From positions 1 to 38,031 of the forward strand of contig JABHXF010000035.1 of assembly GCA_018657385.1 (NCBI GenBank): a stretch of 38,031 nucleotides of DNA. Reading direction: 5' to 3'. Every line of letters starts with the position of its first letter. Position 1 is the first letter of the stretch. This document shows, piece by piece, positions 1 through 38,031 of this stretch. The stretch is from Candidatus Woesearchaeota archaeon (GTDB lineage: Archaea > Nanobdellota > Nanobdellia > Woesearchaeales > DSVV01). Made by a program: the position numbers and the translations under genes. Below the pieces are notes generated by a model, which ran no database searches, was not told the DNA's origin, and saw only the letters and a list, made by a program, of their open reading frames with translations.

Positions 1-110
1 CTCCCAAATCTCAAACCAAATTTATAATTTTCAAAATAAATTTACCCTTACCTGCTCGGGCTGTGGTTTGCCTCATCCCAGATGCCACCCTTTTGAGACT
101 TCGCATAGTT

Positions 111-132
111 GCGATGTTATGTGCAATATTAC
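111..132 (-). repeat. 3'-flank motif, copy 1 (matches 3441-3462)
   Basis: A 22-nt stretch 12 bases beyond the GNAT stop matches 3441-3462 at 19 of 22 positions (gcgatgtta-N4-caatattac). Both copies lie just after the stop of a minus-strand gene. The flanking stretch 60-110 is unusually G+C-rich for this window and can form short stems (CATC-cca-GATG and CGCA-N3-TGCG). Role unknown; a processing or termination signal or an old repeat are possible. Confidence 0.4.
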
Positions 133-144
133 TCAACGCTAACC

Positions 145-594
145 CTATATTTTTTTCTCAAGAAATACAGATGAACCTTCATCTTTAACTTGCTTATATC
201 CAAGTTTAATATAAAATTTTAATGCGAGATTATCTTTGAAAACTTTTAATCGAATTTTCTTTAACTTATGTTTTTGGGTTTCCTTTTCCATTAAATCAAT
301 TAAAAATGTACCTAAACCTTTCCCTTGCATTAATTTAGAAACCTGTATGTTATTAATATATGAAAGACTCTCCTGAAATTTAATCTCATAATAAGCAACA
401 CATTTAGATTTATGCTCAATTATTTTAATATTTTTCTTATTAAAACTTTTTTTAAAAGATTCAGGATTCCATTCACCCCAATGTTTGATAAATGAAGCAA
501 GCATATTTTCTTTCAACAAATCATAAACAAACAAATAATCTTCATCCTGACAATCTCTTATTTGGAATTTTAAATTATCAATTGTAATTATCAT
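145..594 (-). CDS. GNAT-family N-acetyltransferase
   Basis: A 149-residue protein with a single GNAT fold. It would transfer an acetyl group from acetyl-CoA to an amine; the substrate cannot be told. The acetyl-CoA loop QGKGLGTFLI (motif A, Q-x-x-G-x-G) is near residues 91-100, preceded by the strand LSYINNIQVS, and motif B is the later NLALKFYIKLGYKQV. Length is normal for the family. A minus-strand TATA-like run (complement of 612-622) lies about 25 bp upstream of the ATG, so the mRNA is probably leaderless. It diverges from the SRPBCC gene to the right. Just past its stop is a motif (111-132) that recurs after the HD gene. Confidence 0.85.
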   Translation of the reverse strand: MIITIDNLKFQIRDCQDEDYLFVYDLLKENMLASFIKHWGEWNPESFKKSFNKKNIKIIEHKSKCVAYYEIKFQESLSYINNIQVSKLMQGKGLGTFLIDLMEKETQKHKLKKIRLKVFKDNLALKFYIKLGYKQVKDEGSSVFLEKKI

Positions 595-739
595 ATGTTC
601 TTAATAAACTTAGATATATAAAAAGATGTCGGCGCCTATGTCATACTGTGCTTCCTTTCAGTCAGCATTTTTTCTTAAAGTATTATTTAATTGGCTTTTT
701 ACAAGAACTTTTAAATACCAAACTAATTATTATTCTATT

Positions 740-1201
740 ATGAAACTAAAATTAAAAAAGTCAGTGTGGTTTGATGGTTCAATTCAAATTAATTGTAGTT
801 TTAAGAAAATTAATGATTCCTTCAAAAATATAGGTAAATCATACTCAGATATTACAAAATTAATGCCAGGTATTAATGTGGCCGAATTAGTCAAACAAGG
901 AGATAATTTTGTAACTATAAAAACAAATGAAGGACTCATGAAACGAAAAAACATTTCCAAAAAGATTCAAGAAAATACGATAGTTATTGAATTCGATGAA
1001 GAATATCAAGCTGGTAAATCTATTACAACAAGATCTCACCATTTAGAAGAATATATAGTCAATGATTCTAAAATAAATTATCGCTTAATTATTAGTAATG
1101 TTACCGCTTCTGGTTTTTTAGGATTGTTGTATCGTATTTTTGGGAAAAAGAATATTGGAAATGCTATTTTAAAATCTTATAAAACTTATTTTGAAAAGTA
1201 A
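740..1201 (+). CDS. SRPBCC (START-like) domain protein
   Basis: A 153-residue protein that reads as one helix-grip (SRPBCC/polyketide cyclase-like) domain: an N-terminal strand with FKKINDSFKNIGKSYSDITKLMPG, a run of antiparallel strands, and a long C-terminal helix (GLLYRIFGKKNIGNAILKSYKTYF). These domains bind hydrophobic ligands; no ligand can be named. The frame is open further upstream (from 626), but the ATG at 740 is preferred because TTTTAAAT at about 709-716 sits near 27 bp before it and the similarity to the fold starts there. It stands alone, divergent from the GNAT gene. Family assignment rests on fold-like pattern only. Confidence 0.6.
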   Translation: MKLKLKKSVWFDGSIQINCSFKKINDSFKNIGKSYSDITKLMPGINVAELVKQGDNFVTIKTNEGLMKRKNISKKIQENTIVIEFDEEYQAGKSITTRSHHLEEYIVNDSKINYRLIISNVTASGFLGLLYRIFGKKNIGNAILKSYKTYFEK

Positions 1202-1345
1202 AAAGCCACTATTGGGAATAAGAACGAAAAAGATTTTTTGAACTGAGCCTTCGGCATTTTTTCTTATAGAAAAAGCGTATAACAGCAATTAAGAAACTCA
1301 GCCTTACAGGGTCCGTCCAAATTCGCTTCGTGAACTTCTCTTAAT

Positions 1346-1360
1346 CCCGATGTTATCGGG
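1346..1360. terminator. GC-rich hairpin between convergent genes
   Basis: CCCGAT-gtt-ATCGGG, a perfect 6-bp stem with a 3-nt loop, lies 4 bp past the stop of the minus-strand glycosylase gene and downstream of the plus-strand SRPBCC gene. The wider gap 1202-1364 also holds GCC-ttc-GGC followed by six T (about 1244-1260) and TTTTTCT-tat-AGAAAAA. It probably marks 3' ends on both strands; no protein gene is seen in the gap. Confidence 0.4.
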
Positions 1361-1364
1361 GAGT

Positions 1365-1781
1365 CTATTTAAGTAAATCTAAAAAGAACTTCTTACTTTT
1401 CTTCTTACCATTATATCTATAATAATTTGGTTTTAAACAAATCTTTTCACGCAATCTTTTTTTGATAATTATAAAATCTTTAGAATATGGATTCCAATCG
1501 TTTCTTAATGAACGTGAAAACTCGGATAGATTAATTTTTTTAGTTGGAATAAATCCTCTTTTGTTCATCTCTTGTTTTAATTTTTCATGTCTCCTCTTCA
1601 AATACAAAAGTTTATTCTTAAAAAATTTAATATGACCCTTACCTAAACAATACTCTTTAGGGATGTCTTTTTCCAGGGGAAATTTTCGTACATAACCCAG
1701 AAGCATAAGAATTTCATTATACTCCGCAATAAGGTGTTGATCTGCTAATTTTTTTGGATCAATAATATTTATTCTAACCAT
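1365..1781 (-). CDS. denV: T4 endonuclease V-like pyrimidine dimer DNA glycosylase
   Basis: A 138-residue protein that follows phage T4 endonuclease V (DenV) along its length. It starts MVRIN and continues with LADQHLIAEYNEI, where T4 has LADQHLMAEYREL. The block GKGHIKFFKNKLLYLKRR matches the T4 GAGHVTFFYDKLEFLRKR, and the C-terminus KPNYYRYNGK matches RPTWYKYYGK. The family cuts the glycosyl bond of UV-induced cyclobutane dimers and nicks the DNA. The catalytic Glu23 and the His16/Arg22-region helix are present (R22 is N here). Residue 2, whose alpha-amino group is the nucleophile in T4, is Val instead of Thr. A cellular archaeal copy suggests a light-exposed habitat or transfer from a virus. 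DUF2892 is 12 bp upstream, so it may be the last gene of an operon from 3262. Confidence 0.9.
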   Translation of the reverse strand: MVRINIIDPKKLADQHLIAEYNEILMLLGYVRKFPLEKDIPKEYCLGKGHIKFFKNKLLYLKRRHEKLKQEMNKRGFIPTKKINLSEFSRSLRNDWNPYSKDFIIIKKRLREKICLKPNYYRYNGKKKSKKFFLDLLK

Positions 1782-1793
1782 ATTACACCAAGA

Positions 1794-1985
1794 TTATTTT
1801 ATTTTGAATCTATCCATAAAAACAGCAATACCACACCAACCAATAAAACCTTCCATGATCATTATTACAGCAAGAATGATGAAAAACCATTTGCTCCAAG
1901 ATAATAATGCGCCTAATAGAAATAATCCTCCGAAAATCACTCGTGTCCATCGATCTTTTTTTGTTATATTACATGTAAATCCCAT
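1794..1985 (-). CDS. DUF2892 small membrane protein
   Basis: A 63-residue membrane protein: a short N-terminus MGFTCNITKKDRWTR, then two hydrophobic helices (about 15-32 and 34-52) with the family pattern R-x-I-F-G-G-x-F-L-x-G and a closing Gly-Trp-Cys-Gly turn. This is the YgaP-tail type domain DUF2892, of unknown function and often found beside rhodanese or redox proteins. An AGGAGG Shine-Dalgarno sequence 5 bp before the ATG overlaps the last two Arg codons of the upstream DUF1295 gene, so translation is probably coupled to it. Confidence 0.8.
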   Translation of the reverse strand: MGFTCNITKKDRWTRVIFGGLFLLGALLSWSKWFFIILAVIMIMEGFIGWCGIAVFMDRFKIK

Positions 1986-1987
1986 TT

Positions 1988-3262
1988 TTACCTCCTAAAC
2001 CACGGAAAGAATGCATTAGTATGCTTCTTATATTTTTGGTATTCTTTATTATCTTTCCATTTTTTTTCAAGCATCGGTACTCCAGATACTTTCAATAATA
2101 AAAAAGTGATAATTATTGGACTTAGTAATGACAACCAAGCTATTGAAAGAGCCATTAATCCTAAGCCCCACCATTGAACTGCTTCACCAAAATAATTAGG
2201 ATGTCTTGTGTATTTCCATAAACCAGTTTGCATAATGGATTTACTTTTCTTAAGATGTTTCTTGAGTTGATAATCTCCAACAGATTCAAAGATAAACCCG
2301 AAAACCCATAATAAGAATCCAATAATACTAACTACCCCGAAACGGGAATATGAATACGAATTTATAACAATAATGGAAATTGCAATTAATAACATTAAGA
2401 AACCCTGCAACATATAAACTTGAAAGAAAGCTCTTAGGTTTAGCCATTTACCCCATTGCTTTCTCCAATTTGCATATCTAAAATCTTCAGGCTTACTTTT
2501 ATTCCTTGCATAAATGTGTAATGACAATCTTAATCCCCAGACTATTACTAATGTTGTGCCAATCAATTGAAGCAAAGTATAACTTCCATTCTTGATAAAA
2601 GTAAACAATGCAATCAATATAAATCCCAATCCCCATCCAACATCTACAACCCCATTATTTTTCTTGACTAATCCCATTATGAACATAAGAATCATAAATG
2701 AGAACACAACCAAGATTATTGATGTTATGTTTAAATCACCAAAAAAAGTCAATTTTAACCACGGCACTAAAATAATAGCATTTGCAATCTCTGGAGCAGG
2801 AAATTCTTCTTTTTCTCCTATAGCCAAAGAATATTTTCCTTGATTATTTTCATTAAATACTTTTACTTCATATTTGCCTGCAGGTAGTTTACTTGTGCTT
2901 TTAAAATCTTCACCTAACTCCGGTCCTTTCATGTAATAATCCCCTGCAAATTCTTCATACCACACTTCCCATTCAAAATTTTCTCCATCTAAAAATTCTA
3001 TAACTTTATTATCTTTACTTAATTCAGCAGAAACAGTATGTGTCAATTTATTACCAGGTATTAAGACATTAACATAGATTGAAAATTCTTTATCAGAATC
3101 TATTGTATAAATGTGAGGTAAACCATTAAGCTCACCATAATATGCTTTTGAAACTTCAACATCTTCTACCTGGATATTTTCAGTACCAACCCTTGGTTGG
3201 TGGGCTAGAACTGAAGTTAGCATTAATAGAAATACCAATAAGAAGGTTATTTTCTTCATCAT
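1988..3262 (-). CDS. DUF1295/steroid 5-alpha-reductase-like membrane protein with exported N-terminal domain
   Basis: A 424-residue protein in two parts. Residues 1-20 are a signal peptide ([20 protein letters not shown]). About 21-160 form an exported beta-rich domain of unrecognised family. From about 165 there are six or more membrane helices ending in a DUF1295 domain with [18 protein letters not shown] and the C-terminal [15 protein letters not shown] motif, which in the steroid reductase/ICMT superfamily forms the NAD(P)H-binding region. DUF1295 proteins normally lack the exported domain, so this is a fusion. A reductase acting on a lipid or isoprenoid is the family-based guess. A TATA-like ATTTAAAT (complement of about 3287-3294) lies near 28 bp upstream. 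First gene of the run DUF1295-DUF2892-denV. Confidence 0.8.
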
Positions 3263-3440
3263 ATGGATAGATAATATTTTAATCTATTTAAATGTATACT
3301 TTACTAATCAAATATAAAATATTTTCAAGATAACTCCTTTTTAAAAATTATAAGAAAAAACTACGACAGCACATAGAAGTACCAGCAACTCAAAAACTCC
3401 TTGCCCTCCCCACTTCGTAGGTTTGAGGATTTAACAGCAA

Positions 3441-3462
3441 GCGATGTTAGTTTCAATATTAC
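3441..3462 (-). repeat. 3'-flank motif, copy 2 (matches 111-132)
   Basis: Matches 111-132 at 19 of 22 positions and lies 20 bp past the stop of the HD gene. It is followed, in the gene's direction, by a G+C-rich stretch with CGAAGTGGGGAGGG (complement, about 3404-3417), an island in an A+T-rich background. The rest of the gap 3263-3481 holds only the promoter of the DUF1295 gene. Confidence 0.4.
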
Positions 3463-3481
3463 AGGGGAAAATTAATTACAT

Positions 3482-4231
3482 TTATAAAAATCCATAAGTT
3501 GCAATTTCTTTTTTTGTTAATTTGCCATTAGCTAAATTATCAACTCTTTCACAAAGTTTAGTTACTCTCTGTTGTCCACTTATTATGGATTGAACAACCC
3601 TATCATCTTGAAATTTAGGATTATGTTGATATTTTGCCAATAGCCTACTATATTTATCTTCTAAACTTGATACCCTCACACCACTCTCATTATGATCATC
3701 AGAATACGTAACAATAGCTTCTTGCCAAGTTCTAGGTAATAATAAACTTATATCCATATATTCAAATTCCTCTCTAGCAGTTGTATTAAGAATCCATCTT
3801 TCATAAAGAAATCCATGAGACCTAACCATTTGAGCAATTCTAGAAACATCTTCTTGTGAATTAGCAATATTTAATTCTAATCCATGATTTTCAATATAAT
3901 CTGCCCCCCTTAACTCATGAAATAATTGATCTTTGTTCAAAGGTCTACCAATATCATGCAAACCTGCAGCTAAAGAAACTTCTTCCCCAATTAAAGGTAT
4001 ATTAGGATAATGAGAAATTATTTTACTAACAATCTCCTGTGCAATCTCATAAGATGCTTCAAGATGTTTTAAATATCCCACAGAATTATTTAAAATATCA
4101 GGGTTTTTATCCATCAATTCTTTTGCTAAACTAATTAAACCATTTTTATCCATAATATTAGAAGAATTATTTAATTTAAAAACATTCCCAATTTCTTTAG
4201 ACTGGACCAAGAATAAAAGCTGATAAATCAC
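3482..4231 (-). CDS. HD-domain metal-dependent phosphohydrolase
   Basis: A 249-residue protein with an HD fold: an early His in YLKHLEASYEIAQEI, the metal-binding doublet in LAAGLHDIGRP, a following FHELRGADYIENHGL, RSHG, and a later Asp in VTYSDDHNESG. HD enzymes hydrolyse phosphate esters of nucleotides or similar compounds; the substrate is unknown. As written it starts with GTG overlapping the upstream gene by 4 bp (GTGA), which would couple translation. The ATG at residue 27 (4153) is an alternative and lies closer to the start of the conserved domain. Cotranscribed with the YdeI-like gene. Confidence 0.75.
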   Translation of the reverse strand: MIYQLLFLVQSKEIGNVFKLNNSSNIMDKNGLISLAKELMDKNPDILNNSVGYLKHLEASYEIAQEIVSKIISHYPNIPLIGEEVSLAAGLHDIGRPLNKDQLFHELRGADYIENHGLELNIANSQEDVSRIAQMVRSHGFLYERWILNTTAREEFEYMDISLLLPRTWQEAIVTYSDDHNESGVRVSSLEDKYSRLLAKYQHNPKFQDDRVVQSIISGQQRVTKLCERVDNLANGKLTKKEIATYGFL

Positions 4232-4809
4232 ACATTAATCTTTTCCTGTGTTTCAAAAATATCTTTATTGCCAACTTTTGCTTTCTCAACTGTTAACTTA
4301 ATCCTCTTAGCTCTAGTTTCTTCACGTTTCCCACGTAAGATCCACCTATAAAACACCTTTTTGAGAGAAGCAGAGTACTTTTCAAAATTATCTTTAGCTT
4401 TCTTATTTTTATTCAAAGCTTTTTTTAATTCAACTGGCATATCTGGATTTTTTGGAATTCCGTGATCATGTGTCGGTTTCTTCAGACCTTCTTTGTAGAA
4501 TTTCAAACCAACAAGAGTCATTTTTCCTTGTTTAATCAACTGTTTACCATATTTAATGGTATTATCACTCCACTTACTATTTTTATTTCTTTTAGAAAAA
4601 TTTCTTATATATGTATCTTCATCTAATCTTTTAATTGTAGTATCAATCCAACCAAAACAAATCGCTTCTTCCATCAACTCCCTATGCGACGGAGATGACT
4701 TACCAGTGTGTTTCTTGTAAACTTTAACAGAAACCTTATCTTCATTATCATGATTCCCCACTAACCATTTTCTAAAATCACTTCTATTGAATGCAGTTAT
4801 TGTTTCCAT
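4228..4809 (-). CDS. YdeI/OmpD-associated family protein
   Basis: A 193-residue protein of the YdeI/OmpD-associated (bacteriocin-protection) family. It shows the N-terminal block FRKWLVGNHDNEDKVSVKVYKK, the signature EAICFGWIDTTIKRLDEDTYIRNF followed by S-K-R-N-K-N-S-K-W-S, and a C-terminal helical region LKKALNKNKKAKDNFEKYSASLKKVFYRWI that binds no recognised ligand. Length is typical. The biochemical function is not known; in bacteria such genes are linked to peptide or stress resistance. Heads a two-gene operon with the HD hydrolase, overlapping by 4 bp. Confidence 0.8.
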   Translation of the reverse strand: METITAFNRSDFRKWLVGNHDNEDKVSVKVYKKHTGKSSPSHRELMEEAICFGWIDTTIKRLDEDTYIRNFSKRNKNSKWSDNTIKYGKQLIKQGKMTLVGLKFYKEGLKKPTHDHGIPKNPDMPVELKKALNKNKKAKDNFEKYSASLKKVFYRWILRGKREETRAKRIKLTVEKAKVGNKDIFETQEKINV

Positions 4810-4900
4810 ATTAATGTTAATAATGATGATAACATATAAATTTTATTAGTTTTTCTGTTTCAATATATTATTTTAGTTTTGTTATGATTAAATGAAACCC

Positions 4901-4936
4901 CTTAATCATTCGGACAACTACTAAATAGTTGTTAAG
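4901..4936. other. Nested hairpin in gap
   Basis: ACAACTA-ctaaa-TAGTTGT (4914-4932) is a perfect 7-bp stem, and CTTAA (4901-4905) with TTAAG (4932-4936) can close around it. It lies upstream of the TATA box (about 4986-4993) of the zinc-ribbon gene, so it could be an operator for that gene rather than part of its mRNA. Confidence 0.3.
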
Positions 4937-5051
4937 ACCCAAAATAACAAAGATTTACGTTGAAAAAGAGCAGATTAAGAAATATATTTATAAAGGAGTA
5001 CTGATTATACATACATATATTCAAGATTTTGAATAAATGGAGGTAATAACA

Positions 5052-5243
5052 ATGGTAAAAGCATATTGTGTAAAGTGTAAGAAAAAGGGTCAAAAAATGA
5101 ACGATCCAGCTATTAATCAAACTGCTAAAGGTGGATTTATGGCAAAAGGTAAATGTCCAGATTGTAGTACAACCATGTGTGCTATGATGTCAAAAGACAA
5201 TGCAGAAAAAGCTGTTAAAGACGGCGCTAAAAAAAGTTATTAA
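5052..5243 (+). CDS. DUF5679 zinc-ribbon protein
   Basis: A 63-residue protein with two CxxC knuckles, C6-V-K-C9 and C35-P-D-C38, separated by a Gly/Lys-rich loop (PAINQTAKGGFMAKGKCP). This is the DUF5679 pattern, often seen in archaea as a stand-alone zinc ribbon or at the tail of topoisomerases. The ATG at 5052 is chosen over the in-frame ATG at 5037, because that upstream ATG forms part of the Shine-Dalgarno sequence GGAGGT, which sits 7 bp before 5052. A TATA box TTTATAAA at about 4987 gives a leader of roughly 35 nt. A T-tract (5245-5263) after the stop looks like the terminator. Probably a nucleic-acid-binding protein. Confidence 0.8.
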   Translation: MVKAYCVKCKKKGQKMNDPAINQTAKGGFMAKGKCPDCSTTMCAMMSKDNAEKAVKDGAKKSY

Positions 5244-5244
5244 C

Positions 5245-5263
5245 TTTTTTTCTTTTCTTTTTT
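5245..5263 (+). terminator. T-tract terminator
   Basis: Seventeen T in 19 bases directly after the DUF5679 stop, without a hairpin. Oligo-T runs of this kind are the usual archaeal termination signal. Confidence 0.5.
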
Positions 5264-5341
5264 AAAAATAATTCTTCTAAAAATTAAATTACTATATTCA
5301 CAATAAAAAGTGTTTTAAATCAAATCAATAATTAGAACCAT

Positions 5342-5767
5342 ATGAAGAAAAAGATGAAAGAATGGTTAAAACGTTATCTTCCTGCTGAAGCCTTTGCAAT
5401 TATTGGAGCGATAATAGGGGCAGGTTTAGTATTTCTTCTAACAAATAATAGAATATTATCTGCTTACGCAGGTGCAATTTGTGATGGTATTGTTTTCTAT
5501 ACATTTATTTTGATTAGAGATTTAAATAATTCTAAGAAAAAACATGGTACAAAAGAAGTTATTAAAACAATTAGAAATTTAGTTATTGAATTTGGGTTTT
5601 CTGAATTTTTAGATCTCTTAATAATAAGGCCTTTTATCATGTATATATTCCCATTAATTATAGGTCATTTTGCCATTGGTATATTTATTGGTAAGATAGT
5701 TGCAGATCTAATTTTTTATTTACCTACAATTATTATGTATGAACTTAGAAAGAAACACTTAAAGTGA
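5342..5767 (+). CDS. Four-helix membrane protein, unknown function
   Basis: A 141-residue protein with hydrophobic segments at about 15-33 (AFAIIGAIIGAGLVFLLT), 40-56, 95-112 and 113-135, a basic N-terminus (MKKKMKEWLKRYLP) and a basic C-terminus. A Lys-rich cytoplasmic loop (RDLNNSKKKHGTKE) lies between the second and third helix. I do not recognise the family. The TTTTAAAT at about 5312 lies near 28 bp upstream, so it is probably a leaderless single gene. Confidence 0.65.
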   Translation: MKKKMKEWLKRYLPAEAFAIIGAIIGAGLVFLLTNNRILSAYAGAICDGIVFYTFILIRDLNNSKKKHGTKEVIKTIRNLVIEFGFSEFLDLLIIRPFIMYIFPLIIGHFAIGIFIGKIVADLIFYLPTIIMYELRKKHLK

Positions 5768-5842
5768 TTATTTGTGTATTTCTTTATTTAATTTTGATTT
5801 TATTAGAAATCTTTATTAACTCACATAGTAATCTTCACACAG

Positions 5843-6871
5843 ATGGATTCAGGTAAAGAAATATATACTAAAGTTCAGGGATTTGAACCAAAACAAGTAA
5901 CATGCTTAGAATTAGATGGCTATGTTATTTTTGATGCCAGAACAAAGAAAGAATTTGAAGACCATCATATTCCAAGAGCAGTACATATTCCTTTAGTAAG
6001 TAATGAAGAATTCCATAATGTTGGATATTTGTATAAACAAGTTTCTCCAAAAGTTGCATATGATGTTGGATTTGATTACATCTTTAAGAATGTACAAGAG
6101 ATCATAGAAAAAGCAAAACCCTTTAAAGATAAAAAAATAGTTGTTTATTGTGCTAGAGGAGGTTTAAGATCAAAAACCTTAATGTATTTATTAAAAACAC
6201 AAGGATTTGATGTTGTTCAATTAAAAGAAGGAATGAAAGGTTATAGAAATTTTGTATTAACACAATTGGAAACAATCAAAATACCAAGATTAATTATTCT
6301 TCAAGGATTAGCTGGAAGTAGAAAAACAGCTTTGCTAGAAAAATTAGATAATAAGATTGATTTAGAATTATGTGCAAAACATAATTCTTCTGCTTTTGGT
6401 GCCTTAGATCATAAACCTAACTCTCAAAAACAATTTTTATTTGATTTATACGAACAATTAAAGAAAGTAAAAGATTTTGAATTTGTATTTATTGAAGGAG
6501 AAGCAAGAAAAGTTGGTTCTGCTGAAATTCCAAAAAGATTATGGGAACAAATGAATAATTCTAAGATTATCTTCCTAGATGTGTCTCTTGAAAATAGATC
6601 AAAACATTTTGCTGAAGAATATCCTAGTATGAAAAAACATATGATGGAATATGTAGAATCTACTAATAGTCTTAAAAAACTAATCTCAAATGATATGCGA
6701 GAAAAATTAGTTAAGTTTATAACACTAAATAAACCATTTGAATTTTGGAAACTAATTCTTAAGGATTATTATGATCCAAGATATGAACATGCATTTAAAT
6801 TACTAACATTTGAAGAAACAATTGATGGGAATGATTTTGATAAGACATTAGATGTTCTAAAATCATTGTAA
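5843..6871 (+). CDS. mnmH: tRNA 2-selenouridine synthase MnmH (SelU), altered Walker A
   Basis: A 342-residue two-domain enzyme. Residues about 5-145 are a rhodanese domain with FDARTKKEFEDHHIPRAVHIP and the active-site loop YCARGGLRS (Cys103). Residues about 148-342 are a P-loop domain. MnmH replaces sulfur with selenium in the 2-thiouridine at the wobble position of Lys/Glu/Gln tRNAs, using selenophosphate, and also geranylates the thiouridine. The P-loop reads GLAGSRKT (155-162), whereas the family has a Gly in place of Arg160; AGA is one base from GGA. In many archaea the two domains are separate proteins, so the fused bacterial form here is notable. No selenophosphate synthetase gene is in the window. 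TTTATTAA at about 5812 serves as TATA for a leaderless mRNA. Confidence 0.85.
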   Translation: MDSGKEIYTKVQGFEPKQVTCLELDGYVIFDARTKKEFEDHHIPRAVHIPLVSNEEFHNVGYLYKQVSPKVAYDVGFDYIFKNVQEIIEKAKPFKDKKIVVYCARGGLRSKTLMYLLKTQGFDVVQLKEGMKGYRNFVLTQLETIKIPRLIILQGLAGSRKTALLEKLDNKIDLELCAKHNSSAFGALDHKPNSQKQFLFDLYEQLKKVKDFEFVFIEGEARKVGSAEIPKRLWEQMNNSKIIFLDVSLENRSKHFAEEYPSMKKHMMEYVESTNSLKKLISNDMREKLVKFITLNKPFEFWKLILKDYYDPRYEHAFKLLTFEETIDGNDFDKTLDVLKSL

Positions 6872-6920
6872 TAGCTTTAAAAAAAGAAAATAATAGAAAA
6901 ATAAAATAAATCTCGAAAAT

Positions 6921-7082
6921 TTACATCTGTCCTGTTTCTATAAACTTCTTCATAAGTCTTTCAATTATAACATTAGGAGCATATCCTTTACGGGAACATG
7001 CTTTAACAAAGTCATCATAAATTCCCCTATCAACATTATAATCAAGTCTCATCTTTTTTGCAGCTTTAGGAGTTGCAGCCAT
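6921..7082 (-). CDS. Small ribbon-helix-helix protein
   Basis: A 53-residue reading frame starting MAATPKAAKKMRLDYNVD and ending MKKFIETGQM. It fits a ribbon-helix-helix fold: a basic leader, one short strand (KMRLDYNV), helix 1 (RGIYDDFVKACSRKG), a turn (YAPN) and helix 2 (VIIERLMKKFIETG). A Shine-Dalgarno-like GGTGAT lies 6 bp before the ATG. RHH proteins bind DNA as dimers and are commonly antitoxins or local repressors; no toxin partner is adjacent. It converges on mnmH and diverges from the J-domain gene, so it could control the latter. Confidence 0.65.
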   Translation of the reverse strand: MAATPKAAKKMRLDYNVDRGIYDDFVKACSRKGYAPNVIIERLMKKFIETGQM

Positions 7083-7192
7083 AATTTATCACCAAATAAC
7101 ATTAAACTTAACATATTTATAAAATGAGTGATATATGATCAAATAATATATGATAAAAAAGAAGATATAAACCACAATATATACAATCACCT

Positions 7193-7200
7193 TTATAAAT
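7193..7200 (+). promoter_or_regulatory. TATA box of the J-domain gene
   Basis: TTATAAAT centred 25 bp before the ATG at 7221. The expected transcription start coincides with the start codon (leaderless), which is why that ATG is preferred over the GTG at 7128 that would place the TATA box inside the gene. Confidence 0.6.
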
Positions 7201-7220
7201 CAACCACTACTATTCTTGTT

Positions 7221-7757
7221 ATGGTAATCATTAAAGAGCATGAATTTAAGCAAATCATTATTAAAGATTCATATGACCGAAGAGCTTTACAATACACAAA
7301 TAAGATAATAAGCAATTTGAGGAAATTTGGATTAACTGAAGATGATATGGATATTTCAATAGAAAAAGTTACATTTAGAAAAGCACAAGCTTCAGTTTCA
7401 TGGTATATGTGGGAACGACATTTATTCTACAGTTATAATGGTGCTAGAAAATTTGTTGAGAATCTAGCTATGGTTGCACAAGTTATTGAACATTTTCTTT
7501 ATCTTCTAAGTAAAGATGAAATAACACAGGAGAAATTCTCAGAATTATTTGCTGAAGATGAAGATATTCTTAATCAAAGAAAAGAAGCAAGAGAAGTTCT
7601 TGATGTAGAAGAAGATTCAATTGATTTTAAAGAAATGCATGAAAACTTCAAAAAGCTTTCAAAAGAACATCATCCTGATATGCCAAATGGAAATACAGAG
7701 AAATTTAAAAAAATAAATGGTGCTCATAAAATTCTAAAGAAAGAATTAAGTTTATAA
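7221..7757 (+). CDS. J-domain protein (C-terminal DnaJ domain)
   Basis: A 178-residue protein whose last 55 residues form a J domain: FKEMHENFKKLSKEHHPD, the obligatory HPD tripeptide, then NGNTEKFKKINGAHKILKKEL. The N-terminal 120 residues are a helical region of unknown family (VIIKEHEFKQIII, YDRRALQYTNKIISNLRKFG, QASVSWYMWERHLFY). J domains stimulate the ATPase of Hsp70 (DnaK). With the J domain at the C-terminus and no zinc or client-binding region, it resembles specialised co-chaperones and may recruit Hsp70 to a particular target. The DEAD-box gene follows after 24 bp but has its own TATA box overlapping this stop codon. Confidence 0.75.
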   Translation: MVIIKEHEFKQIIIKDSYDRRALQYTNKIISNLRKFGLTEDDMDISIEKVTFRKAQASVSWYMWERHLFYSYNGARKFVENLAMVAQVIEHFLYLLSKDEITQEKFSELFAEDEDILNQRKEAREVLDVEEDSIDFKEMHENFKKLSKEHHPDMPNGNTEKFKKINGAHKILKKELSL

Positions 7758-7781
7758 TTAGAAGCACATATTTATGATAAA

Positions 7782-9074
7782 ATGGAACATAAAATATTAT
7801 TTAAAGATCTTAAATTAATACATCAGTTAGAGAAAGCTTTAGCTAAACAAGGTTATACTCAACCTACACCAATTCAGTTAAAATCAATCCCTAGTTTATT
7901 ATTAGGAAAAGATTTAATAGGTATTGCACAAACAGGTACAGGAAAAACTGCTGCATTTGTATTACCTATATTGCAAAGGATAACCACAAAACATCCAAGA
8001 GTTATTAAAACATTAGTTCTTGCTCCAACTAGAGAACTTGCTGCACAAATTGGAGAAAGTTTTTCTACTTATGGTGAGTTTCTTAAATTTAAGCATACTG
8101 TTATTTTTGGAGGAGTAAAACAAGGAAAACAAGTTAGGGCATTAAATAGTGGAGTAGATATAGTAGTGGCAACACCTGGAAGGTTATTAGATCTAATGAA
8201 TCAAAAAAAACTTACTCTTAATAATGTTGAATTTTTTGTATTAGATGAAGCAGATAGAATGCTTGATATGGGATTTATTCATGATATAAAAAAGATAATT
8301 GAACGATTACCTAGAAAGAGACAAACTTTGTTCTTTTCAGCAACAATGTCACAAGAGATTAATAAACTTGCAAAAAAACTACTTAAAAATCCAGTACATG
8401 TTGAAGTTGCACCACAAGCTACCACAGTTGAACTTATAAAACAATATATATTTTTTGTTGATCAACCATCAAAAGAAAATTTATTATTAGAACTATTAAA
8501 ACAAAAACATCTTAATAGTGTTTTAATTTTTACACGAACAAAACATAGAGCAAATAAATTAGCATTATTTCTTAATAAAAATAATATCTCTTCTGATGCA
8601 ATCCATGGAAATAAATCACAAAATGCAAGAACCAAAGCAATTACTGATTTTAAGAATAGAAGAATTAAAGTATTAGTGGCAACTGATATTGCTGCAAGAG
8701 GAATAGATATTGATAATATTTCACATGTTATTAACTTTGAACTACCAAATGAACCTGAAAGTTATGTCCATAGAATTGGAAGAACTGCAAGAGCAGGAAC
8801 AGAAGGAACAGCATTTTCATTCTGTGCAGCAGATGAAAGAAATTACCTTAGGGATATAGAAAGATTAATAAAAGAAAAAATAGAAGTTATGGATCATAAA
8901 TTTCATTCAGAATCAGCTAAAACTGCTGTAGGAGCAGCAGCTAAACCTTTACCAAGAAAATCATTTAATAGAAATTCAAGGTTTAAACGTAACTCAGGAT
9001 CAAGAAATAAAAACTCAAGTTCTAAAAGAAATAAACCAATGGTTAGATTCAAATACAAAAGTAAAAAGAACTAA
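7782..9074 (+). CDS. DEAD-box RNA helicase (RhlE/DeaD-like)
   Basis: A 430-residue ATP-dependent RNA helicase with all motifs: Q motif (GYTQPTPIQ), I AQTGTGKT, Ia PTRELAAQ, TPGRLLD, II DEAD, III SAT, V TDIAARGID and VI HRIGRTARAG. The core ends near residue 370. The tail of about 60 residues is basic and rich in Arg, Asn, Ser and Lys, suited to unspecific RNA binding. Such enzymes unwind short RNA duplexes during ribosome assembly and RNA decay, especially in the cold. TTTATAAT at about 7751-7758 is 27 bp upstream. One of three DEAD-box genes here. A 187-nt palindrome lies past the stop. Confidence 0.93.
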   Translation: MEHKILFKDLKLIHQLEKALAKQGYTQPTPIQLKSIPSLLLGKDLIGIAQTGTGKTAAFVLPILQRITTKHPRVIKTLVLAPTRELAAQIGESFSTYGEFLKFKHTVIFGGVKQGKQVRALNSGVDIVVATPGRLLDLMNQKKLTLNNVEFFVLDEADRMLDMGFIHDIKKIIERLPRKRQTLFFSATMSQEINKLAKKLLKNPVHVEVAPQATTVELIKQYIFFVDQPSKENLLLELLKQKHLNSVLIFTRTKHRANKLALFLNKNNISSDAIHGNKSQNARTKAITDFKNRRIKVLVATDIAARGIDIDNISHVINFELPNEPESYVHRIGRTARAGTEGTAFSFCAADERNYLRDIERLIKEKIEVMDHKFHSESAKTAVGAAAKPLPRKSFNRNSRFKRNSGSRNKNSSSKRNKPMVRFKYKSKKN

Positions 9075-9096
9075 ACTTGAATTAGCCATTATTTAG

Positions 9097-9283
9097 TATG
9101 TGCATAGCTCACAACATAGATGTTGTTGCTGCCAGTTATAGCGACTGAAATCCCATTAAATAATTTATTAAAATCACATTATGCAGCATATAATTGGATT
9201 TCAGTTCCCAATATAAAGAACATAAAATGTCGCTATAACAAATTTGAGGCAGTAACAACATCATAAATGGAGCTATGCACATA
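9097..9283. repeat. 187-nt imperfect palindrome (long hairpin)
   Basis: Four nested pairs of arms: 9097-9110 with 9270-9283 (14/14), 9119-9133 with 9248-9262 (14/15), 9135-9145 with 9229-9239 (11/11) and 9146-9153 with 9196-9203 (8/8). About 47 base pairs stack into one long interrupted stem with an A+T-rich apical region. It fills the gap between the DEAD-box gene and the TATA box of the UPF0182 gene (9299), so it is not in the UPF0182 leader. No T-tract follows and neither strand codes for a recognisable protein. It could be a MITE-like element, a double-stranded non-coding RNA, or a 3'-UTR structure. Confidence 0.8.
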
Positions 9284-9298
9284 CAATATTTAACAAGA

Positions 9299-9306
9299 TT
9301 TATAAA
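9299..9306 (+). promoter_or_regulatory. TATA box of the UPF0182 gene
   Basis: TTTATAAA centred 25 bp before the ATG at 9328, implying a leaderless transcript. It begins 16 bp after the palindrome ends. Confidence 0.65.
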
Positions 9307-9327
9307 CATTACAATTACTACACACAT

Positions 9328-12078
9328 ATGAATAAAAACTGGATAATGAGAATACTTATTGGTATAATTGTTATATTTGCTATATCTATATCAGGTATAA
9401 GTAAATTCATTACTGATTATTTATGGTTTGATGCATTAGGATTTGATCAAATCTTTTTAATATCACTTTTTTCTAAGATTAAATTATTTGCAATAACTGC
9501 AATAATTTTTTTCATATTTGTAGTGATTAATATTTGGATATCATCAATGATATCAGAGAAAAGAAATATACCTTTTAAATTTAAATTATTAATAACAACT
9601 GCCTTATCTATTATTATAGGGGTACGTTTTTCTTCAGAATGGTTTAAATTATTACAATATTTTAATCAAACCTCATTTAATATAATGGATCCAATATTTG
9701 CAAAAGATGTTTCATTCTATATATTCACATTACCTTTCTATCAATTTGTTCTAGGATTTTTAATGAGTACAATAATCATAACAATAATATTAGTTATATT
9801 AGATTACTTAAGTTCACTTCCAGATTTTAAAAAATCATTTACTAAACAAGAAGTTCCTGAAGGAGTAATACCAGTACAACCAAAATTGTTTGATTTTAAG
9901 ATGCTATTAACTAAAAGAAAAATAATAATTCATTCTGGAATCTTAATATCAATATTCTTTTTATTACTAGCTGTAAAACATTATCTATCAAGATTTTCAA
10001 TAATGTACTCAAAAAAAGGAATTGTTGTAGGTGCAGGTTATTCAGATGTTGTTGCATATCTACCAATGATCAAAATATTAATGGTTTTAGCTGTTATCAT
10101 AGCAATATTATTATTAGTATGGGTATTTATTATTTCAAAGCAAGCTAAATTAAGAAAAAGACATATTTTTGTTTATGCATTAATTATTTATTTTATATTT
10201 GGTTTTTTAGGACCCACTGTAATACCAGGAATTGTACAAGCCCTTAAAGTTTCACCTAATGAAATTAATCTTGAAAAACCATACATAGAAAATAATATTA
10301 AGTTTACAAGAATGGCATATGGCTTATCAGATGTTGAAGAAAGAGTGTTTGATGTTGAAATGGGTTTAACTTCTGAAGTATTAGATGAAGCAAAAGAAAC
10401 TATTGATAATGTTAGAATATTAGATTGGAGACCATTAACAAAAACCTATAAACAAACACAAGAAATAAGGCTATATTATGACTTAGCAGGCATTGATATT
10501 GACAGATATAACATAGATGGGAAATACACACAAGTTATGTTAGCTCCAAGAGAATTAGACCAGAATCAAATCACACAGAATGCAAAGACATGGGTAAATT
10601 TACATATGGTTTATACACATGGTTATGGTGTTGTAATGAGTCCAGTAAATGAAATTACAAAACAAGGATTACCAAATTATCTTATTAAAGACATACCACC
10701 AGTTTATACAGTTGAAGAAAAAGATTTAAAAATTTCAAAACCACAAATATATTATGGAGAAAAAGATAATAATTTTGTATTAGTTAATACAAAAACAAAT
10801 GAATTTGATTATCCTAAAGGTAATACTAATGAATATATTAATTATGATGGTAAAGGTGGAATAGAATTAAATTCTTTCTTAAGAAAAGTATTAATGGCAA
10901 TTAGATTTGGAGATATTAAAATATTATTATCATCAGACATATCAAAAGATAGTAAAATCATGTTTACAAGACATATTACTGAGAGAATTTCAAAGCTAAC
11001 ACCATTCATAAAATTAGATGCAGACCCATATTTAGTTATTGATAATGAAAAATTATTATGGATAATAGATGCATACACATTTTCAGGAAATTATCCTTAC
11101 TCTGAGAAATATATGGGAATAAATTATGTAAGAAACTCTGTAAAGATTGTTGTTGATGCTTATGATGGATCAGTAACATATTATATTATGGATGAAAATG
11201 ACCCAATTATAGAAACTTATGCTAAAATATTTCCTCAACAATTTAAACAATTCGAAGACATGCCTGATAGTGTAAAAAAACATATTAGATATCCAGTTGA
11301 TTTATTTAAAATACAATCTCACATTTATAGCACCTATCATATGGATGATGTCAAAGTCTTTTACAACAAAGAAGATGCATGGGAAATTCCTAATGAAGTT
11401 TATGGTGTTGGTCAAAAAGTTAAAGTTGAGCCATATTATATAATCATAAAACTACCTAATGAAGAAAAAGAAGAATTTGTTTTAATGAGCTCATTTACTC
11501 CAATTAAAAAAGATAATATGGTCGCATGGATGGCAGCAAGATCAGATAATGGCAATTATGGAAAATTAATATTATATAAATTTCAAAAAGATAAATTAAT
11601 TTATGGACCTCTGCAAATTGAAGCAAAGATTGATCAAGATTCTGAAATATCAAAACAACTTACACTTTGGTCCCAACAAGGCTCCAGAGTAACAAGAGGA
11701 AATTTACTTGTTATTCCTATTAATAATAGTATTCTTTACATTGAACCACTATACATACAAGCAGAAACAGGACAATTACCTGAATTAAAACGAATTTTAG
11801 TTTCTGATGGTGAAAGTGTTGTAATGGAAGAAAATTTAGCATTATCTTTAGAAGCTTTATTTGGAAAGTCTAAGAGAGTTATTAAGAAAGATGATTCAAT
11901 ACAAAGTAATAAAAAAATGGATTCTGACTTATCTAGTGAGCCAACAGATACACTTGTTGGACAAGCTCAAGCTTATTATGATCTTATAGAAGAGTCTATG
12001 AAAGAAGGAGATTGGAATGGTATTGGTGATAACCTTGATAAGTTAGGAAATGTTCTAGAAGGCTTAAGTGAAAAATAA
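9328..12078 (+). CDS. UPF0182 family large membrane protein
   Basis: A 916-residue protein of the UPF0182 (COG1615) family, close to the usual 850-1000. The N-terminal third carries seven hydrophobic segments (about 9-25, 45-70, 85-102, 135-160, 205-220, 250-275 and 285-305), with the early DYLWFDALGFDQIF motif. The rest is a large soluble domain, probably outside the cell, with family blocks such as ENNIKFTRMAYGLSDVEE, NVRILDWRPLTKTYKQTQEIR, WVNLHMVYTHGYGVVMSPVN, and the conserved QQGSRVTRGNLLVIPINNSILYIEPLY. The C-terminal 60 residues are acidic with a short helical repeat (QAQAYYDLIEESMKEGDW). Function unknown. It is transcribed alone from its own TATA box. Confidence 0.93.
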   Translation: MNKNWIMRILIGIIVIFAISISGISKFITDYLWFDALGFDQIFLISLFSKIKLFAITAIIFFIFVVINIWISSMISEKRNIPFKFKLLITTALSIIIGVRFSSEWFKLLQYFNQTSFNIMDPIFAKDVSFYIFTLPFYQFVLGFLMSTIIITIILVILDYLSSLPDFKKSFTKQEVPEGVIPVQPKLFDFKMLLTKRKIIIHSGILISIFFLLLAVKHYLSRFSIMYSKKGIVVGAGYSDVVAYLPMIKILMVLAVIIAILLLVWVFIISKQAKLRKRHIFVYALIIYFIFGFLGPTVIPGIVQALKVSPNEINLEKPYIENNIKFTRMAYGLSDVEERVFDVEMGLTSEVLDEAKETIDNVRILDWRPLTKTYKQTQEIRLYYDLAGIDIDRYNIDGKYTQVMLAPRELDQNQITQNAKTWVNLHMVYTHGYGVVMSPVNEITKQGLPNYLIKDIPPVYTVEEKDLKISKPQIYYGEKDNNFVLVNTKTNEFDYPKGNTNEYINYDGKGGIELNSFLRKVLMAIRFGDIKILLSSDISKDSKIMFTRHITERISKLTPFIKLDADPYLVIDNEKLLWIIDAYTFSGNYPYSEKYMGINYVRNSVKIVVDAYDGSVTYYIMDENDPIIETYAKIFPQQFKQFEDMPDSVKKHIRYPVDLFKIQSHIYSTYHMDDVKVFYNKEDAWEIPNEVYGVGQKVKVEPYYIIIKLPNEEKEEFVLMSSFTPIKKDNMVAWMAARSDNGNYGKLILYKFQKDKLIYGPLQIEAKIDQDSEISKQLTLWSQQGSRVTRGNLLVIPINNSILYIEPLYIQAETGQLPELKRILVSDGESVVMEENLALSLEALFGKSKRVIKKDDSIQSNKKMDSDLSSEPTDTLVGQAQAYYDLIEESMKEGDWNGIGDNLDKLGNVLEGLSEK

Positions 12079-12130
12079 GTTATTGGTTTCAAAATAGAAT
12101 TAGATACTTATAAATATTTCAGGAAATAGA

Positions 12131-12427
12131 TCAAATATAACCATGTCTTTTTAAGAATTTCCTTAATTGTTTGTATTCACTGCCCCTATCTAAAATACAA
12201 AGAAGTTTGACCTTTGGTTTATCAACAAGATATACTACTCTTTTTTCTTTTCTATCATCTTCAAATCTGATTCTAAAAAGGAATAACTTATATCCTTCAA
12301 TACGCTTAAATCTAAAAGGATTTATTTTTGCTAATCGCAATTTATTTTCAATTAATTTTGCGGCTTCATCACTAAGTTCATCAATTTGCTCTAGAAAAAA
12401 GTTAGAGGGAATAATTTCATATTCCAT
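12131..12427 (-). CDS. RelE/ParE-family toxin
   Basis: A 98-residue protein with the RelE/ParE fold: YEIIPSNFFLEQIDEL, a helical hairpin (AAKLIENKLRLAKINP), then strands FKRIEGYKLFLFRIRFEDDRKEKRVVYLVDKPKVKLLCILDRG with the typical Arg after the Leu/Phe strand, and a basic C-terminus (YKQLRKFLKRHG). RelE toxins cut mRNA on the ribosome; ParE toxins poison gyrase. The basic residues favour an mRNase, but this is not certain. It follows the antitoxin gene by 2 bp with AAGGAGA before the ATG. Second gene of the toxin-antitoxin operon. Confidence 0.8.
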   Translation of the reverse strand: MEYEIIPSNFFLEQIDELSDEAAKLIENKLRLAKINPFRFKRIEGYKLFLFRIRFEDDRKEKRVVYLVDKPKVKLLCILDRGSEYKQLRKFLKRHGYI

Positions 12428-12429
12428 TA

Positions 12430-12675
12430 CTATCTTCTCCTTAATTTAGCAAATAATTCTTTCTCAGTTCCATATAGCTTTTTCTTTTCACTTACATCCA
12501 CTAGTTTCTTTACAAGTGCCAGCTCTTCTTTGCTTATTTCAGGTTCGTCAAACAATTTCTCTCTAATTGTTTCTTTGATAAAATCTTGTACTGAACCAAA
12601 ACCATGCTCATTAGAGTAAGATTTAACTGAACTAAGCAACTTTTGCGGCATCCTTATATTAATTTGTGTGTTCAT
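12430..12675 (-). CDS. Ribbon-helix-helix antitoxin
   Basis: An 81-residue antitoxin. Residues 1-45 are a ribbon-helix-helix DNA-binding domain (strand TQINIRMP, helix QKLLSSVKSYSNEHG, turn, helix VQDFIKETIREKL). The charged C-terminal half should wrap the toxin. The ATG at 12675 is chosen over the in-frame ATG at 12693, because the TATA box (complement of 12697-12705) is 27 bp from 12675 but only 8 bp from 12693. Between them lie two GGTATC repeats spaced 10 bp, the spacing expected for paired RHH dimers, suggesting autoregulation. Confidence 0.8.
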   Translation of the reverse strand: MNTQINIRMPQKLLSSVKSYSNEHGFGSVQDFIKETIREKLFDEPEISKEELALVKKLVDVSEKKKLYGTEKELFAKLRRR

Positions 12676-12705
12676 GATACCAATAGATACCATATGATAT
12701 ATAAA
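12676..12705 (-). promoter_or_regulatory. Toxin-antitoxin promoter and operator
   Basis: Minus-strand TTTATATAT (complement of 12697-12705), followed by two direct GGTATC repeats, one helical turn apart, at the transcription start. An RHH antitoxin bound here would block initiation. Confidence 0.5.
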
Positions 12706-12796
12706 TGTTTTGGTTTTTTGAAGGGAAAAGGCAGTATAAAACTTGTTTTAAACTGATTTCAAAAGTATTTTAAACAACAACGAATAACACACCAAT

Positions 12797-13330
12797 ATGG
12801 CAGATGAAATTATTGATATTTGTGATGAAGACAATAAAATAATTGGACAGAAACTAAAGTCTGAAGCACATAAGAAAGGTTTATGGCATAGATCTGCTCA
12901 AATATGGATTTATAATTCTAAAGGAGAAATACTTCTTCAATTAAGAACTAAAAATAAAACACTTTGCCCAAATCTGTGGGATGCTTCTGTTGCTGGTCAT
13001 GTTGCAAGTGGAGAAGAACCTATTATTTCTGCATTACGAGAAATGGAAGAAGAAATAGGATTAAAGCTTGAAGAAAATGATTTAAAATTACTTAAAATAA
13101 GAAAAAATTCATTAGCTTTTGGAGGTTTAATCAATAAAGAATGGGCATATATTTATACATACATTTTTGATGGAGATATTAATAAATTACATTTACAAAA
13201 AGATGAAGTTCAGGAAGTTAAATTTATATCTCCCGATGATATGGAAAAAGAATTAAAAACAGTTCTTAAAACATATGTTCCTTTAGGAGAATATTGGAAT
13301 GAAATGATAGCTGAAGCAAGAAAAATTTAA
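12797..13330 (+). CDS. Nudix hydrolase (YfcD/IPP isomerase-like)
   Basis: A 177-residue Nudix protein. The N-terminus DEIIDICDEDNKIIGQKLKSEAHKKGLWHRSAQIWIYN matches the subgroup that contains YfcD and type-1 isopentenyl diphosphate isomerase. The Nudix box is complete: G67-x5-E73-x7-R81-E82-x-x-E85-E86-x-G88. It probably hydrolyses a nucleoside diphosphate derivative. IPP isomerase activity is less likely: the protein has the general subgroup look, but I cannot confirm the two catalytic residues (Cys and Glu). It stands alone and converges on the DUF5654 gene. Confidence 0.8.
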   Translation: MADEIIDICDEDNKIIGQKLKSEAHKKGLWHRSAQIWIYNSKGEILLQLRTKNKTLCPNLWDASVAGHVASGEEPIISALREMEEEIGLKLEENDLKLLKIRKNSLAFGGLINKEWAYIYTYIFDGDINKLHLQKDEVQEVKFISPDDMEKELKTVLKTYVPLGEYWNEMIAEARKI

Positions 13331-13345
13331 AAAAATAAGAAAAAA

Positions 13346-13573
13346 TTATTTATCTTCTTCTGGAGAACCCAAATATTTAGCTAAAATAACTGTTATTAAT
13401 ACTACAAGTATTGTTGTAACTAAAGCAGCTATTGTCAATCCCCAAGCACCCTCAGAATTTTCATACAAAGGTCTAAGCCATGCTTGTATTGCGTCTTTCC
13501 ATACTAAAGCTGCAACAAAACCAAGTGCAGCTACCATTAATGTTAATGTTTGTTTTTTTATCTCATCCATCAT
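13346..13573 (-). CDS. DUF5654 small membrane protein
   Basis: A 75-residue protein with two membrane helices (about 9-25 and 46-66) and the DUF5654 signature AALGFVAALVWKDAIQAWL, then VTTILVVLITVILAKYLG. Family function unknown. GAGGTGA sits 7 bp before ATGATG, so either of the first two ATGs may be used. It lies 29 bp after the tag stop on the same strand, so it is probably the second gene of a two-gene mRNA. Confidence 0.8.
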   Translation of the reverse strand: MMDEIKKQTLTLMVAALGFVAALVWKDAIQAWLRPLYENSEGAWGLTIAALVTTILVVLITVILAKYLGSPEEDK

Positions 13574-13602
13574 TTATTTTCACCTCTTAATTTAATATAA
13601 AG

Positions 13603-14163
13603 CTAGTATCTAAAACAACTAACTTCATGATCATTTACAACCCCAACTGCTTGTAAAAAAGCATATATTATTGTTGAACCAACAAAATTCATTCCTCTCT
13701 TCTTAAGATCTTTTGAGATTTCATCTGATAATTCTGTTTTTGGTGGTATTTGTTTCCAATTTTTGAATTTATTTTTAATTTGTTTATTATTAACAAATCC
13801 ACATAAATATTTATCAAATGAACCAAATTCTTTTCTTATTTCAATATATGCTTTAGCATTTCTAATTGATGATTCAATCTTTAATCTGTTTCTAACAATA
13901 CCTGCATCATTCATTAATCTTGTAATATCTTTTTTATTGTATTTAGCAATTTTGACATAATCGAAATTTGAAAAAGCTTTTTTAAAATTCTTTCTTTTAT
14001 TAAGAATTGTAGACCAAGATAATCCAGCTTGAAAACCCTCTAATAAAAGCATTTCAAAGAGTTTTTTATCATTATGTACTGGAACTCCCCATTCTTTATC
14101 ATGATAGTCTTGATAAATCTGATTATCTTGAGGAACCCAACCACATCTTTTATTTGAAGTCAT
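13603..14163 (-). CDS. tag: DNA-3-methyladenine glycosylase I (Tag)
   Basis: A 186-residue enzyme that removes 3-methyladenine from alkylated DNA in base-excision repair. It follows E. coli Tag closely: RCGWVPQDNQIYQDYHDKEWGVP, KKLFEMLLLEGFQAGLSWSTILNKR, DAGIVRNRLKI, KKRGMNFVGSTIIYAFLQAVGVVNDHEVSC. The zinc ligands C7, H21, H179 and C183 are present. The ATG at 14163 is chosen over the longer frame starting at 14217, because TTTATATT lies about 28 bp upstream and the family similarity starts there. Downstream is DUF5654. Confidence 0.93.
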   Translation of the reverse strand: MTSNKRCGWVPQDNQIYQDYHDKEWGVPVHNDKKLFEMLLLEGFQAGLSWSTILNKRKNFKKAFSNFDYVKIAKYNKKDITRLMNDAGIVRNRLKIESSIRNAKAYIEIRKEFGSFDKYLCGFVNNKQIKNKFKNWKQIPPKTELSDEISKDLKKRGMNFVGSTIIYAFLQAVGVVNDHEVSCFRY

Positions 14164-14213
14164 AGAATAATTACTGTATAAATTAAATATAAATCTTTCC
14201 CTTTGAAATATTA

Positions 14214-14453
14214 TCAAAACTCATTATATTCTTTATTTTTACTAGTCATAAACTTGTAATTAAGACATTTAAGACGTCTACAGAAAAAGATATGATGTAC
14301 CATTCTCCATTTTGCTTTATGAATATGGCACTTTTCATCACAAATTTTCTCTCCAATAGGAAATTTATGAGGTAAATAATGAGGTGGGCAACACCTAATA
14401 TCACTTATTTCTTCCTTATCCTTAATATTCATAAACATTTGTTTCTTTTTCAT
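14214..14453 (-). CDS. Small Cys/His-rich protein
   Basis: A 79-residue protein with six Cys and six His clustered between residues 20 and 65: CCPPHYLPH, then C-DEK-C-H-I-H, then HH-IFFC-RRL-C. The spacing suggests one or two bound metal ions, probably zinc. The rest is basic. I do not recognise the family. A minus-strand TATATAAA about 28 bp upstream supports the start. It is followed by tag after 50 bp, but tag has its own TATA box. Confidence 0.55.
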   Translation of the reverse strand: MKKKQMFMNIKDKEEISDIRCCPPHYLPHKFPIGEKICDEKCHIHKAKWRMVHHIFFCRRLKCLNYKFMTSKNKEYNEF

Positions 14454-14517
14454 AAATAAAGAAATTAATTTAAATGATTTATATAAGTAATGCTTTTTTT
14501 AATTAGCAGAATCAAAA

Positions 14518-15147
14518 CTAGATTAACTCATTCTTTTCAAGAAATCCCTTAATGTTTTCAAACATAAAGTCAAAACCTGCAGAATTAGGATGTAACCCAT
14601 CTTCTAATAAGTTAGGATAATCTTCTTTAATCATAATATTAAACATATCCAAGAATAAAACATTATTTTCTTCACAGACTTCTTTGATTATAGAATTAAA
14701 CAGTTTAACTCTTTCATTTTTGAAGAATGTTTCTTCAAAAGGTCCTGTTTTTGATTCATCAACTGGTGATAATCCAAAAATAGCAAACTTTGCATCATAT
14801 GATTTTGCTTTAGTAATTAACAATTGAATATTTTTTCTAAAATCTTCATCAGAAACTCTAATATTGTCTTTTTCATGGCGATAATCCCATTTACAATCAT
14901 TTGTTCCAATTGCAATTATAATAAGATATTTATCATTTGGTCTAATCATTCTAATTCTTGCTTTTGCCTCAGCATCAAACCTATCTAAAAGATCAGTAGT
15001 AGTTTGACCAGGAACTCCTAGATTATAAACACTATTATGGCTTCCTTTGACTTCAAAATAATCTTTAAGTCTGCCACACCAACCTTTGTTTGGGATTTCA
15101 CCTCTACCAAAAGTTATACTTGCTCCAAAACATAATATTCCTTCCAT
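14518..15147 (-). CDS. SGNH/GDSL hydrolase
   Basis: A 209-residue esterase/lipase-fold protein with the four SGNH blocks: I LCFGASITFGRG (nucleophile Ser10, with Ala where most members have Asp), II NLGVPGQTT (Gly), III IAIGTNDCKWD (Asn) and V DGLHPNSAG (Asp-x-x-His). No signal peptide, so it acts in the cytoplasm, perhaps as a thioesterase, acyl-esterase or deacetylase. It diverges from the methyltransferase gene. Length is typical. Confidence 0.85.
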   Translation of the reverse strand: MEGILCFGASITFGRGEIPNKGWCGRLKDYFEVKGSHNSVYNLGVPGQTTTDLLDRFDAEAKARIRMIRPNDKYLIIIAIGTNDCKWDYRHEKDNIRVSDEDFRKNIQLLITKAKSYDAKFAIFGLSPVDESKTGPFEETFFKNERVKLFNSIIKEVCEENNVLFLDMFNIMIKEDYPNLLEDGLHPNSAGFDFMFENIKGFLEKNELI

Positions 15148-15265
15148 ATGTGATAGAATTGATTGAGAGTTAATAAATATTACTAAAAAGATTATTAAAA
15201 TTACTCTGCTTACACCTTATCCATCATAAAAAGATTTATATATAAAGTTCATACTATGGGATACT

Positions 15266-15883
15266 ATGGCTAAAAACAAAGTTAAAACTCTTTATTCAAT
15301 TGGTCACTCACTATGGTATAACCCATCAAAAAAGATATGGAATAAACTTGTAGGAATTAAAGCAGAGAACACATTAACTATTTTTTTAAAGAAAAGTATA
15401 AAGAAAAATACAAAGATATTGGAACTTGGATGTGGTACAGGACTTAATTTTGGAAAAATTCTTAGTCTTAATCTGAAATTTAAAAAGTATTTAGCATTTG
15501 ATTTTTCTCCAGACATGCTTGAAATTGCAAAAAATAAATTTAAAAATATTCCAAATGTGAAATTTAAACAAAAAGATATTACACAACTTAATGACATAAA
15601 TGAAAAATACGATATAATTATATGTACATGGGTTTTGTCTCATCTCCAATCACCATCACAAGTAATCAATCAAGCGCAAAAATTATTATCACAAAAAGGG
15701 AAAATGTTTCTGATATTTTTTAGCAAACCAAAATGGTTTATTAATATATGGTTATATCCATTTGCAAAATATTTGTTTAAAACAGAATCATTGCAAAAAG
15801 AAGAGATTAATAAATTTAAAAATGTAAAGATAAAACAAGAGTTCTCAGCTAATCTTACAACAAGTATTGTAATTTATAGATAA
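15266..15883 (+). CDS. Class I SAM-dependent methyltransferase
   Basis: A 205-residue Rossmann-fold methyltransferase. Motif I ILELGCGTGLNFGKIL is at about residues 54-69, the post-I acidic residue is in YLAFDFSPDML, and motif IV is DIIICTWVLSHLQ. The C-terminal part is short and hydrophobic (KPKWFINIWLYPFAKYLF), perhaps membrane-associated, as in lipid or quinone methylases. The substrate is unknown. TTTATATATA about 28 bp upstream indicates a leaderless mRNA. Confidence 0.8.
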   Translation: MAKNKVKTLYSIGHSLWYNPSKKIWNKLVGIKAENTLTIFLKKSIKKNTKILELGCGTGLNFGKILSLNLKFKKYLAFDFSPDMLEIAKNKFKNIPNVKFKQKDITQLNDINEKYDIIICTWVLSHLQSPSQVINQAQKLLSQKGKMFLIFFSKPKWFINIWLYPFAKYLFKTESLQKEEINKFKNVKIKQEFSANLTTSIVIYR

Positions 15884-15931
15884 TCTAGATTTGGACAAAT
15901 TATATAAAGAATAATCTAATTATTGAATAAT

Positions 15932-16435
15932 ATGAAAACAATAAAACTAAACCCTAATCAGATTATTACATTAAATGATTATCCAGTGTATAGTGATGAT
16001 GTTTTAAATGAATATTTCAATAAGTGTAAGCTAGGAGAAAAAGTACCTTTTGTTCCAGTTATAAAAAAAGATATTGTGAAAAAAGATTTTGATGATAAAT
16101 TACTCAAAGAATTTGAAAAGTTTGAAAAGAAAAATCCAAAAGGAGAATATTTTATGCTAGATGGTAGCCATAGAACAACTGCTTTAACACTTGCTGGTTG
16201 TAAGATTATAGTAATAATATATGAAAAAGATAAAGATATTAGTGAAGCAAAAAAACTAATTACAAAAGGACAAATTCTTGAAAATGGAACACTTAATTAT
16301 ACATTAAAAGAGAACTGCAAAATATTAAATAAACACTTTAATGAAAAACCATATTTTATGACAGTTGAACAAAAAACAGAAAAGATGATTAAAGAAAGAA
16401 TTCTACCTAAAAATATGATTGATTCTTATAAATAA
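15932..16435 (+). CDS. ParB-like nuclease-fold protein
   Basis: A 167-residue protein with a ParB/sulfiredoxin-like core: YFMLDGSHRTTALTLAGCKIIVIIYE, where DG-x-HR-x-x-A is the phosphate-binding signature. There is no helix-turn-helix or dimerisation domain as in true ParB, so a role in chromosome segregation is unlikely; CTP or ATP use is possible by family. The ATG at 15932 is preferred to an upstream in-frame TTG because TTATATAAA is centred 28 bp before it. It has no obvious partner among its neighbours. Confidence 0.6.
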   Translation: MKTIKLNPNQIITLNDYPVYSDDVLNEYFNKCKLGEKVPFVPVIKKDIVKKDFDDKLLKEFEKFEKKNPKGEYFMLDGSHRTTALTLAGCKIIVIIYEKDKDISEAKKLITKGQILENGTLNYTLKENCKILNKHFNEKPYFMTVEQKTEKMIKERILPKNMIDSYK

Positions 16436-16503
16436 TTAATAGCATTTATAAGTATAATTGTTCTTATAAAATCAATAGATTTATAACAAATACTGCCTTT
16501 TTT

Positions 16504-17637
16504 ATGTTTACAATGGGAGATTTTGCTAAATTAGGCTTGAAAAAGGAAATTCTGGAAGTTTTATCTAAATTAAAATATAAAAAATCATTTGAAGTACAGG
16601 AAAAAGTAGTGCCTTTAGCAATCCAAGGGAAAAATGTTGTATTCACATCTAGAACAGGAAGTGGAAAAACATTAGCATATCTTTTAGGTTTTCTAGGGAA
16701 AATCAATAAAAAATTAGGGCCACAAATGATTGTTCTTGTACCAACAAGAGAACTTTGTATCCAAGTTGGAAAAGAGATGAGTAAGATTGGAGAATTATTA
16801 GGAATTAATGTTGGAATGTTATATGGTGGAAGAGATGTTCCTGGAGATTACAGAACATTAAGTAGAAAAAATCAAATTATAGTAGGAACACCTGGAAGAC
16901 TTCTTTTACATGTAGATGAGAAAAAAATTAAAGTTGGAGAAGTTAAATATTTAGTTTATGATGAGTCTGATCAGATGTTTGATAATGGCTTTTTTGATGA
17001 TTGTATATATATGAAAGAAAGAGTAAGTAGAGATGCACAAGTTATATTTTCATCAGCAACATTAACTGAACAAATTACAGACTTTATTGAAAATGTAATA
17101 ATTGATTATGAATTATTGAAAATTGGAGAACTAATTCCTAAAAATATTGTACAAGAAAAATTATATTGTGAAAAATTAGAGAAAAATGAATTATTGCTTG
17201 ATATATTTACAAAAAAGAAATTTAAAAGAGCAATGATATTTTGTAATACAAAAGTAAAATCTTATGATATATGTGAATATTTAAAAGAAAATAAGTTTAA
17301 TGCTAAATCATTAAATAGTGATCTTAGACAAGAAGATAGATTAAATCATCTTAATCTTTTCAAAGATGGAAAAATAAGAATTTTAGTTACAACAGATGTT
17401 GCTGCTCGTGGTTTACATATTGAAAAAGTAGATATTATCATAAATTATGACGTACCTACAAGAGAAGAATTTTATGTACATAGAATAGGAAGAACAGGAA
17501 GAATTGATAAAAAAGGATATTCTTTAACATTTATATGTCCAGAAGATGTTGATAGATTCTATAATATTGAATTTGAGTATGAATTAAAGGTTAAAGAGAT
17601 AGAAAAGAATTCTGTAATGATTAAAAAGAAAGATTAA
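16504..17637 (+). CDS. DEAD-box helicase with DESD motif II
   Basis: A 377-residue helicase core with no tail. Motifs: Q region KKSFEVQEKVV, I SRTGSGKT, Ia PTRELCIQ, GTPGRLL, II DESD in place of DEAD, III SAT, V TDVAARGLH and VI HRIGRTGR. The Ala to Ser change in motif II is tolerated in the superfamily, so it is probably active. The lack of a C-terminal RNA-binding extension suggests a partner-directed role, unlike the other two helicases here. A TTTATAAC box about 24 bp upstream supports the ATG at 16504; an ATG three codons later is an alternative. Confidence 0.9.
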   Translation: MFTMGDFAKLGLKKEILEVLSKLKYKKSFEVQEKVVPLAIQGKNVVFTSRTGSGKTLAYLLGFLGKINKKLGPQMIVLVPTRELCIQVGKEMSKIGELLGINVGMLYGGRDVPGDYRTLSRKNQIIVGTPGRLLLHVDEKKIKVGEVKYLVYDESDQMFDNGFFDDCIYMKERVSRDAQVIFSSATLTEQITDFIENVIIDYELLKIGELIPKNIVQEKLYCEKLEKNELLLDIFTKKKFKRAMIFCNTKVKSYDICEYLKENKFNAKSLNSDLRQEDRLNHLNLFKDGKIRILVTTDVAARGLHIEKVDIIINYDVPTREEFYVHRIGRTGRIDKKGYSLTFICPEDVDRFYNIEFEYELKVKEIEKNSVMIKKKD

Positions 17638-17691
17638 ATTTCAAGTTATTATAATAGTTTGTTTCTACAATATTACTTTATTTCTACCACA

Positions 17692-18075
17692 TTATTTTGC
17701 TTCTTTGAAATTAAGTGCAACAGAATTAATACAGAATCTTTTTTTTGTGGGTAGAGGACCATCATCAAATATATGACCAAGGTGACCACCACATTTTTTA
17801 CATGTAACTTCTATTCTTTTAATTCCAAGTGTTATATCTTCATTAAATTCAACTGCGTCTTTTTTAGCATCATAAAAACTAGGCCAGCCACAAGATGAAT
17901 CAAACTTAGTATCTGAAGAAAATAATTCATTACCACAACCAACACAAATATATTTCCCCTTTTTAGAAAACTCAACATACTTTCCAGAAAGAGGTGCTTC
18001 TGTTCCTTTCTCTCTTAAAATACGATATTGTTCTGAACTAAGTTTCTTTTTCCATTCTTTTTCAGACTTATTCAT
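17692..18075 (-). CDS. msrB: Peptide methionine-(R)-S-oxide reductase MsrB
   Basis: A 127-residue enzyme that reduces the R-epimer of methionine sulfoxide. Zinc cysteines C44/C47 (CVGC) and C92/C95 (CKKC), the signature SSCGWPSF (C62, resolving) and the catalytic Cys115 in RFCINSVALNF are all present. It has no signal peptide and so acts in the cytoplasm. It overlaps the upstream membrane-subunit gene by 4 bp as the last gene of a three-gene operon, which supports a joint role in repairing oxidised methionine. Confidence 0.95.
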   Translation of the reverse strand: MNKSEKEWKKKLSSEQYRILREKGTEAPLSGKYVEFSKKGKYICVGCGNELFSSDTKFDSSCGWPSFYDAKKDAVEFNEDITLGIKRIEVTCKKCGGHLGHIFDDGPLPTKKRFCINSVALNFKEAK

Positions 18076-18311
18076 TTTTTCTTAAACCTATTAAATAGGT
18101 TGCATGAATAATACAAATGCAACAATACAAAAATAATTAATGGATATATTAGATATGAGTGAATTTTAAAAGATAATGATTTTGTTAATAAACCAAAAGT
18201 CAACAGCCCCATAATTTTAAATTGTGTTATTCCTAACCCACTTATTATAAACAAAATAATAGTAACTAATGAAAGATATGCAACAAGTTTATTTATATTA
18301 TTTCTTTTCAT
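18072..18311 (-). CDS. Small cytochrome b-like membrane subunit (MsrQ-like)
   Basis: A 79-residue membrane protein with about three hydrophobic segments (9-28, 32-43, 53-69). His51 and His65 are 14 residues apart, the spacing of heme ligands in DUF4405/ferric-reductase-like membrane domains. It overlaps the MsrP-like gene upstream and msrB downstream by 4 bp each. By position it should hand electrons to the molybdoenzyme, as MsrQ does for MsrP, but it is far shorter than MsrQ (about 200 residues) and the assignment rests on context and the two His. Confidence 0.5.
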   Translation of the reverse strand: MKRNNINKLVAYLSLVTIILFIISGLGITQFKIMGLLTFGLLTKSLSFKIHSYLIYPLIIFVLLHLYYSCNLFNRFKKK

Positions 18312-18952
18312 TTTAAAAATCCCTCTTTAAGATTACCTGTATCTGAATATCCTCTTTTTTCCCAATATCCTTCATAATCTTCATCATCAGATAATTCAAT
18401 CTTAGTAATCCATTTAATCCATTTATACCCCCATTTACTCTCGGCAACAAGCTGGAATGGAAAACCACGTTCTGGTGGCATTATAACATCATTCATTTTA
18501 TAAGCAATCATTATATCGTTATCCATAACATATTCTATTGGAAAAGAAGTTGAATATCCATCATAAGCATAAAAAATAATAGTATTTGCTTCAGATAAAG
18601 GTTTTGTTTTTTCTAAAATATCTTTAAGTAACATCCCTTCCCATAAAATATTTGCACTCCAACCCTCAACACAATTAAGCTTTACAACTTTTTTATATTT
18701 TTGATGATCTAAAACTTCATCATAGTTTAATTTAATAGGATTTTCAACTAATCCAGTTATTTCTAATTCATAATCTGAAATATTAATATATTGTGGTCCT
18801 TTAATAGAATTTTCTCTAAAATCGCCAATTGATGATAGTTTTTTACCTTCATATTCATTAATTTCTATACTCTGTAATGTTTTAATCTCTTGTGAAGTAC
18901 ATCCAAATATAAAGAGTAGAACAAATACCAATAATATAATTCCTTTTTTCAT
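18308..18952 (-). CDS. Molybdopterin oxidoreductase lipoprotein (MsrP/YedY-like)
   Basis: A 214-residue sulfite-oxidase-fold protein. The N-terminus is a lipoprotein signal with lipobox FIFGC (Cys18), so the enzyme is anchored outside the membrane. The core YELEITGLVENPIKLNYDEV and VVKLNCVEGWS contain the Mo-binding Cys94, followed by GMLLKDILEK, YDGYSTSFPIEY and PPERGFPFQLVAESKWGYKWIKWI. MsrP/YedY reduces methionine sulfoxide in exported proteins with electrons from a heme membrane protein. It heads an operon with such a membrane protein and msrB, so envelope methionine repair is a reasonable inference. A nitrate- or sulfite-type activity cannot be excluded. Confidence 0.8.
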   Translation of the reverse strand: MKKGIILLVFVLLFIFGCTSQEIKTLQSIEINEYEGKKLSSIGDFRENSIKGPQYINISDYELEITGLVENPIKLNYDEVLDHQKYKKVVKLNCVEGWSANILWEGMLLKDILEKTKPLSEANTIIFYAYDGYSTSFPIEYVMDNDIMIAYKMNDVIMPPERGFPFQLVAESKWGYKWIKWITKIELSDDEDYEGYWEKRGYSDTGNLKEGFLK

Positions 18953-19019
18953 TATAATCTATATTTAAGATGATATTATTTAAATTTTGTTATTTAAATC
19001 TAATAATCTGATTATTTTA

Positions 19020-20702
19020 TTAATTAAACAATCCTTTAAAGAAATTAATTATTAAGTAGATAATATTTATAGGATTTTTTTCTACATTAAAATCATAATT
19101 TGATTCTATAGTTTCTGAATTTACATCTAATCCCCTTACTTGTACAAAGATTCTATATTTACCTTCTTTATCCACCTTAAAACTTTTTAAGATTTCAGTT
19201 AAATCAAGGGATTCATAAGAATGTAAAATATGTTCAACATCATAATTATTAAAATATTCTAAATCTGTATATTCTTGTCCATCAAAAATTTGAATTTTTA
19301 ATAATAAATAAAATAAAACATCTTTATCATCATTATTAAATACAACAGAATCTAAATTATTTAAATAATATTTTCTTCCTTCTTTTCTAACTAAAAAACT
19401 CTTAATATCGTCTTCAAAGTGAGATAAACTTATTTCATCCTCAACATAATAATTTGAATATTTTGTAGCAACAACTATTTGTAAAAGATCTGAAGGATCA
19501 GGCATTATTGGAATGAAAGCTTCATCAGAACTTGATTCTACAATTGCTCCAACTGACCAACATTGTTTACATTGGAAACATCCTGCTGCACCATCATCTA
19601 TCCCTTTATTCCACATAGCTTTTAGTTTAAGATTATGTGTGAAAGTAAAATCTGAAGGAGGCACTTTACAATGAATATCTTCTTCACATACTTCTGTAAA
19701 TCCAAGACCATTAGGTTTCTGAATAACACCATCACCACATTTTGTTAATTCACAATTACGATTACAAGTTCCAAAATCAAGATTAGCTAAACCTAAATCA
19801 CATTGTTCAGGTCCATTAACAATTCCATCATCACAAAATTCAGTAGGAATGCAAGCACCATAACCATCACAAGTTGGTAAACAAGTTTTTTCACCTTTAT
19901 AACCATCAATTGTTGTGCAACTTTTCTTTCCTGTTGTAAAATCTTCTGGATCGCATAATTCATAACCAGATTTATATCCATCAACAATACAACCTTTTTT
20001 TGGAGCAGGAGTAACAACAACTTGATTTTGTTGTTGAGCCTGAGGTGATTGAACAGGAGTATTTTGTATGACTGGAGTATTTTGTTGAACAGGTGTAGTA
20101 GTCTGAGGTGTACATTGTGCATTTACGCAACCATTTGGACATGGTATTGTTGAAGGTTGATAAACGCATGTTCCTTGTGCACATTGACCAACTATAGAAG
20201 ACACAAGATTTCCTTCATCATCACATTCTGGACTAGGAGGTTCATTACATACAACTCCTTCACAAGAAGCATCCTCTTCTACTATTTCTTCAGGTTCTTC
20301 TATTATTTCTTCTTCTATAATTTCTGCTTCTAAACATTTACTATCTGAGCAGCCATTTTCACAAGTTATAACTTCGCTTGAATATATAATCCCTGCACCT
20401 ACAAACTCATCTTCTTCAAGGTACTCATGAAAAAATTCTGATTCAGCAGTAGGATTTCCAGAACCATCAATACAAAAATATTCTGTTAATTGCCCTTCAT
20501 AACAAGAATCAGCTGGATTTGAGATAATACCATTTGGACCCTGAATAGATATTGCAGATTTTTCATCAGGATTGTTTCCACCATCACCATCACTACAATA
20601 TAACATACCAGAAACAGGCTCTGAATATACATTTATTGAACAAAATGCAAGAATAATTAAGGATATTAAAATAAGACATAATTTATAACTCTTTTTTTTC
20701 AT
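19020..20702 (-). CDS. Secreted Cys-rich repeat protein
   Basis: A 560-residue exported protein. Residues 1-27 are a signal peptide (KLCLILISLIILAFCSINVYS). The middle is Cys-rich with short modules: CENGCSDSKC, SCEGVVCNEPP, CPNGCVNAQC, CDDGIVNGPEQCDLG and CGDGVIQ, the last two like DUF4215-type modules. A Glu-rich hinge (EAEIIEEEIIEEPEEIVEED) and a Gln/Pro/Thr-rich linker (PVQQNTPVIQNTPVQSPQ) separate them. The C-terminal 200 residues lack Cys repeats, look beta-rich, and end in a hydrophobic helix (INIIYLIINFFKGLF) that may anchor the protein. It is likely a cell-surface protein. Partner unknown. Confidence 0.7.
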   Translation of the reverse strand: MKKKSYKLCLILISLIILAFCSINVYSEPVSGMLYCSDGDGGNNPDEKSAISIQGPNGIISNPADSCYEGQLTEYFCIDGSGNPTAESEFFHEYLEEDEFVGAGIIYSSEVITCENGCSDSKCLEAEIIEEEIIEEPEEIVEEDASCEGVVCNEPPSPECDDEGNLVSSIVGQCAQGTCVYQPSTIPCPNGCVNAQCTPQTTTPVQQNTPVIQNTPVQSPQAQQQNQVVVTPAPKKGCIVDGYKSGYELCDPEDFTTGKKSCTTIDGYKGEKTCLPTCDGYGACIPTEFCDDGIVNGPEQCDLGLANLDFGTCNRNCELTKCGDGVIQKPNGLGFTEVCEEDIHCKVPPSDFTFTHNLKLKAMWNKGIDDGAAGCFQCKQCWSVGAIVESSSDEAFIPIMPDPSDLLQIVVATKYSNYYVEDEISLSHFEDDIKSFLVRKEGRKYYLNNLDSVVFNNDDKDVLFYLLLKIQIFDGQEYTDLEYFNNYDVEHILHSYESLDLTEILKSFKVDKEGKYRIFVQVRGLDVNSETIESNYDFNVEKNPINIIYLIINFFKGLFN

Positions 20703-20769
20703 AACTAATACAGGATGAATCTAATATATAAAGTTAATTGAAATAATATAAAAAAACAAGAATTATAGT

Positions 20770-21438
20770 TTAATCATTCAATACATGTTCTACTTTCTTT
20801 GGTGCAGGTTTAATTAAGTGTTTAAATTTCTTAACTATGTATTTCATATCTTCTGTAAATGTTTTTGGATATTTCTTAAGATCATCTTTTAATTCATCAA
20901 TATCAAAAATTTGAATTCCACAAGCTTCTTTATCAATGAATTTAATATGTCCATCATAATATCCAATATAAAATTGAGTCATATGAGGTTCAATCCATTT
21001 TTCTTTATCAGTAATACCTCTTGTAGATTGATAATTGTCAAGATTTGTTAAAGGAGTTAATACTCCAAGAACTTGTAAATCTGTAACTGCAACTGCATTC
21101 TTAAATTCTTCATTGCTTACAATTGTTGCTGGAATCCCTAATTCTTCTGCACATTCTTTAAGCATTGTTAAATCATAACTATCTCCAGATGTAACGTGTC
21201 CACCAATTGTTTTATCCCACATTCCAGGATTATCTCCCTTCCATTTAGATCTTTTTTGTAGGATTACACGACCTTTTGAAGTCATTAATATAAGTCTAAC
21301 GTGTTTATGTCTAACACTAACTTTACCTTTTTTAAAATATTCATTACGCATTTTCTCATGCATTTTTTTCTTTTCCATACTACCAATAAGTTCACCTTCA
21401 TAAGAATAATAATCAACCATTTCTTTTCCTATTCCCAT
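20770..21438 (-). CDS. Nudix hydrolase
   Basis: A 222-residue Nudix protein. It has VRHKHVRLILMTSKGRVILQKRS, then the box GHVTSGDSYDLTMLKECAEELGI, in which the first Glu is Asp and the usual Arg-Glu is Lys-Glu; the metal-binding E-x-x-E-E core is intact. The extra 60 residues on each side resemble the IPP isomerase/YfcD group. The start at 21438 is preferred over the ATG at 21447, because AAGGGGG ends directly against the first ATG but is 9 bp before the second. It follows the RHH gene stop by 1 bp, so translation is coupled. Confidence 0.75.
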   Translation of the reverse strand: MGIGKEMVDYYSYEGELIGSMEKKKMHEKMRNEYFKKGKVSVRHKHVRLILMTSKGRVILQKRSKWKGDNPGMWDKTIGGHVTSGDSYDLTMLKECAEELGIPATIVSNEEFKNAVAVTDLQVLGVLTPLTNLDNYQSTRGITDKEKWIEPHMTQFYIGYYDGHIKFIDKEACGIQIFDIDELKDDLKKYPKTFTEDMKYIVKKFKHLIKPAPKKVEHVLND

Positions 21439-21439
21439 T

Positions 21440-21586
21440 TTATTCATCCCCCTTTCTATCTTTGATTAATCTTGTAGCTGCTACTTCGAAAAAATGAGAC
21501 TTATTTCTATAAGCCTTAGATCTAAGTACTTCTCTAATTTGAGATAATGTATCTTCACCCACTGTAATACTCAATTTATGCTTCAT
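21440..21586 (-). CDS. Small ribbon-helix-helix protein upstream of Nudix
   Basis: A 48-residue reading frame, MKHKLSITVGEDTLSQIREV... ending RLIKDRKGDE. It has the RHH pattern: strand KLSITVG, helix 1 (EDTLSQIREVLRSKA), turn (YRNK), helix 2 (SHFFEVAATRLIKDRK). A minus-strand TATA box (complement of 21611-21617) lies 27 bp upstream, so the mRNA is leaderless; an ATG three codons earlier (21595) is possible. It overlaps or abuts the Nudix start, which places both in one operon. It may repress this operon in the manner of an antitoxin, though the Nudix partner is not a known toxin. Confidence 0.65.
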   Translation of the reverse strand: MKHKLSITVGEDTLSQIREVLRSKAYRNKSHFFEVAATRLIKDRKGDE

Positions 21587-21697
21587 ATAGGGCATAAAAT
21601 ACTACTTACTTATAAATGTTTTGTTTTTGTAACTACTTTAAAGTGATTAATTAGACTATTAAATACATTTATAAAGGGAAAGGGATATCTGTGTAAT

Positions 21698-22141
21698 ATG
21701 CCAAGATTTGAAAGCCCAAGAGGAAGAGGAAGAAGCTCAGGTAGTGATAGACCTAGAGGTAGAAGTTCTGGAAGAAGTAGTGGTAGAGATAGCTTTACAA
21801 AGTTTGAAGACAGAGATACATCTAGAGGTAGAGGAAGACCTAGAGGCGGCAGCAGAGATAGTGGAAGAAGTGGCGGAAGAGATAGTGGAAGAGGATATGG
21901 CAGAGAAGAAAGAAGAGGAAGAAGTTCTGACATAGAAATGCACAAAGTAGTATGTGATGAATGTGGTAAGAATTGTGAAGTTCCTTTTAAACCAACATCA
22001 AGTAAGCCAATCTATTGTAGTGATTGTTTTAAAAAACACGATGGTAAAGGCGGAAGATCAAATGATGGCGGTAGTTCAAAAGTTCTTGATGAAATTAATA
22101 GTAAATTAGATAAGATCATGAAAGCAATGGATCTTGAGTAA
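21698..22141 (+). CDS. RGG/RS-rich protein with CxxC zinc motif
   Basis: A 147-residue protein. Residues 1-80 are almost only Arg, Gly, Ser and Asp in repeated RGR, SSGR and DSGR units, a disordered RNA-binding tail. Residues about 84-113 form a zinc motif, C-D-E-C-x17-C-S-D-C, common in DPANN and CPR genomes. The last 25 residues (SKVLDEINSKLDKIMKAMD) look like a short coiled coil for oligomerisation. It probably binds RNA and may condense with it. TTTATAAA at about 21669-21676 is 26 bp upstream. No operon partner. Confidence 0.75.
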   Translation: MPRFESPRGRGRSSGSDRPRGRSSGRSSGRDSFTKFEDRDTSRGRGRPRGGSRDSGRSGGRDSGRGYGREERRGRSSDIEMHKVVCDECGKNCEVPFKPTSSKPIYCSDCFKKHDGKGGRSNDGGSSKVLDEINSKLDKIMKAMDLE

Positions 22142-22221
22142 ATTTTAGTTCTTTAATTATATTGTGAAGTTAAAAAGTATATAATTTTTATTCATTTATA
22201 TCTACATATAATAAACAGCAA

Positions 22222-22229
22222 TTTATAAT
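22222..22229 (+). promoter_or_regulatory. TATA box of candidate small RNA
   Basis: TTTATAAT about 24 bp before the first base of a closed stem at 22248. No reading frame starts near the predicted start site. Confidence 0.45.
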
Positions 22230-22247
22230 GAAAATAAAAATAATCCA

Positions 22248-22320
22248 GAGTGAAAAAGAGCCTAACGGCTAGTTCCATTACAATAGGCTGAAGGCAATGT
22301 CACTCAGTAAATTTGTTTTT
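22248..22320 (+). ncRNA. Candidate small non-coding RNA
   Basis: GAGTGA (22248-22253) pairs with TCACTC (22300-22305), and inside it AGCCT (22259-22263) pairs with AGGCT (22285-22289); an alternative inner stem uses AGCC with GGCT (22267-22270). A TATA box is correctly placed upstream and a T-rich end (TTTGTTTTT, 22312-22320) follows. The stretch is richer in G and C than its surroundings. It lies in the 240-bp gap before the glycosyltransferase gene, which has a separate TATA-like box near 22350. No C/D or H/ACA box set is convincing, so the class is unknown. Confidence 0.45.
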
Positions 22321-22380
22321 CAGTCTAATATAATAAGATAAAACATAAGATTTATTAAACACATAAATTAAAAACTAATT

Positions 22381-23415
22381 ATGAAACTATTAATAATAAC
22401 ACCAACTAAATTTCCAGCAATAACAGGTAATGCAATAGATGTTGAAAGAATTATAGTTGGTCTTAAAAAATATGTTAGTAAAATTAAGGTTGTTACGCCA
22501 AATAAAATCAATTTTGAACAAATTAAAAAGTTTAATCCTGATGTAATACATGCTTTTCATGCATATAAAAGTAATATTGCTGTTAAACTATCTGAAAAAT
22601 TAAACAAACCCTTAGTTCTTGCTTTAACAGGTACTGATTATAACCACAATATAAAAGACAAATATAAAAAGAAGAAAGTTATGAGTACAATAAACAAAGC
22701 AAGTGTTATAACTGTATTTTCTAACAAAACAAAGAAATTAATTTCAACACAAATTCCAAAAATTAAAAATAAAATACATAGAGTTAGAAGAGATAAGCCG
22801 ATATTAGAATCAAAGAAGTGGAAATTTAAATCTAAATATCGAATAAGTAAAAGTAATTTTGTATTTACCCTAATTGCAGGTATAAGATTAGTAAAAAACA
22901 ACAGATTCCCAATAAAAGCTTTGAAAAAGTTACATAAAAAATATCCAAATATTAAATTCATAATTGCTGGTCCAATCTTAGACAATAAATATTTCTTGAA
23001 AATTAAAAAAGAAATAAAAAATCAAAAATGGATTAAATATATTGGAACAATCCCTAGAGACAAAATTAAACAAGTATATGAAAATTCAGATGTGATAATA
23101 AATTGTTCTCATTCTGAAGGATTAAGCAATGTTGTTTTTGAAGCAATGTTTTTAGGAAAAGCTATTTTAGTATCTGATATCCCAGGAAACAAGTTTTTAG
23201 TTAGAAATAATATAAGTTGTTTAAGCTATAAACATGATAATCCAACTGATTTTTATAAAAAAGCATTAAAACTTTATGAAGATAAAAAGAAACTTAAAAA
23301 ATTAGAAGTTAATGCTAAAAAGAAAGCATTAAAGATGATTAATCCAAAAGAAGCAGAAGAATATTATAAGATTTATAAGAAAGTTGTTAATGCAAATGTG
23401 GAGCATACAAAGTAA
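22381..23415 (+). CDS. GT4-family glycosyltransferase
   Basis: A 344-residue GT-B enzyme. The N-terminal domain starts MKLLIITPTKFPAITG with PDVIHAFHAYKSNIA and ALTGTDYN. The C-terminal nucleotide-sugar domain has FIIAGPILDN, KYIGTIPRDKIKQVYENSDVIINCS and HSEGLSNVVFEAMFLGKAILVSDIPGN, where the E-x7-E pair binds the donor. It would transfer a sugar from an activated donor to a lipid, protein or glycan; the acceptor is unknown. Its last 29 bp overlap the end of the convergent ZIP gene. Confidence 0.85.
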   Translation: MKLLIITPTKFPAITGNAIDVERIIVGLKKYVSKIKVVTPNKINFEQIKKFNPDVIHAFHAYKSNIAVKLSEKLNKPLVLALTGTDYNHNIKDKYKKKKVMSTINKASVITVFSNKTKKLISTQIPKIKNKIHRVRRDKPILESKKWKFKSKYRISKSNFVFTLIAGIRLVKNNRFPIKALKKLHKKYPNIKFIIAGPILDNKYFLKIKKEIKNQKWIKYIGTIPRDKIKQVYENSDVIINCSHSEGLSNVVFEAMFLGKAILVSDIPGNKFLVRNNISCLSYKHDNPTDFYKKALKLYEDKKKLKKLEVNAKKKALKMINPKEAEEYYKIYKKVVNANVEHTK

Positions 23416-24169
23416 CTAATACAACTATTCCTATCCCTATTAATATTGCTAAAAGATGAATTATTGATTCTTTAAGTTTGCAATGTCTATGTAATTGTGG
23501 CAATAGATTAGAAGCTGCAATGTAAATAAAGTTGCCAGCTGCAAAAGGAATAATAAATTCTTTAAAACCAGTTAATTTGCTAAGTAAAATAATCCCAACT
23601 ATTGTACCTATCATTGCAGTAATTGCAGATAGAAAATTAAAATATAAAGCTTTTTTCTTTGACATTCCTGAATATAATAAAACACCCATGTCTGCAATTT
23701 CTTGTGGCACTTCATGAAAAATAATTGAAATAGTAGTTGCAATACCTAAAGTAATACTAACAGCATACGCTCCTGCTATAACAAGACCATCAATAAAATT
23801 ATGAATACCATCTCCAATTAAGTTAATAGGAGCTAAATTATAAGCATGACCATGCCCACAATGCCCATCTTCACATTTTTTATTATGATGAAAATGAACA
23901 AACTTTTCTATTATAAACATCACCAAAAAACCAAATAAAATAAGTAATGGTAAAACTATTGAATAGTTATGACCATCAGCACTTGAAAATATTTCAGGTA
24001 AAAAGTTTATGAAAACAGTGCTCAATAAAACTCCAACTGAAACACTTAACAAGAATAATAATGTTTTATTAGATATCTTTTTCTTGATTAAGAATGGAAT
24101 TGCAACGATTATAGATATTAAAGAAACTATAATAACACTAATAATTGCATAATATGTTGATTCTAGCAT
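23387..24169 (-). CDS. ZIP-family metal transporter
   Basis: A 260-residue membrane protein with eight predicted helices. The two metal-site helices read INLIGDGIHNFIDGLVIAGAY (helix 4, HNFIDG) and IIFHEVPQEIADMGVLL (helix 5, HEVPQE), diagnostic of ZIP transporters moving Zn2+ or Fe2+/Mn2+ into the cytoplasm. The loop between helices 3 and 4 is His-rich (FHHNKKCEDGHCGHGH), a typical metal-sensing loop. The C-terminus HLH is also His-rich. Transcribed alone; its 3' end overlaps the glycosyltransferase gene. Confidence 0.92.
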   Translation of the reverse strand: MLESTYYAIISVIIVSLISIIVAIPFLIKKKISNKTLLFLLSVSVGVLLSTVFINFLPEIFSSADGHNYSIVLPLLILFGFLVMFIIEKFVHFHHNKKCEDGHCGHGHAYNLAPINLIGDGIHNFIDGLVIAGAYAVSITLGIATTISIIFHEVPQEIADMGVLLYSGMSKKKALYFNFLSAITAMIGTIVGIILLSKLTGFKEFIIPFAAGNFIYIAASNLLPQLHRHCKLKESIIHLLAILIGIGIVVLVTLYAPHLH

Positions 24170-24269
24170 AAAGATGTAAGATATCTAGTTGTTTAAATAA
24201 TTTGTTAAAAAGAAAATAAAAGAAATAAAATATTAAAAATATGATTATGATATATTATAATCAAGTGTT

Positions 24270-24467
24270 CTATTCTGATGCTAATGAAACATTTTCTGCT
24301 TTAGGTCCACGATCGCCTTCAACAACATCAAATGTAACGTTATCATTTTCACGAAGTCTTACGCCATCGTTTAAACCAGTTTGATGTACAAAATACTCTT
24401 TGCCATCTTCACCAGCAACAAAACCAAAGCCTTTACCTTCGTTAAAAAATTTAACTGTGCCGTTCAT
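24270..24467 (-). CDS. cspA: Cold-shock protein (CspA family)
   Basis: A 65-residue single cold-shock domain with RNP1 KGFGFV and RNP2 YFVHQT, starting MNGTVKFFNEGKG. It binds single-stranded RNA and DNA and melts RNA structure. GGAGGAG lies 8 bp before the ATG. It follows a 43-residue zinc-ribbon gene by 35 bp, sharing a leader of about 60 nt, so both are probably one cold-responsive operon. It shares the EGEDG/AGEDG-x-EYFVH block with the second cold-shock protein in the window. Confidence 0.93.
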   Translation of the reverse strand: MNGTVKFFNEGKGFGFVAGEDGKEYFVHQTGLNDGVRLRENDNVTFDVVEGDRGPKAENVSLASE

Positions 24468-24502
24468 TTTATTTACTCCTCCAATAATTTTTGTCCTATG
24501 AT

Positions 24503-24634
24503 TTAAGACTGTGATGCATACTCTTTTTTTGCCTTTTCATGGCATTCTTCACAATAATTTTTTTTTGATTCCCCTTTGTTAACCAAATATCTTTTCCTAC
24601 ATAATCTACAGTATTTTACAATCCTATATGTCAT
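24503..24634 (-). CDS. 43-residue zinc-ribbon protein upstream of cspA
   Basis: A small frame, MTYRIVKYCRLCRKRYLVNK... ending KKEYASQS, with two knuckles C9-R-L-C12 and C28-E-E-C31. GAGGT sits 6 bp before the ATG. The TATA box (complement of 24712-24720) is about 80 bp upstream, so there is a real leader, unlike most genes here. It is in tandem with cspA and probably cotranscribed. By its basic character and zinc ribbon it is likely an RNA- or ribosome-associated protein. Confidence 0.7.
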   Translation of the reverse strand: MTYRIVKYCRLCRKRYLVNKGESKKNYCEECHEKAKKEYASQS

Positions 24635-24832
24635 TATATACCTCGAAATATTAATAGAAACAGATTATTGTCAAAATGCTCCTAATATATAGTGTATAAT
24701 GAGGTGAGGTTTATAAATGCTTTGGTTTTAATGAGATTATCATTCAAATCACAGTTAAAGTGAATTAATTTTAATTTTTCATTATATATAGGAAAACATT
24801 TAAAAAGAACAACCAAATCTCAATGCTATGGC

Positions 24833-24923
24833 GGGCCTATGGTCTAGTGGCTATGACAGTGCCCTTACATCCTTTTCAAGGAAAGAAAGGCATTGATCCC
24901 CGGTTCGAGTCCGGGTGGGCCCA
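24833..24923 (+). tRNA. tRNA-Val (UAC) with 18-nt intron
   Basis: Acceptor GGGCCTA pairs with TGGGCCC (discriminator A, no encoded CCA). The anticodon stem is GTGCC/GGCAT and the T arm CCCGG-TTCGAGT-CCGGG. The anticodon loop reads C-T-TAC-A then, after an 18-nt insert (24870-24887), A38. The insert is at the canonical archaeal position 37/38 and forms TCCTT-ttc-AAGGA, the internal helix expected for splicing by the tRNA endonuclease. The mature tRNA is 73 nt. A TATA-like TTTAAAAA lies about 30 bp upstream. The next tRNA starts 5 bp later, so both are cotranscribed. Confidence 0.92.
24870..24887 (+). other. tRNA-Val intron
   Basis: Eighteen bases between A37 and A38. They carry a 5-bp hairpin whose loop region TTTTCAA mimics a Glu anticodon loop, which could mislead a scan that ignores introns. 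Confidence 0.8.
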
Positions 24924-24928
24924 TTAGT

Positions 24929-25000
24929 GCGGTGGTAGTATAGTGGTTAGTATACGGCGTTGCCAACGCTGTGACCCGAGTTCAAATCTCGGCCTCCGCA
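24929..25000 (+). tRNA. tRNA-Gly (GCC)
   Basis: A 72-nt tRNA. The acceptor is GCGGTGG/CCTCCGC, with a U5-U68 mismatch. The anticodon stem CGGCG/CGCTG encloses TT-GCC-AA, and the T arm is CCGAG-TTCAAAT-CTCGG; discriminator A, no encoded CCA. A T-tract (TTGTTTTTCT) right after the end is the terminator of the Val-Gly unit. Confidence 0.93.
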
Positions 25001-25042
25001 TTGTTTTTCTCTTTGTTTATGTTATTGATTTTATTCTGTTTT

Positions 25043-25123
25043 TACTAGGGCGAAGCCAATGTAGCCCGTGATTTTTTTAATTAATAAAATCTTCCAGAGA
25101 AACATGTCCTCCGGACCCAGTAA
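25043..25123 (-). repeat. 81-nt structured repeat, copy A
   Basis: Full-length copy of a family also at 32551 and 33704 (truncated at 37286), here on the minus strand. Read on that strand, it runs from TACTGGGTCC to CCTAGTA. It holds hairpin 1 GTCC-gga-GGAC, a central A+T-rich stem around TTAATTAA, a shared block AATCACGGGCTACA, and hairpin 2 GGC-ttc-GCC near the 3' end. It sits between the tRNA terminator and the end of the convergent secreted-protein gene. Confidence 0.85.
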
Positions 25124-25185
25124 AGAAAAAAAACTGATTAAACATCAAATATATACTTTGCTTGCCAAAAAGCTGACCGCATTGT

Positions 25186-25857
25186 TTATCTTCTTAATGT
25201 TGAATAACTTCTAGAACGTCCTTTAATTAATGACCAACCTTTAATTACTTTAGTTGGTATGTCTTCTTTTTCCTTGCATGCAGCAACTGTTTTTGCACAA
25301 TATGGATCATCACAATCAACTTTAGCATTACCATTATTATCAAAACCATCTACACAATGTTTTTCATTACCATAATCACAAACACATATTGAAAATTTAC
25401 ACCCATTTATACCAAATGTTGCTGCTTTTTTCTTGTTACAATCATAATCAAAACAATCTATTTTATTATCAAAATCATTGTCTTTACCATCTCCACAATT
25501 TGATTCTGTCTGTGGAACACCAATTGATGTGCAAACACCTTTAAGACCAGGTTTTTTAAAATGATAACAAGTTGGTTTTCCTGGTTTTGTACAATCTTCA
25601 TCAGTTGTGCATGTTGTTATAGATGAACTTTTCCCAGTAGTTTCTCCATCACCTATTGATGAACATATACCTTTAGTATTTGGCATCTTTGGAAGAATAC
25701 AATTTGATTTTTCTGGATCTATACAATCTTCATCAGTCCAGCATAGTTTTATATTTGTTGTTTTGCCAGTAAGATCTTCACCAAAATCATTCAGAAATAC
25801 AGATAAAACAAACACACATAAAACAAATATTATAATGATTGTAATTGCTTTTTTCAT
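25186..25857 (-). CDS. Exported Cys-rich protein with Ca-binding-like repeats
   Basis: A 223-residue protein with an N-terminal membrane segment (AITIIIIFVLCVFVLSVFL), either a signal or an anchor. Two copies of C-x-T-D-E-D-C with a following C-x-S-I-G come first (about 39-68 and 81-110). Then come NCGDGKDNDFDNKIDCFDYDC and HCVDGFDNNGNAKVDCDDPYC, Asp/Asn-rich loops bounded by Cys that look like calcium sites. The C-terminus is basic (KGRSRSYSTLRR). Modules like these are common in surface proteins of DPANN archaea. It is shorter than, and not obviously homologous throughout to, the 560-residue Cys-rich protein at 19 kb. Confidence 0.65.
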   Translation of the reverse strand: MKKAITIIIIFVLCVFVLSVFLNDFGEDLTGKTTNIKLCWTDEDCIDPEKSNCILPKMPNTKGICSSIGDGETTGKSSSITTCTTDEDCTKPGKPTCYHFKKPGLKGVCTSIGVPQTESNCGDGKDNDFDNKIDCFDYDCNKKKAATFGINGCKFSICVCDYGNEKHCVDGFDNNGNAKVDCDDPYCAKTVAACKEKEDIPTKVIKGWSLIKGRSRSYSTLRR

Positions 25858-25956
25858 ATATATACACCCATAATTACATCATATATAAATGTTTTTTTTG
25901 TAAATTTGTTGAATATAACAATATAATCACTCCAAACAAGTGGTGAAAACAATAGC

Positions 25957-26146
25957 TTTATAAAGGGATGGGCACCCCTAAGCTAAATAGAGGATATATA
26001 CCAGAGATATTGGATATATCAGGTGAGTTAAGAAATCTTAATTCACATAATGTATATTAACAAAAATATACGTCAAAGAAAGGACAGTACTTTTTCTCTT
26101 CAGGAAAAGGATTTGATCTTTTCTTGAAACACGAGGTAAATTAAAA
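25957..26146 (+). promoter_or_regulatory. Promoter and structured leader of third DEAD-box gene
   Basis: TTTATAAA (25957-25964) predicts a start near 25986 and a leader of about 160 nt, unusual in a window of leaderless genes. It contains four stem-loops in series: 25993-26020 (GATATAT/ATATATC plus CCA/TGG), 26023-26046 (10 bp with one G-U, loop aaat), 26052-26071 (GTATATT/AATATAC) and 26104-26123 (8 bp with a bulged G). The Shine-Dalgarno GAGGT (26133-26137) follows, 9 bp before the ATG. This resembles the structured leaders of cold-shock genes, and the helicase could regulate its own mRNA. Confidence 0.55.
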
Positions 26147-27469
26147 ATGAAAAGTTTTACAGAATTAAATATAAATGAATCTATTATGAGAGTCATTAAT
26201 GAAAAAGGGTTTACAGAACCAAGTTTAATACAGGAAAAAGCAATACCATTAATATTTGAAAATAAAGATGTTATTGGAGTTTCTTCTACAGGAAGTGGAA
26301 AAACATTAGCTTTTGCTGCAGGAATTATTCAAAGATGTACACCAAAACAATATGCTCAAGCATTAATATTAACTCCTACAAGAGAGTTAGCTGAACAAGT
26401 TACAAAAGTAATAAAAGAATTCACAAAATATACACATCTAAAAACAGCTGTTATTTATGGTGGAGTTGCAATTAATCCGCAAATTCAAAAATTGAAAAAA
26501 GCAGATATTGTTGTAGGAACACCAGGAAGAATTCTAGATCATCTTAGTCGAGGTACAATCGACTTTGGAGATGTTAAAAATTTAGTTTTAGATGAAGCAG
26601 ACATGATGTTAGACATGGGTTTTATACATGACGTAGAGAAAATAATTAGAGAATGTCCTAAAGAAAGACAGACAATGCTATTTTCAGCAACTATGCCAAA
26701 TGAAATCCTACATTTAACAAAAAGACACATGGTTAATCCAATCAGAATTGATGCAACACCACAAGTTGATCCAAGCAAACTTTCACAAGTATACTATGAT
26801 GTAAGAGATAATGAGAAATTCTCATTACTTGTAAGTCTAATGAAGAAAGAAAAAGAAGGATTAGTAATGGTATTCTGCAATTCAAGAAGCAATGTTGATT
26901 TTGTTGCTGAGAATTTAAAGCAAAATGGCATTGAAGCAATGGCAATTCATGGGGGATTCTCACAAGACAAAAGAAGTAGAGTTATGGATAAGTTTCATTC
27001 AAAAAATGTTTATGTTCTAGTTTGTACTGATGTTGCAGGTAGAGGATTAGATATTAGTGGAGTATCACATGTATATAATTATGACATCCCAAGAGATAGT
27101 AAACAATATGTTCATAGAATTGGAAGAACTGCAAGAGCAGGTGAAAAAGGTCAAGCGATTAATATTTTAGCAAGCCGTGATCATGACAATTTTACAAGAG
27201 TACTTAGAGATAATGATCTTAGAATTGACAAAGAAGAAACACCACATCTTGAAAGAGTCAAAATTAGAAGAGTAGAATCAAGAAACGACCATGGTTTTGG
27301 TGGTGGAAGAAATAATATGGGCAGAGGAGGACATAGAGGCCCAAGTAGAGGAAGAAGTAATGACAGAGGAGATATGAATAGAGGCAATAATAAAATTAAA
27401 CAACATAATAGAACTGGTTTTAAAGGCTCTAGAAAAAACAACATGAGAGAAGCAAGAGTTAGAGAGTAA
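26147..27469 (+). CDS. DEAD-box RNA helicase with RGG-type tail (DeaD/CsdA-like)
   Basis: A 440-residue helicase: Q motif KGFTEPSLIQ, I SSTGSGKT, Ia PTRELAEQ, TPGRILD, II DEAD, III SAT, V TDVAGRGLD and VI HRIGRTARAG. The core ends near 365; the tail is rich in Gly, Arg and Asn (GFGGGRNNMGRGGHRG...), an unstructured RNA-binding region. It is expected to remodel structured RNA in the cold, in ribosome assembly or mRNA decay. A long structured leader precedes it, and a cold-shock protein gene follows after 98 bp, so cold induction is a fair inference. Confidence 0.93.
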   Translation: MKSFTELNINESIMRVINEKGFTEPSLIQEKAIPLIFENKDVIGVSSTGSGKTLAFAAGIIQRCTPKQYAQALILTPTRELAEQVTKVIKEFTKYTHLKTAVIYGGVAINPQIQKLKKADIVVGTPGRILDHLSRGTIDFGDVKNLVLDEADMMLDMGFIHDVEKIIRECPKERQTMLFSATMPNEILHLTKRHMVNPIRIDATPQVDPSKLSQVYYDVRDNEKFSLLVSLMKKEKEGLVMVFCNSRSNVDFVAENLKQNGIEAMAIHGGFSQDKRSRVMDKFHSKNVYVLVCTDVAGRGLDISGVSHVYNYDIPRDSKQYVHRIGRTARAGEKGQAINILASRDHDNFTRVLRDNDLRIDKEETPHLERVKIRRVESRNDHGFGGGRNNMGRGGHRGPSRGRSNDRGDMNRGNNKIKQHNRTGFKGSRKNNMREARVRE

Positions 27470-27567
27470 AGAAATCAATTATAATAAAAAAATTTAAAAA
27501 TAGAAGAGATATCTCATGCTAATATGGCAGTATGCCACGAGTATAAGTATCAAGGAGGAATAGTAAA

Positions 27568-28029
27568 ATGGAAGGAAATGTAAAGTGGTTTAACAGGAAA
27601 AAAGGATATGGCTTTGTAGAAGGCGAAGATGGACAAGAATATTTCGTACATCACTCAGGCTTAGCACAAGGCACATTCATTAGAGATAATGATAGAGTAT
27701 CATTTGAACCTGGTGAAGGCGAAAAGGGTAAACAAGCTCAGAATGTAACTTTACTTCAAAAAGGCAGTGAAAGAACAGATATTGAACAACCTCAAGAAGG
27801 AGAAGCAAAAGAAGAAGCTCCTGCTGAAGAGGCAACTGAAGAAGCTCCTGCTGAAGAAGCAACTGAAGAAGCACCTGCAGAAGAAGCAACTGAAGAAGCA
27901 CCTGCTGAAGAAGTAACAGAAGAGCCTGCTGAAGAAGCAACAGAAGAACCTGCAGTTGAAGAAGAAGCACCTGTTGAAGAACCTGAAGCAACTGAAGAGC
28001 CTGTTGAAGAAGAAAAAAAAGAAGAATAA
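27568..28029 (+). CDS. Cold-shock domain protein with acidic repeat tail
   Basis: A 153-residue protein. Residues 1-65 are a cold-shock domain (MEGNVKWFNRKKGYGFVEGEDG, RNP1 KGYGFV, RNP2 YFVHHS). The rest is an acidic tail of 9-residue repeats EEAPAEEAT (four near-exact, then degenerating to EEPAEEAT and EEAPVEEPEAT) ending in KKEE. The domain binds single-stranded RNA; the tail may keep it soluble or contact basic partners such as the RGG tails of the neighbouring helicases. AGGAGGAAT lies about 7 bp before the ATG. The leader has a TGGCA-gta-TGCCA hairpin. Compared with the CspA at 24270, the tail is an addition. Confidence 0.9.
   Translation: MEGNVKWFNRKKGYGFVEGEDGQEYFVHHSGLAQGTFIRDNDRVSFEPGEGEKGKQAQNVTLLQKGSERTDIEQPQEGEAKEEAPAEEATEEAPAEEATEEAPAEEATEEAPAEEVTEEPAEEATEEPAVEEEAPVEEPEATEEPVEEEKKEE
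27811..27945 (+). repeat. In-frame 27-bp tandem repeats
   Basis: Units starting at 27811, 27838, 27865 and 27892, each encoding EEAPAEEAT or a close variant, then a 24-bp degenerate unit from 27919. Synonymous differences (GCT/GCA, GAG/GAA) between units show they are not freshly duplicated. Confidence 0.8.
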
Positions 28030-28103
28030 ATTAGCAATAATAGATTCTTAGTAAATTTTTATTTTTTTGATATTTTTTCTTAAATTTTTAATGATATAGT
28101 TTG

Positions 28104-28239
28104 AAATCCATTCATGGCGCGCTAATGAGGCGAAGCCAAATAGGATATTTTCTAAACTTCAAAGTTTACTTTGAAGGCTTGCAAATCTTGATTTGGAAGA
28201 AGAAAATCTCTGTGAGCGCTGCCAAGAATAAATGGATTT
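28104..28239. other. Multi-hairpin element 1 (similar to 36214-36305)
   Basis: AAATCCATT (28104-28112) pairs with AATGGATTT (28231-28239). TGGC-GCGCT (28115-28123) pairs with AGCGC-t-GCCA (28215-28224). Inside are GGC-gaa-GCC (28129-28137), CTTCAAAG-ttta-CTTTGAAG (28157-28176) and CAAAT-cttg-ATTTG (28182-28195). It shares the order TGGC, GCGAAGC, TAGGA, TCTGTG and GCCA with the element at 36.2 kb. It fills the gap between the acidic-tail cold-shock gene and a zinc-ribbon gene and has no long reading frame. Either a structured RNA or a palindromic mobile element. Confidence 0.6.
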
Positions 28240-28301
28240 TCTTATTAACTTACTAGAATTAATTCCAAACATTAATAAAGAACAACACCTACAATAATAA
28301 T

Positions 28302-28592
28302 ATGGCAGTAAAATATAAGAAGAAATGTATTAGATGTAAAAAAAACTATGTTCTTGTTACATGGAGAGAACGTTTCCCAACATGTTTTGAATGCCAAAAA
28401 AATGAGTTAAATGGGGAAATAGATGACCCTAAAATGAAGAAAATGTTTGATATTCCAGATGAATTTTACAAAGAAAATGGTTTCTTAAGAAGTATTAAAG
28501 TGAATTATATAAGATATGGTGGATTGTCAGAACCACAAATTGAAGCCTTCAAAAAGACAGTTAAGAAAATGAAGGATGAGAAAAAAGAGTAA
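28302..28592 (+). CDS. Small zinc-ribbon protein
   Basis: A 96-residue protein. Residues 9-31 hold C9-I-R-C12 and C28-F-E-C31, a single zinc knuckle pair, followed by a conserved-looking helical tail (DIPDEFYKENGFLRSIKVNYIRYGGLSEPQIEAFKKTVKKMK). The SEPQIEAFKK segment resembles tails of archaeal nucleic-acid-associated proteins. Function unknown. A TTAATAAA box is about 27 bp upstream. The GATase gene begins 31 bp after its stop, possibly in the same mRNA. Confidence 0.65.
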   Translation: MAVKYKKKCIRCKKNYVLVTWRERFPTCFECQKNELNGEIDDPKMKKMFDIPDEFYKENGFLRSIKVNYIRYGGLSEPQIEAFKKTVKKMKDEKKE

Positions 28593-28623
28593 ATTTAAAA
28601 GTTAACCTAAGATTCTTTATTAT

Positions 28624-29238
28624 ATGGAAAAATTAGCTGTAATAGTAAATACACATCCTGGTAGAAATAGGGCAATCCAATATACTGAACAGGTTTTAAA
28701 TTCCCTTGGCCATAAAACAATAATTCTTCAAGGACATGATTATATTGATCCGCTTGACCATGATCCAACACACGTATTTTTATCAGCAGTTCCTACAAAC
28801 GCACAATACTCATTAACTGAAAAACGTGCTAAAGATTTTGTTTCTCAAAGATATGGTTGGTTAAAAAATTTAGAAATACCTGTCATGGGAATTTGTTATG
28901 GCCATCAAATAATTGCACATATGTATGGTGGAGAAGTTAAAGAGATGAAAAATGAAAAAATAGCTCTTCAACGTAAAATTAGAGTTAATAGTGAACAAGA
29001 TAATTTAGGGATATTTGATGGAATTGAAACAATTGAAGGGTTTGTTGCACATAATGATTATGTTAGACCACCTGCTGGCTTTAGTACCATAGCAACAAGA
29101 AAAAGAATTTGTTATGCCATGAAACATTCAGAAAAAGATATTTATGGACTGCAATTTCACCCAGAACTAAGTGGGGAAGTTGGTAAAGAATTAGTTAAAA
29201 GATTTATGGAATTACCTACTACAAACACTACTGAATAA
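28624..29238 (+). CDS. Class I glutamine amidotransferase
   Basis: A 204-residue GATase-1 domain. The nucleophile elbow MGICYGHQ has Cys91, and the His179/Glu181 pair is in LQFHPELS, so the catalytic triad is complete. It releases ammonia from glutamine. It resembles the GMP synthase amidotransferase subunit (GuaAA) of archaea, but no synthase ATP-pyrophosphatase subunit is adjacent; other stand-alone GATase-1 enzymes are possible. The start ATG follows a T-rich TTCTTTATTAT without a Shine-Dalgarno sequence. Confidence 0.8.
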   Translation: MEKLAVIVNTHPGRNRAIQYTEQVLNSLGHKTIILQGHDYIDPLDHDPTHVFLSAVPTNAQYSLTEKRAKDFVSQRYGWLKNLEIPVMGICYGHQIIAHMYGGEVKEMKNEKIALQRKIRVNSEQDNLGIFDGIETIEGFVAHNDYVRPPAGFSTIATRKRICYAMKHSEKDIYGLQFHPELSGEVGKELVKRFMELPTTNTTE

Positions 29239-29239
29239 T

Positions 29240-29875
29240 TTATGCCTTATATTTCTGATATTTTAAATAAGAATAAACAACAAGATACAAAGAAAAGGCT
29301 AATACTGGAACTATAAACAATAGTAATGCAAATTTCTGAAAAAATAAACCAATAAAAGCCAATATTCCAGCAATCTTAAATAATTTTCCACCTAATTTAT
29401 GTGTTGCATTCCAAACTTTTTCATTGCTTAATGTCCATGGTGTTCTAATCCCAATAAACCAATTTCTTTTTGCATTTTCAATCAAAATCCCACAATAGAA
29501 AAATAAAATACCTAAAGCTGGTAGGATCATCTGTGTCATATTAAATACAATGTTCATATTCCAAAGAACAGTTAGAACATAGATGTAAAATAGAAATAAC
29601 AAAATTAATACAATAAAGCCATCAAAATATTTTTCAAATTTCTTAATATTATTTTTGAGTGGATCAATTTTAGGAATTGCTAAGAATAATAAAAGAATTG
29701 CTAAAGAAATAATTGGCATTAAAAATAATCCCCAAAACTTACCCATGTAACCATCAACTTCTCCTTGAGAATTCCAATGAGAAGCAACTTGATCTGGAAA
29801 TGAAGGATAAAAATAAATAGAAATTACAAAAGAGATAATAACTATGAATAATGCAAATATTGTTGTTTTCTTCAT
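29240..29875 (-). CDS. SdpI/DUF1648 family membrane protein
   Basis: A 211-residue membrane protein with about six helices. The N-terminal DUF1648 block is YPSFPDQVASHWNSQGEVDGY, and the SdpI block is RNWFIGIRTPWTLSNEKVWNATHKLGGKLF. SdpI in Bacillus gives immunity to the SDP killing peptide and senses it; most other members have no assigned role. Convergent with the GATase gene, 1 bp between the stops. Nothing nearby encodes a peptide toxin. Confidence 0.88.
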   Translation of the reverse strand: MKKTTIFALFIVIISFVISIYFYPSFPDQVASHWNSQGEVDGYMGKFWGLFLMPIISLAILLLFLAIPKIDPLKNNIKKFEKYFDGFIVLILLFLFYIYVLTVLWNMNIVFNMTQMILPALGILFFYCGILIENAKRNWFIGIRTPWTLSNEKVWNATHKLGGKLFKIAGILAFIGLFFQKFALLLFIVPVLAFSLYLVVYSYLKYQKYKA

Positions 29876-29958
29876 TAGAAAAGCTATTGTTTCTTTAATT
29901 TAAATAATTAATGGAAAATTAAGCAAGGTTTATAAAACCAGCTGAAATTCTTTAGTTG

Positions 29959-30699
29959 ATGTTATGGAAAATACTTAATAGACTTGTTAGAAATAAGCAT
30001 ATACAAAGTCAAAAAATAAGAAATAGACCAAAAGTAGTAGTAGAAAGAGTTCCAACTAAAAAAGGAAAAGGAGGTCTAAAATATAAATCAGAATTTAATG
30101 TTTATATCCCAAAGTTAAGAGAACAAGAATTAATGTTTCAAATACCTTCTCCAACTTATATTGCATATAAAGCAAAACCTAGAAAATTATATAATGGTGA
30201 TTGCAATTATTGGAATTTTGTCACATCAAAAGATAAGTATATTGATGAAATAATGACAGATTTAATAGGAAGATATTTTGGTAGTAAGATGTCAGGAAAT
30301 GAAAAAGAAGTTGCACAATTAGTTTTAGATTTTGTTCATCAAATCCCTTATGAAGATAGAAATTTAACATATGTTAAATATCCAATTGAAACATTATGTG
30401 AATTTAGTGGAAATTGTGTTGATCTTTCTGTGTTAGGAGCATCAATGTTAACAAATGTAGGAATTGAATGTTGTATATTAGGATTAAATGGACATGCCCT
30501 TCTGGGAGTTGATGTTCCAGGCGAAGGCTCTATTGTAAGATATAAAGGCAAATCTTATCAAGTAGCAGAAACAACAGGAACATTTATGCCATCTAAACCA
30601 GTAGATGATAAAATAGGAGAAACAGAAGAAGATATTAATACGTTAGAAACTATTGATTCAAGACATGGAAGAAAGATAATTGTTGAACCATACCGCTAA
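29959..30699 (+). CDS. Transglutaminase-like cysteine protease-fold protein
   Basis: A 246-residue protein. Residues about 115-215 form a transglutaminase-like core: catalytic Cys in FSGNCVDLSVLGASML, His in GLNGHALLGVDV, and an acidic residue in YQVAETTG. The N-terminal 110 residues are basic and unrecognised. The family includes peptidases and amidases. It has no signal peptide and is therefore cytoplasmic. The ATG at 29959 is used; TTTATAAAA (29927-29935) is 28 bp upstream. The RNase P gene follows 31 bp after its stop with its own TATA-like box. Confidence 0.75.
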   Translation: MLWKILNRLVRNKHIQSQKIRNRPKVVVERVPTKKGKGGLKYKSEFNVYIPKLREQELMFQIPSPTYIAYKAKPRKLYNGDCNYWNFVTSKDKYIDEIMTDLIGRYFGSKMSGNEKEVAQLVLDFVHQIPYEDRNLTYVKYPIETLCEFSGNCVDLSVLGASMLTNVGIECCILGLNGHALLGVDVPGEGSIVRYKGKSYQVAETTGTFMPSKPVDDKIGETEEDINTLETIDSRHGRKIIVEPYR

Positions 30700-30730
30700 T
30701 TATTTAAATCTAAAAGATAATTCTAAGAAT

Positions 30731-31084
30731 ATGGCAGGGAAAAGGTTTAAAACAAAAGCTAGGCATCAGAAAAAGAAAGATGAACAAATAAAGATAGCTA
30801 AGCAAAGAATTAAAGAATTATTTAAGCAAGCTGTTGATATTTTTAGTGAAGATCCTAAACTTAGTAATAGATATGTTCAATTAGCTAGAAAAATAGCTAT
30901 GAAATTTAAAGTAAAATTAACTTCTACTCAAAAAAGAAAGTTCTGTAAGCATTGTTATTGCTTTTTAATGCCTGGTGTTAATTGCACTGTTAGGATTACA
31001 GGGAAAACAATTACATATACCTGTAAGAAATGTAAGAAGTTTACTAGGATTGGGTATAAGAGTAAGAAAACAAGTAAAAAATAA
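30731..31084 (+). CDS. rnp4: RNase P protein component 4 (Rpr2/Rpp21)
   Basis: A 117-residue subunit of archaeal RNase P, which trims the 5' ends of tRNAs. An N-terminal helical part (RIKELFKQAVDIFSEDPKLSNRYVQLARKIAMKF) precedes the zinc ribbon C-K-H-C ... C-K-K-C with FLMPGVNCTVRI between, and the C-terminus is Lys-rich. This is the Rpr2/Rpp21/SNM1 layout. The ATG at 30731 (MAGKRFKTKARHQKKK) is preferred over a longer frame that would overlap the upstream gene. ATTATTTAAAT, 28 bp upstream, may be its TATA. Confidence 0.9.
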   Translation: MAGKRFKTKARHQKKKDEQIKIAKQRIKELFKQAVDIFSEDPKLSNRYVQLARKIAMKFKVKLTSTQKRKFCKHCYCFLMPGVNCTVRITGKTITYTCKKCKKFTRIGYKSKKTSKK

Positions 31085-31090
31085 TAAAAG

Positions 31091-31257
31091 TATATAAATT
31101 AAGTATTATATATTAATTAATTAACAACATTTAACTAAATAATCACATTTTACTTTAAACATTCAAAAAAAGAGGCAACGTGAAAATAAGATTTTCACTG
31201 GTCTATTTTTTGAAAAAATAAATAATCAAAAATTTAGTTCAAAAAAGAGGTACAACC
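31091..31257 (+). promoter_or_regulatory. Enolase promoter and structured leader with a duplicated ribosome-site motif
   Basis: TATATAAA (31091-31098) predicts a leader of about 138 nt. TTCAAAAAA (31162-31170) pairs with TTTTTTGAA (31206-31214) around an inner hairpin GTGAAAAT-aag-ATTTTCAC (31180-31198). The ribosome site itself, TTCAAAAAAGAGG (31238-31250), repeats the first arm TTCAAAAAAAGAGG (31162-31175). TTTTTTGAA could therefore pair with either copy, exposing or hiding the Shine-Dalgarno GAGG. This two-state arrangement is inferred from complementarity only. Confidence 0.5.
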
Positions 31258-32538
31258 ATGGTTAGTTACAAGATTACTAAGATTAAAGCTAGAGAAATAC
31301 TAGATTCTAGAGGAAATCCTACAGTTGAAGCTGAAGTATATACTAAATCCGGAATGGCTTATGGTCATGTCCCTTCAGGAGCATCTACTGGAATACATGA
31401 AGCATTAGAATTAAGAGATGGTGGTAAGAGATATGAAGGAAAAGGTGTTCTTAAAGCAGTAATTAATGTTAATACTAAGATATCTAGAAAATTAAAAGCC
31501 ATGGATGTTCGAGATCCTAAAAAAATTGATCAAGTAATGCTAGATTTAGATGGAACAGTGAACAAATCCAAGCTAGGAGCAAACGCAATCTTAAGTGTAA
31601 GCTTAGCATGTGCTTCATTATTAGCACAACTTGAGAAAAAACCATTGTATTCTGTTTTAGGGAAAGGTAGAATGTTACCGATACCTTTTATGAATGTAAT
31701 TAATGGAGGAAGACACGCAGCTAATAAATTAGCAGTGCAAGAATTTATGATTGCTCCGTTTGGTAAGAATTTTAAAGAAAGTTTAAGAATAGGAGATGAA
31801 GCAGGTCATGAACTTAAAAGAGTTTTAACAAAAAAATATGGAAAAGCATCAACAAATGTAGGAGATGAAGGTGGGTTTGCCCCTAATATCAGTCATGTTG
31901 AAGATGCATTACGTATAATAGTAAAAACTTTTGAAAATTTAGGATATGAAAAGAAGATTAAAATAGGAATGGATGCAGCTGCTTCTGAATTTTACAAACA
32001 AGGATATTACCATATTGATGGGAAAAAGTTTGGATATCATAAAATGCTTGACTTTTACGAACATATGGTAAAACATTATCCAATTATCTCTATTGAAGAT
32101 CCATTTGCACAAGACCACTTTTTGCCATGGAAAGATATTACAGATAAATTAGGAAGTGGAGGAGTAAATAAAAAATTGCAAATTGTTGGTGATGATTTAT
32201 TATGTACAAATCCTAGAAGAATAAAAATGGCTTTAGATAGAAATATGTGCAATGCCTTATTATTAAAAGTAAATCAAATTGGAACTTTAAGTGAAGCAAT
32301 TGATGCTGCAAAGTTAGCAATGAAAAACAAATGGAATGTTATGGTATCTCATAGATCAGGTGAAACAAGTGATCCATTTATTGCAGACCTTGCTGTTGCA
32401 TTAAATTGCGGACAAATTAAAACAGGTGCTCCTTGTCGATCAGAAAGATTAGCTAAATATAATCAATTGTTGAGGATAGAGGAGAGTATGGGTAAGAGAG
32501 CAAAGTATGCAGGTAAGGTATTGAAGTTTAGGAAGTAG
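31258..32538 (+). CDS. eno: Enolase
   Basis: A 426-residue enzyme interconverting 2-phosphoglycerate and phosphoenolpyruvate. It has the N-terminal [16 protein letters not shown]-type block ([17 protein letters not shown]), [16 protein letters not shown], the metal ligands Asp and Glu in MDAAASEFY and [10 protein letters not shown], Asp in VGDDL, and the catalytic Lys and His in LLKVNQIGT and SHRSGET. The last family block is [23 protein letters not shown]. Length and motifs are normal. Central glycolysis/gluconeogenesis. It is followed by a T-tract and repeat copy B. Confidence 0.97.
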
Positions 32539-32550
32539 TTATTTCTTTTT

Positions 32551-32631
32551 TACTAGGTCCGGAGGACGTGTTTCTCTGGAGGATTTTATTAATTAAAAAA
32601 TCACGGGCTACATGGACTTCGTCACTAGTTA
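32551..32631 (+). repeat. 81-nt structured repeat, copy B
   Basis: Starts 12 bp after the enolase stop, directly after TTTCTTTTT. ACTAG (32552-32556) pairs with CTAGT near the end. It has hairpin 1 GTCC-gga-GGAC, a central GATTTT/AAAATC stem around TTAATTAA, and hairpin 2 GAC-ttc-GTC. Compared with copies A and C (GGC-ttc-GCC), hairpin 2 carries a compensatory A-T for G-C change. Confidence 0.85.
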
Positions 32632-32666
32632 AAAAGAAGGAGACTTTATTGGAAGCAAAAGAAGAA

Positions 32667-33080
32667 TTATGATTTTTTTCTATGTTTTACTTTTTCTATA
32701 AACTCAATCATATCTTTAATAAGTGGTTCTGCTTCATCTACTGAAATATCTTTCCCATAATAGTTTATAGAATTTCTTACTTTTCTGAATTCATTGAAAA
32801 TAGTCCCTAACTCTGACTCATCAAGAATTTCTTTAAGAAAGGAACAATAACATTCGTGATTGTATATTTTGAAATTATTTTCAATGGAGATTGCTTCAAG
32901 GTATTCTCTTAACGCATCATATGTTAAAGTAACTTTAGAAGATGCTGTAGTTTAATCTAATGGTAACATAGATTGTGATTTTAGTTTTTTATCAGCGGAT
33001 TTTAATAAAGAAGCAATAAGATTATGATCTATATTAACCTCTTTTACTAGTTTATTATCTTTGCATTCTTTCCAATCCAT
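32667..33080 (-). pseudogene. HEPN-domain gene with in-frame stop
   Basis: A frame of 138 codons that reads as one HEPN protein apart from a TAA at codon 43 (complement of 32952-32954). Before the stop: MDWKECKDNKLVKEVN...KLKSQSMLPLD. After it: TTASSKVTLTYDALREYLEA, YNHECYCSFLKEIL and FRKVRNSINYYGK, the Arg-Asn motif of HEPN nucleases. The rest is intact without frameshift, so the damage is recent, a read error, or read through. It follows the wHTH-nucleotidyltransferase gene by 1 bp, the usual MNT-HEPN toxin-antitoxin layout. No in-frame ATG shortly after the stop could restart the domain. Confidence 0.75.
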
Positions 33081-33081
33081 A

Positions 33082-33594
33082 TTACCAATTCCCCAAAACA
33101 ATGAATCCATTGTATAAGTTATTCAATAAATTCTTATTTTTAACTTCATTTTCATTTTTAAACATGAAAATCTGAATTTTTCTCTTAAGTTTTTTTTCAA
33201 ACTTTTCTAAATGTAACTCTTTTTTTGAAGAGGTAAAAATAGCAATATCAATATCTGAGTTTTCATTAACTTCTGCCTTTGATAATGAGCCAAACAAGAT
33301 AACTAAAGGAGAAATTAGTTCTTTATCAAAATATTCAGTAAGCTTTATCTCTTTAAATCTCTGATACCAGTAATTCCTTGATAAATCAATAAATATTTTG
33401 CTTTCTTTATTAGCAAAATAGTAATTATAACCTCTATCTTCTTCTTTATTTAGTAAACCATCTTGTTTTAGAGATTCAAGTAATGTTGAAGCAGTTGGTG
33501 GACTTATATTTCTAATTCTTGCGTATTCCCTAACATTGATTCTTCTATAACAATCATTGAAAAAAGGTTCCAAATCGTTAAATATTTTTAACAT
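33082..33594 (-). CDS. wHTH-nucleotidyltransferase (MNT-type antitoxin)
   Basis: A 170-residue fusion. Residues 1-60 are a winged helix (INVREYARIRNISPPTASTLLESLKQDGLL, then a wing NKEEDRGYNYYF). Residues about 85-165 are a Pol-beta-type nucleotidyltransferase with VILFGSLSKAEVNENSDIDIAIF, holding the G-S and D-x-D active-site residues. In MNT-HEPN pairs the nucleotidyltransferase neutralises the HEPN RNase, in known cases by AMPylating it. The ATG lies inside a perfect TTAACATATGTTAA palindrome with more TTAACA sites upstream, so the winged helix very likely represses this operon. The HEPN partner is broken. Confidence 0.85.
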   Translation of the reverse strand: MLKIFNDLEPFFNDCYRRINVREYARIRNISPPTASTLLESLKQDGLLNKEEDRGYNYYFANKESKIFIDLSRNYWYQRFKEIKLTEYFDKELISPLVILFGSLSKAEVNENSDIDIAIFTSSKKELHLEKFEKKLKRKIQIFMFKNENEVKNKNLLNNLYNGFIVLGNW

Positions 33595-33672
33595 ATGTTA
33601 AATAATATTAACACTTATATTTAAATCTTTTGGTTGTTAAGGATATTTAACAGGTGTTAAGTTAATTTAACA
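33588..33672 (-). promoter_or_regulatory. Palindromic operators and TATA box of the MNT-HEPN operon
   Basis: TTAACATATGTTAA at 33588-33601 covers the start codon (33594). TTAACA-gg-TGTTAA lies at 33647-33660. Half-sites TTAACA are at 33608-33613 and 33667-33672, and TGTTAA at 33635-33640. A minus-strand TATA (complement of 33614-33626) sits between them, predicting a leaderless start at the ATG. Autoregulation by the encoded winged helix is inferred. Confidence 0.65.
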
Positions 33673-33703
33673 TAATAATAGACATTTAAAGAATCATCTT
33701 TTT

Positions 33704-33784
33704 TACTAGGTCCGGAGGACGTGCTCCTCACTAATTTTAATTAAATTAAAAAAATCACAAGCTACATTGGCTTCGCCCTAGTTA
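33704..33784 (+). repeat. 81-nt structured repeat, copy C
   Basis: Begins TACTAGGTCCGGAGGACGTG after a T-tract and ends GGCTTCGCCCTAGTTA. Both hairpins are kept (GTCC-gga-GGAC and GGC-ttc-GCC), while the middle differs more (CTCCTCACTAATTTTAATTA). It lies between the MNT operon promoter and the 3' end of the 272-residue gene. Confidence 0.85.
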
Positions 33785-33786
33785 AA

Positions 33787-33833
33787 AAAATAAGAAAAGA
33801 AAAAAAAGAGTCTAACAGCCAGACTTTGTTAGA
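33787..33833 (-). terminator. Hairpin plus T-tract terminator
   Basis: On the minus strand TCTAACA (complement of 33827-33833) pairs with TGTTAGA (complement of 33811-33817), followed by a long T-rich run (complement of 33787-33807). It starts 3 bp past the stop of the 272-residue gene and would end the aminotransferase operon. Confidence 0.55.
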
Positions 33834-33835
33834 GA

Positions 33836-34654
33836 TTATTTTTCCAATGAAGAGTATTTAACAACAAGCTCATCTAAATCTAATAATAATTGATCTTGAG
33901 AATCAGAATTCATAGTTTGATATGGTTGTCTAAGGGATTTTATCTTTGCTCTAAATAGTCTTAAATATCTTTCTTTTACTACATCTCTTTGGCCTTTTTT
34001 CTTTTCTTTGTCATATAATTTTTTTAATTCTCCTAAGGGAACATTCTCTTTTTCTAGATCATAAATCCAATCTACTCTTTTTCTAAAATCTTCTAAACTT
34101 TGATTTTCACCTAAGTCTAAATCAACCCTATCCTCTAATCCATCATCTTTTTTTAACATATTTTTTAACTTAGTCATTGCTTTGATGATATATATTCTAT
34201 CTTTGAATTCGTCGTATTGAATCCCTGAATTAGGAGGATATACAAACGCATCATCAGGTAAAGGTTTATGAGGATACTTACCAAGATAACACAATTCTAA
34301 TGATTTCTTTACAACAGGAATTATTTCATTATCTGGAGCAACATCTAAAGCGTACAGCAACTTAGGGACACTATCTAGATCATGATTAACAAAGTAAAAT
34401 TTTCCACTGCGAGAAATAATTGAAAGAAAACTATGAGAGTTATCACTACAAGGCATGTCATGCCTAAACCTATGGCCTTGAACAGTATGAGGATAAGAAA
34501 TAGTTGTTTCAAATGTAGTAAATTCTCTACTCATTGCTTTAGCAATATCAACAAGCCTAAGATCTTTCTCAACTAATATTCCTTTAAAGAGAACAGAAAG
34601 TTTTTGTGATGCTTCCTTCAAAGCTGCTTCATCTTCAGAACTTAGTTCAAACAT
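33836..34654 (-). CDS. Unrecognised 272-residue protein, partner of aminotransferase-cupin
   Basis: No family recognised. It has no signal or membrane segment. The N-terminal half (1-135) looks globular, with FTTFETTISYPHTVQGHRFRHDMPCSDNSHSFLSII rich in His, then FYFVNHDLDSVPKLLYALDVAPDNEI. The C-terminal half is charged and helical (KAMTKLKNMLKKDD, GELKKLYDKEKKKGQRDVVKERYLRLFRAKIKSL). AGGGGAT lies 5 bp before the ATG, and the upstream aminotransferase-cupin stop is 11 bp away, so both are one operon. The His cluster could bind a metal. A shared pathway with the aminotransferase is the inference; its reaction is unknown. Confidence 0.6.
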   Translation of the reverse strand: MFELSSEDEAALKEASQKLSVLFKGILVEKDLRLVDIAKAMSREFTTFETTISYPHTVQGHRFRHDMPCSDNSHSFLSIISRSGKFYFVNHDLDSVPKLLYALDVAPDNEIIPVVKKSLELCYLGKYPHKPLPDDAFVYPPNSGIQYDEFKDRIYIIKAMTKLKNMLKKDDGLEDRVDLDLGENQSLEDFRKRVDWIYDLEKENVPLGELKKLYDKEKKKGQRDVVKERYLRLFRAKIKSLRQPYQTMNSDSQDQLLLDLDELVVKYSSLEK

Positions 34655-34665
34655 TTTTATCCCCT

Positions 34666-36069
34666 TTATTTTTCTGTTGGATTATAAACACCTTGCACTT
34701 TTTCAGGTTGATATGGAAATCTAAGTGGAATAAATCTAGCAAATCTATTAGGTAATGTTTCAATGTAATGGTTTTGTCCAGGTTTAACATTAACCCATTG
34801 TCCTGGTTGAACTTCAAATCTGTTCCCATCTAACTCAAAATATGCTCTTGAATGAAATTCAAAAAGTTCATCTTGATCAGGATGATTATGTGTTGGAACA
34901 TTTCCACCAGGAGGAACAATAAGTCTATGTAATCCCATCAAAAAATTTGAATGTTCGCAATGTATTTCTTTTCTATTTACAGTATAACCTGCATCTCTTG
35001 TATTAATAACAGAAGCTGCATTTGAATTCTTAACATCTAAATCATACAACCAAGAAACAGACTCAAACAAATCAATAATTCTATCCATTTCATCAGAAGG
35101 ACACATAGTAACTCTATAAAAATTAGTTAATTTATCGTGATAATCTCCTAAATGACGAATAGCAATTCCTGCTGCTTCTGCTTGTTCTCTTAAAAATAAA
35201 CTTTGATTTTCAGGCACAACAACAATAGAAGAATGATTATCAGTTTCTAATACTCGGTAAGATGGAAGTTCTCTAATAGCAAGATTAAATCTTTTTTTTT
35301 CCTCCCTTATTATTTGTGCATTTTCTTTATAATGTTCTTCTGAATCTAAAGCAGCAGTAGCTACTTGTTGAGCAATATTATCAAATCCAAGATATCGCTC
35401 ATTAAAATTAATCATTTCTTTAACATTTTCCCCACATAAAGCATATGCTATTCTAACTCCAGCAAGACCATAAAATTTTGAAAATGCCCTAGCTACTAGT
35501 AGATTAGGAAATGAATTTACAAGACTAGTAATATCTTTAACATTATCTTCCCTAAAACCTTCATGTGTTTGATCAAGAAGAACTAATGTTTCTTCTGGTG
35601 TTGCTTCTAATATTTTTTGTAGATCATTATTTGAAGTAGAAAAACCTAACGGACCTTCAGGATCAATAAGAACAAGAACATTTGATTTATGTTGAAGTTT
35701 ATCTAACAAATCAATTATGTTATAACTAAAAGAGTTCTGTTTGTCATGAAAGCTAAAAGTGGTTATTTTGGCTTTATGATGAGAAGCTAATTTATGATAA
35801 TAAGGAAATCCTAATTCAGGTAAAATAACTGGTGTTTGTGGTGATAGAATATAATCAAAAACTCTATGAATAACTCCAATTACTCCTTGTTCTAAGAATA
35901 TTCTTTCTTTATCAACACCATGTTTTTTAGCTAATACCTCTAACATAAGTGGATCTTTTTGATAACGACTAAGGGTTTCAATATCACAAGAAGAGAGTGC
36001 TTCAGTTACCTTTATTGATGGTGGAAAGTTGAGTTCATCTTTGTCTGCATGTATCATTTTTATTACCAT
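34666..36069 (-). CDS. HisC-like PLP aminotransferase fused to a cupin domain
   Basis: A 467-residue fusion. Residues about 5-345 are a fold-type I aminotransferase of the histidinol-phosphate/threonine-phosphate decarboxylase group: PELGFPYY, the Asp in LVLLDQTHEGF, and PLP Lys198 in RAFSKFYGLAGVRIAY. The canonical NP-x-x-PTG loop is altered to IDPEGPLGF. Residues about 370-455 are a cupin with THNHPDQDELFEF and GQWVNVKPGQNHYIE, giving a His/His/Glu/His metal site. Such a fusion is unusual; the cupin could bind or modify the product. No other His or cobalamin genes are nearby. AGAGGT lies about 16 bp upstream of the first ATG; the ATG four codons later is possible. Confidence 0.8.
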   Translation of the reverse strand: MVIKMIHADKDELNFPPSIKVTEALSSCDIETLSRYQKDPLMLEVLAKKHGVDKERIFLEQGVIGVIHRVFDYILSPQTPVILPELGFPYYHKLASHHKAKITTFSFHDKQNSFSYNIIDLLDKLQHKSNVLVLIDPEGPLGFSTSNNDLQKILEATPEETLVLLDQTHEGFREDNVKDITSLVNSFPNLLVARAFSKFYGLAGVRIAYALCGENVKEMINFNERYLGFDNIAQQVATAALDSEEHYKENAQIIREEKKRFNLAIRELPSYRVLETDNHSSIVVVPENQSLFLREQAEAAGIAIRHLGDYHDKLTNFYRVTMCPSDEMDRIIDLFESVSWLYDLDVKNSNAASVINTRDAGYTVNRKEIHCEHSNFLMGLHRLIVPPGGNVPTHNHPDQDELFEFHSRAYFELDGNRFEVQPGQWVNVKPGQNHYIETLPNRFARFIPLRFPYQPEKVQGVYNPTEK

Positions 36070-36390
36070 TTTTACCCTTATTTTACCTCTTTGTCACCCA
36101 AGAGTAGTTATGAAACAAGACAAGCTTAATAAGGTTTGGTACACTTAAAATTAAACTAAAAGTTTAAATATAAGTTACATTATACTAAAAGTTTAATTAC
36201 ATTTTCATTTAATAGCAAAAAACAACAACTTGGCCAGGCGAAGCGAAGCTGAGTAGGACTTTAGAATAAAGTCCGTCTGTGCCATTATTGTTGTTGTTTT
36301 TTGCTTCAGGGTAGAGAAACATTACTAAAAAGAGTAAGATTACACTAAAATCAAGAAAAAGATTACCAAAAACTGTAAACAACAACAAAA
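36070..36390. promoter_or_regulatory. Divergent promoter region with four ACTAAAA boxes
   Basis: This gap of 321 bp separates the aminotransferase operon (minus) from the wHTH gene (plus). ACTAAAA occurs at 36155, 36184, 36324 and 36344; the first two extend to a 13-bp repeat ACTAAAAGTTTAA spaced 29 bp, beside a TATA-like TTTAAATATAA. Two boxes lie on each side of the hairpin element (36214-36305). They are candidate sites for the wHTH protein. No small gene is seen. Confidence 0.45.
36214..36305. other. Multi-hairpin element 2 (similar to 28104-28239)
   Basis: A perfect 16-bp inverted repeat, AGCAAAAAACAACAAC (36214-36229) and its complement (36290-36305), extended by TGGC (36231-36234) with GCCA (36281-36284). 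Inside are a GCGAAGCGAAGC stretch and a perfect hairpin GGACTTTA-gaa-TAAAGTCC (36256-36274). The order TGGC, GCGAAGC, TAGGA, stem, TCTGTG, GCCA matches the element at 28.1 kb. It lies in the middle of the divergent promoter region. Confidence 0.65.
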
Positions 36391-37269
36391 ATGGCAATTG
36401 AAATAACCACACCAAGCCTAGGAACAGCAAAAAAAACAACAAAAGACTTAGTCATAAGTACATTAATGTATGAATATCCTTTAACTTTAGCAAAGATAAC
36501 AAATTCTATCAAAAAGAAATTTCATGCTAGTGTTACATTCCAAGGAGTAAGAAAAGCAGTTAACCAATTAGTAGAAAATGAAGTTATTGTAAAAATTGGA
36601 GAAAAAAGTAAGCACTATCAGTTAAACAAAGAATGGATAGTAAAATTAAGAGACTTTGCTGAGCAAATGCATGAATCATATTACTCAAAAAGTAAAGGAA
36701 TTAGAGAAGTTGAGGCAATTGGTGAAGATATTAAAGTTTATACATTTGATAATCTTATTGATTTAGATAAATTTTGGGATAAATTAATAACTAGATGGTT
36801 TGAAGCCGATAAAGATAATCCAAAAAAGAAAGTTTATGCCCAACTTTCAGGACATACATGGTATGTTCTTGGACAATTAGGAGAAGAAACTGCAATCTTA
36901 GAAACAATTAAAAAACATAATATTAATTTTTATATTTTTGCAAATGATAATACTTTTTTAGACAGATGGTCAAAAAAATATTACAATGATCTTGGCTTCC
37001 ATTACACAACAAACAAAAGTAAAAAAAGAAATACCAATGCAAGATACTTCTCTGTCTATAATGATTTAATAGTACAGGCTGAATATCCACAAAAAATTGC
37101 AGATGAAATTGATGAAGTCTATAATAATACAAAAGATTTTGAAAGTTTTGACGCTACAAAATTAATAAGAATATTAAGAGAAAAAGCAGAATTAAAAGTA
37201 ACAGTAATGAGAAATCCTATTGTTGCAGAACAATTGAGGGAATCTATATTAAGGCATTTTAAGAAGTAA
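36391..37269 (+). CDS. Winged-helix regulator-like protein
   Basis: A 292-residue protein. Residues about 18-85 form a winged helix (KDLVISTLMYEYPLTLAKITNSIKKKFHASVTFQGVRKAVNQLVENEVIVKIGEKSKHYQLN), preceded by a short Thr/Lys-rich leader. Residues 100-292 are a second domain of unknown type (FWDKLITRWFEADKDNPKKKVYAQLSGHTW, INFYIFANDNTFLDRWSKKYY). Archaea have many such two-domain regulators, whose second domain may bind a small ligand. It is divergent from the aminotransferase-cupin operon and probably regulates it and itself. Followed by a T-tract and truncated repeat copy D. Confidence 0.7.
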   Translation: MAIEITTPSLGTAKKTTKDLVISTLMYEYPLTLAKITNSIKKKFHASVTFQGVRKAVNQLVENEVIVKIGEKSKHYQLNKEWIVKLRDFAEQMHESYYSKSKGIREVEAIGEDIKVYTFDNLIDLDKFWDKLITRWFEADKDNPKKKVYAQLSGHTWYVLGQLGEETAILETIKKHNINFYIFANDNTFLDRWSKKYYNDLGFHYTTNKSKKRNTNARYFSVYNDLIVQAEYPQKIADEIDEVYNNTKDFESFDATKLIRILREKAELKVTVMRNPIVAEQLRESILRHFKK

Positions 37270-37285
37270 ATGTTTTTTTCTTTTT

Positions 37286-37320
37286 TACTAGGTCCGAAGG
37301 ACATGTTTCTCTGGAATTTT
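37286..37320 (+). repeat. 81-nt structured repeat, copy D (truncated)
   Basis: The first 35 nt match copies A and B, with hairpin 1 GTCC-gaa-GGAC (loop change only) and ATGTTTCTCTGGA. The second half is missing and replaced by T-rich sequence about 40 bp before the IS200 right-end hairpin, so truncation may be linked to that insertion. Confidence 0.7.
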
Positions 37321-37358
37321 TTCTTTTTATTATGTTAATTGAGAAAGTAAAAACCTAT

Positions 37359-37407
37359 GAAACGTACTATCCTCGGGCTAAAGCCCGAGGCATTTACCGT
37401 ACGTTTC
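37359..37407. mobile_element. Right-end palindrome of IS200-type element
   Basis: GAAACGTAC (37359-37367) pairs with GTACGTTTC (37399-37407). Inside is a GC-rich 9-bp hairpin, CCTCGGGCT (37371-37379) with AGCCCGAGG (37382-37390), in an A+T-rich setting. It lies just past the transposase stop (37417), where IS200/IS605 elements carry the subterminal hairpin recognised by TnpA. Confidence 0.65.
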
Positions 37408-37416
37408 TTTTAATAG

Positions 37417-37911
37417 CTACATAACTTCCCACCTATTTGAATCTTCAATGTAGTTTTTTATGGTCTCAGCACTTACATTCCCAACACTCCGGTACATGTA
37501 ACCTTTACTCCATAATCGTTTATATTTCTTTAATGCTGGTCTTTTACACCTTATATAATAAGACGTGCCACCTTTTATAATTTGGATTAGCTTCCTAATT
37601 GAATAGTCAGGTGGACAAGAAATAAATAAGTGTACATGATCAGTCATTATCTCTTTAGAAAACAATTCTAGATTATGGTTTTTACAAATCCAATCAATTG
37701 CTTCTTCAGCAAGCTGCCTTTGATCTGGAAATTTAAACACTGGATATCGTGCTCTTGGAATTAATACTACATGATACCAATTTTGTCCAAGACTATGCGA
37801 AAACTTTATTAATTCATTAGACTTATTTCTACTCAAATCAATCACCTCGTACATGTTGTTTCTAAAACAATGTGTACGAGCTCGTACTTCTACACTAAAT
37901 TCAATGTGCAT
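37417..37911 (-). CDS. tnpA: IS200-type Y1 transposase (TnpA)
   Basis: A Y1 HUH transposase that moves single-stranded DNA. The HUH motif is H92-V-H94 in MTDHVHLFI, the catalytic Tyr154 is in ETIKNYIEDS, and LWSKGYMYRSVG is a family block. As drawn it has 164 residues, slightly long. A GAGGTGAT ribosome site inside the frame and a TATA box only about 10 bp before the first ATG suggest translation may start later, perhaps at a TTG near 37836, giving the usual length of about 139. No TnpB is seen in the window. Confidence 0.9.
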   Translation of the reverse strand: MHIEFSVEVRARTHCFRNNMYEVIDLSRNKSNELIKFSHSLGQNWYHVVLIPRARYPVFKFPDQRQLAEEAIDWICKNHNLELFSKEIMTDHVHLFISCPPDYSIRKLIQIIKGGTSYYIRCKRPALKKYKRLWSKGYMYRSVGNVSAETIKNYIEDSNRWEVM

Positions 37912-37931
37912 ATTTAATATAAAAGTTTAGA

Positions 37932-38003
37932 ATTGAAAAAGCTTCGCTTTTTTTCACACACTGAAGTGTGTGTCCATCCTACCTCAAGTTAAAACTTAGA
38001 GGT
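37932..38003. mobile_element. Left-end hairpins of IS200-type element
   Basis: Three stems in series upstream of tnpA: AAAGC-ttc-GCTTT (about 37938-37950), CACACAC-tgaa-GTGTGTG (about 37956-37973) and ACCTC-AAGTT-aa-AACTT-a-GAGGT (37981-38003). IS200 left ends carry such imperfect palindromes, one of which also blocks incoming transcription and translation. The exact end and target site are not defined and may lie beyond the window. Confidence 0.5.
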
Positions 38004-38031
38004 ATGACGGAACCAAGGTTCAATAACAACA

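Follow-up and report, generated by a model that had tools for sequence, protein, structure and literature searches.

Among PLP-dependent enzymes of fold type I, the described systems closest to the enzyme analysed here are HisC of histidine synthesis (TIGR01141) and the L-threonine-O-3-phosphate decarboxylase CobD (TIGR01140). In classical enzymes of this kind, the Asn of an NPxxPxG motif and the Tyr of a DEAY motif contact O3' of PLP. For the regulator encoded beside it, the closest described system consists of TrmB, TrmBL1 and TrmBL2 of the Thermococcales, in which a wHTH domain is followed by a PLD-like domain and a regulon, instead of one target per regulator, is controlled. The sites of this family are palindromes at the BRE/TATA or the start site, such as the TGM, TATCAC-N5-GTGATA (PMC4158304).

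Here we compare with these systems a locus in a contig of 38,031 bases (C3; hereafter the window, meaning the whole stretch of DNA that we analysed), which belongs to a genome of 1.54 Mb in 60 contigs with 90% completeness.

Organization and conservation of the locus

An earlier sequence-only reading had described this locus as a possible new pathway comprising an aminotransferase-cupin fusion, a cotranscribed 272-residue partner and a divergent wHTH protein, and all three ORFs are present where it had placed them (Table 1). The true start of the enzyme gene may lie at about 36057, at an internal Met, because the orthologues begin at this residue.

Table 1. Positions of genes and sequence elements in the window.
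Feature	Position	Strand	Basis or remark
272-aa ORF (lineage-specific protein)	33836-34654	-	ORF list; no relative found
Shine-Dalgarno-like AAAGGGGA of the 272-aa gene, overlapping the enzyme stop codon	34660-34667	-	Sequence
467-aa enzyme, PLP fold type I (HisC/CobD-like, about aa 1-340) with C-terminal cupin (about aa 346-467)	34666-36069	-	Pfam/NCBIfam, alignments, tree
Cupin domain, HxHx4E and distal His (metal ligands)	34666-35034	-	Pfam, alignment
Predicted operator/promoter GGTACACTTAAAATTAAACTAAAAGTTTAAATAT, over BRE/TATA of the regulator's ancestral promoter	36138-36171	+	Family consensus
Perfect inverted repeat TTAAAC-TAAAA-GTTTAA, holding the first ACTAAAA box	36151-36167		Genome-wide pattern count
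Second site TTATAC-TAAAA-GTTTAA, one mismatch	36180-36196		Counterpart of the site abutting the regulator ATG in relatives
MITE-like hairpin, 92 bp, perfect 16-bp terminal inverted repeats	36214-36305		Between operator and regulator start
292-aa regulator, N-terminal wHTH and C-terminal PLD-like domain	36391-37269	+	AF2 model, Foldseek

Orthologues of the enzyme are rare, with three others among 353 genomes of the order and further ones in G426 (same class) and in the Micrarchaeota MAG L054. The latter was recovered by a profile scan of genome contigs; when contigs were scanned with one enzyme sequence only, no match came up. The enzyme and wHTH genes are divergent in four genomes from three families (G000, G344, G267 and G008), and the regulators of these units share 52-59% identity with the 292-aa protein of the window. 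No wHTH gene was seen on the 11-kb contig that carries the G426 enzyme. The conserved unit is the aminotransferase-cupin fusion together with the divergent wHTH gene, without the 272-aa protein, and we consider it very likely that this unit has an operator specific to its wHTH gene. The L054 contig stops just upstream of the enzyme gene. G008, a Candidatus Woesearchaeota MAG (contig JACQSP010000117.1), belongs to the same family as the window genome.

Downstream of the enzyme, in the slot that the 272-aa gene fills in the window, G344 and G008 (two of the six orthologous loci) carry a beta-phosphoglucomutase-group HAD phosphatase, although both proteins fall below the TIGR02009 subfamily cut-off. 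The downstream gene in G267, G426 and L054 is unrelated and convergent. An aminotransferase-HAD pair also adjoins a wHTH gene in G041, where the aminotransferase comes from an unrelated clade.

The slot it occupies is one reason to regard the 272-aa protein as genuinely working together with the fusion enzyme, for instance in place of the HAD step; others are its place in the same operon (11-bp gap to the enzyme gene, Shine-Dalgarno AAAGGGG) and its good coding signal, with only frame 0 giving a positive codon score. However, searches of 60 close genomes, of 371 genomes from the phylum and of phage, plasmid and viral sets returned no relative, so that among the genomes searched it occurs only in that of the window. 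It has no HAD motif, and its single-sequence structure model is uninformative (pLDDT 39). Two matches, one of 81 residues in G063 (E 0.009) and one to a PHROG (E 0.01), were judged to be due to chance. The sequence-only reading was right that the protein has no recognised family (none in Pfam, NCBIfam or PDB), but the pairing it proposed fails the test of conservation that the reading itself had set: in relatives, this place holds a HAD phosphatase or nothing. Since no set searched contains a relative, we discarded the protein as a conserved partner of the enzyme. A functional partnership is unlikely, and we favor the explanation that the 272-aa protein is a local addition to the unit.

Identity and active site of the enzyme

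The 467-aa protein matches Aminotran_1_2 (PF00155) over residues 26-333 (114.6 against a gathering cut-off of 19.7, E 7.7e-33). Its top NCBIfam model is hisC (TIGR01141, 156 bits) and its relatives in the PDB are mostly labelled HisC, which would fit an ordinary HisC that is left over from, or acts as a replacement in, histidine synthesis. It has in common with HisC the fold, the catalytic Lys, the PLP-ring Asp and an SK-x-x-x-L-x-x-x-R motif. Yet every member tested lies far under the TIGR01141 cut-off of 276.55 bits (132-176 bits across five orthologues). In a tree of 18 PLP enzymes, the six enzyme members form a single clade (100/100, stem 2.0) apart from a true HisC and from his-operon enzymes. 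Histidinol dehydrogenase (HisD) was not found in any of the five enzyme-bearing genomes tested, whereas 13 of 14 control genomes were positive, and G008 has a separate, true hisC above the cut-off. The absence of histidine genes that had been claimed is borne out to the extent that HisD was not found in the genome of the window. The enzyme further differs from HisC in its cupin fusion, its HAD neighbor and its changed O3'-contact residues. We rejected a role in histidine synthesis because of the sub-cut-off score, the separate clade and the failure to find HisD, and we regard an ordinary HisC as highly improbable.

CobD belongs to the same enzyme superfamily and has phosphate-type substrates, but the 467-aa protein reaches only 105.7 bits with its model (cut-off 290.55), and no cobalamin genes were seen around the enzyme. 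By these comparisons, the protein is a divergent PLP enzyme of predicted HisC/CobD fold, other than HisC.

The alignment (A4) shows that the clade retains Asp166, Ser197, Lys198 and Arg206, which we take to be the PLP-ring, phosphate and Schiff-base residues of the fold. The NPxxPxG motif is replaced by DPExPLG in six of six clade members, with Gly, Ser, Val or Gln for the Asn, and DEAY is replaced by D[QE]xH, with His for the Tyr, again in all six. Both the Asn and the Tyr are kept in the five comparison sequences of the same alignment. At the later active-site Arg position, three members have Arg and the other three Lys. The HisC-like PLP enzyme of the sequence-only reading is supported, with active-site motifs that are altered throughout the clade.

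The clade-wide loss of the two O3' contacts, together with the Arg/Lys variation at the carboxylate/phosphate site and lower-ranked NCBIfam matches to CobD, GntC and capreomycidine synthase, points to another PLP reaction, either decarboxylation as in CobD or elimination or cyclisation as in GntC/VioD, after which the cupin would finish the product. Against this, the catalytic Lys, the ring-N Asp and the phosphate Arg are all retained and there is no family-level match to CobD or to GntC/VioD-type enzymes; the type of reaction is also beyond what sequence alone can tell. We give such a reaction a minority share of the probability. Our preferred reading is that the substrate is most likely a small phosphorylated compound, resembling for instance a sugar or polyol phosphate, to which the enzyme transfers an amino group or on which it forms one. 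Because it relies on the enzyme superfamily and the HAD neighbors, we put forward the phosphorylated substrate tentatively, at somewhat less than even odds.

Cupin_2 (PF07883) matches residues 383-437 of the 467-aa protein with a weak score (25.3 against a cut-off of 27.2, E 1.2e-5). The cupin is present in four of the six clade members (the window enzyme, G344, G267 and G426) and absent from G008 and L054. All four fused members have an intact HxHx4E and a later His, the ligand set that is shared with Cupin_2 metal cupins, from which the weak score and the fusion to a PLP enzyme set them apart. The fusion to a metal-type cupin that had been proposed is supported.

The regulator and its family

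To our knowledge, gene regulation in these archaea with tiny genomes is almost unstudied, and our literature searches turned up nothing relevant on fusions of HisC with a cupin or on a comparable family of DPANN regulators. Sequence searches with the 292-aa protein gave nothing convincing in Pfam, NCBIfam or PDB. An AlphaFold2 model built from 50 sequences (pLDDT 90.5) predicts a wHTH domain, a long linker helix and an alpha/beta domain, and the top solved structure found by Foldseek was TrmBL2 (E 1.5e-8, probability 1.00), followed, among others, by PLD-family nucleases (NucT/Nuc). As whole-chain TM-scores are low (0.32-0.35), the modeled likeness is one of common architecture, not of close kinship. 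The two-domain wHTH protein of the sequence-only reading is divergent and conserved in its pairing with the enzyme, and its two domains are predicted to be one DNA-binding domain and one PLD-like domain.

A profile of four regulators detected the family in 82 of 353 genomes of the order, and a 50-member profile detected it in 68 of 371 genomes that sampled the phylum; these 68 belong without exception to the same class. The family is class-wide and unlabelled in Pfam, NCBIfam and PHROGs. With respect to membership of the TrmB family, the modeled wHTH and C-terminal PLD-like domains and, by sequence only, the palindromic BRE/TATA site agree, whereas the Pfam TrmB model (PF01978) matches one of 50 members, weakly (E 0.003). 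Among family members with readable surroundings, 45 of 49 are divergent from the nearest upstream gene. These neighbors include at least five SDRs, radical SAM proteins, one glucosamine-6-phosphate-isomerase-like protein, two PLP enzymes (G041 and G179) from another HisC-like clade and many unknowns. For each member, the gene that it faces seems to be the sole target.

The predicted operator

The upstream regions of the regulator family have in common GGTTCAAY-N4-RTTRAACCAAAARGTTTAAAWA, from which we predict a family-wide operator GGTTCAA-N6-TTRAACC-AAAARGTTTAAAWA, with TTAAAC-N5-GTTTAA at the enzyme unit; the enzyme-type variant reads GGTACAC...AATTAAACNAAAAGTTTAAA. This 6-N5-6 layout is that of the TGM of the TrmB family, which differs in sequence (PMC4158304). 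In 28 of 46 family promoters, the motif starts 54-59 nt ahead of the start codon. No dinucleotide shuffle (0/200) equalled the motif match in 34 of the 46, a test that is partly circular, as these same promoters had supplied the consensus; a part of the consensus is ordinary BRE/TATA. As an independent test, a genome scan allowing up to three mismatches found 13 sites in 12 of 13 genomes, all immediately upstream of a wHTH gene, and none with the reversed control; the thirteenth genome is that of the window, whose site belongs to the enzyme-type variant.

The conserved upstream sequence could also be a mere core promoter, BRE/TATA with an AT-rich bias, and the wHTH protein could have other targets, as AAAARGTTTAAAWA within the motif is what a BRE/TATA normally looks like in archaea, and ACTAAAA is not enriched across the window. 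However, each genome has essentially one copy of the full 34-mer, and it is found at wHTH genes only. Of its two arms, the left one falls beyond the core promoter, and both change in concert (GGTTCAA/TTGAACC, with GGTACAA/TTGTACC in some members), as expected for a site that would be read by a symmetric dimer. We therefore consider a core promoter alone to be improbable and retain the reading as an operator.

The window operator matches the family consensus at 25 of 31 positions and is shared with G267 and G008. Its inverted repeat is the sole perfect TTAAAC-N5-GTTTAA in the window genome. Across four genomes there are five perfect copies, three of which lie in enzyme-regulator promoters (three of four such promoters); another, in G008, lies between a different wHTH paralogue and a divergent radical-SAM-like gene. 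The G344 promoter matches the full family consensus poorly, yet it has several near sites.

The four ACTAAAA boxes that the sequence-only reading had pointed out are present (36155, 36184, 36324 and 36344, where about 0.2 would be expected in that stretch), but they are fragments of a larger predicted operator over the BRE/TATA of the regulator. Those at 36155 and 36184 are the centers of inverted-repeat sites; those at 36324 and 36344 have no arms and look incidental. We discarded ACTAAAA alone as the operator, since it is too short and occurs in the window no more often than expected (22 copies against 22.1).

A hairpin between operator and regulator

A 92-bp predicted hairpin element (fold z = -6.4), of which the window genome has about 40 copies (43 matches), is inserted between operator and regulator in the window. 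The distance from the first base of the operator to the regulator start is usually about 56 nt in relatives and 253 nt in the window. Because the hairpin moves the regulator about 200 bp away from the operator, the window copy may be regulated differently from those of its relatives, and its regulation may be altered or broken. An Rfam search of the region found no RNA.

Proposed function of the unit

We propose that the regulator, a TrmB-like protein with a wHTH and a PLD-like effector domain, binds the inverted repeat between the two genes, probably as a dimer. Binding would cover the BRE/TATA of its own promoter and adjoin that of the enzyme, and the regulator would control solely this divergent promoter pair. 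It probably blocks TBP/TFB until a small effector releases it, and we consider such effector-released repression more likely than not. The enzyme would act on its phosphorylated substrate as outlined above; in relatives, the HAD phosphatase beside it would then take off the phosphate, and the optional metal cupin would perform a later step or hold the product. We assign this account of the divergent regulator-enzyme unit as a whole a probability of roughly 60%. Weighing against it are the restriction of the HAD neighbor to two of six orthologous loci, the Lys at the second active-site Arg position in three of six members, the poor fit of G344 to the full family consensus and, in the window itself, the hairpin insertion. 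The new pathway suggested by the sequence-only reading is a plausible hypothesis.

The enzyme represents a small, clearly distinct PLP clade with an unusual active site. At its furthest, and only as an outside chance, the six-member clade would be a new type of PLP enzyme, in which the changed O3' contacts would allow chemistry other than transamination. Joined in one chain with a metal cupin, it would make a metabolite in archaea with reduced genomes, and its switch would belong to a new family of single-target regulators that is class-wide and has a readable operator. The interest of the locus lies in the regulator family as much as in the enzyme. In dozens of genomes, the predicted binding site of this family keeps a constant spacing to the regulator's own start codon. 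The regulator-site-target triples of the family are testable directly in vitro, and its neighbor genes (PLP enzymes, SDRs and radical SAM proteins) form a catalogue of what these archaea switch.

Repeats and genes around the enzyme-regulator unit

The hairpin that lies between the predicted operator and the regulator start had 43 matches in its own genome, where the element is present in ~40 copies. We also observed four copies of a shorter repeat, TTTACTAGGTCCGRAGGAC, in the window, where none was expected by chance; this repeat includes a short GTCC/GGAC hairpin, and three of its copies are located directly past gene ends. A transposase gene adjoins the enzyme-regulator unit; it could be linked to the repeated hairpins. 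GTTAA/TTAAC words recur upstream of the wHTH-nucleotidyltransferase gene (~33595-33675). In G426, a genome encoding an orthologue of the enzyme with its cupin, the gene for a 194-aa protein overlaps the start of the enzyme-cupin gene.

Features in the window and in L056, a locus from G426
Feature	Position	Remark
TTTACTAGGTCCGRAGGAC repeat	window 25106-25124(-), 32549-32567, 33702-33720, 37284-37302	4 copies
IS200-type Y1 transposase	window 37417-37911(-)	PF01797
Fused wHTH and MNT-like nucleotidyltransferase domains	window 33082-33594(-)	
194-aa protein	L056 10423-11007(-)	G426; without known family
92-bp MITE-like hairpin, perfect ends	window 36214-36305	repeat in own genome

Possible further targets of the wHTH family

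A second family member in the window's own genome (L061, G000:C19) is divergent from a 396-aa ORF of unknown kind, with a predicted operator variant, GCTACAA-N6-TTGTACC. At loci in two other genomes (L041 in G041; L029 in G179), the divergent gene belongs to a HisC/CobD-like clade (FHGGASF...) other than that of the window enzyme, followed in G041 by HAD phosphatase and methyltransferase-like genes. Five further members (L021, L025, L026, L028, L033) are divergent from short-chain dehydrogenase-like proteins, and these pairs suggest that such proteins are a second recurrent target of the family.
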